Source: Thiomicrospira sp. WB1
Lineage (GTDB): Bacteria > Pseudomonadota > Gammaproteobacteria > Thiomicrospirales > Thiomicrospiraceae
Direction of reading: 5' to 3'
Length of the DNA: 64,000 nt
Assembly (NCBI RefSeq): GCF_001507535.1
Contig: NZ_LQBN01000001.1
Location: 620,001-684,000 of the forward strand
The notes under the pieces are model-generated. The model worked only from the letters and a program-made list of their open reading frames with translations. It made no database searches and was not told the DNA's origin. This document shows positions 1-64,000 of the stretch, piece by piece; positions within the stretch are counted from its first letter, which is position 1, and every line of letters starts with the position of its first letter. The position numbers and the translations under genes were made by a program.

Positions 1-1226
1 CTCAGGCCTTAACCTTGGACGCGCTGGAGGAAATTCGGTTGCTGGGTAACCTGGAAACGGAATGGGATAAACTGTTGCAAGTGGTGCTTTTTGGACAGCC
101 GGAACTGGACAAAACACTGGAAGCAGCATCAATGCGTCCTCTGAAAGATCGTATTGCCTGTAATGTGACGGTACAGCCCCTGAAACCCAAAGAAGTAAAA
201 GAATATTTGAATTATCGAATGCGTATTGCAGGATACTTACATTCGGATTTTTTCAATGATCAAACGGCACGAAAAATTCAGAAGGCAACAGGGGGGCTGC
301 CTCGATCAATTAACTTGATGGCTGACAAGCTGCTGATGGCGGTGTTTTCTACCGAAGACAAACGCTTGAAGCCCAAACATTTTCGTGAAGTGGGTCTTTC
401 CAGCTTCTCTGGAGGGAAGGTCTTGGTCGTTAGCCTGTTGGCAGGCTTGGCTTTGATCGCTTCAGCGTATTTTGTGAACACGGACCCTGTTAGAGAGTGG
501 TTGCATGGAGGGGAGGCATCACAGCCAATCGCGGATCAACAAGAAACAGTAATTAATCACTCAGACGATGAACCCGATCCTGTCCAAAACCAGACTAAAA
601 CCGAGCAGACAAGTCTGAAAAAACCTGTCCCTGAAGAAGCGCCTTCTTCCCTCGAGGAGAGGGCTCAAAAAGGAGCGCCTTCAGGGGAGAAGGACGTCTT
701 GAACGAGGGCGTTCCAAAGCCATCCGAAAAGAAGAAGCCAGTGCTAGAGCAAGCATCAGTGGAACCGGGCTCTGCAGGGGCTGAATCTGATAAAACCGAA
801 GAAAACTTGCTGACGCCTCAGGAGCTGGGTGAGAACTATCCTGCTTGGGCCGAGCGGCTGGGGGTCCCTTCGGCGAAGTTGCTAACATTGCTTACGTTGC
901 ATGAGCGTTTACGTGAATATTTGCTTGAGGCTTCGGATCAAACTCCGTTGATTGTCCTTGGCGTTGCTTCGGTTTCGAGTTTTCCAGACGTTTACGATCA
1001 TTTGATGCAACGGTTGAGTTGGGAGAACCGGGAGCATGTGTATGCTGTGATTAAGCCTTTGAATAAGAGCCACAAAAAAGCTCAATATCGACTGGTTTAC
1101 GACCCGAGAACTTCGAACCCTGCTTCGCTGAAGGCCAAAGCACGTCAACTGAAAATGCTGACCGATGCTTCCTTGGCGCAAACCCTTACTGTCAAGGAAG
1201 TGCGTGCTATAATCGCAAAAAACTAA
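1..1226 (+). CDS. mshM: MshM/ExeA-type AAA ATPase, C-terminal part (5' end lies outside the window)
   Basis: This is the 3' part of an ExeA/GspA/MshM-family ATPase, thought to help insert or assemble the secretin of an MSHA pilus or type II secretion machine. The frame is open from base 3, and its first visible residues (QALTLDALEEIRLLGNLET) match the segment just after Walker B in ExeA proteins, so the P-loop lies upstream of the window. After the ATPase lid there is one predicted membrane helix (about bases 417-473), a charged Pro/Glu/Lys-rich linker and a C-terminal periplasmic domain of about 130 residues that might be SPOR-like (uncertain). The neighbouring secretin, TPR protein and GspE/GspF homologues support mshM over exeA. 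The TTG at base 15 is internal and not a start. Confidence 0.8.
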   Translation, partial: QALTLDALEEIRLLGNLETEWDKLLQVVLFGQPELDKTLEAASMRPLKDRIACNVTVQPLKPKEVKEYLNYRMRIAGYLHSDFFNDQTARKIQKATGGLPRSINLMADKLLMAVFSTEDKRLKPKHFREVGLSSFSGGKVLVVSLLAGLALIASAYFVNTDPVREWLHGGEASQPIADQQETVINHSDDEPDPVQNQTKTEQTSLKKPVPEEAPSSLEERAQKGAPSGEKDVLNEGVPKPSEKKKPVLEQASVEPGSAGAESDKTEENLLTPQELGENYPAWAERLGVPSAKLLTLLTLHERLREYLLEASDQTPLIVLGVASVSSFPDVYDHLMQRLSWENREHVYAVIKPLNKSHKKAQYRLVYDPRTSNPASLKAKARQLKMLTDASLAQTLTVKEVRAIIAKN

Positions 1227-1389
1227 ACGGTATGGAGAAGGCGCCTCAACCGAGCGTAAACTTTCATGAAAAAAGAGGTTTACAGTCGGTCTGGTTCTTG
1301 CTTGAAATGGCTTGCCCTGCGAGAAAATGGTGGTATTCCAAAATGCCGTAAGCACTCTGATTCAATACAATAAAAAGTCTTTTTAATTT

Positions 1390-3102
1390 ATGTTACAGCG
1401 CACGTTATTGCTTTTGGTTCTGTCGGGCCTGATTGGCCAGTCTGGTTGTCAAAGTGTCGACCAAAGACCCAGTGGCCCGGAAAAAGTAGAGCGTTTCACC
1501 CCCGTCGGGCATTTACAGCAGGATAAAACCGTACCGGAGACTGCTGAAACGCCTATTCCCGATCTTTCTGATTTTGATCCCATCCATCCGGGGTTGGATG
1601 AGGTTGATAGCAGCAAGCTTTATAGTGTGTCTGCTCTGAATGTTCCGGTTCAGGAGCTGATGCTGCAGTTAGCAGAGGATGCAGGCCAAGAGTTTGATAT
1701 TCATCAGTCGGTGAAAGGAGAGGTGACGCTGAATGCGATTGATCAGCCTCTCAACAATATTTTACAAAGAATTGTTTCCCAGGTAGATGCGGTCTATTCC
1801 CATAACAATAATGCCATCGTCATTCGCCCTGACAGTCCCTATTGGCATAGTTATGAAATCGATTATGTCAACATTGTCAAAAATATCCAAGATACGACTG
1901 TGATGAACATGTCTGTGGGGAATGTGGTCGATGAGACCGCTGGTCAGCAAAGCGGAAACAGCGAGTTTCGTTTGGAAACCGCTTCCGAACAAAGTTTTTG
2001 GCGGAGCTTGGAAGAGAGCCTTCAAGCCATGGTTGCACAAGATTCCAGTGCGCCTCTGTCAACCGTTGTGAATCGTGATGATTCGTCGGCAGAGCGTTCG
2101 CCGCAATCAGACTCTGCTCCCCAGCCCTCTGAGCGCTCAAGGGTGGTTCTGCATAAGGAGGGCGGGTTGATCAGTGCGTTTGCGACCCAAAAATCTCACC
2201 AGCAGATTCAGGCCTTTTTAGATCAGTTGACCGAGCGGACCAACCGTCAGGTTCTGATTGAAGCAACCGTTGTTGAAGTTGAATTAAGTGATGAGTATCA
2301 AGCCGGTATTGACTGGTCTGTGTTCAACGAGTCCGCTAACACCTCTTCCAGCGCAGCAAACACGATTGTTGGCAATAACAACAGTGTTGAGCCCAATCTG
2401 AATGTCAATTTCATGCGTTTTAACTGGGATTTTGACTTGGGCGTGCGCTTTCTAGAGCGGTTTGGCGATGCCAAAGTCCTTTCCAGTCCCAAAATCATGG
2501 CAATGAATAACCAGACCGCTTTGTTAAAAGTCGTGAAAAATGAGGTTTATTTCACTCTTGAGGTCAATCGTGAAGCCGCTACCACGACCAGTGCTGGAGT
2601 CACCACGTTTGAAACGAACCTTCACAGTGTTCCGGTCGGCTTCATGATGCATGTCACCCCATTTGTCAATAATGACCGCGTAACGCTGAATGTCCGGCCG
2701 ACATTGACCAGTATCATTGATTTCAAGGATGACCCCAATCCGGAGCTCGCTAATGCCGGGGTTGAGAGTAAAGTGCCGATTATTCGGGAAAGAGAAATGG
2801 ATTCCGTGCTTCGATTGCTTGATCAGCAGACAGCGGTGATCGGCGGATTGATTCAGGACTCTCTGAACGATGTTGACTCGGGCGTGCCGGGGTTGAAGCA
2901 TTTGCCGTTCATCGGTCCGGCGTTTGATTACCAGGAAAAAGTACAAAGAAAAACCGAACTCATCATTTTTATTCGCCCGACCATTGTTAAGAATCCAGAT
3001 ATTGAGCACGGTGATCTAAAAGCGTTCAGACCAATGATGCAGACGCGTTCCATGAGAGATAGCCCTGTGGCTGAGCGGCTCAACCAGGGACGATCTCAAT
3101 GA
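1390..3102 (+). CDS. mshL: MshL-like secretin of an MSHA/type IV pilus system
   Basis: A 570-residue outer-membrane secretin (GspD/PilQ superfamily) that would form the pilus exit channel. The N-terminus is a hydrophobic signal ending in SGC at about residue 20, consistent with a lipoprotein but with an imperfect lipobox. A short STN-like domain follows (about 75-150), then a Ser/Gln-rich linker, and a C-terminal secretin domain whose end (VPGLKHLPFIGPAF, then TELIIFIRP) is the family signature. It follows mshM after a 163-bp gap in which no convincing promoter was seen. Its stop overlaps the next ATG (ATGA), so mshL and mshN are probably translationally coupled. The order mshM-L-N-E-G matches MSHA loci apart from pilin genes. 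Confidence 0.88.
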   Translation: MLQRTLLLLVLSGLIGQSGCQSVDQRPSGPEKVERFTPVGHLQQDKTVPETAETPIPDLSDFDPIHPGLDEVDSSKLYSVSALNVPVQELMLQLAEDAGQEFDIHQSVKGEVTLNAIDQPLNNILQRIVSQVDAVYSHNNNAIVIRPDSPYWHSYEIDYVNIVKNIQDTTVMNMSVGNVVDETAGQQSGNSEFRLETASEQSFWRSLEESLQAMVAQDSSAPLSTVVNRDDSSAERSPQSDSAPQPSERSRVVLHKEGGLISAFATQKSHQQIQAFLDQLTERTNRQVLIEATVVEVELSDEYQAGIDWSVFNESANTSSSAANTIVGNNNSVEPNLNVNFMRFNWDFDLGVRFLERFGDAKVLSSPKIMAMNNQTALLKVVKNEVYFTLEVNREAATTTSAGVTTFETNLHSVPVGFMMHVTPFVNNDRVTLNVRPTLTSIIDFKDDPNPELANAGVESKVPIIREREMDSVLRLLDQQTAVIGGLIQDSLNDVDSGVPGLKHLPFIGPAFDYQEKVQRKTELIIFIRPTIVKNPDIEHGDLKAFRPMMQTRSMRDSPVAERLNQGRSQ

Positions 3103-5027
3103 GCGTGTTGTTGGAAGCGTTAAAAAAAGCCGCCGACGACAAAAAGCGAGAGGCAGAAACGGCGGCCGCGCCAACGGGGGAGGTGAAAACGCCAAATCCC
3201 AGCCGAGAAGCCATGACTCAGACCCTTGGTAAAGACCATCCTCCCCTATCCGAGCCTATGATGGGTTCTGAACCCCAAAAACCATCCACAGCTCCGGATA
3301 CGCAGCCTGATAAGCGACCTGCCCCCGATACTTTATCCGCTGAATTGAAAGTTCCCAAGCAGCCATCTTCTGAGACTGGCTCGGAACCGCCTCTGACATT
3401 GAAAACGAAAAAAAAGCAATCGGAAGCATCCGGTGAGTTGCCGTCCAATGAGCCGGATGATAGATCTGAGAAGCAGGCATCTGCGGAGGCAATACATAAA
3501 GACGAGTCGGCTCCAGAAGCAGAGAAGACGTTGGCATTTGCTCCGAGCGAACCGCAAGATGTTTTGACCGGCTCAAGGGGTGAGCACCTTGATCTGGACA
3601 CCCGGTTAGCAATGGAGGCAAGTCATCAAAACATCCCGGAACCGGAAAAGTTCAAGTCGGATGCAAAAGAAGAAAACCAGCCTTTGTTCGAACAAAATGA
3701 TACGGTGGAACCTGAAAAAAAATTTCCTTCAGACGCAAATTCGGATTCATCGGTTTCTTCCTCTCAACTAGAAACTGACTCAGAGGCAAAGGGTTCCCCA
3801 GCTGAGAAAAGTTCTGTTCTTCCTGAAGTCCTTCATCCTGTCAGGACATCGACGGAAAAAAATGACTGGAGTCTTTCCCAGATTCCCGGCTATGGGCAAG
3901 AAGCTTCTTCCAATTCAAGTCAACAAAAAGGCAAACGATGGTTGAATCTGATGCAGTCGGGGCATCGTCGTCCCAAGCGGCGATATCGTTGGACTCTTGG
4001 TGTGCTTATCAGTCTTCTGATTGTGACAGCGATGTTTGTATATGGCTATGTTTACTTCCATGAATCGCAGATAAAACTGGACCAAGAGTTGAAGCGTTAT
4101 CAGTTACCTTTGCCTAAATCTGAAAAACCGCAATCAGGAATCGAACAAGCTTCTCCAGAGTCTGCAGACCCCTTGGGTGCTTCAAACAGTGCTTTTGTTG
4201 CTGAGCGATCTGAGGATAAGGGTCAAGCACCGGTTGTCGACGAACCAATTGGTTCGTCCGATCGTGTGGCAGCAAAAACACCGGCTTCCCCCAAAGTGTC
4301 TGGCGCTGGAAAAAAGGAAACGACGCAAACCAAGCCAGACAAGGTAAACCAGAAGGTATCAACAAAACAGTCATCACAGGAAATGGCAGAGAGTGTGCAA
4401 AAAGCGAAAAAAAACGAGCAACGATTGCGCATTCGTTCTGAGCAGGGAATCAACACGTTGAAACAGGCACATGCGGCTTATCATAAAGGTCAGTGGGAAA
4501 CTGCACGACAAAAGTACAAAATATCCCTTAACAGCAACCCTGAAAGTACCGTTGCCATGATGGGGCTGGCCGCAACCTTCATTAAGGAAGGAGATTATGC
4601 GAGCGCCATGAAGTGGTACCAAAAGGTATTGCGGTTGCACCCTGGGCATGAAAAAGCCATGGCGGCGCGAGCGGCTCTGGTTGGAAGCCTTGCCCAGTCC
4701 CCAGCGCAAGCACGCCAGCTTAAGGATTGGGTCCGGAAATGGCCTGATATGCCCCAGCTGCAAGCGGCCCTAGGTCAATTTTATGCGCGTAATCGGGACT
4801 GGCCCAATGCACAGTCACACTTTTTTAAAGCTTATGAGCTGGCACCAAGAAAAGCCAGCTACGCGCTTAATCTAGCGATCAGTCTGGATCGTTTGGGAAA
4901 ATATACGTTGGCTCGTCGCTATTATCGTGAGGCACAGTCTTTGAACACCGGTTTGTCTGAAAATCAGTCTGAGCAAATCCGTGCACGATTAGCCATTTTG
5001 AACCAATTCTTGTCAAAGGAGTCCTAA
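3099..5027 (+). CDS. mshN: MshN-like TPR protein with a large N-terminal acidic/Ser-rich region
   Basis: A 642-residue protein matching MshN in position and architecture. The first 20 residues (MSVLLEALKKAADDKKREAE) are the typical MshN/GspB-like N-terminus. Residues about 25-290 are a low-complexity Pro/Ser/Glu/Lys region, probably disordered. One transmembrane helix lies at about 297-319, and the periplasmic part ends in TPR-like helices (about 450-610: repeated A...Y..G....A...Y patterns). It probably bridges the inner-membrane platform and the secretin. The start overlaps the mshL stop, and its stop TAA directly abuts the GTG start of mshE, so the three are one operon. Its base composition looks more AT-rich than mshE and later genes. 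Confidence 0.8.
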   Translation: MSVLLEALKKAADDKKREAETAAAPTGEVKTPNPSREAMTQTLGKDHPPLSEPMMGSEPQKPSTAPDTQPDKRPAPDTLSAELKVPKQPSSETGSEPPLTLKTKKKQSEASGELPSNEPDDRSEKQASAEAIHKDESAPEAEKTLAFAPSEPQDVLTGSRGEHLDLDTRLAMEASHQNIPEPEKFKSDAKEENQPLFEQNDTVEPEKKFPSDANSDSSVSSSQLETDSEAKGSPAEKSSVLPEVLHPVRTSTEKNDWSLSQIPGYGQEASSNSSQQKGKRWLNLMQSGHRRPKRRYRWTLGVLISLLIVTAMFVYGYVYFHESQIKLDQELKRYQLPLPKSEKPQSGIEQASPESADPLGASNSAFVAERSEDKGQAPVVDEPIGSSDRVAAKTPASPKVSGAGKKETTQTKPDKVNQKVSTKQSSQEMAESVQKAKKNEQRLRIRSEQGINTLKQAHAAYHKGQWETARQKYKISLNSNPESTVAMMGLAATFIKEGDYASAMKWYQKVLRLHPGHEKAMAARAALVGSLAQSPAQARQLKDWVRKWPDMPQLQAALGQFYARNRDWPNAQSHFFKAYELAPRKASYALNLAISLDRLGKYTLARRYYREAQSLNTGLSENQSEQIRARLAILNQFLSKES

Positions 5028-6713
5028 GTGGCACAACCGGTCCGATTGGGTGACAAGCTGGTCAATGAAGGCTATATCACATCCGATCAGCTTCGCATTG
5101 CACTGACGGAACAGAAACTGACCGGTAAAAAACTGGGTGAAGTGCTGGTGCGTCTGGACTTCCTGTCCGAAGAAGACTCTCGCGAAGTAGTCGGCGATGC
5201 GGTCGGCTACTCGTCGATGAGTCTTCAGGGTGTGGTGCCGGACTCCGAAGCCTTGAATCTGATTTCCGAGCCTTTTGCGCGTGCCAATATGGTCATGCCA
5301 GTCAGTCTTTCGGGTCAACGTCTTCAGGTCGCGATGTCTAACCCGGACGACATCCTTCTGTTGGATAAAATCAAGCGTCATATCCGGGGCGAACCGGTGC
5401 AGCTGGAACCGGTTCTGGTGGTGGAAAATGAAATCCAAAGCGCCATTGACCATTTTTACGGTTACGAGTTGTCGATTGACGGAATCATCCGTGAGCTGGA
5501 AACCGGGCAGGCGGATTTAAGCTCGCTGGCAGAGGACGATGAATATTCTCAGCCGATGGTGCGACTGATCGATAATATTCTCACCGATGCGGTCAAAAAG
5601 GAAGCCTCTGACATCCATTTTGAGCCGGAAGCGCATTTTATTCGCATTCGCTACCGATTGGATGGGGTTTTACACCAGGTTCGATTGTTGCATAAAAGTT
5701 TCTGGTCCGCGATGGTGGTGCGCCTGAAAGTCATGGCCGATCTGGATTTGACGGATCAGCGATTGCCGCAGGATGGGCATATGGATCTGGTGGTGCATGG
5801 TCGGCAAATCGATTTTCGTGTCTCCTCTTTGCCGGGCACCCACGGCGAAAACTTTGTGTTGCGAATACTGGACCGTCACCGGGGCATTATTCCATTGGAT
5901 GATCTGGGGCTTGATCCGGACAGTTACCAGGAACTCAAAATCATGATGTCGCGCCCGACTGGGATTTTGCTGGTTACAGGGCCGACCGGTTCCGGGAAAA
6001 CCACTACCTTGTATTCTGTTCTTCGTGAAAAAGACGAGGAAGGGGTCAACATCATGACGCTGGAAGACCCGGTGGAATACCCGATGCAGCGCATTCGTCA
6101 GACTCAGGTCAATGAAGACATCGGCATGACCTTTGCCGCAGGCATTCGTGCCCTGATGCGACAGGACCCCGACATCATTCTGGTCGGGGAAATTCGCGAT
6201 GGTGAAACGGCGGAAATGGCGCTGCGTGCGGCCATGACAGGGCATCAGGTGTATGCGACTTTGCACACAAACTCCGCCATTGGCGCGATTCCCCGTTTGC
6301 TTGACATCGGCATGTCCCGTTCCATTCTGTCAGGCAATCTGATCGGTGTGGTGGCACAACGACTGGCCCGGCGTCTGTGTGGTCAGTGCAAAGAGGCTTA
6401 TGAACCGGAGCCGTTTGAAAAAGAAGTATTGGGATTGAAGGCAGAAGACAGTGTGGCGCAATATCGCCCGGTTGGTTGCGAGGCTTGTAACCATACCGGG
6501 TATCGCGGGCGTTTGGCCATTTTGGAAACCTTGCGTTTTACGGATGAAATGGACGCCTTGTTGCTGGAAGGTGGCTCTCAGTATCAGATTCTGCAAAAAG
6601 CGGTTGATCAGGGATTTTCTCCGATGTTGCACAATGCCCTTAAATGGGTACGTCAGGGCGAAACCACGCTGGATGAAATCAGCCGAATTGTGGATCTGAC
6701 GGAGTTGGTGTAG
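5028..6713 (+). CDS. mshE: MshE pilus-extension ATPase with c-di-GMP-binding N-domain
   Basis: A GspE/PilB-family hexameric ATPase of 561 residues that powers pilus assembly at the cytoplasmic face. It starts at a GTG directly after the mshN stop. Residues 6-29 read RLG..LV..G.I....L..AL..Q, the MshEN motif known to bind cyclic di-GMP in Vibrio MshE; a second, weaker copy begins KLGEVLV at about residue 35. Walker A is GPTGSGKT at 318-325. The Asp box and Walker B (DPDIILVGEIRDGE) follow, and a tetracysteine zinc site (CGQC...CEAC) lies near the C-terminus. With two GGDEF-EAL proteins elsewhere in the window, c-di-GMP control of this motor is likely (inference from the motif). Confidence 0.93.
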   Translation: MAQPVRLGDKLVNEGYITSDQLRIALTEQKLTGKKLGEVLVRLDFLSEEDSREVVGDAVGYSSMSLQGVVPDSEALNLISEPFARANMVMPVSLSGQRLQVAMSNPDDILLLDKIKRHIRGEPVQLEPVLVVENEIQSAIDHFYGYELSIDGIIRELETGQADLSSLAEDDEYSQPMVRLIDNILTDAVKKEASDIHFEPEAHFIRIRYRLDGVLHQVRLLHKSFWSAMVVRLKVMADLDLTDQRLPQDGHMDLVVHGRQIDFRVSSLPGTHGENFVLRILDRHRGIIPLDDLGLDPDSYQELKIMMSRPTGILLVTGPTGSGKTTTLYSVLREKDEEGVNIMTLEDPVEYPMQRIRQTQVNEDIGMTFAAGIRALMRQDPDIILVGEIRDGETAEMALRAAMTGHQVYATLHTNSAIGAIPRLLDIGMSRSILSGNLIGVVAQRLARRLCGQCKEAYEPEPFEKEVLGLKAEDSVAQYRPVGCEACNHTGYRGRLAILETLRFTDEMDALLLEGGSQYQILQKAVDQGFSPMLHNALKWVRQGETTLDEISRIVDLTELV

Positions 6714-6719
6714 AGCTTT

Positions 6720-7928
6720 ATGCAAACCTATCGATTTCAAGGTATTAACCGTTTTGGCAAGCGGGTTCGCGGGGAGATGCTGGCGAGTAATGAGAAGGAC
6801 CTGGAACGGCGCTTGCGCTCGACTCAGACAGAGTTGCTGACAGCCAAAGTCAAACAGTCCAACAGGTGGTGGCAGTCGATTGGACGTAAAAAAATTGCCC
6901 GTCGGGACGTGATTGTAATGACCAACCAGTTTCGACAGCTTCTGAAAGCGGGGGTGTCACTGATGGAGATCATCGATGATTTGCGTCGCACCTATGAAAA
7001 TGACCAAGTGCGTGAAATGTTGACCGTGGTGTACGAAGCCATGGAGGGTGGGGAGACGTTCTCCAATGCGCTCAAGCCTTACGAAAGTGTTTTTGGGCGG
7101 GTGTATTTGAGTCTGGTGTCAGTGGGGGAACGAACGGGGCAGTTGGAGCGTGTCCTGGAAAAACTTGAATCGGCATTGCAATGGGAAGAGTCGCTGGCGT
7201 CCAAAGCCAAGAAAGTGATGATCTACCCCAGCATTGTTGGGGTGGTGGTGCTCTCCGTGGTCATGCTGATGATGTTGTTTGTGGTACCCGAGCTTTTGAC
7301 CTTTATTGAACAGATGGGGGGCGAGTTGGGCTTGGCGACGGCGTCGTTGATTGCGACCTCCGAGTTCATTCAAAACAATATTCTGATTTTGCTGGCCCTG
7401 CCGTTTGTGCTGACGGCCTTGATTCGGGCCTGGCTGAGGCGCTCGCAACAATTTCGGCTGTGGTTTGACCGGCATCTTTTTAAGTTGCCGCTGGCCGGCC
7501 CCGTTCTGTATCGGATTAAGCTCGCCCGTCTGGCCGGCACTCTGGCGGTGATGTATGCGTCAGGGGTTAATTTTCGTGACAGTCTGGCGCTGTCCGGTAG
7601 CGTGGCCAGCAATGCTTACATTGAAGAAGCGGTTCACAATGCCATACGCCTGATCGAAGAGGGGGAACAGATTTATCGGGCCTTTGAGGAGACCGCTCTT
7701 TTTCCTCCCATGGCCATTCGAATGGTGCGTATCGGTGAAGACAGTGGCAATATGGATGATGCGCTGCACCATGTCAGTGACTATTACGATACCCAGGCTC
7801 GGGAGATGATTGAGAAAATCGAGCCGGCAGTGGAGCCGATTTTGACGGTGGTGATGGCGGTGATCGTCGGTTGGGTCATGATGGCGGTGCTCGGTCCGGT
7901 GTACGACACCATTTCCCAGGTTCAGTAG
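6720..7928 (+). CDS. mshG: MshG inner-membrane platform protein (GspF family)
   Basis: A 402-residue GspF/PilC-type polytopic protein, the membrane platform on which the MshE ATPase acts. Two homologous T2SSF domains are visible: about 60-185 (TNQFRQLLKAGVSL, then GERTGQLERVLEKL) and about 265-390 (LAGTLAVMYASGVNF, then GEDSGNMDDALHHVSDYY). The expected membrane segments are near 170-190, 220-240 and the C-terminus (VVMAVIVGWVMMAVLGPVYD). It starts 6 bp after mshE, so co-transcription is near certain. The family is shared by type II secretion and type IV pili; the operon context decides for MSHA. No truncation is apparent. Confidence 0.92.
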   Translation: MQTYRFQGINRFGKRVRGEMLASNEKDLERRLRSTQTELLTAKVKQSNRWWQSIGRKKIARRDVIVMTNQFRQLLKAGVSLMEIIDDLRRTYENDQVREMLTVVYEAMEGGETFSNALKPYESVFGRVYLSLVSVGERTGQLERVLEKLESALQWEESLASKAKKVMIYPSIVGVVVLSVVMLMMLFVVPELLTFIEQMGGELGLATASLIATSEFIQNNILILLALPFVLTALIRAWLRRSQQFRLWFDRHLFKLPLAGPVLYRIKLARLAGTLAVMYASGVNFRDSLALSGSVASNAYIEEAVHNAIRLIEEGEQIYRAFEETALFPPMAIRMVRIGEDSGNMDDALHHVSDYYDTQAREMIEKIEPAVEPILTVVMAVIVGWVMMAVLGPVYDTISQVQ

Positions 7929-7936
7929 GAGTTTGC

Positions 7937-9502
7937 ATGGACGCGGTTTTATACCTGAGAGACAACGCCATCTCGGTGATCGAAACGGATGACCGGGGTG
8001 CGTTTGTCGAACATGGCGTGGACTGGGATGAGACCGAGCGCCAGGAGCAGGTTTTTGCGCGCCTTGCTCGCGCCTCTCAGGTTTCCCTGGTTATTGATTT
8101 CATTGATGAAACACTGCATTTTGAGTGGGTGCCCAAACTGTTGCCCTGGGAAAAGCCGGGTCTGCAGAAACGTCTGACGGAAAAAGCCAGGCACGAGGGC
8201 GGGCTTTATGTGCATTTCACCTGGCTGCCCATAACACGCAAAACGCCGGAAGGACTGACGCAGCAACTGACCATGGTGGCCAGCATTCTGAAATCACCGG
8301 CTTTGGAAAACTTTTTCACTCGTCTGCATGAGGCAGCGGTGCCCTTAACACGGGTGTATTCGTTTGCGTTCCTGGTCGAAACCTTTTTCTTTCAGCGTCT
8401 GGCCAGACGCTTTCACCTTTCACGCAAACAATGCAAACAACCGTTTATGCTGGTGTTTCGTGAATGCGAACATCGGTTTCGCCAGATATTTTTTCAGGAT
8501 GGTCATTTGCGTATTGCCCGTCAGGTGGATTTGGACCCTGCTCTGGATGAGACGGCGATCAACCAGGCGCTGATGGATGAGACGCAGCGTGCGGTGAAAT
8601 ATGTTTATAACCAGAAGCTGATCCCACTCAACAGCGAAGTGGGATTTGTCTATGTGAACGCCGCACACCATGACGAAGCCGAAATCAGACAGCTTTATCA
8701 GGAACGCGTGGTGCAACGGAACTGGCAGACCGACAAGCTGTTCATCGTAGGAGGCGAACTGGGCGAGCTGACGAAAGGGCTGACCCGAACAAATACCCCC
8801 CACAGCGCAATGGAAACCCTGTCGCACTTTATTGATCAGGCGTCACCGCCTTCTTTTTATCAGAATCTTTATGTGCAAACGGTGCGAGGGTATTGGTGGG
8901 GTCGCAAAAGCGCCTGGGCTTTGGCGGGATTGCTGGCTACGGCTGCCCTGTTTCTGGGCGTGCAAGCGGCGATCGATGGCTGGCGACTGCAAACGCAATC
9001 GCAGGCCATGTCAGCGCAGCAGACGTTGTTGACCCAGCAGAAGCAGGCCTTGCAGTCCCAGTTGGCGCTTGAATACGACGCGCGTCATATTCAGACCACG
9101 GTCGAATTTGCTCAAGCCGTCATCGCTCAGCGTTCGGAGCGGGGGTTTTTCCGTATCTGGCAGGATGTGGGACAGGTACTTGAACGGCATCCGCACATTG
9201 CTCTCCAGCGCCTTAGCTGGGAGGATGCTTTACCGATTTCAGCACAACATTTTGAGCTAGCGCTAACGGGGTGGGTCTATCCGTTTAACCAGTCGTTTGA
9301 ACCGCCGACACAATGGGTGCAGGCCTTTGCACGTGATCTGGAAGCCTTGTCCGGGCTGCAGGCGGTGACCATTGATCGCCCGCCTTTGTCGGCGTCCCCG
9401 GAGGAGGCCTTGAATCTGAACCAGTCGGCGCTGCAAACCCAGTCCGCTTTGCCGTTTGAAATGACGCTGGTGTTTGCCATTCGGAATCAGGAGGCATCAT
9501 GA
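7937..9502 (+). CDS. mshI: MshI-like biogenesis protein, PilM-like domain plus PilN-like membrane region
   Basis: The start is ATG 7937 (MDAVLYLRDN), 8 bp after mshG; an open extension to 7871 runs inside mshG and is not credible. The product has 521 residues. The first roughly 300 look like an actin-fold PilM/MshI domain; the rest has one transmembrane helix (about 326-348), a Gln-rich coiled coil and a short PilN-like periplasmic domain (LSWEDALPISAQHFELALTGWVYPF). In type IV pili PilM and PilN are separate, so this protein would combine both jobs in the alignment subcomplex. Identification rests on architecture and operon position; sequence similarity to characterised MshI is only moderate by eye. 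Confidence 0.68.
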   Translation: MDAVLYLRDNAISVIETDDRGAFVEHGVDWDETERQEQVFARLARASQVSLVIDFIDETLHFEWVPKLLPWEKPGLQKRLTEKARHEGGLYVHFTWLPITRKTPEGLTQQLTMVASILKSPALENFFTRLHEAAVPLTRVYSFAFLVETFFFQRLARRFHLSRKQCKQPFMLVFRECEHRFRQIFFQDGHLRIARQVDLDPALDETAINQALMDETQRAVKYVYNQKLIPLNSEVGFVYVNAAHHDEAEIRQLYQERVVQRNWQTDKLFIVGGELGELTKGLTRTNTPHSAMETLSHFIDQASPPSFYQNLYVQTVRGYWWGRKSAWALAGLLATAALFLGVQAAIDGWRLQTQSQAMSAQQTLLTQQKQALQSQLALEYDARHIQTTVEFAQAVIAQRSERGFFRIWQDVGQVLERHPHIALQRLSWEDALPISAQHFELALTGWVYPFNQSFEPPTQWVQAFARDLEALSGLQAVTIDRPPLSASPEEALNLNQSALQTQSALPFEMTLVFAIRNQEAS

Positions 9503-10185
9503 CGCCATCGAGATCCTCGCACGCCTTGCCCGGTCACTTTCATCGCGTGTTTGTCAGAAAAATGCTGTGGCTGCCCGGGTTGTTTCTGATTGGGGCGGCC
9601 GTTCTGTTGAGCATCGCATGGCCGCTTGCCACGTCGTGGCTGGCAGAAACCCGGCAAGCAGTGCAGGCGCAAGAACGTCAGTTGGCGCAAACACTGTCAT
9701 CCGTTCGGTTTTTGCAGGAACAGCGGCGTTTGTTTGAGAGGTATGGCCCGGCTTATCAGTCTCTGTTGCAGCAGGGGCTGGTGCATCGACAGGATCGCGT
9801 GCGCTGGACGGATCGCTTGTTGCAGCAGCAAGCACAAAAACACCTGTCGCCCTTTGTGATTCAATATGAACCTCGTCAGCCGCTGTCAGAATCCATGGCC
9901 GGGCCTTTGCCCTGGAAAGAGCAGGTGTTTTCGGTCACCCGGCTCCACCTGGAAGCCGGGGTGCACACCGAGTCCGATTTGAAATCCGTGATGGATCAGG
10001 TTGCCCGTGAATTGACCCCTTTGTTCCTGACCGAACGTTGTGATATTTCACAGCGTGTGGCACCGGTTCTCACCCCGGAGCGTCCGGTTGCGTATCAGCC
10101 CAATCGGCCCGGTTTGATCGCCCAATGCACGTTGTTATTGTTCGAAGCAGACGTGCCGCCACTCAAACCGGAGCAGATGCCATGA
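9499..10185 (+). CDS. mshJ: MshJ/PilO-like alignment subcomplex protein
   Basis: A 228-residue bitopic protein with a short cytoplasmic N-terminus, one transmembrane helix at about 24-46 (WLPGLFLIGAAVLLSIAWPL), a coiled coil rich in Gln and Arg (about 50-110) and a small periplasmic domain. This is the PilO/GspM/MshJ plan, and the gene sits exactly where mshJ is expected, between the MshI-like and MshK-like genes. Its ATG overlaps the mshI stop (ATGA) and its own stop overlaps the next ATG in the same way, so mshI-J-K look translationally coupled. Assigned by architecture and order; no specific motif. Confidence 0.62.
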   Translation: MTPSRSSHALPGHFHRVFVRKMLWLPGLFLIGAAVLLSIAWPLATSWLAETRQAVQAQERQLAQTLSSVRFLQEQRRLFERYGPAYQSLLQQGLVHRQDRVRWTDRLLQQQAQKHLSPFVIQYEPRQPLSESMAGPLPWKEQVFSVTRLHLEAGVHTESDLKSVMDQVARELTPLFLTERCDISQRVAPVLTPERPVAYQPNRPGLIAQCTLLLFEADVPPLKPEQMP

Positions 10186-10619
10186 AGCGAACCGTGATGG
10201 GCATTGGATTGATGGTGGTCGTTGTGACACAAGCGGTGGCACAAGCCCCGCGTCTGTTTCTGTCGCCGGAGCAGCGGCAAAATCTTGAAGCGGCGCGTCA
10301 GGGAACCGGCGCGACATCGAGCCCTTCAACGCCGTCAACGACCGATGGCCGTCCGAATGACACCGCAACCCCGGTGCGCATCAGTGCCATCATTGTGACC
10401 CCGGACGGTCGTAAATGGGTCCGTCGTAATGAGCGTTATTATCTGGTGGGGAAAACGGGCAAGCTCACCGGCCCCATGACCTTCGAACTCGGGCCCTCCA
10501 CCCACCTGAGGGTCGGAGATGTGTATGATCCGAAATCGGGCTCTGTTGCATCGCAATCAGGGCAAGCATCAGATGAGACGTCGACCGCTGAGTCGACCCA
10601 ATTAAAAGGACAGCCCTAA
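10182..10619 (+). CDS. mshK: MshK-like small secreted protein
   Basis: A 145-residue protein with a clear signal peptide (MKRTVMGIGLMVVVVTQAVAQA). The mature part begins with a Gln/Ala/Ser/Thr-rich linker and ends with a compact segment (VRISAIIVTPDGRKWVRRNE...) that may be a small PilP/MshK-like beta domain contacting the secretin. The ATG at 10182 overlaps the previous stop (ATGA). An upstream in-frame start at 10125 would lie inside mshJ and lose the signal peptide. The stop TAA shares its last base with the rmuC ATG (TAATG). It closes the pilus operon in this window: no pilin or prepilin-peptidase gene follows. Confidence 0.6.
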   Translation: MKRTVMGIGLMVVVVTQAVAQAPRLFLSPEQRQNLEAARQGTGATSSPSTPSTTDGRPNDTATPVRISAIIVTPDGRKWVRRNERYYLVGKTGKLTGPMTFELGPSTHLRVGDVYDPKSGSVASQSGQASDETSTAESTQLKGQP

Positions 10620-12049
10620 TGGAATCATGGTGGCAGAACAGCGTTGAAATGCCCTGGCTGCTCTTAAGCGGACTCGTGGCCGTGGGCGCATTGATTTGGG
10701 GCTGGCGTTTGCAACAGCGATTGACCCGGGCATTGCAAAATCCACCAGGCCTGGTGGATTTGCAGGCTGAAAACACCCGTTTGCAAACCCAGCTGGCCGA
10801 TTGGCACCGTCTGCAGGGGGAGCACGAGGCGCAGTCGCGTGCCTTGAATCAATATCAAGCGGAACTGGCCGAAGCACGTGCTGAACATCAGCGCTGGCAG
10901 GAAAAATATCAATCCGAAGCCACTGAACGGGCGAGCTTGATGACGCAGCTTAAGGCCCAGGAGCAGGCGTATGAGGAAAAGCTGGCGCTGCTCGAAGAAG
11001 CCAAGCAACGGATGACGGAAGCGTTTGAAGCCTTGTCCAATGACATTCTCAAGCGCAAGCAATCCGAGCTAGAAGCCCAAAGCCAGAAGAGTCTGCGTCA
11101 TTTGCTCGAGCCCATGCATGCGTCCATGGAGCAGTTTAAAACCCGCATGGAAACGGTGCACAAAGAGAATCTTGAAGGCCGTGCTTCGCTGAAAACCCAA
11201 TTGGAGCAACTGCAATCACTCAACCAGCAGATCAGCGAAGAGGCTCATAATCTGACCCATGCCCTCAAAGGCGATCAGAAATTGCAGGGGAACTGGGGCG
11301 AACAGATCCTCAAGCGCCTGTTGGAACGCAGTGGCTTGCGAGAGGGTCAGGAATTCGAATCCGAAAAAAGCTTCACCCAGGAAGACGGGACCCGCCTGAG
11401 ACCGGATGTGATTGTGAACCTGCCAGATCGCAAACACGTGATCATCGATGCCAAGGTGTCGCTGCTGGAATATGAAAAAGCCCTGAACGCGGCGACAGCT
11501 TCCGAAAAAGAACAGGCAATTAAAGCGCATCTGGCCAGTCTGAAAAAGCACATTCAGGCGTTGTCTCACAAACGGTATGATCACATCGAGCGCTTGCACC
11601 CGCCGGATTTTGTGCTGATGTTTGTGCCCATCGAAGGGGCTTATCTGTTGGCCGTGGAAAAAGACCCAACCTTGTTTGAAACCGCCTTCGAGCAAAAAGT
11701 GGCCGTGGTGACGCCCACGACGCTGTTTACGACGTTGAAGACCATTGAGCAGTTATGGCGTTATGAACGCCAGTCCGAACATACCATGAAACTGATCAAG
11801 CGGGCGGCGGACGTGCACGATAAGTTTGTTGGGTTTGTGACACACTTTGAAAAAATCGGCAAGCAACTCAATACGCTCAACAGCAGTTATGACACGGCTC
11901 GTAAACAGATGATGGCGGGACAGGGCAATCTGGTGCGTCAGGCGGAAATGCTGAAGGAGCTGGCCGGCAAAACACGCAAGGAAATGCCGGAACACCTGCT
12001 GGAAGAGGCGGAAGGCAGCGCTATACTAGGTGAACCGACTGATCGGTGA
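10619..12049 (+). CDS. rmuC: RmuC family DNA recombination protein
   Basis: A 476-residue RmuC homologue. The family limits recombination between short inverted repeats in Escherichia coli; the C-terminal domain has a restriction-endonuclease-like fold. Visible parts are an N-terminal membrane helix (about 12-28), a long Gln/Glu/Ala-rich coiled coil (about 45-205) and the conserved RmuC domain (about 210-440, with LKGDQKLQGNWGEQILKRLLE, RPDVIVNLPD, VIIDAKVSLLEYEKAL). The ATG overlaps the mshK stop, so it may be read from the pilus operon. Its 3' end overlaps the convergent response-regulator gene by 29 bp. A copy of the 12-bp palindrome lies within the early coding sequence. Confidence 0.92.
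   Translation: MESWWQNSVEMPWLLLSGLVAVGALIWGWRLQQRLTRALQNPPGLVDLQAENTRLQTQLADWHRLQGEHEAQSRALNQYQAELAEARAEHQRWQEKYQSEATERASLMTQLKAQEQAYEEKLALLEEAKQRMTEAFEALSNDILKRKQSELEAQSQKSLRHLLEPMHASMEQFKTRMETVHKENLEGRASLKTQLEQLQSLNQQISEEAHNLTHALKGDQKLQGNWGEQILKRLLERSGLREGQEFESEKSFTQEDGTRLRPDVIVNLPDRKHVIIDAKVSLLEYEKALNAATASEKEQAIKAHLASLKKHIQALSHKRYDHIERLHPPDFVLMFVPIEGAYLLAVEKDPTLFETAFEQKVAVVTPTTLFTTLKTIEQLWRYERQSEHTMKLIKRAADVHDKFVGFVTHFEKIGKQLNTLNSSYDTARKQMMAGQGNLVRQAEMLKELAGKTRKEMPEHLLEEAEGSAILGEPTDR
10738..10761. repeat. 12-bp palindrome copy 1, extended to a 24-bp perfect inverted repeat
   Basis: The core ACCAGGCCTGGT is at 10744-10755. Flanking bases extend the dyad to AAATCC...GGATTT, 24 bp with no mismatch and no spacer. 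It lies inside rmuC, where the core encodes Pro-Gly-Leu-Val with the core starting at a third codon position. It is the longest perfect dyad of the ten copies. Confidence 0.9.
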
Positions 12050-12443
12050 TCAGTTCCGGATGGTCGGCCTTAAGAACGCTTTGTGCGACTTTGATCAAAC
12101 TTTCGGGTTGAAACGGCTTATGCATCCAACCATTGACCTGCAAGGCTCTTGCCTGTTGTTTGAGATCCTCGCCATTATCGGCACTGAGCATGATGATCGG
12201 TAGCTTGGCTGTCGGAGTGGGTGCCAGCCGTTCGATCATCTCCAGCCCCGTGGCATCCGGCATATTGAAATCCACGATCAACAGGTCGTATTGACCTCGT
12301 TCCCACTTTTCCTGGGCAGCTTGGGCGCATTCGGCGGTGTCCACTTGCCAGCCTTCCTGTGATTCCAATGTCATCTTGACCAGTTTCAGGATCATGGGGG
12401 AGTCGTCGACGGCGAGAACATGAATGTGGGTTGCATCAGTCAT
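12021..12443 (-). CDS. CheY-like single-domain response regulator
   Basis: A 140-residue stand-alone receiver domain. The acidic pair is D13-D14, the phospho-acceptor is D58 (LLIVDFNMPDATG), the switch Ser is S87 (IIMLSAD) and the conserved Lys is K109 (MHKPF), so all phosphotransfer residues are present. No output domain follows. The start is ATG 12443; the open frame runs further upstream but that part has no receiver homology. A promoter-like pair lies upstream on the same strand. It may relay signals to flagella or pili, but no partner kinase is in the window, so the target is unknown. The last 29 bp overlap the convergent rmuC end. Confidence 0.85.
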   Translation of the reverse strand: MTDATHIHVLAVDDSPMILKLVKMTLESQEGWQVDTAECAQAAQEKWERGQYDLLIVDFNMPDATGLEMIERLAPTPTAKLPIIMLSADNGEDLKQQARALQVNGWMHKPFQPESLIKVAQSVLKADHPELITDQSVHLV

Positions 12444-12485
12444 AATCGGCTTCAAAGTGCAGGGTTGGTGTTTGTTGTTCGTCTC

Positions 12486-12514
12486 AGTATAGTGGTTTTT
12501 ACGACCCCAACCAA
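12486..12514 (-). promoter_or_regulatory. Candidate sigma70 promoter for the CheY-like gene
   Basis: Read on the minus strand: TTGGTT (12514-12509), a 17-bp spacer and TATACT (12491-12486). It is placed about 45 bp upstream of the ATG at 12443. The -10 is good, the -35 only half-conserved. Confidence 0.42.
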
Positions 12515-12574
12515 CCCTGAATGGTGCAAGATTGATGCACCGGATTGAAAAGGCAGCCAAGTCGCTGAAAGTGT

Positions 12575-12603
12575 TTGAAAAAAAAAGAGGGGTGCCGTAT
12601 AAT
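12575..12603 (+). promoter_or_regulatory. Sigma70 promoter of the rpsP-rimM-trmD-rplS operon
   Basis: TTGAAA at 12575-12580, a 17-bp spacer and a perfect TATAAT at 12598-12603. It sits about 130 bp upstream of rpsP. The first transcribed bases (CCCGCTTTTTC) are GC-rich, as at growth-rate-regulated ribosomal promoters. The leader of about 120 nt up to 12733 holds no other gene. Confidence 0.82.
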
Positions 12604-12733
12604 CCCGCTTTTTCAACGGTTGTGTCCTGTGAGAACAACCACACTGTTGTCAAAAACAAGCGGGAAACCGCTTAGTAGAAGAATTTGTTGGCAGGAGTGC
12701 CTGCCATCGCCGATCAAGACAAGGAGAAGTTCA

Positions 12734-12985
12734 ATGGTCGTTATTCGTCTTGCCCGTGGGGGCGCCAAAAAGAACCCTTTTTACCGTGTTGTTGTGGCCG
12801 ATCAGCGCCAGGCACCTCGCGGTCGTTTCATTGAGCAGCTGGGCTTTTACAACCCAACCGCTCGTGGCCAGGAAGAAACTTTGCGTCTTGATGCGGCGCG
12901 CGTTGAACACTGGGTAAACAAGGGCGCACAAATGAGCCCTCGCGTTAAAAAACTGATGCAGGGCGCTGAAAAAGCGTCAGCCTGA
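12734..12985 (+). CDS. rpsP: 30S ribosomal protein S16
   Basis: An 83-residue S16 of normal length, recognised by its N-terminus [20 protein letters not shown] and the core [13 protein letters not shown]16 is an early assembly protein that binds 16S rRNA helices in the 30S body. The ATG at 12734 is preceded by a good Shine-Dalgarno (AAGGAGA); an in-frame extension to 12575 crosses the promoter and is not translated. First gene of the rpsP-rimM-trmD-rplS operon, which couples ribosome maturation and tRNA modification to ribosomal protein supply. The stop is 5 bp from rimM. Confidence 0.97.
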
Positions 12986-12990
12986 TCCCT

Positions 12991-13533
12991 ATGGCTCAGA
13001 CCGACTCGACGCCATTGGTGATCGGCCGGATTCACGGCATCTATGGGGTCAAAGGCTGGGTTAAGGTTTTTTCGCACACGGACCCGCGTGAAAACATCCT
13101 TCGCTACACGCCCTGGCTGGTCCAAGTCGAAGGTCAGTGGCGTGCCTGGCCGGTGCGGTCACAAAAAGTGCTCAATGGCGGCAAAACCCTTGTTGCCCAT
13201 TTGGAGGGCATTGATGACCGGGATCAGGCGCGGGCACTGATGGGGGCCGAGATTGCGGTCTACCCCCATCAGTTGCCGGAGTTGGAAAAGGGCTATTACT
13301 GGTGTGATCTGATCGGCGCGACGGTTGCGGACGCGGCCGGTCAGACACTGGGCGTCATTTCGGAGATGATTGAAACCGGTGCGCACGATGTGATGCGCGT
13401 GGCGGATGCGAGTGAACAAACGGTGGCTTTGATTCCCTTTGTGGAAGGCACGTTTGTCAAACACGTGGACCTGGAAGCAGGGCGCATTGAGGTTGACTGG
13501 ACGGACGAGGGCGAGCCACACAATGCAGTTTGA
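12991..13533 (+). CDS. rimM: 16S rRNA maturation factor RimM
   Basis: A 180-residue RimM, which assists assembly of the 30S head by binding S19. The N-terminal RimM barrel has the family motif [21 protein letters not shown], and the C-terminal PRC-barrel contains [12 protein letters not shown] and VALIPFV. The start at 12991 lies 5 bp after rpsP and the 3' end overlaps trmD by 11 bp, the usual compact arrangement. Length and gene order are as expected. No regulatory site of its own was seen. Confidence 0.96.
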
Positions 13534-14269
13534 TGTGGTGTCGCTTTTCCCGGAGATGTTTCGGGCTCTGACAGACAGCGGTGTTTCCGGACGGGCGTTT
13601 GATCAGGGCCTGTGTCAGGTTCGCCACTGGAATCCGCGAACCTATACCAGCGACCGGCATCGGACCGTTGATGACCGTCCTTACGGGGGCGGGCCGGGCA
13701 TGGTCATGATGTATCCGCCGCTCAATGCCACTTTTGAGGCGATTGCCGAAACGCGTCAGGCAGAGATGGATCGGCCTTACACGGTTTATCTTTCTCCTCA
13801 GGGGCGGCCGTTGACGCAGTCACGTTTGCAGGCCTTGGCAGAGCGCCCACAGTTGACCTTGCTTTGCGGACGTTACGAAGGCGTGGATGAGCGAGTGATG
13901 ACTCGCTGGGTCGATGAGGAAATTGCCATCGGTGATTTTGTGGTCAGTGGCGGAGAGTTGCCGGCCATGATGTTGATGGATGGGTTGATTCGACTGTTGC
14001 CCGGGGCGCTGGGTCATGCGCAGTCAGCGCAGGAAGACTCATTCAGCGACGGGCTGTTGGACTGCCCGCATTACACGCGACCGGCTGAAATCGATGGCAT
14101 GACTGTGCCATCCGTCCTGCAAAGCGGCGACCATGCTCGCATTGCCCAGTGGCGACACCAGCAGAAATTAATCCGGACGCAAGCCAAGCGTCCCGATCTT
14201 TATGCGCGTTATCAGGCTGACCTGACAACGCGTGACAATTCGGATTCAACCTCTGACAGCCAGATTTAA
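13523..14269 (+). CDS. trmD: tRNA (guanine-N1)-methyltransferase TrmD
   Basis: A 248-residue SPOUT-class enzyme that makes m1G37 in tRNAs for Leu, Pro and Arg using S-adenosylmethionine, preventing frameshifts. The start is ATG 13523 ([13 protein letters not shown]), inside the end of rimM; an earlier in-frame ATG at 13439 would add 28 non-homologous residues. Family signatures seen are [14 protein letters not shown], the knot segment [12 protein letters not shown] and [13 protein letters not shown]. The C-terminus is slightly extended with a polar Ser/Asp tail. It is separated from rplS by 68 bp. Confidence 0.96.
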
Positions 14270-14337
14270 AGCTGGTCTGTGAACGTTGGGTAAAATTCAT
14301 TTCAGTGACAACACTGAAAACGATGGAGTGCTGAACG

Positions 14338-14685
14338 ATGAGCGAAATCATCAAGCAGATTGAAGCAGAACAAATGACAAAAGACATTCCGGAATTCGGA
14401 CCCGGTGATACCGTAGTGGTTCAGGTTCGAGTGAAGGAAGGCTCTTCCGAGCGGTTGCAGGCCTTTGAAGGCGTTGTGATTGCCAAACGTAACCGTGGCC
14501 TGAACAGCTCATTCATTGTGCGTAAAGTCTCTCACGGTGTGGGCGTCGAGCGTACCTTCCAGTTGTACAGCCCGCTGGTGGATTCGATTCAGGTGAAACG
14601 TCGCGGTGATGTTCGCCGAGCGAAACTCTATTACTTGCGTGAGCGTTCCGGTAAATCGGCGCGAATCAAAGAAAAGGTCAAGTAA
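14338..14685 (+). CDS. rplS: 50S ribosomal protein L19
   Basis: A 115-residue L19 of typical length, located at the 30S-50S interface. Recognised by [35 protein letters not shown] and the basic end [20 protein letters not shown]. Last gene of the rpsP operon; a strong intrinsic terminator follows 11 bp after the stop. The 68-bp gap after trmD is longer than the other junctions and may hold processing signals, but no promoter was convincing there. Confidence 0.97.
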
Positions 14686-14696
14686 GTGTCATCAAA

Positions 14697-14719
14697 AACG
14701 CCCCGCCGGGGCGTTTTTT
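14697..14719 (+). terminator. Intrinsic terminator of the rpsP operon
   Basis: An 8-bp stem AACGCCCC / GGGGCGTT with loop GCC, followed by a run of T. It ends the rplS message 18 bp before xerD. Confidence 0.9.
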
Positions 14720-14736
14720 GTATCTAAGGGGTTTTA

Positions 14737-15651
14737 ATGAGAACGCCCGCCAACCAGTTGCCCGAGAACTCGCCGGATGCGAATCCGCTGCGCACCTTTT
14801 TAGATCGTCTTCGGTTTGAAGAAGGTCTGTCTGCACACACTTTGGCGGCTTATCAACGCGATCTGATAAAAGTCGCTCAGACATTGTGGCCCACACCTCT
14901 GATCGAAGCGGACAGCGAAGCCCTCGATGGCGCGGTGCAGGCATTGTCAGACGTTCTCAATGCTCGTTCGTTGGCACGGCTGGTTTCAGCCCTGAAGCGT
15001 TTTTATGGATTTGCTTGCGCTGAAAAGCTGGTCTCGGTCAATCCCGCTCAGGCGTTGATCGCGCCAGGGGCGTCGCGTTCGCTGCCATCGATCCTCACGG
15101 AGCGTCAGGTGACGCAACTGCTCAAAGCGCCCGACGCGCAAACCGCCCTGGGGCAACGGGATCTGGCCATTCTGGAACTGATGTATGCCACCGGACTGCG
15201 TGTGAGCGAAGTGGTGGCGCTGAGGTTTGATCAGATCAACCTGCAGGCGGGCTGGTTGCAGGTGCTGGGCAAGGGGCAGAAAGAGCGTCTTGTCCCCATG
15301 GGGGAGTGGGCGCAAACCCAGCTGCAAACCTATTTGGCGTGGGCGCGCCCCCAATTGGTTGGACAAAAACAGGTGGAGGCGGTGTTTGTCTCCCGGTTGG
15401 GCCGGGCCATGACTCGGCAGACTCTCTGGCATCGCATCAAAGCGCTGGCAGCCCAGGTCGGTCTGCCTGAAACTCTTTCACCACACAGCCTGCGTCATGC
15501 GTTTGCCACCCATCTGATCAATCATGGCGCGGATCTTCGTTCGGTACAGGCTTTCTTGGGGCATTCCGATCTTTCCACCACACAAATTTATACGCATGTC
15601 GCCAAAGCACGGTTGCAGACGCTTCACCGTCAACATCATCCGCGCGGCTGA
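14737..15651 (+). CDS. xerD: Site-specific tyrosine recombinase XerD
   Basis: A 304-residue tyrosine recombinase that, with XerC and FtsK, resolves chromosome dimers at dif. All catalytic residues are visible: R155 (TGLRVSE), K179 (GKGQKER), H250-x-x-R253 (PHSLRHAF), H276 (LGHSD) and the nucleophile Y285 (TQIYTH). The N-terminal SAM-like domain covers about 18-110. The C-terminus ends LHRQHHPRG, like XerD of E. coli rather than XerC, and the following dsbC repeats the E. coli xerD-dsbC order. The N-terminus is about 10 residues longer than usual. No integron or prophage features surround it, so it is the housekeeping copy. Confidence 0.92.
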   Translation: MRTPANQLPENSPDANPLRTFLDRLRFEEGLSAHTLAAYQRDLIKVAQTLWPTPLIEADSEALDGAVQALSDVLNARSLARLVSALKRFYGFACAEKLVSVNPAQALIAPGASRSLPSILTERQVTQLLKAPDAQTALGQRDLAILELMYATGLRVSEVVALRFDQINLQAGWLQVLGKGQKERLVPMGEWAQTQLQTYLAWARPQLVGQKQVEAVFVSRLGRAMTRQTLWHRIKALAAQVGLPETLSPHSLRHAFATHLINHGADLRSVQAFLGHSDLSTTQIYTHVAKARLQTLHRQHHPRG

Positions 15652-15680
15652 TGGATTTCTTTTTTACATGGAGTGAATAT

Positions 15681-16448
15681 ATGACGATTTCAAATCAAAA
15701 GGGCTGGATGCGGTTTGGCATGGCGGCCTTTGTTTTGTTGGGACTCTTGGCCTCAAGCGCCGCTTCGGCCAATGACAAGGAGGCCGCTCAAGCACGCATT
15801 GAGCAGACGTTGAATACGTTGATCCCGAATGCACCGGAGGCGCAAATTACCCAAACGCCTGTGGATGGGGTCTGGCAGGTTTTGATCGGTTCGGAGATCA
15901 TCTACATGAGTGCCGATGGCCAGTATTTTTTTAATGGCAGTCTGATTTCACTCAGTACACGCGAGAACTTGACAGAAAAAGCACTGAACGCGCAACGTCG
16001 TGAGGCCTTGTCAGAGCTGTCGGCAGAGAGCATGATTGTCTACCCCGCCAAAGGGGAATCACAACACGAGATCACCGTGTTCACGGATGTGGATTGCCCT
16101 TATTGTCGTAAGTTACACCGGGAAATTCCAGCATTGAATGACGCCGGGGTCACGGTTCGCTACCTGGCCTATGCGCGCCAGGGCATGCAGTCGGAGGCGT
16201 TTGCCAAGTCTGAAAAAATCTGGTGTGCCAAAAACCCGGCCAAGGCGATGGATCGAGCGATGTCTGACCAAAGCATTGACACGCTGGCGCAAAAAGAAAG
16301 CTGTGAGCCGCCAGTGCGTGCGCACATGCAGCAAGCCCAGCAATTTGGGGTGCAGGGGACGCCCACCATCATTCTGGATGACGGCCGACGCTTCCCGGGA
16401 TTTGTCCCCACGGACGAATTATTACCGCTGTTGGGACTGGGTGACTGA
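15681..16448 (+). CDS. dsbC: Thiol:disulfide interchange protein DsbC
   Basis: A periplasmic disulfide isomerase of 255 residues. The signal peptide (MTISNQKGWMRFGMAAFVLL...SSAASA) is followed by an N-terminal dimerisation domain and a thioredoxin-fold domain with active site C139-P-Y-C142 and the cis-Pro loop GTPTII. Two further cysteines (IWCAKNP, ESCEPP) fit the structural disulfide of DsbC. ATG 15681 has GGAG 7 nt upstream; an alternative ATG at 15651 overlaps the xerD stop (TGATG) and would give a 10-residue longer leader, so the true start is not certain. Its DsbD partner is not in the window. Confidence 0.92.
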   Translation: MTISNQKGWMRFGMAAFVLLGLLASSAASANDKEAAQARIEQTLNTLIPNAPEAQITQTPVDGVWQVLIGSEIIYMSADGQYFFNGSLISLSTRENLTEKALNAQRREALSELSAESMIVYPAKGESQHEITVFTDVDCPYCRKLHREIPALNDAGVTVRYLAYARQGMQSEAFAKSEKIWCAKNPAKAMDRAMSDQSIDTLAQKESCEPPVRAHMQQAQQFGVQGTPTIILDDGRRFPGFVPTDELLPLLGLGD

Positions 16449-16478
16449 GCCGCACACCGTTGCAGCCCCTGGGATTTC

Positions 16479-16490
16479 ACCAGGCCTGGT
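16479..16490. repeat. 12-bp palindrome copy 2
   Basis: ACCAGGCCTGGT between the convergent dsbC and the membrane coiled-coil gene. Its last base is the first base of that gene's stop codon on the other strand. No stem-and-T-run terminator is seen in this junction. Confidence 0.9.
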
Positions 16491-17854
16491 TATTCTTGTG
16501 CTTTATCCGGCGCCCGATAACGGTAGGGATCGGGTTTGGCCGCGAGCTTTTGGGTTAGTGCGTCCAGTTTTTCCACTTTTTGTTCAATCTGTGACTGCTG
16601 GGTTTTTAACGCCTTCACATTGCGATCGAGCACGTCAAGCTGCTGGGTGATTTTGTTCAGTGCTGGCCCTGTCTGGGTGTCCTGGCTGACGGTGGGTGCT
16701 TTGATTGAGCTTAGCGCCTGGCTTAGCTCCTTCAGGCTGGCTTCGATGCGTTTGAGCATCTTGCGTTCCTGAAACGCCGACCAGGCAATGGCTTTGAGGC
16801 GTTCAGCCTGTTCATCACTCAAACTGGAGGCCGTCGATGCCTCGGAAGAAGCGCCTTGCGCTTCAGTCGGAGTGGCGGGTTTTTGTTGATGACCCTGAGT
16901 TAATTCAGCCAATTCCGCCAGGGTTTTGGCTTCCAGCTGCGATTGCAGGGTCAGCAGGCGTTCCAGTTTTTCCTGAATTTGTGCCAACGCTTTTTGTTGC
17001 GCCTGGCTTTGATCGCTCAACGCCTGGACCTGAGTGGTCACAGGCGCCAGCGATTCGGCTGCATTGGCCTGTGGGTCGGGCGAGGTCTGTGACGACGATT
17101 CTTCTGGCAAGTCTGCTGCTGCGGTGCGGTCGGTCGCCGGGGTGTTTTCGTCAGAGTGGGGCGCGTTGGCGCTGTCTTTGCGCATGGTTTCAGCGGTTTC
17201 GGACTTGGCTTCCGGCTGGGAGGCCTCCGCCGTTTTAACGTCCGCCTGGTCTGTATTATTGTTGCCTTCAAGTACAGGCAATGCGCCCACCGATTCAGTT
17301 TGTGACAACCGGCGAATGTCCGCAACCAAGGATTCGATCAGGCTGGCTAATTGATCCACTTTGATGGTCATGTCTTTTTGAAAGAGTCGGGATTCGGTGG
17401 TCAGAATGTCGGCCACCTCGTTTTCAAACGCCTGCTGTTTTTCGGTGAGGTGATAAAGCATCCACCCCATGGCACCGGCGGCAGAGAGACTGACGGTCAC
17501 CGTCACGCCCATCATGATCGATACCGCATTTTTGGACGATTTCAGGTCACGAGATGCGGTGCGCAATGCCTGGCGCCAGGCGACGTTGGCGTCGCCCAGT
17601 TCCATCAACTGCGCCTTTTGCTCATGCGTCATCTTAACGGCCGCTTCCGCGGCTTTCTGGCTTTGTTCGGCTGCCAGTTGAGCGGTTTTGGACGATTCAA
17701 GTGACAAGGCCGCCGCATCCAACTCACTGGCTGCTTCAGCGGCACCCAGTTCGCTCTGTTTGTCCTTGGCCTGCTGCACGTCGTCAGCCATCTTTTCCGA
17801 AGCGTGTTCCAGCTGCTCCAGTTCGTCCAGTAGATCGTCTGCGTTATCGCTCAT
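16490..17854 (-). CDS. Unrecognised membrane protein with one helix and long coiled coils
   Basis: A 454-residue protein I do not recognise. The start is ATG 17854, with GAAGGG upstream; a TTG at 17875 would overlap the previous gene. It opens with the acidic motif ADDLLDELEQLE (5-16), then an Ala/Glu/Gln coiled coil (about 17-105), one predicted transmembrane helix (about 111-135), a coiled coil, a Thr/Ser/Glu-rich linker (about 195-265) and two more coiled coils to the end (ALNKITQQLDVLDRNVKALKTQ). The N-terminus has no signal sequence and is probably cytoplasmic, with the larger part periplasmic (inference). It lies 17 bp downstream of the acidic-protein gene, which carries a very similar short motif, so the two products may act together. 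Confidence 0.72.
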   Translation of the reverse strand: MSDNADDLLDELEQLEHASEKMADDVQQAKDKQSELGAAEAASELDAAALSLESSKTAQLAAEQSQKAAEAAVKMTHEQKAQLMELGDANVAWRQALRTASRDLKSSKNAVSIMMGVTVTVSLSAAGAMGWMLYHLTEKQQAFENEVADILTTESRLFQKDMTIKVDQLASLIESLVADIRRLSQTESVGALPVLEGNNNTDQADVKTAEASQPEAKSETAETMRKDSANAPHSDENTPATDRTAAADLPEESSSQTSPDPQANAAESLAPVTTQVQALSDQSQAQQKALAQIQEKLERLLTLQSQLEAKTLAELAELTQGHQQKPATPTEAQGASSEASTASSLSDEQAERLKAIAWSAFQERKMLKRIEASLKELSQALSSIKAPTVSQDTQTGPALNKITQQLDVLDRNVKALKTQQSQIEQKVEKLDALTQKLAAKPDPYRYRAPDKAQE

Positions 17855-17871
17855 AGCGGACCCTTCGTTTC

Positions 17872-18945
17872 TCAAGCTTCGTCGGTGGATTGGCTCATTT
17901 GAGCAATTTTTTCTTTCAAAGCGTCATTGGCCGCCTTGAGTTGCTGATTCTTTTCTCGAATACGTTTGAGCTCGTCGCGCATTTCACCCGGTTCGTGCGC
18001 GGCACTGAGTTCATGCGGTTCGATGTCGTATCCCGCTTCCTTGGCCGCGGCAAAGGCACGCTCTGTGGCCTCAAAGGTGGATTCGATCGCCTTTTGCGCG
18101 GCATCGGTGGCACTTTGGGCTTTTTGCGAAATGCTCAAGGCCAGACGGGTGGCTTCTCGAGCGGTGTCGCCAACCTGTGCATTCATGGCGTCGGTGTCCT
18201 GACTGGTTTGAATGGCGTTTTGCATTTCGTCAATCGCTTCGCCCGCCAGCGACACCACATCTGTGTCGTCGGTCTCGGCGGAGGTGTCACCGACGGAGGT
18301 CGCTTGCTCCGTGCCTGGTTCCGCGTCGTTGCTGTCCGCTGCATCAGTTTCTTCGCTGACGGCTTCGGTCGGCGCTTCATCGTCCGAGACCGGAGCGTCT
18401 GCTTCAGCGGCCGGATCTTCTTCCTCGGCGGCCTCAGTGTTGTCCTCGGGCATCTCTGACGGTTCCGAGGTGTCCTCAGCGGGCATTTCCTCTGCGGCCG
18501 TGTCGGCGTCTGATGTGTCGTCTTCCGTGTCAGAGTCGGTTGCCTCCGTATCCACGTCATTGGGTTCGCTCTCAGCGGCTTCCTCGGCGTCAGCGCTTTG
18601 CGCTGTCTCCGCTGCGTCTGTTTCGCTCATCTCAGAGTCCGACGCCTCGTCTTCAACCTCAATCTCGGTCGGCATCTCGGGTTCCTTGCCATCATCGGAT
18701 TCGCTGTCGTCAGCTGGGTTGGCTTGTTCGGTCTCGGTTTCTTCCGGCTCTGAGTTAGAGTCGGTTTCTGTCGAGGTTTCGTCCTCACCGTTTTCCAGTT
18801 CGTCCAAGGCGTCCAGCAGTTCATCGGCCTGGGTTGTTGAGTCGTCCGGTGTGGAGGCGTTTTGTTCCGCGTTTTCGCCTTCCTCTCCCAGCATCTTCAT
18901 CATTTCCTGAGTGGCCTGATCGTCTTTTTCAGCATCAATGGTCAT
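17872..18945 (-). CDS. Unrecognised extremely acidic protein with C-terminal coiled coil
   Basis: A 357-residue protein of unknown function. The start is ATG 18945, with AGGGG upstream; its first codons overlap the end of the RluA-like gene. Residues about 20-240 are dominated by Asp, Glu, Ser, Thr and Ala with almost no basic residues; a shared motif ADELLDALDELE lies at 40-51. The final third (about 245-357) becomes helical and mixed-charge (AATRLALSISQKAQ-like, then KRIREKNQQLKAANDALKEKIAQ), probably a coiled coil. It has no signal peptide or membrane helix. Possibilities include a polar or scaffold protein that binds a basic partner, or an adaptor for the membrane protein encoded next to it; none can be chosen from sequence. 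Confidence 0.72.
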   Translation of the reverse strand: MTIDAEKDDQATQEMMKMLGEEGENAEQNASTPDDSTTQADELLDALDELENGEDETSTETDSNSEPEETETEQANPADDSESDDGKEPEMPTEIEVEDEASDSEMSETDAAETAQSADAEEAAESEPNDVDTEATDSDTEDDTSDADTAAEEMPAEDTSEPSEMPEDNTEAAEEEDPAAEADAPVSDDEAPTEAVSEETDAADSNDAEPGTEQATSVGDTSAETDDTDVVSLAGEAIDEMQNAIQTSQDTDAMNAQVGDTAREATRLALSISQKAQSATDAAQKAIESTFEATERAFAAAKEAGYDIEPHELSAAHEPGEMRDELKRIREKNQQLKAANDALKEKIAQMSQSTDEA

Positions 18946-19684
18946 AACTGAATCCCCTGTCGGTTTCCTGTTCGGTCGGTTGATTGTCGGTAACAAAGCA
19001 TTTTTTGTGCCAGTCTGATAGGGGATAATCGAAGCACAAGGGTTGCTGAGTCAACGGGTGCATGAAGCTCAGATGGCAGGCATGCAGCATCAATCGTGAA
19101 CTGAGGCGCTGTATGCGTTCCGGAGCATAGAGGTTGTCACCAAGGATCGGGTGCCCCAGTGACGCCATCTGCAGGCGCAGTTGATGCGAGCGGCCAGTGG
19201 TGGGGGAGAGCGTTACTTCAAATGCATGGTGATGCCCATCCAGGCAAAGCGTCTCTGTGCGCAATGCCCAGTCGGTATGGGTGGCTTTGCCTTGTCGCAT
19301 GTCAATTTTCTGGCGCGGTCGATTGGGCCAGTCACAAATCTGAGGCAGCTGCAAAGTACCCTGCTGCTGACTAGGCATTCCAAAGCACCAGGCCTGGTAA
19401 GTTTTGCTGATCTGGCGCCGCTCGAATGACCGGCTCAAAGCGCGATGCGTGTCGGCATCGCGGGCCAATACCATTAAGCCGGAGGTGTCCATGTCCAGCC
19501 GATGCACAATGCGGGCATCGGGCCAGGCAAGCTGGATCTGACCGATCAGGCTGTGCTCGGCAGGACGCGTCCGACCGGGCACCGACAGGAGGCCGCTGGG
19601 CTTGCTTACAACCAGAAGCCAGTCGTCTTCATAGCACACCCAGTCGGGCGCATAATGATGGTGTGGGGGCAGCGTCGAGGAAAT
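18935..19684 (-). CDS. RluA-family pseudouridine synthase (RluA-like), start codon unclear
   Basis: A pseudouridine synthase closest by eye to RluA, which modifies 23S rRNA U746 and tRNA U32. Conserved segments are SKPSGLLSVPGR, the catalytic motif HRLDMDTSGLMV with its Asp, QICDWPNRPRQKIDM, TGRSHQLRLQM and GHPILGDNLYAP. There is no S4 domain, as in RluA. The homologous region begins near HHHYAPDW, yet no ATG or GTG lies just upstream; the ATT at 19684 (AAGAGG six bases before it) is my choice. TTG 19753 is an alternative with a badly placed ribosome site. Its stop overlaps the start of the acidic-protein gene, so these genes are co-translated. A palindrome copy lies within the coding region. 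Confidence 0.82.
   Translation of the reverse strand: MSSTLPPHHHYAPDWVCYEDDWLLVVSKPSGLLSVPGRTRPAEHSLIGQIQLAWPDARIVHRLDMDTSGLMVLARDADTHRALSRSFERRQISKTYQAWCFGMPSQQQGTLQLPQICDWPNRPRQKIDMRQGKATHTDWALRTETLCLDGHHHAFEVTLSPTTGRSHQLRLQMASLGHPILGDNLYAPERIQRLSSRLMLHACHLSFMHPLTQQPLCFDYPLSDWHKKCFVTDNQPTEQETDRGFSYDH
19387..19398. repeat. 12-bp palindrome copy 3
   Basis: ACCAGGCCTGGT inside the RluA-like gene, where it falls in the frame giving Tyr-Gln-Ala-Trp-Cys (starting at a second codon position), different from the frames used in rmuC and tmk. Confidence 0.9.
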
Positions 19685-19768
19685 GGCGAGCCTCTTTCTT
19701 GTCCGAGTAAGGAATTTGTTAGAATCTGGTGTTCTTATTCTAATGCAAACCAACCTTGAGGAAAAAAG

Positions 19769-20248
19769 ATGTCGCACCAAGTTTCTGTTCTGTTTGTCTG
19801 TTTGGGCAATATTTGCCGATCGCCGACGGCACACGCCGTTTTTCGACAAAAAGTGGCTCAAAGAGGGCTTGAAGATCAGATTCGCATTGATTCAGCTGGC
19901 ACCGGTGGTTGGCACATTGGCAAACCGGCTGACCAGCGTGCCAGCGCGGTGGCGCATGAAAAAGGCATTCCGATGGCGGACCTGCGCGCCAGACAGGTGG
20001 ATCTGGGGGATTTGATTGAGTTTGATTATGTGCTGGCGATGGACGATGCCAATTACCATGATCTGCTTGAGATGGCGTTACCGGAGCACCGGGAAAAAAT
20101 TCATCGCTTTTTGGACTTTGCCCCGGAGTACGCTGAAACCGAAGTCCCCGATCCATATTATGGTGGCCCGGAAGGGTTTGATCATGTATTTGAGTTGGTG
20201 GACGCGGCGTCGGAAGGGTTGTTGAAGGAATTGGCGGCCAAGTTGTAA
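19769..20248 (+). CDS. Low-molecular-weight protein tyrosine phosphatase
   Basis: A 159-residue cytosolic phosphatase of the arsenate-reductase-like fold. The P-loop VCLGNICRSPT has the nucleophile C11 and R17 (CX5R), and the general-acid loop is VPDPYYGG. The length is normal. It could act on exopolysaccharide tyrosine kinases or small phosphoesters; no kinase is nearby, so the substrate is unknown. The ATG has GAGGAAAA upstream. It is divergent from the RluA-like gene, sharing a short upstream region with a possible -10 (TAGAAT, 19720-19725), and convergent with rne across a palindrome copy and a terminator. Confidence 0.92.
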   Translation: MSHQVSVLFVCLGNICRSPTAHAVFRQKVAQRGLEDQIRIDSAGTGGWHIGKPADQRASAVAHEKGIPMADLRARQVDLGDLIEFDYVLAMDDANYHDLLEMALPEHREKIHRFLDFAPEYAETEVPDPYYGGPEGFDHVFELVDAASEGLLKELAAKL

Positions 20249-20254
20249 ATGTTG

Positions 20255-20266
20255 ACCAGGCCTGGT
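20255..20266. repeat. 12-bp palindrome copy 4
   Basis: ACCAGGCCTGGT seven bases after the phosphatase stop, in the convergent junction with rne. The flanks TTG...TTAA give a partial extension of the dyad. Confidence 0.9.
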
Positions 20267-20306
20267 TAAGTCCGGCGAGCTTACGATAGGACAGTGGGCT
20301 CAAAAT

Positions 20307-20345
20307 AAAAAGCCCGAAGGGACAGTCTGTCCCTTCGGGCTTTTT
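20307..20345. terminator. Bidirectional intrinsic terminator between the phosphatase gene and rne
   Basis: An almost loopless inverted repeat: 19-nt arms AAAAAGCCCGAAGGGACAG and their complement around one T. A tract of five A and a tract of five T flank the GC core, so it can end transcription from both sides. It also covers the 3' end of rne. Confidence 0.9.
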
Positions 20346-20366
20346 AATGCGCCGGATGACGTGGGA

Positions 20367-22802
20367 TTAACGGCTGCCGGTTTTGGCCTGCGCGGTCTCC
20401 GATTGGGTGTCAGACGACGGTGTGGTGTCTGATTTCGTCTCTTCCGTTTTGGAAGGCGACGCTGTTTCGGATGGCTGCGATGGTTGAGCAGGTGACTGAT
20501 CCGGTGCCGTTGACTGAGCCGCTGCGTTACCCTGGCTTGGCGTTGCCGGTTTGTCGGTTTTACTTTGGGTTTCTGCCGCGGCTGCAGCCGGGTTGTTTTC
20601 CGAGCTCACAGTGACGCCCGCTGTGTCCTGAGGCGGCACGGCATGGATCGACATGTTTTCGGCCCCCGCAGGCTTCCGACGACGGCTGTTGTAGCTGCGG
20701 CTGTTGTAGCGGCTGCGACGACGAGGACGCTTATCCTGGTCCCCTTTGTCCTGATCCGCGCCCTGAGGGCTGGGGGTCGATTTTGCCGCCGGTTTTTCAT
20801 TGGCCGAGGACGATTTGTCCGTCTGAGCGCCCGGGGCATTGTCTCGATTGTTTTGACGCGGGTTGCGTCGGCGCCGGCTGTTCGGCTTATGGCCGGAATC
20901 GGATTTTTGCTCTTTACCCGCGTTGTCGGTCGGTTTTTTGCTCTGTGGTTTTTTCGCTCCCCCGGTGTCCTTGCCATTTTTGGCTTCGGGTTTGCCGGAT
21001 TTGTCCGAGCGTTTGCGTCCGTTGCCGTTCTGGTTACGGCGACGGGGTTTCTGGCCGCCGTTGCGTGGCTTGTTGCGGCCTGATTCCGAACCTTTCGACT
21101 GACTTTGCTTGTCCGTGTTGTCTTCGGACTCATCGGCAAACAGGGTTTGCCAGAGACGTTTGAACAGCCCCGGTTTCTGTGCTTTCTCCGGCGTTTTGGG
21201 TGACGGAGCGGGCGCACCCTGCTGCATGTTTTTAATGGCCGGTTCTTCTTTGACCACTTTTGGAAGGGCCTGTTTTTCCGGGCTGTCTTTGCTGACAAAC
21301 TCTTTGATCTTATAACTGGAATCGGTGGTTAGCTCATCTCCGTGTCGACTGCGCTCGATGATGAAATCCGGTGTGTCCAGATGCTCATTGGGGATGATCA
21401 TCAGATGCAGCTTGTAACGGTCTTCAATGTGCGTGATCTGATGACGTTTTTCATTGAGCAGGAAGGTGGCCACATCCACCGGAAGTTGAACCGTGACCCG
21501 ACGGGTGTTTTCTTTCATCGCTTCTTCTTCAAGCAGGCGCAATGTGGAGAGGGCCAGTGACTGTACCCCGCGGATCACGCCTACGCCTTTGCAGCGTGGA
21601 CAGACCATTTGCGTGGATTCCTCAATGGAAGGGCGCAGGCGCTGGCGCGACATTTCCAAAAGGCCAAAGCGCGAGATGCGGCCGATCTGAACCCGGGCCC
21701 GGTCCGATTTAACCGCTTCGCGCATCTTATTTTCCACGTCACGCTGGTGACGGTTGGAATGCATGTCGATGAAATCGATCACAACCAGACCGCCAATGTC
21801 ACGCAGACGCAGTTGGCGGGCGATTTCGTTGGCGGCTTCCAGGTTGGTATGGTAGGCCGTTTCTTCGATGTCGCCGCCTTTGGTGGAGCGACTGGAGTTG
21901 ATGTCGATCGAGGTCAGGGCTTCGGTGATGTCGATCACAATGGCGCCGCCAGACGGCAGAATGACTTCGCGACTGTAGGCGGTTTCGATCTGAGATTCGA
22001 CCTGGAAGCGCGTAAACAGCGGCACTTTGTCCTGATAAGGTTTCACCTTGTACACTTGGTGCGGCATGACGTGCTGGATGAAATCCCGGGCCTTGTGGAA
22101 AGTTTCCATGTCATCGATGATGATTTCACCGATGTCCTGGCGCAGGTAATCACGAATCGCCAGAATAACAATGTCGGATTCCTGATGGATCAGGAACGGT
22201 GCCTGCTTGGAGGTGGAGGCGGATTTGATCGCTTCCCAGAGTTGAACCAGATAGTTCACGCCCCATTGCAGTTCTTCGGTGGATTTGCCCACGCCCGCGG
22301 TGCGAATGATCAACCCCATGCCTTCGGGCATGTCGAGATCCTGCAGTGCGGAACGGGTTTCAGAGCGGTCATCGCCTTCGATGCGACGCGAGATGCCGCC
22401 CGCTTTGGGGTTGTTGGGCATCATCACCACGTAAGGGCCAGCCAGCGTGATTTGGGTGGTCAGGGCGGCGCCTTTGTTGCCTCGTTCTTCTTTTTGGACC
22501 TGGACAATGATTTCCTGGCCTTCTTTGAGAACGTCTTTGATGGACAGGCGTCCTTCCGACTTTTCCGGGTAGTATTCTTCGGCCACTTCTTTGAAAGGTA
22601 GAAAGCCGTGACGTTCGGAGCCATAGTCAACAAAAGCGGCTTCCAGGCTGGGTTCGATCCGAGTGACCGTGCCTTTGTAGATGTTGGCTTTCTTTTTTTG
22701 GTGGTGGGGGGTTTCGACATCCAGGTCGTATAGTTTCTGCCCATCGACCAGGGCAATGCGCACCTCTTCAGATTGGGTGGCGTTAATCAGCATTCGTTTC
22801 AT
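20367..22802 (-). CDS. rne: Ribonuclease E
   Basis: An 811-residue RNase E, the central endonuclease for mRNA decay and rRNA/tRNA processing. The N-terminal catalytic half shows the start MKRMLINATQSEEVRIALVDG, an S1 domain (about 38-120), the 5' sensor and the DNase I-like region with catalytic Asp in VIDITEALTSIDINS and VIDFIDMHSNRHQRDVE, and the zinc-link CPRCKGVG. After about residue 500 it turns into an Arg/Lys/Asn/Gln-rich then Ser/Thr/Pro-rich disordered tail, shorter than the E. coli scaffold, with basic RRRR patches likely to bind RNA. Such a tail favours RNase E over RNase G. A long leader upstream leaves room for autoregulation. Confidence 0.95.
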   Translation of the reverse strand: MKRMLINATQSEEVRIALVDGQKLYDLDVETPHHQKKKANIYKGTVTRIEPSLEAAFVDYGSERHGFLPFKEVAEEYYPEKSEGRLSIKDVLKEGQEIIVQVQKEERGNKGAALTTQITLAGPYVVMMPNNPKAGGISRRIEGDDRSETRSALQDLDMPEGMGLIIRTAGVGKSTEELQWGVNYLVQLWEAIKSASTSKQAPFLIHQESDIVILAIRDYLRQDIGEIIIDDMETFHKARDFIQHVMPHQVYKVKPYQDKVPLFTRFQVESQIETAYSREVILPSGGAIVIDITEALTSIDINSSRSTKGGDIEETAYHTNLEAANEIARQLRLRDIGGLVVIDFIDMHSNRHQRDVENKMREAVKSDRARVQIGRISRFGLLEMSRQRLRPSIEESTQMVCPRCKGVGVIRGVQSLALSTLRLLEEEAMKENTRRVTVQLPVDVATFLLNEKRHQITHIEDRYKLHLMIIPNEHLDTPDFIIERSRHGDELTTDSSYKIKEFVSKDSPEKQALPKVVKEEPAIKNMQQGAPAPSPKTPEKAQKPGLFKRLWQTLFADESEDNTDKQSQSKGSESGRNKPRNGGQKPRRRNQNGNGRKRSDKSGKPEAKNGKDTGGAKKPQSKKPTDNAGKEQKSDSGHKPNSRRRRNPRQNNRDNAPGAQTDKSSSANEKPAAKSTPSPQGADQDKGDQDKRPRRRSRYNSRSYNSRRRKPAGAENMSIHAVPPQDTAGVTVSSENNPAAAAAETQSKTDKPATPSQGNAAAQSTAPDQSPAQPSQPSETASPSKTEETKSDTTPSSDTQSETAQAKTGSR

Positions 22803-23405
22803 GCGATTCTCTTTCGTTTTCTGGGGCCAAGGCTCAGTCGAAGAGAATAAGGCGAGAAGGCGTCTTTAAGACAGTCAGACAGTTGAGTGCGTTCGTGTGA
22901 TTCATCATCGTTGGGACTGAAATCGATTCAATCCCTTTCCTGTTTTGCAGGAATACGTCGTTTGGCACCGCTTTCGAGTGATAGTGACTGTAATAGTTTT
23001 TTGTCGAGCCAGGCATTTTTGTGCAGTCCCGGCTCTTAGCCAATCAGATGTTCGCGTCAGTCATATGGCGGCAATCTAATTTATTTTGGGTTCACCCCAT
23101 CCGGGTGATCTCTCGTATCACGTCGCCAGCGTCTTATGTTCATCGCCTTTCGGGCCGTTGCGCTGCGAGGTGTTTATTCTCTTCCACTGGTCAAAGGCCA
23201 GGGTTAAAATTCATGCGTCCACCCTGTCAGGATCACCGACAAGGTTTAATAGTTGTTCTTTCTTAAAGCTTGGACAATATAGCACGCTGTTGGTCCCTAT
23301 GCAATTGAAATTCCTGAATTGAGCCACACACCGCGCAGCGAATTCAGTAAAATGCGCGCCATGAATGCCAAAGATAACTCAACCCGTTCCTCAGCCGAAG
23401 GGACG
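22803..23405. other. Long intergenic region between rne and rluC (about 600 bp)
   Basis: It holds the leader and promoter of rne (minus strand) and of rluC (plus strand). No open frame with gene-like content was found. A few short inverted repeats are present, such as GTGAT...ATCAC near 23105-23122 and CTGG...CCAG near 23187-23201. E. coli rne has a long structured leader used for autoregulation; a similar role here is possible but no homologous element was recognised. No confident -35/-10 pair was seen. Confidence 0.4.
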
Positions 23406-24344
23406 ATGACTCAGGTTCGCTGGATTGAAGTCAGTGAGGACGATGCCGGTCAGCGACTGGATAATTTTCTGATGCGCTGTTACCGCAAGGTTCCCAAAAC
23501 GCTGATCTATCGCGTGATTCGTAAAGGGGAAGTGCGGGTGGACAAAGGGCGCGTCAAGCCGCATCGCAAGCTCAAAGCTGGAGAGGTGGTGCGCGTACCG
23601 CCGATTCGACAGCCTGATGCCCCGGGTGAAGCGGTGATTGCGCAGGCCCAGCTCGACCGGATTGAGCAGAGTATTGTGTATGAAGACGCTGATCTGCTGG
23701 TGCTGAATAAACCCTCAGGCGTGGCGGTGCATGGCGGCAGTGGTTTGAGTTGGGGCGTGATTGAGGTGCTGCGACGTCTGCGTCCGCACGCCAAGCGCAT
23801 GGAGCTGGTGCACAGGCTGGACCGGGATACGTCGGGCTGTCTGCTGGTCGCCAAAAAGGCATCGGTGTTGAAGGCGTTGCACGCCCAGGTTCGTCAGGAT
23901 GCGCTGCTGAAGCAATATTGGGCACTGGTGGCGCCGCACTGGCCGCAGGGGTTGGATAAGGTGGATTTGCCGCTGGAGAAAAACACCTTGCAGTCGGGAG
24001 AGCGCCTGGTCAAAGTGTCGGCACAGGGCAAACCATCGTTGAGTGAGTTCCGCCCGTTGGAAACCTTTTCTGAGGCGGATTTGGTCGAGGTGACCCTGCG
24101 GACCGGGCGTACGCATCAGATCCGTGTGCATGCTCAGGTAAGCGGCGCGCCGCTGGTTGGGGATGAAAAGTATGGCGATCGGGATGTGAATCGATCGTTT
24201 CGAAAGCGTGGCATGAAACGACTGGCGTTGCATGCACGACGTTTGGGCTTCAAACACCCGGTGACTGATCAATGGTGTGTGTTTGAAGCGCCACTGCACG
24301 AGGATTTTTCAGCGCTTTTGGCGCAAATGCGAGGTGACGGTTGA
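23406..24344 (+). CDS. rluC: 23S rRNA pseudouridine synthase RluC
   Basis: Makes pseudouridines 955, 2504 and 2580 of 23S rRNA in E. coli. The S4 RNA-binding domain is at about 13-75 (AGQRLDNFLMRCYRKVPKTL, RKGEVRVDKGRVKPHRKLKAGE) and the catalytic domain has HRLDRDTSGCLLVAKK. ATG 23406 (MTQVRWIEV) has AAGGGA just upstream and matches the RluC N-terminus; earlier in-frame starts (23361, 23352, TTG 23319) would add a Ser/Thr-rich extension. RluC next to rne repeats the E. coli arrangement, and the rluC-HAD junction overlaps. It is 312 residues, normal for RluC. Confidence 0.92.
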   Translation: MTQVRWIEVSEDDAGQRLDNFLMRCYRKVPKTLIYRVIRKGEVRVDKGRVKPHRKLKAGEVVRVPPIRQPDAPGEAVIAQAQLDRIEQSIVYEDADLLVLNKPSGVAVHGGSGLSWGVIEVLRRLRPHAKRMELVHRLDRDTSGCLLVAKKASVLKALHAQVRQDALLKQYWALVAPHWPQGLDKVDLPLEKNTLQSGERLVKVSAQGKPSLSEFRPLETFSEADLVEVTLRTGRTHQIRVHAQVSGAPLVGDEKYGDRDVNRSFRKRGMKRLALHARRLGFKHPVTDQWCVFEAPLHEDFSALLAQMRGDG

Positions 24345-25012
24345 AGCGGTATCAATGTGTGATTTTTGACTGGGACGGCACGCTGATGAACTCAGAAGCC
24401 CGCATCGTCCATGCCATACAGGTGGCGGCGGAGCGTGCTGGTTTTCCAGTTTTGCCTGCAGAAGAAAGCAAACAGATCATCGGCCTGAGTTTGGCCAATG
24501 CGGTCAAAACACTTTACCCGCAAGCCGATCAGGCCGGGATTGAAGCCATATCGCATGGCTATACGGAGTGCTTTCTCAATGAGTCCGAGGTCCCCATGGA
24601 GCCATTTGCAGGGCTAGACGCTTTGCTTGGGCACATCCGGCTTCAGGGGGCGAAAACGGTGATTGCCACCGGGAAAAGTCGACGAGGCCTTGATCAGGTG
24701 TTGTCGGAAACCGGTTTGGGACGACATTTTGATTGGACGCGGACGCCAGTGGAATCAGCGTCCAAGCCCGACCCGCTGATGCTGGAGCAGATTCTGGATA
24801 AATACGCTCTAACCCCGGAGGATGCCGTCATGGTTGGGGACACGGAGTTTGATATGCAGATGGCGCATGCGTTGGGCATGGACCGTGTGGCGATGACGCA
24901 CGGGGTGCATGAACTGGAGCGATTATTGGCCTATGAGCCGGTCGCGCATCATGATGACCTGCCTTCGCTTCAGGCCTGGCTGGACGGGCGCTTGCAGACG
25001 CATTCGCCTTAA
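24341..25012 (+). CDS. HAD-superfamily (subfamily IA) phosphatase
   Basis: A 223-residue HAD hydrolase with motif I DWDGTLMNS (nucleophile Asp and acid/base Asp), motif II IATGKSRRG, motif III Lys in SKPDPLML and motif IV GDTEFDMQMA. The cap is of the C1 helical type, as in phosphoglycolate phosphatase-like enzymes; phosphoglycolate would be a sensible substrate in an autotroph, but this cannot be decided from sequence. The start is TTG 24341, overlapping the rluC stop (TTGA), and no other start fits. It converges on yceF with a 4-bp overlap of the two 3' ends, leaving no terminator. Confidence 0.85.
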   Translation: MKRYQCVIFDWDGTLMNSEARIVHAIQVAAERAGFPVLPAEESKQIIGLSLANAVKTLYPQADQAGIEAISHGYTECFLNESEVPMEPFAGLDALLGHIRLQGAKTVIATGKSRRGLDQVLSETGLGRHFDWTRTPVESASKPDPLMLEQILDKYALTPEDAVMVGDTEFDMQMAHALGMDRVAMTHGVHELERLLAYEPVAHHDDLPSLQAWLDGRLQTHSP

Positions 25013-25629
25013 TCGCTGCGTTCGATGGGCAGCGCCAGTCCGGCGGCTTTGAGGAAGCCCGTTAGTTGAATCAGGGGCAGACCGATCAGGGCGTTGGGAT
25101 CATGCGTGTCAATGCCTTCAAACAAGGTGATGCCCAGGCCCTCCGATTTGAAGCTGCCCGCGCAGTGATAAGGCGCTTCAGCCTGTAAATAGGCGTTGAT
25201 GGTGCGTTCGTCCAGTAACCGAAAGTGCACATCGGTTTGATCCAGTCCTTCCCAGCGTCCATGAGGGGTAACCAGTGCCAGAGACGTATAAAACGTGACC
25301 GTCTGGCCGCTGAATGCTTTCAGTTGTGCGAACGCCTTTTCATGCGTCAGCGGTTTGCCCAGCGCCTGGCCCTTGAAGCAAGCGCTCTGGTCGGAGCCGA
25401 TGACCCAGCTGTGCGGATGATGCCGGGCAACGGCCAGGGCTTTTTCGGTGCCCAGCCGCAGAGTCATCTGATCAACGGGTTCGTTCGGACGCGGGCGTTC
25501 GTCAATGTCCGGGTTTTTGCATTCGAAAGGGCATTGCAGTTTTTGCAGGCAGGCGCGACGAAAAGGGGAACTGGAGGCCAGAAGGATGTGAGGCAGTTCC
25601 TGGCGGTTGGAAAGAGTGGGTTGGTTCAT
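25009..25629 (-). CDS. yceF: Maf-like nucleotide pyrophosphatase YceF
   Basis: A 206-residue Maf/Ham1-like enzyme; E. coli YceF hydrolyses 7-methyl-GTP as a house-cleaning activity. Conserved blocks are LLASSSPFRRACL (substrate loop), the catalytic Asp in VIGSDQSACFKGQALGKP, FSGQTVTFYTSLAL and CAGSFKSEGLG. The gene lies between rluC and yceD as in E. coli, and is divergent from yceD. The 3' end overlaps the HAD gene by 4 bp. About 10 extra N-terminal residues precede the conserved region (HILLASSSPFRR). Confidence 0.9.
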   Translation of the reverse strand: MNQPTLSNRQELPHILLASSSPFRRACLQKLQCPFECKNPDIDERPRPNEPVDQMTLRLGTEKALAVARHHPHSWVIGSDQSACFKGQALGKPLTHEKAFAQLKAFSGQTVTFYTSLALVTPHGRWEGLDQTDVHFRLLDERTINAYLQAEAPYHCAGSFKSEGLGITLFEGIDTHDPNALIGLPLIQLTGFLKAAGLALPIERSD

Positions 25630-25684
25630 GCTAGCCTCTTGTTTTCACTGGTTTTCATCTGGTGTCCAACGTCGGGATTTGTTT

Positions 25685-25713
25685 TTGACATTCTAGGGGT
25701 TTACGGTTATTAT
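25685..25713 (+). promoter_or_regulatory. Sigma70 promoter upstream of yceD-rpmF
   Basis: TTGACA at 25685-25690, a 17-bp spacer and TATTAT at 25708-25713. Only 8 bp separate the -10 from the yceD ATG, so the message is nearly leaderless for yceD and mainly drives the rpmF unit. This is the strongest promoter match ahead of the fatty-acid cluster. Confidence 0.75.
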
Positions 25714-25721
25714 GCCCCGCT

Positions 25722-26258
25722 ATGTCAGAAAAGCTACCCGAGTTGATTGATCCGGTCTACTGCGCGCAACATCATAAGGCGTATGTAGGCCAAGTCAAAC
25801 AAGCGCGTTTTCCGCGTTTGGCGGATCAGTTGGTTCAGGCCGATGACTGGGTGGAGGTTGCCATCAAATTCTACCCCTGTCCCGGTGTGAAGGCCTATGG
25901 TTTTGACTTGCGTGTGAAGACCTGTCTGCGTTTGCAATGTCAGCGGTCTTTGCAACCGTTTGGCTTTCCGGTTGACGTGGCGCTTTCCGGTGCGTTTGTG
26001 GAAAGTATGGCCTTGGCGGAATCTCTGCCGGAAGAGATGGCGGTATTTGAGCTGCCGGAGGATAAAGTGGCTCTGAACGCTCTGGTTGAGGATGAATTGT
26101 TGTTGCAGATTCCTCTTTCACCGGTTGACACATCGGCTTCACTGCCCGACTATGAGCCGGCGGTCCCGGAGTGGGGGGCGTCGGAATCGGATGTTCACGA
26201 TGAAAAGTCGGACAATCCGTTTCAGGCTTTGCAGGGTTTGAAATCGCAGAATGATTAA
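25722..26258 (+). CDS. yceD: DUF177/YceD family protein
   Basis: A 178-residue YceD homologue, the protein almost always encoded before rpmF and linked to 23S rRNA/ribosome accumulation in plants and bacteria. Recognised by position and by the typical core VKTCLRLQCQRSLQPFGFPVD, followed by the acidic region ending DEKSDNPFQALQGLKSQ. The two cysteines of the CxRC-like segment are present. ATG 25722 is very near the promoter -10. Molecular function is not established. Confidence 0.88.
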   Translation: MSEKLPELIDPVYCAQHHKAYVGQVKQARFPRLADQLVQADDWVEVAIKFYPCPGVKAYGFDLRVKTCLRLQCQRSLQPFGFPVDVALSGAFVESMALAESLPEEMAVFELPEDKVALNALVEDELLLQIPLSPVDTSASLPDYEPAVPEWGASESDVHDEKSDNPFQALQGLKSQND

Positions 26259-26279
26259 TTGCACAGGCACCGGTTTTTG

Positions 26280-26291
26280 ACCAGGCCTGGT
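26280..26291. repeat. 12-bp palindrome copy 5
   Basis: ACCAGGCCTGGT in the 91-bp yceD-rpmF gap, flanked by TTTTTG on the left and TTG on the right. Confidence 0.9.
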
Positions 26292-26349
26292 TGTCCGTAT
26301 GGCGTTTGAGCCATGAAACATTGCCACCACTGAATTCAGGAGAAATATT

Positions 26350-26523
26350 ATGGCTGTTCAGAAAAGTAGAAAGACCCCTTCCCGTCGTGGTATGCGTCGC
26401 GCTCATGATTCGTTGCGCGCAGCGGCGATCACTGTGGACGAAACCACCGGTGAATTGCACCGTCGTCATCACGTAACGGCCGACGGTTATTACAAAGGTA
26501 AAAAAGTGATTCAGGACAAGTAA
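26350..26523 (+). CDS. rpmF: 50S ribosomal protein L32
   Basis: A 57-residue L32 starting [20 protein letters not shown] and ending [17 protein letters not shown] Shine-Dalgarno AGGAG lies 8-9 nt before the ATG. This version lacks the zinc-binding cysteine quartet found in some L32 paralogues, like the E. coli protein. It sits between yceD and plsX, the usual order, linking ribosome and membrane synthesis. A terminator hairpin follows 20 bp later. Confidence 0.96.
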
Positions 26524-26542
26524 TTGTCCGTTCATTGCCTCG

Positions 26543-26570
26543 ACGCCTGCCCTTTTGCAGGCGTTTTTTT
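26543..26570 (+). terminator. Intrinsic terminator or attenuator between rpmF and plsX
   Basis: An 8-bp stem ACGCCTGC / GCAGGCGT, loop CCTTTT and seven T. It lies 50 bp before plsX, so part of the yceD-rpmF transcript should stop here and the fab genes need readthrough or a weak internal promoter. Confidence 0.87.
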
Positions 26571-26620
26571 GTTACAGCTCCCCTTTTCCCAATTCCGATC
26601 AAAGGACTAGGATCACTGAT

Positions 26621-27643
26621 TTGAGTATTCGAATAGCAATTGATGCGATGGGTGGCGATCACGGTCTGACGGTGACGGTGCCGGCTGCATTGAAAGCGCT
26701 CAAACGTTTTGATGACATCTCGATCGTGCTGGTTGGCCAGCAGAGCGAAATAGAGCGCGCACTCGAAGGCGAAAACTACGACGCCGAGCGTCTGCACGTC
26801 CAGCATGCCGAGCAGGTCGTGGCCATGGACGATCTGCCCTCCAAAGCCCTGCGCCAGAAAAAACAATCCTCCATGCGCATTGCCCTCAACTTGGTGAAAG
26901 AGGATCAGGCGCAGGCCTGTGTCAGCGCGGGCAACACCGGCGCCCTGATGGCGGTTTCGAAATTTGTACTCAAAACCTTGCCGGGAGTGGATCGTCCTGC
27001 CATCTGTACTTCCATGCCCAGCATGACCGGACATGTGCATGTGCTCGACCTCGGTGCCAATGTGAATGCTGACGGCAAAAGCCTGGCCCAGTTCGCCATG
27101 ATGGGGTCAGTGCTGGCGCGTGCCATTGACAACAACCCGAACCCAAAAGTCGGGCTGTTGAACATTGGGGAAGAGGAAATCAAAGGCCACCAGCGCATCA
27201 AGGATGCCAATGAAATCCTAAAACGCACCCAGATCAATTACATCGGCTATGTCGAAGGCGATGAAATTTACAAGGGCGAGGTCGATGTGGTGTCCTGCGA
27301 TGGGTTTGACGGCAACGTGGCGCTGAAAGCCAGCGAAGGGGTGGCCAAGATGATTTCGTTTTATCTGCGCCGCGCCTTTAAACGCAATCTGTTGACACGG
27401 TTGGCCGGATTGATCGCCTGGCCGGTGCTCAAAGCGTTTAAAGATCAGGTGGACCCGCGTCGTTACAATGGTGCGTCCTTTTTGGGACTGCGCAAGATTG
27501 TGATCAAAAGCCATGGTGGGGCGGATGCGTTTTCGTTTTATCATGCGATCGCCGAAGCCCGTCTTGAAGTACAGAAAAACGTCCCCGGTCAGATTGCCGA
27601 AGAAGTGCATCAACTGCTGGAAGCAACCGATCAGAACGCGTGA
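26621..27643 (+). CDS. plsX: Phosphate acyltransferase PlsX
   Basis: A 340-residue PlsX, which converts acyl-ACP to acyl-phosphate at the start of phospholipid synthesis. The N-terminus IRIAIDAMGGDHGL, the motif SAGNTGALMA and the C-terminal half (GFDGNVALKASEGVAKM, SHGGADAFSFYHAI) are diagnostic. TTG 26621 is the likely start: it directly precedes the conserved region and has an AGGA ribosome site about 8 nt upstream, while an ATG at 26555 would start inside the terminator. First gene of the plsX-fabH-fabD-fabG run. Confidence 0.95.
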   Translation: MSIRIAIDAMGGDHGLTVTVPAALKALKRFDDISIVLVGQQSEIERALEGENYDAERLHVQHAEQVVAMDDLPSKALRQKKQSSMRIALNLVKEDQAQACVSAGNTGALMAVSKFVLKTLPGVDRPAICTSMPSMTGHVHVLDLGANVNADGKSLAQFAMMGSVLARAIDNNPNPKVGLLNIGEEEIKGHQRIKDANEILKRTQINYIGYVEGDEIYKGEVDVVSCDGFDGNVALKASEGVAKMISFYLRRAFKRNLLTRLAGLIAWPVLKAFKDQVDPRRYNGASFLGLRKIVIKSHGGADAFSFYHAIAEARLEVQKNVPGQIAEEVHQLLEATDQNA

Positions 27644-27691
27644 TTGATTTTCGCCGGTACAAAAAGCCGGCCAGTGACCAAAGAAGGTTTC

Positions 27692-28669
27692 ATGACACAC
27701 TCTCCTTATAGTCGAATCATCGGAACGGGTGGTTATTTGCCCGAACGCATCATGACCAATGTCGAGCTGGAGGCCATGGTCGAGACCTCGGACGCCTGGA
27801 TTCGAGAGCGCACCGGCATTGAACAGCGGCGCATCGCAGCCGAGGGTGAAACCACGTGTGACCTGGCAGAAGTGGCCGCGCGAGAAGCCATGGACGCCGC
27901 CAGCATCTCTCCCCAGGATCTGGACCTGATTCTGGTGGCTACCACCACGCCGGATAAAGTCTTTCCCAGCACCGCAACCTTGCTGCAGGCCCGTCTGGGT
28001 AATCATGGAGCTCCGGCATTCGATCTGCAGGCGGTCTGTACCGGCTTCGTCTATGCGCTGAGCGTGGCCGACCAGTTCATCAAAACCGGGATGGCAAAAA
28101 ATGTATTGGTGGTGGGGGCCGAAACCCTCTCTCGCATTACCAACTGGGAAGATCGCAATACCTGTGTGTTGTTTGGTGACGGTGCCGGAGCGGTGGTGCT
28201 TCAGGCGAGTGATACCGCCGGGATACTGTCAACGCGCATTCACGCCGACGGTCAGTATGAGGAGCTGTTGCATGTGCCCTCGGGGCCGTCCAAATTGCCG
28301 GAAACGGATGCCATGGCCGAGCGGACCATGAACATGAAAGGCAATGAAGTGTTTAAAGTGGCGGTCAATACACTGAGTCAGATTGCGGCGGACATTCTCA
28401 GTGATAATCAGGTGACGCCCGATCAGCTTGACTGGCTGGTGCCGCATCAGGCGAATTTGCGCATCATTAATGCCACGGCCCGTAAATTGAAGCTGGCGCC
28501 TGAGCAAACGGTGGTCACGGTCAGTCGCCACGCCAACACCTCCAGCGCGTCCATTCCCTTGGCATTGAACGAAGCCGTGCGCGATGGCCGTATTCAAAGA
28601 GATGAATTGATTTTGTTGGAAGCATTTGGTGGCGGTTTCACCTGGGGCGCGGCACTTTTGCGCTATTAG
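27692..28669 (+). CDS. fabH: 3-oxoacyl-ACP synthase III FabH
   Basis: A 325-residue KAS III that starts fatty-acid synthesis by condensing acetyl-CoA with malonyl-ACP. The Cys-His-Asn triad is visible in DLQAVCTGFVYAL, VPHQANLRI and RHANTSSASIP. ATG 27692 is preceded by GAAGG; the open frame extends to 27644 but that part overlaps no homology. It lies 48 bp after plsX and 66 bp before fabD, in the order conserved across proteobacteria. Confidence 0.96.
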   Translation: MTHSPYSRIIGTGGYLPERIMTNVELEAMVETSDAWIRERTGIEQRRIAAEGETTCDLAEVAAREAMDAASISPQDLDLILVATTTPDKVFPSTATLLQARLGNHGAPAFDLQAVCTGFVYALSVADQFIKTGMAKNVLVVGAETLSRITNWEDRNTCVLFGDGAGAVVLQASDTAGILSTRIHADGQYEELLHVPSGPSKLPETDAMAERTMNMKGNEVFKVAVNTLSQIAADILSDNQVTPDQLDWLVPHQANLRIINATARKLKLAPEQTVVTVSRHANTSSASIPLALNEAVRDGRIQRDELILLEAFGGGFTWGAALLRY

Positions 28670-28735
28670 CGCCTGCCCTGTCGATGACCGCAACGCATTC
28701 ATCTCAACGCTCACTCAGTTACAAAGGAATTTTTC

Positions 28736-29659
28736 ATGTCTTACGCATTTGTTTTTCCCGGTCAAGGATCACAGTCGATTGGGATGCTGGCGGATTTGGC
28801 TGAGACCACACCCGTCGTTGCACAAACATTCGAAGAAGCGTCCCAGGTCCTCGGTTATGATCTTTGGTCTCTTGTGCAGAACGGGCCGGACACCAAGCTG
28901 AACCAAACCGAAGTCACGCAGCCTGCCATGTTGGCGGCAGGCATTGCGGTCCATCGTGCTCTGGCTGAGAAAACGCCGCTGAATCCGGCCTATATGGCGG
29001 GGCATTCTCTGGGCGAATACAATGCGCTGGTGGCCGCCGGTGCCTTGACCCTGGCTCAGGGTGTGGCGCTGGTTGAAGCCCGCGGTCGCCTGATGCAGGA
29101 AGCGGTGCCGGCCGGTTCTGGTGCCATGGCGGCAGTGCTCGGGCTGGACGATGATCAGGTGCGCGCTTTGTGTGATCAGGCCGAAGGTGTGGTGGAAGCG
29201 GTCAATTTCAATGCGCCGGGGCAGGTGGTGATTGCCGGTGACAAAAACGCCGTGGATCAGGCGCTGCCTGTTTTTGAAGCCGCCGGTGCCAAGCGCGTTG
29301 TGCCTTTGCCGGTTAGTGTGCCGTCTCACTGTGTGCTGATGAAGCCGGCCGCCGATGCCCTGGCAGAGAAACTGGCCGATATGACATTGACCGCCCCGGC
29401 GATTCCGGTGGTGCACAATGCCTCGGTCCGGACCTATGATTCGGCAGAACAGATTAAATCAGCCCTTGTGGAACAACTCTATCGACCGGTTCAGTGGGTC
29501 GAGACGGTTGAGTACCTGAAAGCGCATGATGTCACCCAATTGTATGAGCTTGGACCGGGCAAGGTGCTGATGGGGCTCAACCGTCGCATTGACCGCAAAA
29601 TGGGGATGCAAGCCGTTTTTGATTCGGCTACACTTAGCAAAGCGTTGGAAACACTCTGA
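28736..29659 (+). CDS. fabD: Malonyl-CoA:ACP transacylase FabD
   Basis: A 307-residue MCAT that loads malonyl onto ACP. Active-site Ser in GHSLGEYNALVAAG, His in SVPSHCVLMKPAAD, the oxyanion Gln in VFPGQGSQSIGM. Normal length; ATG with AAAGGAA upstream. Co-directional with fabH and fabG, 8 bp before fabG, so they are one operon. Confidence 0.96.
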   Translation: MSYAFVFPGQGSQSIGMLADLAETTPVVAQTFEEASQVLGYDLWSLVQNGPDTKLNQTEVTQPAMLAAGIAVHRALAEKTPLNPAYMAGHSLGEYNALVAAGALTLAQGVALVEARGRLMQEAVPAGSGAMAAVLGLDDDQVRALCDQAEGVVEAVNFNAPGQVVIAGDKNAVDQALPVFEAAGAKRVVPLPVSVPSHCVLMKPAADALAEKLADMTLTAPAIPVVHNASVRTYDSAEQIKSALVEQLYRPVQWVETVEYLKAHDVTQLYELGPGKVLMGLNRRIDRKMGMQAVFDSATLSKALETL

Positions 29660-29667
29660 GGAAGGTT

Positions 29668-30411
29668 ATGATGTTAGCGGGAAAAATTGCGCTGGTCACT
29701 GGCGCCAGCCGTGGTATTGGCCAGGCCATCGCCTTGGATTTGGCTGCTCAAGGTGCCACGGTGATTGGAACAGCCACGTCTGAAAACGGGGCCCAGGCGA
29801 TCACCGATTACCTGAAAGAGGCCGGTGCCAAAGGCGAAGGCATGTGTCTGGACGTGACTCAGGCTCAGCAGGTGACGGATCTGGTCGCCCGAATCGGCGA
29901 GGCCTATGGCGCGCCAACCATTCTGGTGAACAATGCGGGCATTACCCGGGACACCCTGTTGATGCGCATGAAAGACGAGCAGTGGGATGAGATCATCGAT
30001 ACCAATCTGACCTCGGTTTATCGGGTTTCCAAAGCCTGTCTGCGCGGCATGATGAAAGCCAAGTCCGGCGCCATTATTAACATCGCCTCGGTGGTCGGGG
30101 TGATGGGCAATGCCGGTCAGACCAACTATGCGGCGGCCAAAGCCGGGATGATCGGGTTTACCAAATCGCTGGCGCGTGAAGTCGGTGCCAAAAACGTGAC
30201 CGTCAACACCGTGGCCCCCGGGTTTATCGACACCGACATGACGCAGGCTTTGCCCGAAGCCCAGCGTGAGGCGTTACTGGATCAGATTCCGCTCAAACGT
30301 CTGGGCTCACCTCAGGACATTGCCAAATCGGTGACCTTCCTGGCCTCAGAAGGCGGTCAGTACATTACCGGTCAGACTTTGAACGTCAATGGCGGCATGG
30401 TGATGGTATAA
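29668..30411 (+). CDS. fabG: 3-oxoacyl-ACP reductase FabG
   Basis: A 247-residue NADPH-dependent short-chain reductase. Cofactor loop GASRGIGQAI (about residue 13), NNAG, catalytic Ser in INIASVVG, Tyr and Lys in YAAAKAG. Two ATG codons in tandem (29668, 29671) follow an AGGAAGG ribosome site; either may be used. The 3' junction carries a palindrome copy 5 bp after the stop, before acpP. Confidence 0.96.
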   Translation: MMLAGKIALVTGASRGIGQAIALDLAAQGATVIGTATSENGAQAITDYLKEAGAKGEGMCLDVTQAQQVTDLVARIGEAYGAPTILVNNAGITRDTLLMRMKDEQWDEIIDTNLTSVYRVSKACLRGMMKAKSGAIINIASVVGVMGNAGQTNYAAAKAGMIGFTKSLAREVGAKNVTVNTVAPGFIDTDMTQALPEAQREALLDQIPLKRLGSPQDIAKSVTFLASEGGQYITGQTLNVNGGMVMV

Positions 30412-30416
30412 AAATC

Positions 30417-30428
30417 ACCAGGCCTGGT
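30417..30428. repeat. 12-bp palindrome copy 6
   Basis: ACCAGGCCTGGT 5 bp after fabG, flanked by AAATC and AAAAAT. It precedes the candidate acpP promoter (TTGAAA 30438-30443, 17 bp, GAAAAT 30461-30466; weak -10). Confidence 0.9.
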
Positions 30429-30548
30429 AAAAATGGCTTGAAAATTCGTCCGATTAGGGCGAAAATGTGCGAAATTTTGATTTGACTTGGGTTGCGCTGT
30501 GTGTCAGCGGGCCTGCCTTTATTTGTAAATGAAATTGGAGATTATTCC

Positions 30549-30785
30549 ATGAGCAGTATCGAAGAACGCGTCAAAAAAATTGTGGTAGAACAATTGGGTG
30601 TGGAAGAAGATCAGGTCACACCTGATGCGTCTTTTATTGATGATCTGGGTGCCGATTCACTGGACACCGTTGAGCTGGTAATGGCGCTGGAAGAAGAGTT
30701 CGATTGTGAAATTCCGGACGAAGAAGCGGAAAAAATCGCAACGCTGGCACAGGCCACTGCTTACGTCGAAGAAAATCTGGAATAA
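30549..30785 (+). CDS. acpP: Acyl carrier protein
   Basis: A 78-residue ACP carrying growing acyl chains on a phosphopantetheine attached to S37 in the motif [20 protein letters not shown]. Strongly acidic and helical as expected. ATG 30549 has GGAGATT upstream; the frame is open to 30492 without homology. A strong terminator follows, so acpP is probably expressed at a level separate from fabF. Confidence 0.97.
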
Positions 30786-30815
30786 TCGGTCTTTACTGAC
30801 ATTTCAGAATCGCTG

Positions 30816-30843
30816 AAAAAGCCGTGTTTTCACGGCTTTTTTT
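30816..30843 (+). terminator. Intrinsic terminator after acpP
   Basis: A stem AAAAAGCCGTG / CACGGCTTTTT with loop TTTT and a T tract. It separates the abundant acpP message from fabF. Confidence 0.9.
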
Positions 30844-30850
30844 GTTTTTG

Positions 30851-30871
30851 GGTGCCCGGCAGTCGGGCACC
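30851..30871 (+). other. Second hairpin in the fabF leader
   Basis: An 8-bp perfect stem GGTGCCCG / CGGGCACC with loop GCAGT, starting 8 bp after the acpP terminator and 21 bp before the fabF ATG. No T tract follows, so it is not a terminator; it may stabilise the message or tune translation of fabF. Confidence 0.6.
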
Positions 30872-30892
30872 GTTTAATGGTCGGGATGGGTA

Positions 30893-32131
30893 ATGAATAG
30901 AAAACGCGTGGTGATTACGGGCCTGGGGTGTGTGACCTCTCTGGGCAATGATGTGACAACAACCTGGCAAGGGCTTTTGGCGGGACAATCCGGGATTGCT
31001 CCGCTTCAGGGGTTTGAAACGGACGCTTTTTCGGTGCGTTTCGGCGGCCAGATTAAAGACCTGGCCTTAACCGACTGGTTAAGCCCCAAGGAAGCGCGCA
31101 AAATGGACCCGTTTATTCATTATGGGATTGTGGCCGGCTCTCAAGCCATTCGTGATGCCGGGATTGAGGTGATCGAGGCCAATGCCGAACGCATCGGCGT
31201 GTCCATTGGCTCCGGCATCGGCGGTATTCAGACCATTGAAACACAGCATCAGACCTTACAGGAAAAAGGCCCACGCCGGGTGTCGCCGTTTTTTGTGCCC
31301 GGTTCGATCATCAATATGATTTCGGGCAACCTTTCCATTATGCATGGGTTGAAAGGCCCCAATATGGCCATCGGTACCGCCTGTGCCAGTGGCACTCACA
31401 GCATTGGCGATGCGTATCGCATGATTTTGCACGGGGATGCCGATGCCATGGTCGCGGGCGGAGCAGAGCATGCCACCACACCACTGGGTGTGGCCGGGTT
31501 TGCGGCGGCCAAAGCCTTGTCCACCCGTAATGATGATCCCCAGGCCGCGTCCCGTCCCTGGGATCAGGAACGTGATGGGTTCGTTCTCAGTGATGGAGCC
31601 GGTGCGGTGATGCTGGAAGAGTACGAGCACGCCAAAGCACGGGGCGCCCACATTTATTGCGAAGTGATCGGTTTCGGGATGAGCGGTGATGCCTACCACA
31701 TGACCAAACCGGCCGAGGGCGGTGCAGGCGGCGCCCGCTGTTTGCAGCAGACACTGAAAGACGCCGGTCTGAATCCAGATCAGGTCGATTACATCAACGC
31801 GCATGGCACCTCCACCCCGGCGGGGGATGTGTGCGAGGCGCAGGCCATCAAAACTGCTCTGGGCGAAGCCGCGTATCACTCACTGGTCAGTTCGACCAAG
31901 TCCATGACCGGCCATGCGCTGGGCGCGGCCGGAGCGATGGAAGCCGTGTTCACGGCAAAGATTCTTCAGGAGCAGGTGGTTCCCCCGACCATCAACCTGG
32001 ATCAACCCGCCGAGGGCTGTGATTTGGATTTTGTGCCGCACACCGCGCGCGAGGCCAAGATTGAGGTGGCCTTGTCCAACTCGCTTGGCTTCGGGGGCAC
32101 CAACGCTTCCTTGGCGTTTGCGCGCCTCTGA
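30893..32131 (+). CDS. fabF: 3-oxoacyl-ACP synthase II FabF
   Basis: A 412-residue KAS II elongating acyl-ACP, important for thermal control of unsaturated fatty acids. The Cys-His-His triad is visible in [25 protein letters not shown] and [12 protein letters not shown]. Full length. It follows acpP across a terminator, with a hairpin in the short gap, and leads into pabB with a 34-bp gap. No separate promoter was found between terminator and start. Confidence 0.96.
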
Positions 32132-32165
32132 TCGTTTGGGTGATGGGGATGCGCTGGTTAAGTCT

Positions 32166-33632
32166 ATGAACACGTCTCGGTCTGATCGACGATTGGAACC
32201 GCAATGCGTTACCGAGCCGGTACCGCTCTGGATTCAGGAAGTGTCTGACGCCGCAGGCGCGGATTTACTCAATCTGTGTGAGCGTCTTCCTGAGCGTTAT
32301 CCGTTTTTACTCGAGAGCGTTACCTCCGGCGAAAAGCAACCGGGTGTGGGGCTGGACGGCCAACCGGTCGATACCGGGGCCGAATCGCTGGGGCGGTATG
32401 ATATTTTGATGGCCTTCCCTCAGTCTGAGGACAGCTGCGATCAGGCTGAAGACGGGGCGGCGTTTCTGCAGGGGTTTGAGCAGACGTTGGCCGAAGATAT
32501 GATCCAGGTCGATGGCCACGTTGCCTCCGCGTCGGCGATGCCGGACCTCCCGTTTACCGGCGGCTGGTTTGTGTATTGGGGGTATGAATTTTCCCAGGCC
32601 TGGGAACCCTCATTGAATTTGCCAGCCGCCAACCTGCCCCTGGCCAAATGGGTTCGTATCCCCGCAGCGATCATCGCTGACCGGGTTGCGGGGCGTGTGT
32701 TTCTGGTGGCCGAGCCGGGCTTTGAGTCTTACGTGCCCCAGCTGTATGAAGATCTGCAGCAGGCTTGCGGTGTCGCCGAGCGCGCCGTGCCGGTCGTGAC
32801 GGTGGCTTCCATGTCCGAGGCGCCACCGCAAGCGTTTACCCAGGGCGTTGAGCGGATTAAAGACTACATTTTGGCCGGGGATGTGTTTCAGGTGAATCTG
32901 TCGCGTCAGTGGGAGGTGACACTGAAGGAGGCATCGCCTGTGGCGGTGTATCGCGCTTTGCGTCAGGCGAACCCGGCCCCATTTGCGGCCTATGTAAATT
33001 TTGGGGACTGGCAGATCCTCAGTTCTTCGCCCGAACGACTGGTGACCTCGGACGGTGATCGGGTCTCAACCCGTCCGATTGCGGGCACGCGGCGACGCGG
33101 ACAGGATCTGGAAAAAGACCAGGCTTTGATGCGTGAACTGCAGGCGCATCCCAAAGAAGTGGCCGAGCACATTATGCTGATCGATCTGGAACGCAATGAT
33201 CTGGGGCGCCTGTGTCAGCCCGGAACGGTGGCGGTGGACGAATTGATGGCGATTGAAACCTATCAGTATGTGCATCACATTGTGTCCAACATTCAAGGGC
33301 GGCTCAAGCCTCAGACTTCTCCCCTGGACGTGTTTGCGGCCACCTTTCCCGGCGGCACCATTACCGGTTGCCCAAAGATACGGTGCATGGAGATCATCGC
33401 CGAATTAGAGCAAACGCCGCGGGAAGCGTATACCGGCAGTTTGGGCTACATCAATCGCGATGGAAGTCTGGATACGAATATTCTGATTCGCTCGTTTGTG
33501 CAACAGGGCAACCGTTTGAGCTTTCGGGCCGGGGCGGGCATTGTGGCCGATTCCGATCCGCAGAAGGAATTGGCCGAAACACGGCATAAAGCCAAAGGGT
33601 TGCTCAAGGCGCTGCGCTGGGAGCATGCATGA
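32166..33632 (+). CDS. pabB: Aminodeoxychorismate synthase component I (PabB-type chorismate-binding enzyme)
   Basis: A 488-residue chorismate-utilising enzyme, probably making aminodeoxychorismate for folate. The chorismate-binding core shows RPIAGTRRRG, EHIMLIDLERNDLGR, VHHIVSNIQG, FPGGTITGCPKIRCMEIIAELE and a C-terminal glutamate region. The PIxGT motif has Ala (A306) where E. coli PabB has its Lys (PIKGT), so it looks TrpE-like there; the adjacent, overlapping pabC and the GGTITG form favour PabB. ATG 32166 is chosen; the frame runs open far into fabF without homology. A near-palindrome TTCCCAGGCCTGGGAA is inside. The glutaminase partner is not here. Confidence 0.83.
   Translation: MNTSRSDRRLEPQCVTEPVPLWIQEVSDAAGADLLNLCERLPERYPFLLESVTSGEKQPGVGLDGQPVDTGAESLGRYDILMAFPQSEDSCDQAEDGAAFLQGFEQTLAEDMIQVDGHVASASAMPDLPFTGGWFVYWGYEFSQAWEPSLNLPAANLPLAKWVRIPAAIIADRVAGRVFLVAEPGFESYVPQLYEDLQQACGVAERAVPVVTVASMSEAPPQAFTQGVERIKDYILAGDVFQVNLSRQWEVTLKEASPVAVYRALRQANPAPFAAYVNFGDWQILSSSPERLVTSDGDRVSTRPIAGTRRRGQDLEKDQALMRELQAHPKEVAEHIMLIDLERNDLGRLCQPGTVAVDELMAIETYQYVHHIVSNIQGRLKPQTSPLDVFAATFPGGTITGCPKIRCMEIIAELEQTPREAYTGSLGYINRDGSLDTNILIRSFVQQGNRLSFRAGAGIVADSDPQKELAETRHKAKGLLKALRWEHA
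32591..32606. repeat. Variant of the palindrome (16-bp dyad) inside pabB
   Basis: TTCCCAGGCCTGGGAA keeps the CCAGGCCTGG core of the repeated palindrome but changes the outer A/T pair to C/G, compensated on both sides so that symmetry is kept. Confidence 0.6.
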
Positions 33633-34555
33633 CAGCCAACCGTCTTCCCTTTGTGTGGTCACCCACGTTTGCCGAGCCTCAGGCGGGGTGCGATTGTCTG
33701 GATCGCGGCGCCTTGTATGGGGATGGGTTTTTTACCACGCTGGTGGTGGCACAGGGACGGGTACTGAACTGGGCGGCCCATCGGCAGCGTCTGGTGACCA
33801 GCGCACAGCGTATGGGCTTTCCGCCCCTGGACCAGGGAGCGCTGCAGGCGGATTTGGCTCAAAGCTATGCGTTGGGCCCGCCCGCACAGGCGCGCGAGGT
33901 GGTCAAAATCCTGATCACCCGTGGCGCCGGCGGTCGGGGTTACGCCCCCCCCGAAGCGCCAAAGATTCAGCGACGGGTGATTCGGTTGCCGTTTCCTGTC
34001 GGACCAGAGGCGCATGCACTGCGATGGGAGCTGTCGCTTCAGGCCAGCCCGGTTCACTGGAGCCGCCAGCCTTTGCTGGCAGGGCTGAAACATTTAAACC
34101 GGCTGGAAAACGTTCTGGCACAACAGGCATTGGCCAAGTCACAGGCCTCGACCGAGGAGCCGCTTTTGGTGGATGCGATCATGACCGATGACCGGGCGCG
34201 GGTGATTTCGACCACTCAGGCCAATCTGGTGTTGATGCGAGGCGATCAGTTGCTGACCCCCCGACTGGATGAATGCGGGGTGGCCGGGACCTGTCTGCAG
34301 GGACTCAAACAGGCGCTGGCGTCTGAACCGTCCACCCGACATTGGCAATGGGTGACTCAGGATTTGAGCTTGACCGACCTCCATGCGGCGGATGCGGTGT
34401 TTGCGACCAATGCAGTGCGGGGCGTGATGCCGGTGGCATCGCTTTCGGGGCATAAAAAAAGCACCCAGGCGGTCTTGCCGATTCATCAGGCCTGGTTAAA
34501 ATGGCAGTCTGAGACGGCGCAGCCCCTGTCAGATTTTTCAACCCTTCAAGATTGA
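33629..34555 (+). CDS. pabC: Aminodeoxychorismate lyase PabC
   Basis: A 308-residue fold-type IV PLP enzyme that releases p-aminobenzoate from aminodeoxychorismate. The N-terminal DRGALYGDGFFTTL, the PLP Lys in LKHLNRLENVLAQQ and VISTTQANLVLMRG are family marks. The ATG overlaps the pabB stop (ATGA). The same fold includes branched-chain and D-amino-acid aminotransferases, but neighbours pabB and mltG make PabC most likely. A near-copy of the palindrome (ATCAGGCCTGGT) occurs near its 3' end. Confidence 0.9.
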   Translation: MTANRLPFVWSPTFAEPQAGCDCLDRGALYGDGFFTTLVVAQGRVLNWAAHRQRLVTSAQRMGFPPLDQGALQADLAQSYALGPPAQAREVVKILITRGAGGRGYAPPEAPKIQRRVIRLPFPVGPEAHALRWELSLQASPVHWSRQPLLAGLKHLNRLENVLAQQALAKSQASTEEPLLVDAIMTDDRARVISTTQANLVLMRGDQLLTPRLDECGVAGTCLQGLKQALASEPSTRHWQWVTQDLSLTDLHAADAVFATNAVRGVMPVASLSGHKKSTQAVLPIHQAWLKWQSETAQPLSDFSTLQD

Positions 34556-34567
34556 GACGCGACACGC

Positions 34568-35581
34568 ATGAACTGGATCAAATGGAAATTATTGACGATC
34601 ACGCTGCTGCTCAGTGGCCTGGTGATCTGGTTGTCCGTTGAGGGCTGGGCATTTCGTCAGTTCCTGACGCAACCGATTTCATCGCTTTCAGAGCCCAAGG
34701 TGGTCAGCATCGCATCCGGCAGCAGCACCCGTGAGGTCGCCAACCAGCTTCATCGTGAAAAGCTGCTGCGTCACCCGGACTGGTTCGTGTGGGTGATGAA
34801 GTGGGAAGGATTGGACGGTCAGATCAAAGCGGGTGAGATGGAAATTCAACCGCAGTGGGACCTGACGACGCTGATGGATGCGCTGGTGCAGGGCAAAACC
34901 GTGACCTATCCGTTTACCTTGATTGCCGGGGAAACCCTGGCCCAGGCGCTGGAGCGGGTGCAAAAACTGGAAAAAATCGAACACACCCTGACGCCTTTGA
35001 CGGAACAAAACGTGGCCAAGGCGTTGGACGTGGCCTCGCCGCTGGAAGGGCAGTTGCTGCCGGAAACCTATTTTTATTCCGCCGGAGAAACCGATGTGGC
35101 TTTGCTTGAACGGGCGTATGAATCCCTTCAGCAGCGCCTGTCCCAAGCCTGGGCGCAACGTGCGCAAGGGTTGCCGTATGACAGCCCTTATGAGGCGTTG
35201 ATTCTGGCCTCGATTGTGGAAAAAGAATCCGGCTACGCGGCCGAACGGGCCAAAATCGCCGGGGTGTTTGTGAACCGTCTGCGTCGGGGCATGCGTTTGC
35301 AGTCGGACCCGACGGTGATTTATGGCATGGGTGAACGGTTTGACGGCAATATCCGCAAGCAGGATTTGCGCACCAAAACCCCCTGGAACACCTATCGCAT
35401 CAATGGCTTGCCGCCCACGCCGATTGCATTGCCCAGTGGCGCAGCGATTGATGCGGTGATGCAACCGGAGGCCACCGATGCGTTATACTTTGTTTCCAAG
35501 GGTGACGGGCAACACTATTTTTCCGAAACCCTGGCCGAGCACAACCGCGCGGTGCGAAAATACATTCTCAATGCGCCCTAA
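34568..35581 (+). CDS. mltG: Endolytic murein transglycosylase MltG
   Basis: A 337-residue inner-membrane enzyme that cuts nascent glycan strands and sets their length. One N-terminal membrane helix (about 8-28), a LysM-like subdomain, and the catalytic domain with the essential Glu in LASIVEKESGYAAER and the conserved NTYRINGLPPTPIALPS. It lies 12 bp after pabC and 41 bp before tmk, as in E. coli (pabC-mltG-tmk-holB). Normal length. Confidence 0.94.
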   Translation: MNWIKWKLLTITLLLSGLVIWLSVEGWAFRQFLTQPISSLSEPKVVSIASGSSTREVANQLHREKLLRHPDWFVWVMKWEGLDGQIKAGEMEIQPQWDLTTLMDALVQGKTVTYPFTLIAGETLAQALERVQKLEKIEHTLTPLTEQNVAKALDVASPLEGQLLPETYFYSAGETDVALLERAYESLQQRLSQAWAQRAQGLPYDSPYEALILASIVEKESGYAAERAKIAGVFVNRLRRGMRLQSDPTVIYGMGERFDGNIRKQDLRTKTPWNTYRINGLPPTPIALPSGAAIDAVMQPEATDALYFVSKGDGQHYFSETLAEHNRAVRKYILNAP

Positions 35582-35592
35582 GCGGCGCTTGA

Positions 35593-37283
<1,691 letters not shown>

Positions 37284-37313
37284 CAGACCCTAAATGATTC
37301 AACAGGAGTGTTT

Positions 37314-38102
37314 ATGACGCTGATCGATTCCCATTGCCATCTCAATATTCTGCCCGATGATTTCGGCGGTCCGGCTCAGGTGATCGATAACGCCCATCAG
37401 GCCGGTGTGGACCGGATGATGTGCATTGCCATTGGACCCGACGGCTGGTCCGAGATTCTCGAACTGTGTGATCAGCACCCGGAAGTGTATGCGGCGATTG
37501 GCATCCATCCGTGCGAGCCCAAATCGGTGACCGTCAGTGATGAAGCATTGATTGACGCGGCCAGCCACCCCAAAGTGCTGGCGATTGGCGAAACCGGGCT
37601 GGACTATCATCATTTCGATGCCGAACAGGAAGACATGACCTGGCAGGCCGACCGGTTTCGGCAGATGATTCGCGTTGCCAAACAGCTCAACAAACCCATT
37701 GTGATTCACACGCGCCACTCCACGCCTGATTGCCTGCAGATCCTCAAGGAAGAAGGCGCCGATCAGGTGGGGGGGATCATGCACTGCTTTGTCGAAGACT
37801 GGGCCATTGCCCAGGCGGCACTGGATTTGAATTTTTACATTTCCTTTTCCGGCATTGTGACCTTTAAAAACGCCAAATCGGTCAAAGCTGTGGCGCAACA
37901 GGTGCCGATGGACCGGATTCTGGTGGAAACCGATTCACCCTATCTGGCCCCCGTGCCTTATCGTGGCAAGCCCAACCAGCCTGCCTACACCCGTCATGTG
38001 GCCGAAGAAATTGCCCAGCTGCGCGATCTGTCTCTGGAAGAGGTGGCGCGCCAGACCACGGCCAATTTTGAGCGACTGTTCGGTCCTCTGAGCGCATCGT
38101 GA
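37314..38102 (+). CDS. tatD: TatD family metal-dependent hydrolase/DNase
   Basis: A 262-residue TIM-barrel enzyme with the metal ligands of the family: LIDSHCHLN, GETGLDYHH (Glu), VIHTRHST (His), MHCF (His) and ETDSPYLAP (Asp). TatD-like proteins act as 3'-5' exonucleases or in DNA repair. ATG 37314 has AGGAG 7 nt upstream; the GTG at 37308 is too close to that site. The YcfH-type position after holB is conserved in gammaproteobacteria. The stop overlaps the GTG of the ABC exporter gene. Confidence 0.92.
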   Translation: MTLIDSHCHLNILPDDFGGPAQVIDNAHQAGVDRMMCIAIGPDGWSEILELCDQHPEVYAAIGIHPCEPKSVTVSDEALIDAASHPKVLAIGETGLDYHHFDAEQEDMTWQADRFRQMIRVAKQLNKPIVIHTRHSTPDCLQILKEEGADQVGGIMHCFVEDWAIAQAALDLNFYISFSGIVTFKNAKSVKAVAQQVPMDRILVETDSPYLAPVPYRGKPNQPAYTRHVAEEIAQLRDLSLEEVARQTTANFERLFGPLSAS

Positions 38103-39928
38103 GCGACATGCGTCAGGCCGACCAGACGTCGCTGCCCTCCGAGCAACCCTTGGCCAAGCATCCGGGCGAATACACCTGGCGTCGCATTTTTGAGCGGGTG
38201 ATTGAGCACAAACCAGCCCTGATCAAGGCGCATGTGATTGCGTTGTTTGCCATGCTGGCAACGGTGCCACTGCCTTTGTTGCTGCCGCTGATGGTGGATG
38301 AGGTGTTACTGAACCAGCCGGGCACGATTGTCGCTCTGCTTGATGCGTTGATGCCGCAGAGCTGGCAGGGTGCCTTGGGCTACATTGTGGCGGTGACGGT
38401 CATCACCATGTTGCTGCGTGTGGTGGGGACCGGATTGGGTGTCTGGCAGGTGCAGCAGTTCACCTACATCGCCAAGGATGTGACGTTTGGCATTCGCCGC
38501 GATCTGCTGGCCCGGGTGCAAGGGGTCGCGATGAGCCGTTATGAATCCATGGGCAGCGGCAGTGTGACCGCCACCATGGTGAATGACGTGGACACGCTGG
38601 ATACCTTTTTGGGCACCACCGTGGGCAAGCTGGTGCTGGCGGTTTTTTCACTGGTTGGGGTGACGGCTGTGCTGGTGTGGCTGCATTGGCAGCTGGCATT
38701 GTTTATTCTGCTGATGAATCCGTTGGTGATTTATTTCACCCTGCGCATGGGGCGCCACGTTAAGGCACTGAAAAAAGATGAAAACACGGCGGTGGATGCG
38801 TTTCAGCAATCGCTGGGAGAGACGCTGGATGCCTTGCAGCAGGTGCGCGCCGCCAATCAGGACCGGGCGTTTTTTGAGCGGATCCGTACCTCGGCACAGG
38901 CGATTAAAGAGCGCTCTCAGGCCTTTGGTTGGAAATCCGAGGCCGCGAGTCGAATTTCTTTTCTGATTTTTTTGCTCGGGTTTGATCTGTTTCGCGGCGT
39001 CAGTTTTCTGATGGTGGTGTTTTCCGATCTGAGCATCGGTCAGATGATGGCGGTGTTTGGTTATCTCTGGTTTATGATGGGGCCGGTGCAGGAAATTCTG
39101 GCCATCCAGTACGCCTACAATGCTGGCAGCGGGGCCTTATCACGCATCAACCAGGTGCTGGATCTGGAGCAAGAGCCGCAGTATCCGGCGCTGAAAAACC
39201 CTTTCACGGCAGATCGCGTCAGCGTACAGGTGCAACACGTTGATTTTCATTACCCTGGTCATGAAAAGCCCGTGTTGCGCGGGCTGTCGTTTGAGCTTCA
39301 CGCGGGAGAGAAGCTTGCCTTTGTCGGGGCCAGTGGCGGGGGGAAAACCACGCTGGTGCAACTGCTGTTAGGCTTTTATCAGCCGGATGGCGGTACGGTT
39401 TGCTACAACGGCGTGCCGATTGAGCAGATCGGTCAGGCGCGCATCCGCGAACAGGTGGCGACCGTGTTGCAACAGCCGGTGATGTTTCAGCAGGACGTTC
39501 GTTTCAACCTGACGCTGGGCCAGTCCATGTCGGATGAGCGTCTTTGGGAGGCGCTGGCCATGGCGCAACTCAAAGACACCATTGCTTCTCTGCCGGATGG
39601 GTTGGCCACCGTGGTCGGTCGCAATGGCATCAAACTGTCCGGCGGTCAGCGCCAACGACTGGCGATTGCCCGCATGATTTTGCAGGATCCCAAAGTTGTG
39701 ATCATGGATGAAGCCACCTCGGCGTTGGATATGGCCACTGAGCGCCATTTATATGAAGCGCTGGCGCCGTTTCTGGCGGGGCGTACGACCCTGATTGTGG
39801 CCCATCGACTCAGTTCGATCAAACAGGCCGATCGGATTCTGGTGTTTGAAGACGGCCACATCATTGAATCCGGCAGTCATGAAGACCTGGTCGAAGCCGG
39901 CGGCACCTATCAGCGGCTCTATCGCTGA
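38099..39928 (+). CDS. ABC exporter, fused membrane and ATPase domains (MsbA/type-1 exporter fold)
   Basis: A 609-residue half-transporter: six predicted membrane helices in about 40-325 and a nucleotide-binding domain in about 360-600 with Walker A GASGGGKTT, signature LSGGQRQRLAIA, Walker B VVIMDEATSAL and the H-loop VAHRLSS. It would homodimerise and export a lipid, peptide or drug; MsbA-like lipid flipping is possible but sequence does not settle it. The GTG at 38099 overlaps the tatD stop; the ATG at 38108 is an alternative. No accessory membrane-fusion protein is nearby. Confidence 0.88.
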   Translation: MSDMRQADQTSLPSEQPLAKHPGEYTWRRIFERVIEHKPALIKAHVIALFAMLATVPLPLLLPLMVDEVLLNQPGTIVALLDALMPQSWQGALGYIVAVTVITMLLRVVGTGLGVWQVQQFTYIAKDVTFGIRRDLLARVQGVAMSRYESMGSGSVTATMVNDVDTLDTFLGTTVGKLVLAVFSLVGVTAVLVWLHWQLALFILLMNPLVIYFTLRMGRHVKALKKDENTAVDAFQQSLGETLDALQQVRAANQDRAFFERIRTSAQAIKERSQAFGWKSEAASRISFLIFLLGFDLFRGVSFLMVVFSDLSIGQMMAVFGYLWFMMGPVQEILAIQYAYNAGSGALSRINQVLDLEQEPQYPALKNPFTADRVSVQVQHVDFHYPGHEKPVLRGLSFELHAGEKLAFVGASGGGKTTLVQLLLGFYQPDGGTVCYNGVPIEQIGQARIREQVATVLQQPVMFQQDVRFNLTLGQSMSDERLWEALAMAQLKDTIASLPDGLATVVGRNGIKLSGGQRQRLAIARMILQDPKVVIMDEATSALDMATERHLYEALAPFLAGRTTLIVAHRLSSIKQADRILVFEDGHIIESGSHEDLVEAGGTYQRLYR

Positions 39929-39983
39929 GATCAAACCAAGCTCAACGCCGGACGGCGTTGGCGCTGTTTCCCCCTTCTTTTTT

Positions 39984-39995
39984 ACCAGGCCTGGT
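39984..39995. repeat. 12-bp palindrome copy 8
   Basis: ACCAGGCCTGGT in the 208-bp gap between the ABC exporter and the rhodanese gene, flanked by CTTTTTT on the left and GAAAAA on the right, giving a near-perfect AT-rich extension. Confidence 0.9.
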
Positions 39996-40136
39996 GAAAA
40001 ACACACCCCAAAACTCATATAAACCTTTCTTGCGTCTTATAAAAAACCTTGTTCATTGCGGGTGCTTGGACTGGTTATAATGGCGTATGTTTTTGACCTG
40101 TTGTCGGGTTTTCTCTCAAAATAAGGGGCTGTTTTT

Positions 40137-40553
40137 ATGCGAATACGTCATCACCTGGCTGCTGGGTTGATGCTGGCGGTTGTCACCGGGCCGATTCAGG
40201 CCAAAGAGGATTCCCCCAAAACCATTGATGGGGCCCAGACCGTTCAGGCCGCCGAGGTGAAAAAACTCTGGCGTCAGGGTGTGGCGATCATCGACACCCG
40301 AAAAGACGAGGACTGGGAGGCCGGTCGCATTCCCGGCGCTTACCACGTCAACATCAAAAAGCCCGAGTTTAATCCGCAGCGGATCGGTCAGTTTGTGGGC
40401 AAGGATGAACCGGTGGTGACCTACTGCAATGCCAAAAAATGCCATCGGGCGGCCAATGCAGCCAAAAAACTGGTGTCGTTCGGTTACACCCAGGTGCACT
40501 ATTTTCGGGGTGGCTTTCCCGCCTGGAAAAACGCGGGTTACCCTTACGAATAA
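40137..40553 (+). CDS. Secreted single-domain rhodanese
   Basis: A 138-residue protein with a signal peptide (about 1-22, ending IQA) and one rhodanese domain. The active-site loop is TYCNAKKCHRAANAAK, the variant class with two Cys, followed by GYTQVHYFRGGFPAWKNAGYP. It probably transfers sulfur in the periplasm, which fits a sulfur-oxidising host, but the substrate is unknown. A good -10 (TATAAT 40076-40081) lies about 55 bp upstream with a poor -35. Single gene: neighbours are an ABC exporter and a chemoreceptor. Confidence 0.85.
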   Translation: MRIRHHLAAGLMLAVVTGPIQAKEDSPKTIDGAQTVQAAEVKKLWRQGVAIIDTRKDEDWEAGRIPGAYHVNIKKPEFNPQRIGQFVGKDEPVVTYCNAKKCHRAANAAKKLVSFGYTQVHYFRGGFPAWKNAGYPYE

Positions 40554-40726
40554 CGTTCCGCATGCTGACGAGTCTGCCCGCAAGTCCGCGTCACTGGCAG
40601 GGTTTTTGCTGATGACGCTGCATTGACGGATCGGACCCTGTCCCAAGCACCCCGGGCAGCGCCCGATCTTTACTCGATCTTCTTCCAGTCGACGTTCGGC
40701 TGGCGTTAAAACAGGAAATTCATTCT

Positions 40727-43066
40727 ATGTCTGTGGCCAAACATCCGTCGCTTCGCAAAGAGCTCGAACTGTTTACCATTGCGGTGGTCGCTGTCACCAT
40801 CGCCATTTTGATGACCGTGTTTTACTTCAATCATCTTCAGTCGGAAAAGCAGTTGCAGCAGGCGCTTTCCAGCAAAATGGCGTCGGTCTCGGACATGATG
40901 GTGACTTCCGCCCAGGAAAAAATGGAAAAAGCGATTTTTTCCTTCACCCGTGACGACATCCTACTGAACGGCATCCGTGACAATGATTTGACGGCCATCG
41001 CTTCCCGCGCCAATACCACGGCCAATCTTCTGGAGGCCACCGGTATCATCTCCAATATTCGGGTCCTCTCGCCCAAGGGACAGGTGCTGTTTACCCGCAA
41101 CCAGAACGAAGCGGGCAAGCGTTTGCAATCGCGTCTGGTGGAACAGGCCGCCACGGAACTGAACCTGGTGTATGGACTGGAAAAAATCGGGAACGCGCCG
41201 CTGCAGGTGCATTTTGTGTTGCCGATTGCGCCCAAGGGGCAATTGCTGGCAGTGGTCGACATGGCGCTGGACTATCAGGCACTGATCGCGCCTTCTGCCA
41301 AGGTGAGCGGCACGCCTCTGGCCTTGTTTGATCCTTCGGGGCAGCCGATCATTGCTTCAGAGACGTCAGTGCTGACCCAGATCCAGCAGAGTGGTTTTGA
41401 TGTCACGGCGCGTGCATTGGGTCAGCTGGAAACCGATGAGGGCATGTTTACTCTGTCCTCTCTGCCGCTGACCACCGCCAATGGGCAGACGGTGGCGTAT
41501 CTGGTCGCGGCGGATGACACCACTGATTTGAGCGCGGCTCAGAATCTGGCGTTTTATGGTGGGTTGGCTGCGGTGATCCTCTGGGCACTGGTGGCATTTC
41601 TGGTGATTAAGTGGATTCTGATCAAAGCCTTTAAACCGCTGGAAGCGATGCAGCAGACGGTGGCAGTCATTCAGGAGAAAGGGGATCTGAGTTCGCGCAT
41701 TACCGTCAACAGCCAGAATGAGATCGGCCAGGCGGCCGATGCGATCAACCGTATGCTGGACGCCGTCTCAGCGGTGTTCGATGACAGTAACCGGGTGATG
41801 CAGGCGGTCAGTCAGGGGGATTTCAGTCAGTCGATCCAGACGGACCGCTTTGCCGGTGATTTTGCTCGCTTAACGCAGAACATCAATGCGTCGACCCAGA
41901 GTCTGGCGTTTACCATGACCGAACTGGAAAAAGTGGTGATTGGGCTGGAGCAGGGCGATCTGAGCCTGCGCATGGACAGCCGAGTGAAGGGGCAGATCCG
42001 CACGCATGTGGACACGGCCATGCAAAGCATGCAGAAAGTGATTGCCGATATCGTCATGGTGCTGGAGCAGATGGCCAAGGGCGACTTTACTCAGCAGGTG
42101 ACGGTGGCCGCTCAGGGTGATTTCAAGGAATTGGCCGGGCATGTGAACAACCGGGTTCAGCAAACACGCAGTGCCTTGGAAGACATTGCCAAAGTGGTGG
42201 AAGCGATGTCTGAAGGGGATCTCTCGCAACGGGTCGAAGGCGATTACGCCGGTAAGTTCGGAGAGGTGTCGGATCTATTGGATCGATCGGCGCAAAATCT
42301 GTCACAGCTGCTCTCGCGCACGCGTTCAACCGCGCAAACCCTGATCAATAATGTCGGACAGATTTATCAGGGGGCCCGGGATCTGAACGATCGTACCCAG
42401 CGTCAGGCGGCGTCATTGGAAGAAACCACCTCGATGATGAAAAAAATCACCGATGCGGTGACTCAGACCACCGAACATGCGCAATCGGCCAATCAGCAAT
42501 CCACCTCAGCCCGCAATCAGGCAGAGAGCGGGGCCGACGTGATGCGGGCCACCGTGCATTCGATGGGCGACATTCGTGATGCGTCGCACAAGATCGAGGA
42601 AATCATCACCTTGATTGACAGCATTGCTTTCCAGACCAATCTGTTGGCCTTGAACGCGGCGGTGGAAGCCGCGCGGGCGGGCGAACACGGTCGCGGATTT
42701 GCGGTGGTGGCCGGTGAGGTACGTTCGCTGGCCGGTAAATCAGCGGACGCTGCCAAAGACATCAAGGCCCTGATTGAAAACGCCGTCAGTGCCGTGGACG
42801 AAGGCACCCAGAAAGCCGAAGCCTCCGACCAGGCGCTTCAGGGCATCACTGAGGTGATTCGTCAGGTCAGTGACAGCGTGGCGGAAATCAGTGCCGCCTC
42901 GGACGAGCAGACGCGGTCGATCCAGCAAATCAGTCAAGCGGTGTCCGACATCGATGAGGTGACACAGCAGAATGCGGCTTTGGTGGAACAGACCTCAGCG
43001 GCCTCGGAAAGCATGAAAGAAGAGGCCGAAGCCTTACAGGAACAGGTCAGTCATTTCAAGATCTAG
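40727..43066 (+). CDS. Methyl-accepting chemotaxis protein with about five HAMP units
   Basis: A 779-residue membrane chemoreceptor. Membrane helices are at about 14-36 and 275-298, with a periplasmic ligand domain of about 240 residues between (single-Cache-like, unrecognised ligand). After the second helix come repeated HAMP-like units marked by GDL/F motifs: KGDLSSRIT, QGDFSQSIQ, QGDLSLRMD, KGDFTQQVT and EGDLSQRVE. The signalling tip IDSIAFQTNLLALNAAVEAARAGEHGRGFAVVAGEVRSLA is intact. No CheR-binding pentapeptide ends the protein. A terminator follows. The poly-HAMP linker is unusual for a membrane receptor. Confidence 0.93.
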   Translation: MSVAKHPSLRKELELFTIAVVAVTIAILMTVFYFNHLQSEKQLQQALSSKMASVSDMMVTSAQEKMEKAIFSFTRDDILLNGIRDNDLTAIASRANTTANLLEATGIISNIRVLSPKGQVLFTRNQNEAGKRLQSRLVEQAATELNLVYGLEKIGNAPLQVHFVLPIAPKGQLLAVVDMALDYQALIAPSAKVSGTPLALFDPSGQPIIASETSVLTQIQQSGFDVTARALGQLETDEGMFTLSSLPLTTANGQTVAYLVAADDTTDLSAAQNLAFYGGLAAVILWALVAFLVIKWILIKAFKPLEAMQQTVAVIQEKGDLSSRITVNSQNEIGQAADAINRMLDAVSAVFDDSNRVMQAVSQGDFSQSIQTDRFAGDFARLTQNINASTQSLAFTMTELEKVVIGLEQGDLSLRMDSRVKGQIRTHVDTAMQSMQKVIADIVMVLEQMAKGDFTQQVTVAAQGDFKELAGHVNNRVQQTRSALEDIAKVVEAMSEGDLSQRVEGDYAGKFGEVSDLLDRSAQNLSQLLSRTRSTAQTLINNVGQIYQGARDLNDRTQRQAASLEETTSMMKKITDAVTQTTEHAQSANQQSTSARNQAESGADVMRATVHSMGDIRDASHKIEEIITLIDSIAFQTNLLALNAAVEAARAGEHGRGFAVVAGEVRSLAGKSADAAKDIKALIENAVSAVDEGTQKAEASDQALQGITEVIRQVSDSVAEISAASDEQTRSIQQISQAVSDIDEVTQQNAALVEQTSAASESMKEEAEALQEQVSHFKI

Positions 43067-43085
43067 CCCTTGACCGAACGGCATT

Positions 43086-43123
43086 AAAAAACCACCCTTT
43101 GATTGCCATTGGGTGGTTTTTTT
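43086..43123. terminator. Bidirectional terminator after the chemoreceptor and the 43142 gene
   Basis: A stem AAAAAACCACCC / GGGTGGTTTTTTT with a 13-nt loop. A and T tracts on both sides allow termination on either strand, serving the two convergent genes. Confidence 0.88.
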
Positions 43124-43141
43124 GTGCCCGTTTGCCATGGC

Positions 43142-43537
43142 TCAGCTTGCCAGTGCCGTTACCCAATTTTCGATGGCTTCCTGTGCCACCGGGTTGGGCG
43201 CGTGCATGAAGTTGATCACAAAGTCGTTGTCACGCTCGGTGATGCCAATGGCACGCGGACGCACCGCCACCGGATCGGGCGATGGCAATTCCCACCCAAA
43301 GCAGAAGATCAGGTTCTTGACGTCTTTGATGTCCTCGGCAATGGTCCCCTCCACTGATTGCGTATGGGAAAAGTGGTCAAAACGACCGATTTCCGTGGCT
43401 TTGGGATGTGCCGCCACCGCTTGAGACAATTGCTCCAGAATCTGATCGACCTGGGTGAAAGCGGTGTCGCTTTTGGCCAGTACCAACTCGTAAATGGGGT
43501 AGGTGTCTTTAAAGGTCTTTTTTTGCAATGTGCTCAT
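43142..43537 (-). CDS. Small protein of unknown function
   Basis: A 131-residue soluble protein I do not recognise. It has no signal peptide or membrane helix; the N-terminal half is helical (ILEQLSQAVAAHP), then comes a beta-rich part with FCFGWELPSPDPVAVRPRAIGI and a C-terminal helix (EAIENWVTALAS). One Cys and several aromatic residues are present. Gene-like codon use, an ATG with GGAAAC upstream and a shared terminator support a real gene. The upstream region (43578-43600) is strikingly AT-rich and contains short dyads that may be an operator. No functional hint comes from neighbours. Confidence 0.72.
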   Translation of the reverse strand: MSTLQKKTFKDTYPIYELVLAKSDTAFTQVDQILEQLSQAVAAHPKATEIGRFDHFSHTQSVEGTIAEDIKDVKNLIFCFGWELPSPDPVAVRPRAIGITERDNDFVINFMHAPNPVAQEAIENWVTALAS

Positions 43538-43637
43538 GGTGTTTCCTTTTTTATGCGTTCCCGGACATTATTCATAAAATTATATAATTGATAAATTATT
43601 TATTTTTATGATCTGGGGCAACCGGGGTTAATGCGGG

Positions 43638-44003
43638 CTACCAACCGCCAAAGGCGGCGGGCCACCAGTCGGGGGTGGTTTGTTCGCCGAGAAACGTGAG
43701 CAGGTCAAACCGCATGGGGTCGCACTGATACTTGGGGTGTTGTTGCACAAAGCGTTGGGCCGCGTGCAGCAGTCGTTGTTGTTTCTGTGGGGTCAACGCC
43801 TCGGCGGGGTGACCCTGGTCGCTGGTCTGGCGGTGTTTGACTTCAAAAAACACCAGGATTTTGTCCTGGGTCTGTCCGATTAGATCAATTTCCCCGCCTT
43901 TGCAGCGGTAATTGCGTGTGATGATGTGCACGCCCTGTTGCTTCAGCCAGCGCGCGGCCTGGCGTTCTTTGTGTTGGCCGGTGCGTTGGCTGAACCAGCC
44001 CAT
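43638..44003 (-). CDS. yraN: YraN family (UPF0102) endonuclease-like protein
   Basis: A 121-residue protein with a Holliday-junction-resolvase-like fold. The conserved E-x-D...E-x-K core is GGEIDLIGQTQD and LVFFEVKHRQ, and the N-terminal GQHKERQAARWLKQQG fits the family. Its ATG overlaps the lpoA stop by one base (TGATG on the minus strand), repeating the E. coli yraM-yraN order. No partner DiaA gene follows in this window, unlike in E. coli. Confidence 0.9.
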   Translation of the reverse strand: MGWFSQRTGQHKERQAARWLKQQGVHIITRNYRCKGGEIDLIGQTQDKILVFFEVKHRQTSDQGHPAEALTPQKQQRLLHAAQRFVQQHPKYQCDPMRFDLLTFLGEQTTPDWWPAAFGGW

Positions 44004-45823
44004 CAGAGAGAGGGGGCGGAAGGTTCAAGCAGGGCATCGATCGACACGACCGGTTTGACGGGTACCACCTCTCCGTTCTGGGTGTAACGCGCCCAGCGCA
44101 GATGACGTTGATACTGTTTGTCTGCGTAGCCGAGATTGCCGGTTGCCGTGGTGTGGAAGCACAAGCCGGGTTTGAGCCAGTCGCGTTGATGGGCCAATGC
44201 CAGGGCATCCCAGCCGAAGGCTTCAAATTGTGTTTTGGCTGGATGCTGGCCAAAGGCTGCATTCATCGCTGGAAACTCAATTCCTGCCAGATCCGGCATG
44301 GCCTTGGGAGCATAGAAGGCCTTCGGCATGGCGTCTGAGGTGCTGTAGAGGGGCAATGTCAGTTCAAAAAAGTCAAATTGCGGACGAAACACCGCCAACT
44401 GTTTCAGGTGAGTGACCAGAACCACCGCGTCGAGGTCCTGTCGCGGGCGGGGGGTAAATTCAATCGGCTCTTTCAGCAACCAGCGCAGGTTGTTTTTTCG
44501 AGCCTGACTTTCGTTTTCATTGATCAACTGCCCCAAAGCGTCACGCAAATTGGGGCGCTTATCCGGGAAGGTTTTCAGCAATGCTTGCACGGGTCTCCGT
44601 TGGTCGGCAGGCGCTGTGACGGCATCCAGTTCATTGGAGTCTGCCGTGTTATCAACAGACTGGTTCAGTTCCAGGTAAGGCGCATCGGTATTTTTTAAGC
44701 GGGTTTGCGGTGAGGTAAGCGGTTCCGGTTGGGCGCTTGTTTTGAGGGGGCTGAGGGGGTCGGATGCCTGACGTTTAAATGCCCCGGCAATTGCGGCCGC
44801 TTTTTGGGCATAGCGGTTGTTGACGTTGGTCAGGATGCCAATACGTTGATGCTGCGCTTGCAACAGTCGTTTGGCCACTTGTTCGGCTTCATTTTCGGTG
44901 GGAAAGAGAAACGATTCTGCCCAAACGGGGTTGCTCTGATCGCTCTCGTTGAGTGCCGCGGTCCAGCTTAACTCAGCCTCAACCGGCAGGCTGTTCAGCG
45001 CCAGTATGGGGCGCGCCTGTTCCGGGTAGGTCTGCCAATGTTGGATCACGGCGTCCACGCGGTCGGATTGAACGGGTCCGATGATCGCATCGACCTGTTG
45101 CTCACTGGCCGCTTTGAGTTGTGAGGGCAGTGACTGAGCGTCACTGGTGTTATAAAAATGCAAATGAATGGGCGCCTCAGCCTGGAATTGATACTTAAGC
45201 AAGCCATTTCGAATCTGTTCGGCCACGCTTTGATAGGCCCCAGAAAGAGGCAGAAATACCGCATAGTGTCGCGGGGCCAGACGTTGTGCCTGCAGATATG
45301 GCAAGAGTTCGTTGTGGAACCAATGGTTTGAGTAGAACAAGGCAAAGTCCTGCAACCCAAGTTGGTGAAGACTGGCCGAGCGCTGCATTAAATCGGTCAG
45401 GTCCAGCCAGGCCTGCAGGGAAGCATCTTGCGAATGCGCTTGCCGTAAAGTCTGACGGGTCGTTTCCGGCAACGCTTGGAAGGTCTTCAGCGTGTCGAGG
45501 GCCGTCTGAAGACGCGATGCCTGACGGGTTTGTGCCTGCCAGACATTATGCTGGTATTGCAGGTAAAGTTGCCAGGCCTGGTCGGTTTTGGCTCTCTGTG
45601 CCGCTTGTTGATAGGCTTCCAGAGGGGTTAAATTTTCTGTAATGGGTTCAGGCATTTGTGCGGGTTTGCCTGGCGCAGTGGGCGCAGTCGGGGTCGGGCT
45701 GCAACCACTTAATACGAGTGCGCAACCGAGCGTGGCGGCTCCGCAGAGAAGCGTCCATGGTCGGGCGCTTATTTGCTGGCGTTGAAACCAGGAAACCACT
45801 GGAAGATCAATCGAAGAAAACAT
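44003..45823 (-). CDS. lpoA: Penicillin-binding protein activator LpoA
   Basis: A 606-residue outer-membrane lipoprotein that activates PBP1A in E. coli. A long N-terminus leads to the lipobox LVLSGC, then an N-terminal TPR-like helical domain (about 65-180) and a C-terminal periplasmic-binding-protein fold (HYAVFLPLSGAYQSVAEQIRNG, then VDAIIGPVQSDRVDAV). Co-transcribed with yraN, divergent from rsmI. A TATAAT (minus strand, 45861-45856) lies about 35 bp upstream. A near-copy of the palindrome (GCCAGGCCTGGT, 45571-45582) lies inside. Confidence 0.92.
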   Translation of the reverse strand: MFSSIDLPVVSWFQRQQISARPWTLLCGAATLGCALVLSGCSPTPTAPTAPGKPAQMPEPITENLTPLEAYQQAAQRAKTDQAWQLYLQYQHNVWQAQTRQASRLQTALDTLKTFQALPETTRQTLRQAHSQDASLQAWLDLTDLMQRSASLHQLGLQDFALFYSNHWFHNELLPYLQAQRLAPRHYAVFLPLSGAYQSVAEQIRNGLLKYQFQAEAPIHLHFYNTSDAQSLPSQLKAASEQQVDAIIGPVQSDRVDAVIQHWQTYPEQARPILALNSLPVEAELSWTAALNESDQSNPVWAESFLFPTENEAEQVAKRLLQAQHQRIGILTNVNNRYAQKAAAIAGAFKRQASDPLSPLKTSAQPEPLTSPQTRLKNTDAPYLELNQSVDNTADSNELDAVTAPADQRRPVQALLKTFPDKRPNLRDALGQLINENESQARKNNLRWLLKEPIEFTPRPRQDLDAVVLVTHLKQLAVFRPQFDFFELTLPLYSTSDAMPKAFYAPKAMPDLAGIEFPAMNAAFGQHPAKTQFEAFGWDALALAHQRDWLKPGLCFHTTATGNLGYADKQYQRHLRWARYTQNGEVVPVKPVVSIDALLEPSAPSL

Positions 45824-45959
45824 AATGATCGCTGGAATTATTTACAATACCCAGCATTATAACCAATTCCATTGTCGAGAAGGCCGTGCTCGCTGAAAAA
45901 ACGAGGGCATTTCAAAGGACGTTTGCCTTCTTTCGGCTGTCAATATCAGAGGTGTCTGC

Positions 45960-46904
45960 ATGACTGCTACCCCCGCCGCGTCTCAAACCCCGCCGGATGC
46001 CGATTCGGCATTGTCCCAGTCTGTCCGTGTACAAAGGCCGGACCCATCATCCGAGTCGGGGTGTCTGTATGTCATTGCCACGCCCATCGGGCATTTGGAA
46101 GATTTGTCTCAGCGTGCGGCCCGGTTGCTGGGTGAGGTCGACTGGATTGCGGCTGAGGACACGCGACACAGTCAGACCCTGCTGCAATCACTGGGTGTGA
46201 AAACGCCGTTGATCAGTTTGCACGAGCATAACGAGGCGGCGCGGACCGAAACGTTGTTGCCCCGGCTGCAGGCGGGTGAGGTGGGCGCGTTGATTTCGGA
46301 CGCGGGCACGCCTTTGATCAATGATCCCGGGTATACGCTGGTGCGTCGCTTGCGAGAAGCAGGCATTGCGGTCAAGCCCGTGCCGGGTCCCAGTGCGGTG
46401 ATTGCGGCGTTGAGTGCGGCGGGGCTGCCGACCGACCGGTTTGCCTACGAAGGGTTTTTGCCGGCCAAGCCAGGCAAGCGGCAACAGGCACTGAAAGCGC
46501 TGGCGTCCGAAGCCCGCACACTGGTTTTCTACGAAAGTCCGCATCGGCTGCTGGCGAGTCTGGAAGCGTTTGCGCTGTGCTTTCCCGACCGTACGTTGGT
46601 GGTGGCCAAAGAGTTGACCAAGCGTTTTGAAACGTTTGTGTCGGGGGCGCCCGGGCAGGTGCATCAATGGTTTTCGGCCAACACCGATGCGGTGCGGGGT
46701 GAGTTTGTGTTGATGCTGGAAGGGCAAACGCGCAAGACGGAGGAACCCGAAACGGGCGGTGATCCGCAAGCACTGATCGATGCCATGCTGACACAGGGAT
46801 TGCCAGTCAAACAGATTGCCGAGATTCTCAGTCAGGCCTTGTCCCAAAAAAAGAAGGCGCTGTACCAGCGGGTTCAGGCGCGTAAGGATGCGCTGGATTT
46901 GTGA
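45960..46904 (+). CDS. rsmI: 16S rRNA 2'-O-ribose C1402 methyltransferase RsmI
   Basis: A 314-residue SAM-dependent methylase acting on the decoding centre of 16S rRNA. Signatures are YVIATPIGHLEDLS, AEDTRHSQTLLQ, SDAGTPLINDPGY, PGPSAVIAALSAAGLPT and FYESPHRLLASL. The N-terminus carries about 30 extra low-complexity residues compared with E. coli, so a start nearer 46050 is possible, but ATG 45960 is the only clear one. Divergent from lpoA. Nearly 280 bp of nrdA promoter DNA follow. Confidence 0.92.
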   Translation: MTATPAASQTPPDADSALSQSVRVQRPDPSSESGCLYVIATPIGHLEDLSQRAARLLGEVDWIAAEDTRHSQTLLQSLGVKTPLISLHEHNEAARTETLLPRLQAGEVGALISDAGTPLINDPGYTLVRRLREAGIAVKPVPGPSAVIAALSAAGLPTDRFAYEGFLPAKPGKRQQALKALASEARTLVFYESPHRLLASLEAFALCFPDRTLVVAKELTKRFETFVSGAPGQVHQWFSANTDAVRGEFVLMLEGQTRKTEEPETGGDPQALIDAMLTQGLPVKQIAEILSQALSQKKKALYQRVQARKDALDL

Positions 46905-46974
46905 GTCAAAAGGCCGCGTATTTCTACCCAGTCGAGTAAAAAAGGTTTTGACAAAAAAACTCTTTTCTGAGGAC

Positions 46975-47003
46975 TTGAAGGCTTCCTTTTTTTATACTAT
47001 ATT
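46975..47003 (+). promoter_or_regulatory. Promoter of nrdA
   Basis: TTGAAG (46975-46980), a 17-bp spacer and TATATT (46998-47003). The -10 overlaps the first NrdR-like box, so a repressor there would block RNA polymerase. A TTGACA at 46948-46953 lacks a matching -10. Confidence 0.62.
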
Positions 47004-47040
47004 TGGTTTATCTGATCGCTCAGCCATCAATATATTGTGT
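46994..47040 (+). promoter_or_regulatory. Two NrdR-like boxes upstream of nrdA
   Basis: Box 1 (46994-47009) ATACTATATTTGGTTT and box 2 (47025-47040) CATCAATATATTGTGT. Both fit the NrdR consensus acaCWAtATaTWGtgt, box 2 with a perfect inner CAATATATTG dyad. Their starts are 31 bp apart, three helical turns, the spacing usual for NrdR pairs. Confidence 0.68.
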
Positions 47041-47188
47041 TTATGGGCGAATAAACCACGACAACTGGCCCTTCGCTGGCGTCGGGGTTTAATGCGGTCT
47101 CTCCCTAGATTTTTCTAACTGTCTGATTGCGCAACAAGTTTCTTTTGCGTTTGTGCAGACCCGAAAACGAATCGGAAAAGAAGCCCCT

Positions 47189-49471
47189 ATGTCTACAGAA
47201 AACATGCTCGTCACCAAACGCCACGGAAAAACCGAACCCCTGGACCTTGAAAAAATTCACCGAGTGATTTCCTGGGCCGCAGAAGGGTTGGAGAATGTGT
47301 CGGTTTCCGAGGTGGAGCTGCGTTCCCACATTCAGTTTTACGACGGTATGAAAACCGCTGATATCCATGAAACCATCATTAAATCGGCGGCGGATTTGAT
47401 TTCTGAACAGGCGCCGGACTATCAGCACCTCGCGGCCCGGCTGGCGATTTTTCATCTGCGTAAAAAAGCGTTTGGGCGCTTTTCTCCCCCGGAGCTGTTT
47501 GAGCATGTGAATAAAATGGTGCGCTCCCGTCTGTATGATCCGGAATTGCTGGAGGCATACAGCAAGGCGGAGTTTGAAGAGCTGAACGCTTACATCGATC
47601 ACAGCCGTGATATGAACTTCAGTTATGCGGCAGTGAAACAGCTCGAAGGCAAATATCTGGTGCAAAACCGGGTCACAGGGAAAATATACGAGAGCCCGCA
47701 ATTTATCTATATGTTGATTCCCATGGCGCTGTTTTCGCATTATCCGAACGAGGGCGCGCCGGGCACAACTCGTTTGGACACCATTAAACGGTTTTACGAT
47801 GCGGTGTCGAATTTCAAATTGTCATTGCCGACTCCGATTATGTCCGGGGTGCGCACGCCTACACGTCAGTTCAGCTCCTGTGTGTTGATCGAATGCGGGG
47901 ATTCACTCGATTCGATCAATGCCACCTCATCGTCGATTGTGAAGTATGTGTCACAGCGCGCCGGGATCGGCATCAATGTGGGACGTATTCGAGCAATTGG
48001 CTCTGAAATCCGCGGTGGTGAAGCCTATCACACCGGTATGATTCCGTTTATCAAGCATTTTCAAACGGCGGTCAAATCCTGTTCGCAAGGCGGTGTTCGA
48101 GGCGGGGCCGCGACCCTGTTTTTCCCGATCTGGCATCTGGAAGTGGAATCACTGGTGGTGCTGAAAAACAACCGTGGGGTCGAGGAAAACCGTGCCCGTC
48201 ATCTCGATTACGGGGTCCAGATCAACAAACTGATGTATCAGCGCATGATCGAGGGTGGGAACATCACTTTGTTCAGCCCGTCGGATGTGCCGGGCTTGTA
48301 TGACGCTTTCTTTGAGGATCAGGAAGAATTCGAACGGCTGTACAAAATTTATGAAGCCGACGACACCATACGTAAGAAAACAATGAAAGCCATTGATCTG
48401 TTTACTCAGGTGGCGCAGGAGCGGGCGCAAACCGGCCGCATTTACGTGCAGAATGTGGATCACTCCAACACGCACAGTTCGTTTGATCCGAAACAGGCAC
48501 CGATTCATCAATCCAATCTGTGCCTGGAAATCACTCTGCCGACCCACTCGTTGGATAGCTTGGATGATCCGGACGGTGAAATTGCCCTGTGCACTCTGTC
48601 TGCCTTCAACCTGGGCGCGCTGGACAATCTGGACGAGTTGGAAGAGTTGTCGGATTTGATTGTTCGCGCATTGGACAGCCTGCTTGATTATCAGGATTAC
48701 CCGGTCGAAGCCGCTCGCCGTGCCAGCATGGGGCGCCGGACGCTGGGGGTCGGGGTGACCAACCTGGCGTATTATCTGGCCAAAAACCACACCAAATATT
48801 CCGATGGCTCGGCCAACGGGCTGGTACACCGAACGTTCGAGGCCATTCAGTATCATCTGCTCAAAGCGTCGGTGAACCTGGCCAAAGAGCACGGGGCCTG
48901 TGAGTTCTTCGATCAGACCAAGTATGCGCAGGGCATTTTGCCAATCGATACCTACAAAAGTGATCTGGATGATGTGTGCCAGGAGCCGCTTCATTTGGAT
49001 TGGGAAGCTTTGCGCTCGGACATTCAGACCCATGGTCTGCGCAACTCCACCATGACGGCGTTGATGCCGTGCGAAACCTCCTCCCAGATCACCAATTCCA
49101 CCAACGGGATCGAGCCGCCACGGGGATATGTGTCGGTCAAGGCCTCCAAAGACGGCATTCTCAAGCAGGTGGTGCCTGGCTTTAAAGAGCACAAGGATGA
49201 TTATGAGTTGCTCTGGCAGATTCCCGACAACAAAGGTTATCTGCAGTTGGTGGGGATCATGCAGAAGTTTGTGGATCAGGCCATTTCGGCCAATACCAAC
49301 TATGACCCGGCACGTTTTGAAGACACGCGCGTGCCGATCAAGCTGATCCTTCAGGATTTGCTTTATGCCTATAAGATGGGGCTCAAAACGCTGTATTATC
49401 ACAATACGCGCGATGGGGCGTCCGACGGGCACGAAGATGACGGTTGTGCCGGTGGGGCGTGTAAGCTTTGA
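47189..49471 (+). CDS. nrdA: Ribonucleoside-diphosphate reductase class Ia, alpha subunit
   Basis: A 760-residue large subunit of aerobic ribonucleotide reductase. An N-terminal ATP-cone (about 1-95) is present, so dATP inhibition is expected. Catalytic residues sit at a constant +6 to E. coli: C231, N443, C445, E447, C468 and the radical-path Tyr pair Y736-Y737; the C-terminal thiol pair is in GCAGGACKL. ATG 47189 was chosen over 47153 because the conserved region begins there. Two NrdR boxes suggest repression when dATP is high. A terminator follows and nrdB is not adjacent, which is unusual. Confidence 0.95.
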   Translation: MSTENMLVTKRHGKTEPLDLEKIHRVISWAAEGLENVSVSEVELRSHIQFYDGMKTADIHETIIKSAADLISEQAPDYQHLAARLAIFHLRKKAFGRFSPPELFEHVNKMVRSRLYDPELLEAYSKAEFEELNAYIDHSRDMNFSYAAVKQLEGKYLVQNRVTGKIYESPQFIYMLIPMALFSHYPNEGAPGTTRLDTIKRFYDAVSNFKLSLPTPIMSGVRTPTRQFSSCVLIECGDSLDSINATSSSIVKYVSQRAGIGINVGRIRAIGSEIRGGEAYHTGMIPFIKHFQTAVKSCSQGGVRGGAATLFFPIWHLEVESLVVLKNNRGVEENRARHLDYGVQINKLMYQRMIEGGNITLFSPSDVPGLYDAFFEDQEEFERLYKIYEADDTIRKKTMKAIDLFTQVAQERAQTGRIYVQNVDHSNTHSSFDPKQAPIHQSNLCLEITLPTHSLDSLDDPDGEIALCTLSAFNLGALDNLDELEELSDLIVRALDSLLDYQDYPVEAARRASMGRRTLGVGVTNLAYYLAKNHTKYSDGSANGLVHRTFEAIQYHLLKASVNLAKEHGACEFFDQTKYAQGILPIDTYKSDLDDVCQEPLHLDWEALRSDIQTHGLRNSTMTALMPCETSSQITNSTNGIEPPRGYVSVKASKDGILKQVVPGFKEHKDDYELLWQIPDNKGYLQLVGIMQKFVDQAISANTNYDPARFEDTRVPIKLILQDLLYAYKMGLKTLYYHNTRDGASDGHEDDGCAGGACKL

Positions 49472-49497
49472 CGGTCACACCGCTCGGTTTATTGATG

Positions 49498-49521
49498 AAA
49501 GCGCCTTCGGGCGCTTTTTTT
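49498..49521 (+). terminator. Intrinsic terminator of nrdA
   Basis: A stem AAAGCGCC / GGCGCTTT with tetraloop TTCG and a T run, 27 bp after the stop. It shows that nrdA is a single-gene transcript here. Confidence 0.9.
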
Positions 49522-49574
49522 TTGGGCAAAAAAAGTGCGTCAGGATAAAATGGCAAAAAAATGCAAAAAAAGAT

Positions 49575-49600
49575 TAAAGTTTTATTGTGGCAGTCGTTAA
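49575..49600 (+). promoter_or_regulatory. Candidate sigma28 (FliA) promoter for the DUF5610 gene
   Basis: A perfect TAAAGTTT (49575-49582) with GTCGTTAA (49593-49600), 6 of 8 positions of GCCGATAA. The spacer is 10 rather than the usual 11 bp. About 75 bp upstream of the ATG. Confidence 0.4.
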
Positions 49601-49676
49601 CATCTACGTGGAAGTGTTCATTTTGAAAGGTGGCGGAATAAAAAGATAACCGGGCTCGAACCGGGAGGATATTGTT

Positions 49677-50360
49677 ATGGCAATTACAAACATTCCCGCA
49701 GGTGCGGCGGCTTACAATAAGCACTCTGATCTGACCACGTCTCAGGCATCGAATCCGGTTGCCAATGCGCCGGGTGCTTCTCAGGCAGCGGGCCAGGCCG
49801 GCAACAGCGCCGAAGTGCGTCAGCAAAATCAGGCAAGTTTGGTCTCGCACCTGTTCGGTGACGGCAAACGCTCTTTGGAAGGGGCGATGAAACTGACGTT
49901 TCAGGCCACGATGGAGCAGCTCAATCAGGCTTTGGCCCCCGATTTGGGGCCAGAGGCCATCAGTCAGGCACGCTTGCAGGAAACCGGCATGGAGTTCTGG
50001 AACGCCGAAAATACGGCCAACCGTATTTTCCAGGGGGCTGCCAATTTCCTGCCTGCGTTTCAGCGTGCCAATCCGGACCTGGAAGGTGAGGCACTGATGG
50101 ACAAATACATGGACGTTGTCGGGGGTGGATTGCAACAAGGCTTTGACGAGGCCAAAGGCATCCTCAGTGAATTAAAAGTGTTTGAAGGCAACATTGCAGA
50201 AACATTCCAGAAAACCATGGACCTGGTGTTTCAGAGCATGGAAAACTTCCGCCGGGAGCAGTTAGGTTTGCCACCGATTGAGCCGGATGCGTCCCAACCG
50301 GAAGCCGGAGCTTCTGACATTGGTGAAGACGCCGTCCAATCAGAATCAAAGTCTGAGTGA
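49677..50360 (+). CDS. DUF5610-like protein of unknown function
   Basis: A 227-residue soluble protein. The central part matches what I recall of DUF5610: GMEFWNAENTANRIFQGAANFLPAF, then GGGLQQGFDEAKGILSELKVFEG and NIAETFQKTMDLVFQSMENF. The N-terminus is a Ser/Ala/Gln-rich disordered region, the C-terminus acidic and Pro-rich. No membrane or signal segment. A FliA-like promoter motif upstream hints at a motility link, which is inference. ATG 49677 has GGGAGGA upstream. It converges on folD across a terminator and a palindrome copy. Confidence 0.75.
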   Translation: MAITNIPAGAAAYNKHSDLTTSQASNPVANAPGASQAAGQAGNSAEVRQQNQASLVSHLFGDGKRSLEGAMKLTFQATMEQLNQALAPDLGPEAISQARLQETGMEFWNAENTANRIFQGAANFLPAFQRANPDLEGEALMDKYMDVVGGGLQQGFDEAKGILSELKVFEGNIAETFQKTMDLVFQSMENFRREQLGLPPIEPDASQPEAGASDIGEDAVQSESKSE

Positions 50361-50394
50361 ATCTTTCACCTGGTTTGATTGCCACAAAACAGAA

Positions 50395-50432
50395 AAGCCG
50401 GCAGGGTCGTGGACCTTGTCGGCTTCTTTTTT
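50395..50432 (+). terminator. Intrinsic terminator of the DUF5610 gene
   Basis: A 14-bp stem (AAGCCGGCAGGGTC with its partner arm, two G-U pairs), loop GTG and a T-rich tail ending exactly where palindrome copy 9 begins. Confidence 0.85.
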
Positions 50433-50444
50433 ACCAGGCCTGGT
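50433..50444. repeat. 12-bp palindrome copy 9
   Basis: ACCAGGCCTGGT directly abutting the T tract of the DUF5610 terminator, 15 bp before the folD stop, in a convergent junction. Confidence 0.9.
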
Positions 50445-50459
50445 AAACGCTTGGTTTGT

Positions 50460-51308
50460 TTAGTCGGGGTAGGCGGCTTGAAGCGTATTTTGTAATAACG
50501 TCGCAATGGTCATCGGCCCCACGCCGCCGGGCACAGGTGTGATCCAGCTGGCTTTTTCTTTGGCACCAGCGTAGTCCACGTCGCCGCACAAGCTCCCATC
50601 GTCCATGCGGTTGATGCCCACATCCACCACGATGGCACCGTCCTTAATCCATTCGCCTTTGACCATGTTCGGAATCCCGACCCCGACAACCACCAGATCG
50701 GCTTCAGAGATTTTTTGGGCCAAGTCTTTGGTGGCGCTGTGACAAACGGTGACGGTGGCACGTGCGTTCAACAATTCCAGTGTCATCGGCACGCCCACAA
50801 TGTTGGATGCGCCCACCACAACCGCGTTCAAGCCACGCAATGGTATGCCGGTTTTGTCCAGCATGGTCATGACCCCATGCGGGGTGCAGGGAGCCAAAAC
50901 GGGCATGCGCGTGGCCAGACGTCCCATGTTGTAAGGGTGAAAACCATCCACATCTTTGTGTGGAGCAATGCGTTCGATAATGGTCTCCGGGTCAATGTGA
51001 TCGGGCACGGGCAGTTGAACGATGATGCCATGCACGTCTTCGCGCGTATTCAATTCATCAATGCGCTCAAGCAACGCTTCCTGAGTCGTTGTTTCGGGCA
51101 GGACTTCGGACACATCCAGAAAGCCTGCTTTTTCACAGGCCAGTTTTTTGTTGCGAACGTACACGGCCGAAGCCGGGTCTTCGCCCACCATAATCACCGC
51201 CAGGCCAGGCGCGCGATGCCCTTGAGCCACTTTTTGTTCAACGGTTTGGCGGATGGATTCGCGCAATTCGAGTGCGATGGCTTTACCATCAAGGATTTGT
51301 GCGGACAT
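50460..51308 (-). CDS. folD: Bifunctional methylenetetrahydrofolate dehydrogenase/cyclohydrolase FolD
   Basis: A 282-residue FolD interconverting 5,10-methylene-THF and 10-formyl-THF with NADP. The catalytic Lys lies in [40 protein letters not shown] (cofactor site) and [15 protein letters not shown] are signatures. ATG 51308 ([15 protein letters not shown]) is the start; the frame runs further upstream with no homology and over the tRNA promoter region. Stand-alone gene, convergent with the DUF5610 gene. Confidence 0.95.
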
Positions 51309-51450
51309 GAAACAGGTTCCTCGGTGATCAAAATCGAGCCGTCGACGGCAAGAATCGCCGTTGTCAGAGCTTGTCGGTAAAACGCAATCATACCGCATTT
51401 TGTTCGGGGTTCGCAAAGGCGCGGGCTTTGAAAATTATGACAGGAATATA

Positions 51451-51479
51451 TTGACAGCGTTCGCCGTGCTCTATACAAT
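51451..51479 (+). promoter_or_regulatory. Strong sigma70 promoter of the tRNA cluster
   Basis: TTGACA (51451-51456), a 17-bp spacer and TACAAT (51474-51479). The start region after it (ACGCCGC) is GC-rich, as at stringently controlled stable-RNA promoters. Located 16 bp before tRNA-Pro. Confidence 0.85.
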
Positions 51480-51495
51480 ACGCCGCATCTTATTT

Positions 51496-51572
51496 CGGAG
51501 TATAGCGCAGTCTGGTAGCGCACCTGTTTTGGGTACAGGTGGTCGGGGGTTCAAATCCCTCTACTCCGACCA
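51496..51572 (+). tRNA. tRNA-Pro (anticodon TGG)
   Basis: A complete 77-nt cloverleaf with encoded CCA. Acceptor CGGAGTA pairs with TACTCCG, D-arm AGCGCAGTCTGGTAGCGC, anticodon stem CCTGT/ACAGG with loop TTTGGGT (anticodon TGG) and T-arm GGGGGTTCAAATCCC. Confidence 0.96.
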
Positions 51573-51625
51573 GTTTCAAAGAATGTTGAGCACGTCTCAG
51601 CAGGCTATAAGAAGTTCGTAAACGA

Positions 51626-51702
51626 GCGCCCATAGCTCAACTGGATAGAGCATCGCCCTTCTAAGGCGAGGGTTGCAGGTTCGAGTCCTGCTGGGCGTGC
51701 CA
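51626..51702 (+). tRNA. tRNA-Arg (anticodon TCT)
   Basis: A 77-nt cloverleaf with encoded CCA. Acceptor GCGCCCA/TGGGCGT, anticodon loop CTTCTAA with anticodon TCT between CGCC and GGCG, T-arm GCAGGTTCGAGTCCTGC. It lies 53 bp after tRNA-Pro in the same transcript. Confidence 0.95.
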
Positions 51703-51729
51703 TTTTTTGGTATGCCCTTTTCCATCTAT

Positions 51730-51806
51730 GGCGGATGTAGCTCAGTTGGTAGAGCCCAGGATTGTGATTCCTGTTGTCGCGGGTTCGATCCCCGTCATTC
51801 GCCCCA
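51730..51806 (+). tRNA. tRNA-His (anticodon GTG)
   Basis: A 77-nt cloverleaf including the extra 5' G (G-1) opposite C73, the identity mark of tRNA-His, and an encoded CCA. Anticodon stem CAGGA/TCCTG with loop TTGTGAT. Last of the Pro-Arg-His cluster; no T-run terminator hairpin is obvious after it. Confidence 0.96.
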
Positions 51807-51893
51807 TTTTTCTTGTTCATCCCTTATCGCGGATCGTCTTTTAGGCTGTTTTCTAAAATTTCCTGACCAGGTTGCGATCACTGAATCGTCGAA

Positions 51894-52175
51894 TCAATGC
51901 ACTCTGCGTTGAATCCATTTTTGCATGTTTTCGTAAGCGTCGTTGGTCTTTGACGCACTTTTGTTTCTTTCTTCGTAAGTGGTGCCAAACACTTTTTTGT
52001 AAGCTTGGTTCATGACCGCTTTGAGCATGTCCGCATTCGCAATGCCGGTAACCAGCCCGGCTTCCATATAGCCTTTGATGGCACTTTCCTGCAAAGGGTC
52101 TTGGGAGCGATGTTGCTTGACGTGTTGGTACTGATCGACCAGCCGTTCCTTCAGGCGCTGTAGATAGTCATCCAT
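51894..52175 (-). CDS. Small protein of unknown function, helical
   Basis: A 93-residue protein starting MDDYLQRLKERLVDQYQHV (start at 52175 with GGAGG upstream; an ATG at 52190 would add five residues). It is charged and mostly helical, with an internal segment AIKGYMEAGLVTGIANADMLKAVMNQAYKKVFG that looks like a helical hairpin. No signal peptide or membrane helix. Similar small proteins are common in gammaproteobacteria but I cannot name a family. Convergent with the tRNA cluster; no other context. Confidence 0.7.
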   Translation of the reverse strand: MDDYLQRLKERLVDQYQHVKQHRSQDPLQESAIKGYMEAGLVTGIANADMLKAVMNQAYKKVFGTTYEERNKSASKTNDAYENMQKWIQRRVH

Positions 52176-52343
52176 GGTCCGTTCCTCCATTCCACCTCAT
52201 CATTGAGGCACCGTTTAAATGGTCCCTTGTGGCCTTGACCCGCAATGGCCCAGTCATACGTGCTTCACATAACCGATTATAAATACATTAACAAAACGGG
52301 GAAGCCTTTACGCAATCTTTGCGATCTACTCTGTGTAAGAGCG

Positions 52344-52400
52344 TGATTAACCTGATTTTTTACAGGTTTTCTCTGATTAAGCTCTGTGGTTTGATTAACC
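52344..52400 (+). promoter_or_regulatory. Three TGATTAA repeats upstream of the cupin gene
   Basis: TGATTAA at 52344-52350, 52374-52380 and 52392-52398; the first and third continue to TGATTAACC. The direct repeats, spaced 30 and 18 bp, lie 30-86 bp before the ATG at 52430 and may be operator sites. Confidence 0.4.
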
Positions 52401-52429
52401 CATCTATCATACAAAAAAAGGTTCTCGGT

Positions 52430-53095
52430 ATGACGCAGCGTCCGCCTTGTTCGCTCAATATGGACTTGACTGAGAAAGTGGTGATCGAAACGTCCACTCA
52501 AAAATGGGAAGGAAGCCGGGCTGAAAGGGTGCTGAGAAAACCTCTGGAAAGGGAGTATAAGGAGTCAGGGCGAGCCACCAGTCTGGTGCAATTTCTTCCC
52601 GGCGCTTCGTTTCCCACCCACTGCCATGAAAATGGGGAAGAGATTTATGTGCTGGAAGGCATTTTTTCCGATGAAGAGGGCGATTACCCAGCAGGGACTT
52701 ATTTGCGCAATCCGCCGGGCTCCAGGCATGCCCCATTCTCTAAGGAAGGGTGTACGTTGTTTGTCAAGCTGGAGCAGTTTGCAAGCAACGATCGATCCCG
52801 GGTTGTGATCAATACAAATGAAGCGCCGTGGCAGCCAGGCATTGGGAACCTGAAAGTGATGAGCTTGCATCATTTTCAAACCGAGCACACGGCGCTGGTG
52901 TGGTGGCCGGCGGGCGAGCGCTTCCAGCCCCATCAGCACTGGGGCGGTGAGGAGATTTTGGTGCTTGATGGTGCCTTCATTGATGAACATGGCCATTATC
53001 CCAAAGGAACCTGGCTTAGAAGCCCGCACAAAAGTTTGCATGATCCCTGGGTGGAAAACGAAACGCTGATATGGGTCAAAACCGGGCATCTTTAA
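52430..53095 (+). CDS. Double-cupin protein (ChrR-like cupin)
   Basis: A 221-residue protein of two cupin domains. Each has the metal-ligand pattern and fold signature: PTHCHENGEEIYVLEGIF...YPAGTYLRNPPGSRH in the first and PHQHWGGEEILVLDGAF...YPKGTWLRSPHKSLHDP in the second. ChrR-type cupins serve as anti-sigma sensors or as metal-dependent enzymes; no ECF sigma gene is nearby here, so sensing of singlet oxygen is not supported. ATG 52430 fits better than the open extension to 52319. Upstream repeats suggest regulation. Confidence 0.82.
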   Translation: MTQRPPCSLNMDLTEKVVIETSTQKWEGSRAERVLRKPLEREYKESGRATSLVQFLPGASFPTHCHENGEEIYVLEGIFSDEEGDYPAGTYLRNPPGSRHAPFSKEGCTLFVKLEQFASNDRSRVVINTNEAPWQPGIGNLKVMSLHHFQTEHTALVWWPAGERFQPHQHWGGEEILVLDGAFIDEHGHYPKGTWLRSPHKSLHDPWVENETLIWVKTGHL

Positions 53096-53130
53096 CAAAA
53101 AACAGCGCCTGAGGAGTGACTTCGTTTTAT

Positions 53131-53159
53131 TTGACCCTTCTGTGGAAGCTACCTACAAT
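53131..53159 (+). promoter_or_regulatory. Sigma70 promoter of the PAS-GGDEF-EAL gene
   Basis: TTGACC (53131-53136), a 17-bp spacer and TACAAT (53154-53159), 30 bp before the ATG. The short leader is A-rich without a clear Shine-Dalgarno, so translation may be weak. Confidence 0.7.
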
Positions 53160-53188
53160 TAAATTGACACAATAAAAAAATAAAAACA

Positions 53189-55681
53189 ATGAATCAGTTT
53201 GCACTGGAACGCATTCCCCACCTGGACCTCATCGCTCTGATGCCGGTCGGTTTAATCGTGCACGATGCTAATAGTGAAGCTGCCATTTTTGCCAATGCCA
53301 AAGCCCTGAGTATTCTGGGTATGTCCCAGGAAGAGCTGATGGGAACCAAGGCGAGCGACCCCCTTTGGAAACCTTTGGATCATCAAGGACGCGTTCTGTC
53401 ATCCGAACAGCTGCCCGTCAGTGTGACGCTGAAAACCCATCAGCCGGTTTCAGAGTTTATGATGGGGCTGGCCTACCCGGATAAAACAATCTGGTTAAGC
53501 GTCAACACCGAACCGCTTTTTGATCAGGCGCACTTGTCGGCCATCCTGGTGACCTTTACCGAAGTGACCAATGAAAAACAACTCAGAGATGAAGTTGAAC
53601 TACAGAAAAAACGCATGGAGCTGGCGGTTGAAGCCACGCGTGATGGGCTTTGGGATTGGGATCTGGTGACCGATGAGGCGTATCATTCGCGTCAGTTTGA
53701 ACGCATGTTGGGGTATGACGGCAATGAACTGCCTGATAACTCGCAGGCCTGGTCATTATTGGTGCATCCCGAAGACATTAATGAAGTGTTTGCCAGGGTA
53801 AAACGTTACCTCACGTCTCAAGGCAAACAACCCTACAAAAGCGTTTTCCGAATGAAGCATAAAAATGGGGAATGGCGTTGGATCGAAGCCAAGGGCAAGG
53901 CCATTTTTGATGAGCAGGGCAATCCGACGCGTTTTATTGGGTTTAATCATGATATCACTGAGCAGTTGGAGCAAACCAAGCGCATTGAGTATTCGGCCAA
54001 GCATGACATGCTGACCGGCCTGCCGAACCGTTTTTTATTTGATGAACTGCTGCATAATGCGTTGCAACGCACCAAACGTTCTCATGCCCGAGTTGGGTTG
54101 ATTTATCTTGACCTGGATGGCTTCAAGGCGGTCAATGATCAATATGGCCATCATGTCGGGGATCGGGTTTTGGTACAAGTCGCCCATAGGCTTGAAGCGT
54201 CCTTGCGTACGGCAGATTTTCTTACTCGTCATGGCGGGGATGAGTTCATCATCTGCCTGTCGGAAATGCAAGACGATCGTGAGTTAATGCCGATCCTGGA
54301 ACGTTTGCTGGAAACGGTCAATGAGCCGCTTGAAGTTGCCGACGGGCACGAAGCGGTTCATGTGGGGGCGTCCATTGGCGTGACGACCTATCCGCAAGAA
54401 ACCGAGCTGGGGGCCGATGCGCTGATTCGGCAAGCGGATCTAGCCATGTATGAAGCCAAGGCAAGCGGTAAAAATCAATACTTATTTTTTTCCGCCCTGG
54501 AAAACAAATCCTTTTCCGAGATTTCTGAACTCAAAAATCAGCTCATTCAAGTCATTGATAACAATGCCGTTTATCTGCATTATCAACCTAAATACGATGT
54601 TCATAAACGCCGACTTTGTGGGGTGGAAGCATTGTTGCGTTTGAAAATCCATCCGGGTGAACCCTGGGCGTCCCCTCAGTCGTTTTTGTCTGTGATTGAA
54701 TACGACGCGACACTGGCTCAGACCCTTGGCCGCTGGGTGTTTGAAGAAGCGTTTGAGCAACTGGCGCAGTGGAATATGGCTGGCATGGACATTGACATCA
54801 GTCTCAATGTCAGTGCTCATGAAATGGAAGAAAGCCATATCCTTCCATTGCTGACGTCTCTGTTTCATGCGCACCCGGCCGTCAGGCCCGAGCAAATCGA
54901 GCTTGAAATTCTGGAGTCATCCGCCATCAATCACCCTGAAAAAGTGGCTGAAGTGATCCGTCAGTGCAAGCATTTGGGGGTGAAGATTGCACTCGATGAC
55001 TTCGGAACCGGTTATGCCTCGTTAAGCTATTTTAAACATTTTCCTGTGGACACCCTCAAGATTGACCGCGGGTTTATCACGGAATTGCATTCGGCCCATA
55101 AGGATTTTTCAATTGTTCGCGCCTCCATTGGTTTGGCGCAAGCTTTTCATTGTCAGGTGGTGGCCGAAGGCGTGGAAACACAACGGGTGGGTGAGACGCT
55201 GATTAAGCTTGGGTGTGATGTGATTCAAGGATTTATCGTGGCAAATCCCATGAAAGCGTCCGCCATTCCTGATTTCTTTCAGTCCTATGCGCCACCCGAA
55301 GCGTGGCGGGCGTGTCAAGAAATATCGCCTGCAGAGAAGTCCATTTTACAGGCGTTGAATGACCTTGATGTCTGGCGCCAGAATTTAAAAGCCTCTTTTT
55401 CAGAGCAGACGCGCGACAGTGTGCATCATATTCTGTTTGGCCCTTCGTCTCTATTAAGTCCCTGGCTGAGAGCCGAGGGGGCTGAGATCATTCAAAACAG
55501 TGAAACTCTGGCAAAACTGAATGATTTGAACACCCAGTTAAGTCAACAAGCCCACCGTCTGATGCACCGTTTTCAACTGAAGAGAGAGCCTCAAGACTGG
55601 ACGCTGATCGATCGACTGGTTCAAACCTTATCCGACGAATTGACGGGTTGCCTGGACAGCTTTGCCACCCCGGCTGAGTGA
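53189..55681 (+). CDS. Soluble PAS-PAS-GGDEF-EAL c-di-GMP enzyme with CZB-like tail
   Basis: An 830-residue cytoplasmic protein with two PAS domains (about 10-120 and 145-265, the second with WDWDLVTDEAYHSRQFERMLGY), GGDEF (about 275-435; intact RHGGDEF with an I-site RTAD five residues upstream) and EAL (about 445-690; GVEALLRL, DDFGTGYASLSYFKHF). Both catalytic domains look complete, so it may make and break c-di-GMP. The last 120 residues resemble a CZB zinc-sensing domain (WLRAEGAEI..., DVWRQNL) but lack its ligand His and Cys, so it is probably degenerate. No membrane helix. Confidence 0.9.
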   Translation: MNQFALERIPHLDLIALMPVGLIVHDANSEAAIFANAKALSILGMSQEELMGTKASDPLWKPLDHQGRVLSSEQLPVSVTLKTHQPVSEFMMGLAYPDKTIWLSVNTEPLFDQAHLSAILVTFTEVTNEKQLRDEVELQKKRMELAVEATRDGLWDWDLVTDEAYHSRQFERMLGYDGNELPDNSQAWSLLVHPEDINEVFARVKRYLTSQGKQPYKSVFRMKHKNGEWRWIEAKGKAIFDEQGNPTRFIGFNHDITEQLEQTKRIEYSAKHDMLTGLPNRFLFDELLHNALQRTKRSHARVGLIYLDLDGFKAVNDQYGHHVGDRVLVQVAHRLEASLRTADFLTRHGGDEFIICLSEMQDDRELMPILERLLETVNEPLEVADGHEAVHVGASIGVTTYPQETELGADALIRQADLAMYEAKASGKNQYLFFSALENKSFSEISELKNQLIQVIDNNAVYLHYQPKYDVHKRRLCGVEALLRLKIHPGEPWASPQSFLSVIEYDATLAQTLGRWVFEEAFEQLAQWNMAGMDIDISLNVSAHEMEESHILPLLTSLFHAHPAVRPEQIELEILESSAINHPEKVAEVIRQCKHLGVKIALDDFGTGYASLSYFKHFPVDTLKIDRGFITELHSAHKDFSIVRASIGLAQAFHCQVVAEGVETQRVGETLIKLGCDVIQGFIVANPMKASAIPDFFQSYAPPEAWRACQEISPAEKSILQALNDLDVWRQNLKASFSEQTRDSVHHILFGPSSLLSPWLRAEGAEIIQNSETLAKLNDLNTQLSQQAHRLMHRFQLKREPQDWTLIDRLVQTLSDELTGCLDSFATPAE

Positions 55682-55871
55682 CAGCGCGTTTCAAGGGCGA
55701 TCTTTTATGCCTAACCTCGCAAACCATGGCCAGAGTCTATGGGTTGCATTCGATTTCCCAATTTTTCTTTTTGGCGGCCTTCTCCTACTATTGAAGTCAA
55801 GAATTGTGCTTGCTTTTTAATCACTTGTTTTGCATGACACAACGATCAACGAATGTGAGAAGGAGTGTGAC

Positions 55872-57428
55872 ATGACCAGTGCATGGATTGAAACCTGGGT
55901 GATGGTCTTCATCCCCATTGGCTTTTTTGTGGTCGCGTTATTCAATGAAAAGATCGCACGTTGGCGTCTTGCGGCGAATTTCAGTTTGTTTGGTTTGGCC
56001 TTGACGGTTTTGATGGGGGCCGCCGCGATCGCAGGCTGGGTCAACCTGGATCAACCCAGCCACTGGTTTATTCCCTCTGCATCCAGCTTGGTGATGCTCG
56101 GGCTGGTTAACTTTATCGCCTACATCAATATCCGCTATTCCAGTGCCTACATGGCGGGCAACGTGGACGAGGAAAGACGCTATCTCAGTTGGCTGATGGT
56201 GACGCTGGGCAGTGTCTCCATGGTTGTGGTCAGCAATCACATGTTGTTGTTTATGGTGGCCTGGATTGCCATCAGCTTGAGCCTTCACCGGCTATTGATT
56301 TTCTTCCCTCAGCGCCAGCGAGCGGTCCTGGCCGCCCATAAAAAATACATCTTTGCCCGTGTGGCCGAGTTGTGTCTGCTGGGTGCCATTTTGATCCTTC
56401 ATTTTGAACATGACACCTGGCTGATCAGTGAGGTGTACCAAAATGTCAGTCAGGCGACGGCTTTGAGTACGCTTGACCACTGGGCGGCGGTGTTGCTGGC
56501 ACTGGCGGCATTGGTCAAGTGTGCGCAACTGCCTTTGCACGGTTGGCTCATCCAGGTCGTTGAAGCGCCGACGCCCGTATCGGCGCTTCTGCATGCAGGC
56601 ATTATTAATCTGGGCGGCTATTTATTAATCATCTTTGCGCCGCTGATTGTTTTGTCCGATGCCGCGCAATGGCTGCTGTTGATTGTCGGTGGGATTACCA
56701 CCGTGCTCGCCGCACTGGTGATGATGACACGGGCCTCGGTCAAAGTGCGTCTGGCCTGGTCCACCATGTCGCAGATGGGCCTGATGCTGGTGGAGTGTGC
56801 ATTGGGACTGTTTGAATTGGCCCTGCTGCACTTGCTGGCTCACTCCTGTTACAAAGCGTACGCGTTCCTCAATTCCGGTTCGGAAGTGGAGGCCAGTATG
56901 AAACGTCGTTTGTCATTGGCGGTTGCCCCGACACGCCTCGACTGGTGGCTGGGCGGCCTGATCGCGGCGTCACTGGTCGCAGCACTGATTTGGGCGGCTG
57001 AGATTTCCGGCCCCTACAGCCCATGGTTGCTGCTGGCGATTGCGTTGACCCTGTTGATTGCCGAGCGTCGCGGCCGCCTCTCGGTGGCGTCGGTCACCGG
57101 CATGATGACACTGGCGGGCGTGCTGCTGGTTGCCTACACCCTGCAAAAAAACGGCGTGGGCATCATCGTGCCGTCAATGCCCACCTCGGTTGGGTGGCCG
57201 GGTGACCTCTGGATCGCGGTGTTGCTGGGATTGTTTATGGCCGGTTATATCCTGATGCGCTATCACGCCGACCAGCCCTGGATGGTCAAAACCCGTCGCG
57301 CTTTCTATGCCGGCTTCTATTTGGATGAATGGGTGACCCGATTGAACCTGAGGCTTTATCCGACCCGGTTACCCGTTCGCTTTAAACCCAAAAAGTTGCA
57401 GATTCCGAAAGAGGAGTTGTACCGATGA
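55872..57428 (+). CDS. dabB: DabB, proton-conducting membrane subunit of the inorganic-carbon pump
   Basis: A 518-residue NuoL/MrpA-like polytopic membrane protein (about 13 helices). The proton-antiporter core is visible: VVVSNHMLLFMVAWIAISLSLHRLL, KCAQLPLHGWLIQVVEAPTPVSALLHAGIINLGGYLL and LLHLLAHSCYKAYAFLNSGS. It pairs with DabA to pump CO2/bicarbonate in Halothiobacillus and Hydrogenovibrio. ATG 55872 with AAGGAG is the start; the upstream ATG at 55830 lacks one. Its stop overlaps the dabA ATG (ATGA), and there is no NADH dehydrogenase operon around it, which separates it from NuoL. Confidence 0.95.
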   Translation: MTSAWIETWVMVFIPIGFFVVALFNEKIARWRLAANFSLFGLALTVLMGAAAIAGWVNLDQPSHWFIPSASSLVMLGLVNFIAYINIRYSSAYMAGNVDEERRYLSWLMVTLGSVSMVVVSNHMLLFMVAWIAISLSLHRLLIFFPQRQRAVLAAHKKYIFARVAELCLLGAILILHFEHDTWLISEVYQNVSQATALSTLDHWAAVLLALAALVKCAQLPLHGWLIQVVEAPTPVSALLHAGIINLGGYLLIIFAPLIVLSDAAQWLLLIVGGITTVLAALVMMTRASVKVRLAWSTMSQMGLMLVECALGLFELALLHLLAHSCYKAYAFLNSGSEVEASMKRRLSLAVAPTRLDWWLGGLIAASLVAALIWAAEISGPYSPWLLLAIALTLLIAERRGRLSVASVTGMMTLAGVLLVAYTLQKNGVGIIVPSMPTSVGWPGDLWIAVLLGLFMAGYILMRYHADQPWMVKTRRAFYAGFYLDEWVTRLNLRLYPTRLPVRFKPKKLQIPKEELYR

Positions 57429-59884
57429 TGTCAAATCCAAACCCAGCCCCGGGAGAACGTCAAGCCCAGGCACTGAAGCCTGAATTGAATCAGAATCAAG
57501 CTCAGGCGCTGCAAGATGCGTGTGGTCGGATTGCGCCCACCTGGCCATTGGATGAACTGATTGCGGTCAACCCCTGGTGGGAAATGCGCGATCAGCACAT
57601 GATGGATGTGTCGGCCAAACTCAGCGCCCTGACCCAAGCTCAGTGCGTGATGCCCAAGTCCTATTTCCAGGATGTCTGGATGGAGCAATTGCAGCCGCAC
57701 CATCTTCAGCAAGCGACCCAGGAGATGGGACATGACTACAGTGTGGAGACGCTGGAGCGTTTTTTGTTGGAAGACGACGAGCATACGCATTGGCACAATG
57801 TGAGTGATTTTGTCGACAGCGGTCGTGATCGCCAGCACAAAATGGCTTGGCGGGATGAGATTACCCATCAGATCAGTCAGTTCTGTGCGGATTTTTTCCG
57901 TCATAAAACCGATCAGGGTTCCTACGCGGCCACCTATGGGGATCTTTACCGAGAGTGGCTGGCCACGACCCGACAGGACAAAGGCATCGAAATCCTGATG
58001 GCGGAAGACGGTCTGACCGAGCAGTTCATGGATTTACCGGAGACCTCGGAAGGACTGCTGGCGGAGGCACTGACCGGATTGGGCGTGATGGACGATCAGG
58101 TGGCTGATTATGCCCATGCCTTGCTGCTGGATGTGAATGGTTGGGCGTCCTGGGTGGCTTACCTGCGTTGGCAGGATGGCTTGAACCAGCAAGACAACCA
58201 ACTGATGCTTGATTTCATCGCCATACGTGTGGCCTGGGAGTGGGTACTGTGGCGTCATCAACGTGCGCGTGATAAAGGGGTGTTCAACGAACTGAAAGTC
58301 CTGTGGCGTCATCAGATGAACATCCTGCCGCAATTGATCGCCGCCCATAAAGAAGCCCAGACCAAATCCTGGATTTGGCAACGTGCTTTGGAAATGGCGT
58401 ATCAGTCGACCTTGCATCAACAGTTGAGCCATGCCAGCCAGACATCGGAAACCGAGACGCAACAACCGCTGTTGCAGGCGGCCTTCTGTATCGATGTGCG
58501 CTCAGAGGTGATGCGCCGGGCTCTGGAGGCACAGGACCCGCGCATTGAAACCCTGGGCTTTGCCGGATTCTTCGGTTTGCCAATCGAATATCAACCGGTG
58601 GGCACCGATGTGTCGCGCCCTCAGTTGCCAGGACTGCTTAAGTCCGGCATCAAGGTGTCGCCGATTCTGTCGGAAAGTGACAAGGCCAAAACCCGCCAGG
58701 CGCTGAATAAAAAGGCGCGCTGGATCGAGTGGGGCATCGCACCGCCGTCGGCGTTCAGCATGGTGGAATCATTAGGGCTGATGTATGCTTTTAAGTTGTT
58801 GCGCAACAGCTTGTTCCCATCGGAAGGCACCCACCCGATTAATCATTTGCCTGCCTCGGATGCGTTTGAAATGACGCAAAACGAGGAAGCCATCACCCTG
58901 GAACAGAAAGTGGATTTGGCGGCTGGCATCCTGCATGGCATGGGGCTGGACCATGATTTGGCCGAAACGGTGATGCTGGTGGGGCATGGCAGCAGCAGCT
59001 GCAATAACCCGCATGCCGCCGGGCTGGATTGTGGTGCCTGCGGCGGTCAGACCGGTGAGATTAATGTTCGGGTCCTGGCGTTTTTGTTGAATGACCCGGC
59101 GGTGCGCGATGGGCTCAAGCAAAAAGAGATCGAGATTCCCGAATCCACCCGTTTTGTGGCGGCGATGCATAATACCACCACAGATGAATTCACCTGTTAT
59201 GGTTTGGAAGATCGAACCGAGACCATCGAAAACTGGTTGGTGCGTGCCACCGAGCTGGCACGCCAGGAACGGGCCGTTCGTTTGGGACTGAGCGATCTGA
59301 GCGGACGCACATTGCACGAATCGATCAAAGGTCGTGCCCGGGATTGGTCGCAAGTGCGTCCCGAATGGGGGCTGTCCAACAACGCCGCGTTTATCGTGGC
59401 ACCGCGTGCCCGCACCAAAGGACTGGATTTTGAAGGTCGTGCTTTTTTGCATGATTACGATTGGCAGCAGGATGCGGATTTATCTTTGCTGACGCTGATC
59501 ATGACCGCGCCCATGGTGGTCACCAACTGGATCAACCTGCAGTATTACGCATCGGTGTGTGACAACCATGTTTACGGCAGTGGTAACAAGGTCTTGCATA
59601 ATGTGGTGGACGGTTGCATCGGGGTGTTTGAAGGCAATGGGGGCGATCTTCGCATCGGTCTGCCCATGCAGTCTTTGCACAACGGTGAACAGTGGATGCA
59701 CGATCCTTTGCGTTTGAGTGTGTACATTGACGCGCCACGTGACGCCATTGCTCAGGTTGCGGCCGACAATGAGGTGGTGCGTCAGTTGATCGATAACGAA
59801 TGGCTGTATTGTTTCCGCTGGGATCGTGATGGCCGCATTGAACGCTATCTGAATCAGGCATGGCTGGTTCAGGATGTCCGATAG
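57425..59884 (+). CDS. dabA: DabA (DUF2309), zinc-dependent inorganic-carbon uptake subunit
   Basis: An 819-residue DUF2309 protein, the carbonic-anhydrase-like partner of DabB. The zinc-ligand set is intact: C355 and D357 (FCIDVRSE), H521 (VGHGSSS) and C536 (GLDCGACGG), with the same 15-residue His-Cys spacing as Halothiobacillus DabA (H524, C539). The N-terminus has DELIAVNPWWEM and the C-terminus MTAPMVVTNWINLQYYAS. Hydration of CO2 is coupled to the DabB proton channel. Translationally coupled to dabB. No CcmR/LysR-type regulator or carboxysome gene is in the window. Confidence 0.96.
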   Translation: MMSNPNPAPGERQAQALKPELNQNQAQALQDACGRIAPTWPLDELIAVNPWWEMRDQHMMDVSAKLSALTQAQCVMPKSYFQDVWMEQLQPHHLQQATQEMGHDYSVETLERFLLEDDEHTHWHNVSDFVDSGRDRQHKMAWRDEITHQISQFCADFFRHKTDQGSYAATYGDLYREWLATTRQDKGIEILMAEDGLTEQFMDLPETSEGLLAEALTGLGVMDDQVADYAHALLLDVNGWASWVAYLRWQDGLNQQDNQLMLDFIAIRVAWEWVLWRHQRARDKGVFNELKVLWRHQMNILPQLIAAHKEAQTKSWIWQRALEMAYQSTLHQQLSHASQTSETETQQPLLQAAFCIDVRSEVMRRALEAQDPRIETLGFAGFFGLPIEYQPVGTDVSRPQLPGLLKSGIKVSPILSESDKAKTRQALNKKARWIEWGIAPPSAFSMVESLGLMYAFKLLRNSLFPSEGTHPINHLPASDAFEMTQNEEAITLEQKVDLAAGILHGMGLDHDLAETVMLVGHGSSSCNNPHAAGLDCGACGGQTGEINVRVLAFLLNDPAVRDGLKQKEIEIPESTRFVAAMHNTTTDEFTCYGLEDRTETIENWLVRATELARQERAVRLGLSDLSGRTLHESIKGRARDWSQVRPEWGLSNNAAFIVAPRARTKGLDFEGRAFLHDYDWQQDADLSLLTLIMTAPMVVTNWINLQYYASVCDNHVYGSGNKVLHNVVDGCIGVFEGNGGDLRIGLPMQSLHNGEQWMHDPLRLSVYIDAPRDAIAQVAADNEVVRQLIDNEWLYCFRWDRDGRIERYLNQAWLVQDVR

Positions 59885-60021
59885 AAACCGAGTCTGACAA
59901 AAAGGGGGTGCCACAACGGTTGCACGGTTTTTGCGCTGGTTTTGCGTGAAAGCCGACGTTATGATGAAGCCGTTTGCACGCCAATAACGAAACAGTATGG
60001 TTTTCATCAGGAGGATACACA

Positions 60022-60939
60022 ATGCAATCGATCAATAATAAGCGCGGTTGGGGCTGGCTCTCACTGGCCTCTCTGTTAACCTTCTCGGCCTGGGCTCAAG
60101 CCGTTCAGGCCAAAGAGGTGACACAGACTTTTGAGGGTCAGACTCTCAATGCCAATCTGGTTTTGACCGATGACGGCTACAATGGGCCGGTGGCGTTGCT
60201 TTTGCACGGGACTCTGACGCATAAGGGGCGTTCGACCTATTCGCAATTGCAGGATAATTTAAACGCCTACGGCATCAGTTCTCTGGCGATTAATTTATCG
60301 CTGGGGCTGAATGACCGTCATGGCGAATACGACTGCGCGGTGACCCACACGCACAAACACACCGATGCCCTGAAAGAGTTGGATGTGTGGATGGATTGGC
60401 TGGAAGCCAAAGGCGCCGACCAAATCACGCTGATGGGTCATTCACGTGGTGGCAACCAGGCGGCCTGGTATGCCAGTGAACATCCACGCGACAGCTTGAC
60501 GCATCTGGTGTTGTTAGCTCCGGCGACCGGAGAGCAGCAATCCCCGGCGGATTACCAGAAAAAATACGGTGTGGCGCTGGATACAGTGTTGAACAAGGCA
60601 CAGAAACTGGTGGACTCAGGCAAGGGTGACACGGTGATGAAAGGGGTGGACTTCATTTATTGTGAAGACGCCGAGGTCACCGCTGAGGCGTTTGTGGATT
60701 ATTACACCCAGCGTCCTCAGTTTGACACCCCGACGCTGCTGAAAGACCCCGCTGTGCCGACCCTGGTGATCATGGGCAGTCTCGATGATGTGGTGGCGGA
60801 TTTGCCGGAAAAAATCGCTCCGGTGGCCGAAGCGCAGGATCAGGTCAGCACTGTGACCATTGACGGTGCGGATCATTTCTTCCGTGACTTTGTCAATGAA
60901 GACGTGGCGATTGAAACCGAGGCCTTTATCAGCCAGTAA
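60022..60939 (+). CDS. Secreted alpha/beta hydrolase
   Basis: A 305-residue hydrolase with a signal peptide (about 1-32, ending VQA). The nucleophile elbow is MGHSRGGNQAAWYA, the oxyanion region LLLHGTLTHKGR, the acid MGSLDDVV and the His DGADHFFRDF, so a complete Ser-Asp-His triad is present. Dienelactone-hydrolase/peptidase-like; the substrate is unknown. ATG 60022 has AGGAGG. It follows dabA by 137 bp; linkage to carbon uptake is unproven. A terminator and a palindrome copy follow. Confidence 0.85.
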   Translation: MQSINNKRGWGWLSLASLLTFSAWAQAVQAKEVTQTFEGQTLNANLVLTDDGYNGPVALLLHGTLTHKGRSTYSQLQDNLNAYGISSLAINLSLGLNDRHGEYDCAVTHTHKHTDALKELDVWMDWLEAKGADQITLMGHSRGGNQAAWYASEHPRDSLTHLVLLAPATGEQQSPADYQKKYGVALDTVLNKAQKLVDSGKGDTVMKGVDFIYCEDAEVTAEAFVDYYTQRPQFDTPTLLKDPAVPTLVIMGSLDDVVADLPEKIAPVAEAQDQVSTVTIDGADHFFRDFVNEDVAIETEAFISQ

Positions 60940-60974
60940 CCTGCGACGCTAACCGAGCGCACCATGATCTCTGA

Positions 60975-60996
60975 CCCCGCCCAGGCGGGGTTTTTT
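60975..60996 (+). terminator. Intrinsic terminator of the hydrolase gene
   Basis: A 6-7 bp GC stem CCCCGCC / GGCGGGG with a minimal loop and six T. Located 12 bp before palindrome copy 10. Confidence 0.88.
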
Positions 60997-61003
60997 ATGG
61001 TCA

Positions 61004-61023
61004 TTTGACCAGGCCTGGTCAAA
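61004..61023. repeat. 12-bp palindrome copy 10, extended to 20 bp
   Basis: The core ACCAGGCCTGGT at 61008-61019 with TTTG and CAAA on each side gives a perfect 20-bp dyad. It lies in the convergent junction of the hydrolase and the GGDEF-EAL gene. Confidence 0.9.
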
Positions 61024-61047
61024 ATGATGCTGGGGGGAGCCGGTCTT

Positions 61048-63888
61048 TCAGCGTTCCCACTGTCGTTTGAGAATGGCGTCGGCTTTGACCGGCTTGCTGA
61101 AGTAGTAGCCCTGGTAGGCCAGACAGCCCAGTTCGGCCAGTCGGGTCTGATGCGCCTCGGTTTCCACCCCTTCCGCGATCACATCCAGCTTCAAACTTTT
61201 TGCCAGTGAGATGACCGTGGTGACGATGGCTTCATCGTTTTCATCCTCCAGCAGATCACGCACAAAGGTCTGATCAATTTTAAGCTGATCCAGTGGCAGG
61301 GATTTGAGGTACGACAGCGACGAATACCCGGTGCCAAAGTCATCCAGGGCAAAGCGAATGCCCACGGCCTGTAACTCCGTCATTTTCTGGCTGATTAAGG
61401 TTGGCTGAGTCATGAACACATTTTCAGTCAATTCCAGTTCCAGCCGTTGTGGATTCACGTCTGCTTGCTCAAGGGCCGCCAGCGTTTTGCTGACAAAGTC
61501 ATCTTGCATGAATTGATCAATGCTCACATTGACTGCGAGTGTCAAAGCCTCGGTCTCAGGGTGTTGGGCCCATTGGTGAAGTTGCTGACAGGCACAACGG
61601 ATGACCCAGTCGCCGATGGCAACAATCTGGCCGGTCTCTTCGGCAAACGGAATGAATTCAAAGGGTGGGACCATGCCCCGTTGTGGGTGTTCCCAACGAA
61701 TCAGTGCTTCCACGCCTTTTACCCGGTTGCCCTCTGTGATTTGAGGCTGGTAATAGAGCACAAACTGGTCTTGTTCCAGTGCCAGCTCGATGTCGGCCTG
61801 GAGTTGTTTTTTCTTTTGCACCGCCAGGTCAATGTCGTCGGTGTACACCTGCAGTTGGTTTTTGCCGGATCGTTTGGCGTAATACATGGCCTGATCGGCT
61901 TTTTTCAGAATTTCGGTCACGTCCTGGGTTTCCGGGGTGATCACGACCATGCCAATGCTGGGGCTGGAGCGATAGGTTTTGCCTTCCAGTTCCATCGGGG
62001 CATTCAAAGCGCGGCGGATGGCCATGCCTTGTGCCTGGTAGGCATTGTCTGACAAGTCTTTGAGTGACACCGCCACAAATTCGTCGCCGCCGAGGCGGGC
62101 CAGCAGACGATCTTCTTCGGGCATCACGGTGCGCAGTTGCTCGGCCACTTTAACCAGAAACAGGTCGCCAATCTCATGCCCGCGGCTGTCATTCAAATCT
62201 TTGAAATCATCCAAATCAATGAAAAAGACCGCGGCGTGACGGTTTTCGATCTTGAGTTGTGCCAGCAGGGCGTTGAGCTGGTCAAACAGTTTGCGTCGAT
62301 TGGCCAGATGGGTCAGGGGATCGTAAAACGCCAGTTGCGTGATCTTTTCTTCCGCGGCTTTTTGCTCGGCGATGTCTTGGGCGGTGGCCAGATAGTGGGT
62401 GACGTCGCCAGCGTCATTTTTGACGGCGGTGATGGTCAGCCACTGCGGATACAGTTCACCATTTTTACGGCGATTCCAGATTTCACCCGACCAGGTGCCT
62501 TGTTGTTCGATTTTTCGCCACATCTGCTGATAAAACGCAGCGCCATGGCGACCAGATTTAAACAGACTGGGCGTTTGTCCGATCAGTTCTTTGGCGGTCC
62601 AGCCCGACAGCGTTTCGTAGGCATGATTGACCTGAATGATGGTGTTGAAGCGATCCGTGATCAACATGCCCACGTTGGATTCAAAAATCTTGGCTGAGAT
62701 GGTCAGGTCTTCTTCCCGGGCTTCGATTTCATCCATCATGTTGTTGTAGGCGCGCGCCAATTGCCCCATCTCGTTTTGGTCTTTGAGCTGAATTTTCTTG
62801 CGATAGTTGCCCGCCTGGATGCGCTCGGTCGCGCGCATTAAGCTGGAGAGCGGTCGATGCAAAACATGGTGAAACACCGCGTAATTCAATGGCAGTACCA
62901 GCAATATCAGCACAATCAGTGACCACAGTAGGGCTGAGTAAGCCTGTTTCAATTCTTGCTCATACACATGAGCCGGATAAAGAAAGGCCGCTTCGAGCGG
63001 GTGCTGACCAAACGTCACCTCAAAATGTTGAATCAGGCCCTGCGGGGTTTCGATCAGACGTCCGTCATGCGGAAAAGCCGCAATGTCTTCCCACTTAAAA
63101 GGGATTTGAGCATTGGTTTTGATGATGCGCTGGCCTGTGTTCTGATCAAAAACCGCCAGCTTCAGGTCGTCAAATTCACTGTTGTGGATGAGGGCGTCCA
63201 GGTCGTTGAGCAAAATCATGAACCCGGCGGTGTCACCGGAGAGACTTTGGATACGACTGACCAGCCCCACGAACCATTGCGTCCGATGGCTGGGGGACCG
63301 GATCAGGAAAAATGCCTGCGTGGCGGCCGAGGGAGCGTTTTCCAAGGTGTTTTGAGCTTGTTGCCAGATCTGGCGGATTTCCTGAAACAGTGGAGCAAGA
63401 GGGCGTTTGTATCCGCTTTCAAATTGCAGTGTATTTTCCTCGCCGCTGGCAGGTTTGAATCCATAGACGGACCGTGAGCGATGGTTTTGAAAGAACCCGA
63501 TCAGTTCGCCTTTCGGTTTGAACAGATAAGCCTGCTGATAGCGTCCCAACAGATACCCTTCTTTGAGGTTTTGAGCCAGGGCTTGTTTTTCGTGGTCAAA
63601 CAGATAGGCATGGGCCTCACCCGGGGTTTCGTATTCATGGATCACGCGGACACTGGGTAAAAAGCTCTGGTGCTGATAAAGCCCGGTTTTGGCCGTCATC
63701 AAATTGGCCTTGATTTGAGACAAGGTTTCTTCAAAAGTGAAAAACCCGGTGTCCATCTGTGCCTTAGCCTGGGTCTGGTGGTAGCTTTTGAGCGAGTGGT
63801 AAAAGAGGGCGCCCAGCCCTAAAAGCGCTGACAGGGTGACCAGCACAACAAACAGGCTCAGTTGAGTTCGCAATGACTGCAATGGCAT
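61048..63888 (-). CDS. Membrane GGDEF-EAL c-di-GMP enzyme with periplasmic sensor, HAMP and PAS
   Basis: A 946-residue membrane protein. Helices at about 12-32 and 318-340 enclose a periplasmic sensor of about 285 residues (dCache-like). A HAMP (about 341-392), a PAS (about 400-520, NVGMLITDRFNTIIQVNHAYETLSGW), GGDEF (RLGGDEFVAV intact, DRLLA in place of the I-site) and EAL (GVEALIRWEHPQ, DDFGTGYSSLSYLKSL) follow. ATG 63888 overlaps the upstream stop (TGATG), so it is translationally coupled to the gene cut by the window edge. Its job is to link a periplasmic signal to c-di-GMP. Confidence 0.92.
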   Translation of the reverse strand: MPLQSLRTQLSLFVVLVTLSALLGLGALFYHSLKSYHQTQAKAQMDTGFFTFEETLSQIKANLMTAKTGLYQHQSFLPSVRVIHEYETPGEAHAYLFDHEKQALAQNLKEGYLLGRYQQAYLFKPKGELIGFFQNHRSRSVYGFKPASGEENTLQFESGYKRPLAPLFQEIRQIWQQAQNTLENAPSAATQAFFLIRSPSHRTQWFVGLVSRIQSLSGDTAGFMILLNDLDALIHNSEFDDLKLAVFDQNTGQRIIKTNAQIPFKWEDIAAFPHDGRLIETPQGLIQHFEVTFGQHPLEAAFLYPAHVYEQELKQAYSALLWSLIVLILLVLPLNYAVFHHVLHRPLSSLMRATERIQAGNYRKKIQLKDQNEMGQLARAYNNMMDEIEAREEDLTISAKIFESNVGMLITDRFNTIIQVNHAYETLSGWTAKELIGQTPSLFKSGRHGAAFYQQMWRKIEQQGTWSGEIWNRRKNGELYPQWLTITAVKNDAGDVTHYLATAQDIAEQKAAEEKITQLAFYDPLTHLANRRKLFDQLNALLAQLKIENRHAAVFFIDLDDFKDLNDSRGHEIGDLFLVKVAEQLRTVMPEEDRLLARLGGDEFVAVSLKDLSDNAYQAQGMAIRRALNAPMELEGKTYRSSPSIGMVVITPETQDVTEILKKADQAMYYAKRSGKNQLQVYTDDIDLAVQKKKQLQADIELALEQDQFVLYYQPQITEGNRVKGVEALIRWEHPQRGMVPPFEFIPFAEETGQIVAIGDWVIRCACQQLHQWAQHPETEALTLAVNVSIDQFMQDDFVSKTLAALEQADVNPQRLELELTENVFMTQPTLISQKMTELQAVGIRFALDDFGTGYSSLSYLKSLPLDQLKIDQTFVRDLLEDENDEAIVTTVISLAKSLKLDVIAEGVETEAHQTRLAELGCLAYQGYYFSKPVKADAILKRQWER

Positions 63889-64000
63889 CAAAAAATCGGC
63901 TCCACTTGGTTCGCCTGAGAGGGCGTGACCATCTGATGGTCAAGGGTGATCTGCTTTGGCACAGGCCGACCGTCGATGATCCGCTCTACGATGGCCGCGC
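63888..64000 (-). CDS. C-terminal end of a possible periplasmic binding protein (cut by the window edge)
   Basis: Only the last 36 residues are visible: AAIVERIIDGRPVPKQITL, then DHQMVTPSQANQ and VEPIF before the stop. The pattern resembles the C-terminus of RbsB-like (type 1) periplasmic binding proteins, where V....I.G.PVPK.......VTP.N is common. If so, it could present a ligand to the sensor domain of the coupled GGDEF-EAL protein. This is a weak inference from a short tail; another family is possible. Confidence 0.4.
   Translation of the reverse strand, partial: AAIVERIIDGRPVPKQITLDHQMVTPSQANQVEPIF

Follow-up and report, generated by a model that had tools for sequence, protein, structure and literature searches.

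A conserved pair of adjacent genes in the family of Hydrogenovibrio shares a short acidic helix resembling CheY-docking peptides

Introduction

Two adjacent genes of Thiomicrospira sp. WB1 encode an extremely acidic protein (ACID) and a coiled-coil membrane protein (CC), and the two proteins carry a similar short acidic helix near their N-termini. Here we ask what this helix may bind, using the 64,000-nucleotide stretch of DNA in which the genes lie (the window) together with the genomes of relatives. A preliminary description of the window had proposed that the shared helix lets both proteins bind the same partner, or that one acts as a bait that controls the other.

Results

Organisation of the locus

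The gene boundaries and motif residues given in the preliminary description proved exact for both proteins, and its account of an acidic protein adjacent to a membrane coiled-coil protein, the two sharing a short acidic helix, is borne out (Table 1). It had also tied the pair to the upstream rluA gene through an overlap between rluA and the start of ACID. The linkage holds, with rluA upstream of the pair in 24 of 26 loci, but the overlap (18935-18945 in the window) is not conserved. In 23 of 24 loci in relatives the two genes are separated by 20-303 nt, with an overlap in one, which leaves the overlap as such of little significance. The pair adjoins rluA and is not part of a che cluster.

Table 1. 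Features of the CC/ACID locus, in window positions.
Feature	Position	Strand	Description
CC	16490..17854	-	454 aa, ATG start; N-terminal motif, alanine-rich helical part, one predicted transmembrane helix
CC predicted cytoplasmic N-terminal part	17528..17854	-	Residues 1-109; W93 and R94 conserved
CC motif ADDLLDELEQLE	17807..17842	-	Residues 5-16; CheZ-like
CC predicted transmembrane segment	17468..17527	-	Residues 110-129; N-in by charge
CC predicted periplasmic part	16493..17467	-	Residues 130-454; long, helical/disordered
CC PYRYRAP tail at C-terminus	16508..16528	-	Residues 443-449
ACID	17872..18945	-	357 aa, extremely acidic, pI 3.3
ACID conserved N-terminal peptide	18883..18945	-	Residues 1-21; consensus EKDDxATxEMLxMMxE
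ACID motif ADELLDALDELE	18793..18828	-	Residues 40-51; CheZ/FliM-like; modelled helix 36-52
ACID variable acidic linker	18268..18789	-	Residues 53-226; pLDDT mostly below 50
ACID C-terminal helical domain	17875..18267	-	Residues 227-357; modelled helices 227-247, 251-303, 319-356
RluA-family pseudouridine synthase	18935..19861	-	Neighbour upstream of the pair

CC contains a single hydrophobic segment, residues 110-129, and Y444 in its C-terminal tail is invariant across 29 aligned rows. Judged by eye, the CC motif is compatible, too, with the opening turns of a coiled coil. The structure model of CC has a mean pLDDT of 44.9 and was left out of the functional reading because of this low confidence. 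ACID has a computed net charge of -97. Within its N-terminal peptide M15 and M18 are present in all 27 rows bearing a letter there, and in its C-terminal domain N333 and N340 are conserved in at least 90%.

The shared helix

A matrix was built from 29 N-terminal 11-mers of CC (20 distinct, with L072 represented by its first copy) and scanned on the 27 full-length ACIDs, a set that excludes the truncated L076 and L079. The best site fell within residues 20-75 in 19 of the 27. Composition-preserving shuffles were beaten at p<0.05 by 19 of the 27 (p=0.001 for the window), and the summed score lay 16 sd above the shuffles. The sharing of the motif between CC and ACID is more than chance. A D.LL core is conserved in both proteins while the surrounding sequence diverges; the counts are D6 30/30, L8 28/30 and L9 27/30 in CC, and D41 22/24, L43 23/24 and L44 23/25 in ACID. 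The alignments (A1 and A2) left out L083, which has a partial CC, and L084, which gave no blastp match, and start codons in relatives were chosen by rule.

It is quite improbable that the motif helices pair mutually or with themselves, as a short zipper joining ACID to CC. The two helices are amphipathic, with moments of 0.45 and 0.44, the CC motif continues by eye in a heptad repeat, and ACID is found only where CC is present. Each helix, however, has a net charge of -6, so that the two would repel, which argues against mutual pairing. The proposal that one bait controls the other is not supported. In addition, the eroded acidic ORF of two relatives, G022 and G082, retains a motif-like stretch although the CC copy is gone.

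Likeness to CheY-docking peptides

The FliM peptide LSQxEIDALL binds phosphorylated CheY (CheY-P) according to the excerpted texts of PMC6700473 and PMC9126983, and CheZ and FliM are described as binding a common face of CheY (excerpt of PMC3774744). Structures 1f4v and 2fmf contain CheY with a FliM peptide (excerpt of PMC7355467) and with a CheZ peptide (excerpt of PMC3084719), and the genome's own CheY matches chains of both at E 1.1e-46. The C-terminal docking peptide of CheZ has the core [VA]-D-x-L-L-x-x-L in common with CC and ACID. CC reads ADDLLDEL, where the CheZ of G070 has VDDLLGEL and the CheZ of G022 has ADDLLAQL. In contrast to CheZ, the CC/ACID motif lies near the N-terminus, and the alignments of CC and of ACID show no conservation of the SQ lead or of the CheZ-type LG[ILF] C-terminal end. 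The D-x-L-L core near the N-terminus is also that of FliM, and examples from the ACIDs of other species are EVDALLDAI, EVDDLLDAI and DVDALLNSI; CC and ACID, however, are without the domains of FliM.

Scoring matrices were trained on four FliM and four CheZ distinct nine-mers, which include the FliM and CheZ of the same genome. In preparing these, 18 of 20 regions yielded the FliM pattern, the remaining two FliM N-termini being read by eye, and five of seven yielded the CheZ C-terminal end. When 73,269 nine-mers from 226 ORFs of 15 sources were ranked with the CheZ-only matrix (four peptides), ranks 2-9 were all CC or ACID. The window CC was ranked 2 and the window ACID 13, with FliM itself at 18. 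With the FliM-only matrix the window sites rank low, CC at 713 and ACID at 248 of 73,269, whereas ACIDs of other species take ranks 2, 3, 5 and 6 and one CC (L072) rank 7. The combined matrix places the window CC third and the window ACID ninth of 33,053, behind a FliM and a CheZ at ranks 1 and 2 that are both members of the training set. A simple pattern gave 16 matches in the 226 ORFs, comprising 11 CC/ACID, one CheZ, one FliM and three others.

There is only a slim chance that this likeness is purely compositional, the helices being rich in D, E and L as any acidic amphipathic helix would be. Favouring such a view are the makeup of the ACID family (18% E, 12% D, 9% L), the low FliM-only ranks of the window sites and the combined-matrix result for the window ACID, which does not beat its own shuffles (p=0.07). 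With the combined matrix 14 of the 27 full-length ACIDs beat their shuffles, three of the 14 at sites away from the N-terminal motif. Against a compositional origin stand the position-specific conservation of D.LL in both proteins and the high ranks of CC and ACID among the 226 ORFs with the CheZ peptides.

Family assignment and known systems

The preliminary description recognised neither family, and profile searches likewise put neither protein in a known one: CC and ACID have no Pfam or NCBIfam match over the cut-off, with weak matches at E 0.03 and above. Neither has a Pfam match to the CheZ family, the ACID helical domain is not homologous to CheZ (hhalign probability 0.1%), and the genome has a genuine CheZ gene at another location. 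The two proteins had been described as unlike apart from the motif. This is largely so, with the qualification that columns 20-88 of the CC profile show a weak similarity to columns 271-338 of the ACID profile (hhalign probability 34%).

In PDB the CC profile finds its best match in a methyl-accepting chemotaxis protein, to whose helical hairpin (2ch7, E 4.9e-6) it aligns over profile positions 142-388, beginning just past the transmembrane segment. The match is read as coiled-coil likeness and not as kinship, because syntaxins (from 9.6e-6) and designed coiled coils are the next matches. The ACID profile matched only coiled coils in PDB, at E 0.0013 and above, and a fold search of the ACID model against PDB gave 281 matches, none at E<=0.001.

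An unlikely reading, though one with several points in its favour, is that CC and ACID form a polar or envelope scaffold whose common partner is something other than CheY, such as FlhF/FlhG, ParA-type ATPases or another landmark, with the acidic helix as a generic docking motif. The layout of pole organisers, a membrane-spanning coiled coil with an acidic hub, counts for it, and HubP/FimV is an acidic hub, a trait that resembles ACID. CC and ACID, in contrast, are two separate proteins, and FimV/HubP family domains such as LysM were not found in either over the Pfam/NCBIfam cut-off. PopZ has an N-terminal client helix, a long acidic disordered linker and a C-terminal helical oligomerisation domain, and by this description resembles ACID; unlike the CC/ACID pair it is alphaproteobacterial and is not known to have a membrane partner gene. 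A further precedent for a scaffold is provided by MotV and MotW, the Vibrio cholerae HubP partners, which the excerpted text of PMC8789113 describes as lineage-restricted membrane proteins that steer chemotactic motility and which, like CC, have a coiled coil. A generic docking motif is harder to reconcile with the matrix results, in which the motif resembles the CheZ peptides specifically among the scanned ORFs.

Distribution and co-occurrence with chemotaxis and flagella

Of 62 genomes in the family of Hydrogenovibrio, 59 have a match to CC and 56 a match to ACID. The pairing is retained in relatives, since all 56 ACID-positive genomes fall among the 59 CC-positive ones. Neither this distribution nor the family searches refute the interpretation given in the preliminary description. 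Two of the three genomes with CC and no ACID, G022 and G082, keep chemotaxis and carry an eroded pair whose CC is without the motif. G118, which belongs to another order, has a distant pair. Apart from G118, class-wide searches outside the family gave ten matches to the CC profile, all in its C-terminal coiled coil (positions 264-394 of 403), and four to the ACID-domain profile, of which G416 is by eye an unrelated helical ORF and G361 a short lipoprotein-like ORF. All of these were taken as chance.

The pair was not found in G015, where rluA is directly followed by an fkpA-like gene. This is the sole high-quality genome in which FliM was not found, and FlhA and CheW were not found there either; CheW was found in the other ten of 11 genomes tested. 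G015 is taken to be T. cyclica (T. cyclicum) ALM1, described as non-motile in the excerpted text of PMC4891895. Because FliM, FlhA and CheW are absent together, flagella and chemotaxis are inseparable in this genome. The same joint absence would suit a scaffold, the loss of the pair in T. cyclica then reflecting the loss of a flagellated pole. Conversely, CheW, FlhA and FliM are all present in G011, a 97% complete genome in which the pair was not found. In G118, which has the pair, the CheW match is weak and interrupted. A role as a strict part of the flagellar motor is weakened by G065, G077 and G118, which carry the pair and in which FlhA was not found, although this is not firm because these genomes are only 84-88% complete.

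The cells of T. cyclica are irregular spheres or open rings (excerpt of PMC4891895), so that the pair might have been lost along with a rod or vibrio shape. An envelope or cell-shape role for the periplasmic coiled coil of CC, with ACID as a cytoplasmic regulator, is on balance improbable. In its favour, the part of CC predicted to lie outside comprises about 325 residues and includes a conserved PYxYR tail, and G118, where no FlhA was found, retains the pair. Such a role, however, leaves both the shared cytoplasmic motif and its CheZ likeness unexplained.

A carboxysome role was considered because the hosts are carbon-fixing sulfur oxidisers. Carboxysome positioning as a requirement was rejected, as T. 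cyclica ALM1 displays carboxysome-like structures (excerpt of PMC4891895) and G015 is without the pair.

Discussion

CC and ACID are encoded by a conserved gene pair, their shared motif is like CheY-docking peptides, and one genome lacks the pair together with genes for chemotaxis and flagella. The proposal that both proteins bind the same partner is strengthened at the level of sequence, because both conserve the D.LL core, which is like the CheY-docking peptides that these organisms encode. The explanation that we prefer, which is plausible while falling somewhat short of probable, is that CC and ACID are a lineage-specific accessory pair that may dock a CheY-type response regulator. The docking likeness rests on a motif of eight or nine residues, and the chemotaxis link on a single loss, that in the reduced genome G015.

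In the accessory-pair explanation the inner membrane would anchor CC, whose N-terminus would be cytoplasmic and would display a CheZ-like CheY-docking helix at its extreme end. ACID would be a soluble hub, probably dimeric, given the conserved asparagines of its C-terminal helices in a zipper-like repeat. It may present its own docking helix near the N-terminus, before the long negatively charged flexible linker, with further putative copies of the helix in the ACIDs of some species. Together they may capture phosphorylated CheY or a CheY-like regulator, which would be concentrated, buffered or positioned near the membrane, and they would compete with FliM and CheZ, the users of the same face of CheY. 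A somewhat less likely proposition is that the two proteins constitute a previously unknown CheY-docking device. In it CC, as a coiled coil anchored in the membrane, and ACID, as a multivalent acidic hub, would keep CheY-P at a defined site by means of a CheZ/FliM-type docking helix.

Few proteins are known to bind CheY-P by a short helix of this kind, and those that do, FliM/FliY and CheZ, are central. If the device exists, it would adjust motor switching, or an output of the twitching type, across a whole bacterial family. If the accessory pair is real, chemotaxis in this family of sulfur-oxidising autotrophs would gain a further layer, whether of buffering, of positioning or of competition. 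CC and ACID are orphan genes conserved across the family, and they may represent a component, not described before, of the system by which bacteria steer.

Conservation of the shared motif

The extremely acidic protein (ACID) and its neighbour with one predicted transmembrane helix (CC) carry the same short acidic motif, at residues 40-51 and 5-16 respectively. The preliminary description had noticed this motif in the window, and its residues and coordinates prove exact. Conservation in relatives confirms that the motif is shared: a matrix built from CC N-termini finds its best ACID site within residues 20-75 for 19 of the 27 full-length ACIDs, and with this matrix 19/27 beat composition-preserving shuffles (p<0.05). 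The best conserved columns are D6 (30/30), L8 (28/30) and L9 (27/30) in CC, and D41 (22/24), L43 (23/24) and L44 (23/25) in ACID. The aspartate is most often preceded by A, V or T, and L or I is most often found at position 47. Extra copies occur in some proteins, including one CC (locus L072) and several ACIDs. Each of the two motif helices has a net charge of -6, mutual pairing of CC and ACID through them is therefore unlikely.

Similarity to CheY-docking peptides

CheY, CheZ and FliM are all encoded in the Thiomicrospira sp. WB1 genome (Pfam). The C-terminal end of this CheZ is GSQADVDAMLDDLGI and the N-terminal start of FliM is MDDILSQDEVDALLKGM; elsewhere in the family of Hydrogenovibrio, CheZ ends include EADDLLAQLGL, EVDDLLDSLGI and DVDDLLGELGI. 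The WB1 CheY matches the 1f4v and 2fmf chains (E 1.1e-46), of which 2fmf is the complex with a CheZ peptide (PMC3084719). 1f4v is described as a complex with a FliM peptide (PMC7355467), and phosphorylated CheY (CheY-P) as being bound by the FliM sequence LSQxEIDALL (PMC6700473, PMC9126983); FliM and CheZ bind one and the same face of CheY (PMC3774744).

A matrix made from four CheZ peptides was used to score the 73,269 nine-mers contained in 226 ORFs, among which CC and ACID account for at most 20. CheZ, which was in the training set, ranks first and CC or ACID sites take ranks 2-9; the window CC is 2nd, the window ACID 13th and FliM 18th. A FliM-only matrix puts ACIDs from other species at ranks 2, 3, 5 and 6, and the window proteins far lower, ACID at 248 and CC at 713. 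A combined FliM and CheZ matrix (33,053 nine-mers, 97 ORFs) places the window CC 3rd and the window ACID 9th; tested with it against their own shuffles, 14 of the 27 full-length ACIDs reach p<0.05, three of them elsewhere in the protein, and the window ACID has p=0.07. On these ranks the CC motif is CheZ-like and the ACID motif lies between the CheZ and FliM docking peptides, over eight or nine residues. Membership of either protein in the CheZ family was considered and excluded. The earlier suggestion that both proteins bind a common partner is strengthened, with CheY as a putative candidate, and it is plausible that CC and ACID work like a CheY-docking protein.

Domain organisation of CC and ACID

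Neither family had been recognised in the preliminary description, and profile searches with CC and ACID likewise give no Pfam or NCBIfam match over the cut-off. Features of both proteins are listed in the table.

Coordinates of the genes and features in the window and in related loci
Feature	Sequence	Positions	Strand	Remarks
RluA-family pseudouridine synthase (rluA)	window	18935-19861	minus	
ACID	window	17872-18945	minus	357 aa; downstream of rluA
ACID N-terminal conserved peptide	window	18883-18945		E-K-D-D-x-A-T-x-E-M-L-x-M-M-x-E; M15 and M18 in 27/27
CC	window	16490-17854	minus	454 aa; downstream of ACID
PYxYR tail	window	16508-16528		CC C-terminus, predicted periplasmic end; Y444 invariant in 29 rows
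Promoter-like weak match	window	19054-19025	minus	inside rluA end, upstream of ACID; 9/12
CC with N-terminal insertion	L072	6692-8155	minus	motif-like TDDLLSEL, ADHLLNAL, MDDLLEFM
ACID linker of short tandem repeats	L086	8482-9417		DEVAEL, SADIED types
ACID linker of short tandem repeats	L088	6998-7606		as L086
ACID linker of short tandem repeats	L082	7015-7842		as L086
Eroded pair (G022/G082)	L090	7326-8561		acidic ORF retains EDxLLDDINSIE; CC motif lost
Eroded pair (G022/G082)	L091	7635-8878		as L090
Very distant pair (G118)	L121	2-1367		beside cca-like gene (recognised by eye), small genome

CC has the motif at its very N-terminus. A helical part rich in alanine, in which W93-R94 is conserved, leads to a TM-like segment, and a variable linker, further helices and the C-terminal tail follow. 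The tail resembles no motif that we recognise. The eroded CC of genome G022 also shows a tail-like DYFYRNP. In 28 of 29 rows the hydropathy maximum falls within residues 98-146. The exception is L072, whose maximum is at 200-218 and whose N-terminal insertion gives the impression of ACID-like sequence transferred to a CC. Exactly one segment exceeds the hydropathy threshold in 24 rows, two overlapping segments in four, and L077 is at the threshold. K and R are commoner on the N-terminal side of the segment in 21/29 rows; N-in, C-out would be the most parsimonious topology. The CC model comprises helices at low confidence (mean pLDDT 44.9).

ACID starts with its conserved peptide, perhaps a second docking site for another partner, and the motif comes next. 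Between the motif and a helical domain at the C-terminus runs a linker some 170 residues long, which contains 69 D/E and a single K/R. The AlphaFold2 model, from a two-sequence alignment (overall mean pLDDT 58.0), has helices at 5-29, 36-52, 227-247, 251-303 and 319-356, and most of the linker is below 50. Since some linkers are made up of short tandem repeats, their length and charge rather than their sequence may matter. The spacing of N333 and N340, seven residues within a stretch resembling a leucine zipper, is found in parallel dimers, which ACID may also form. A weak hhalign match (probability 34%) joins the CC cytoplasmic helix (profile columns 20-88) and the ACID C-terminal domain (columns 271-338), and could reflect either shared ancestry or coiled-coil bias.

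Gene organisation and distribution

ACID and CC are 17 nt apart in the window, with a convergent dsbC on the other side of the pair. The gap is 5-57 nt in 25 of the 26 loci with both ORFs in full; the remaining one has a 20-nt overlap, where the earliest possible start had been taken. In 24/26 loci the pair is preceded by rluA in the same orientation; the other two (genus g2) have the pair elsewhere. The overlap of rluA with ACID had been taken to tie the pair to the rluA transcript, but a gap of 20-303 nt in 23 of these 24 loci, with an overlap in one, makes the overlap in the window incidental. The pair might have its own promoter, judging from the promoter-like match.

For this order 62 genomes were searched, all of one family. 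The CC profile matches 59 and the ACID profile 56, every ACID-positive genome being also CC-positive, so the pairing proposed from the window holds in relatives; among the 50 good genomes the counts are 48 and 46. One named relative is Hydrogenovibrio halophilus DSM 15072, whose CC is 68% identical. Class-wide, 369 genomes, including at least four from the family, give 14 with a match to the CC profile: three family members, G118 of another order, and ten in which only the C-terminal coiled coil is matched.

G118 (84% complete) has a CC-like ORF that is truncated at the end of the contig; this ORF begins MAEERDELLDEMAELDQ and matches profile positions 1-134 (E 2.4e-5). A 287-residue acidic ORF directly precedes it; its identification as ACID rests on place, acidity and alignment to the window ACID domain (22% identical; CC part 23%). 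Later profile matches of G118 are in-sample.

Possible relation to flagella and chemotaxis

FliM is present in 57/62 genomes, and G015, a single contig of 1,932,455 bp, is the only good genome without it. FlhA was not found in G015, and among 11 genomes tested CheW is absent from this one only. Directly after rluA, G015 has an fkpA-like gene (by eye) in place of the pair. This genome is putatively Thioalkalimicrobium cyclicum ALM1, described as having non-motile, ring-shaped cells (PMC4891895). As one joint loss, from a genome that is reduced, this gives a hint but no proof.

A purely flagellar link is opposed by G065, G077 and G118, though these are 84-88% complete: they have the pair and CheW matches (weak and interrupted in G118), and FlhA was not found in them. 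A strict chemotaxis link is opposed by G011, where CheW, FlhA and FliM are present and the pair was not found, and by G022 and G082. These two keep chemotaxis genes and an eroded pair: at the place after rluA that the fkpA-like gene takes in G015, they have an acidic ORF of 107-111 residues and a CC that is 296-298 residues long and lacks the N-terminal motif.

Proposed function

No publication describing the pair is apparent from the titles and abstract openings of the matches listed. Lineage-restricted membrane proteins are described as able to steer chemotactic motility (PMC8789113). We propose that a membrane-bound CC and a cytoplasmic ACID would each display a CheY-docking-like helix; they would hold or buffer CheY-P, would compete for it with FliM and CheZ, and may affect switching.
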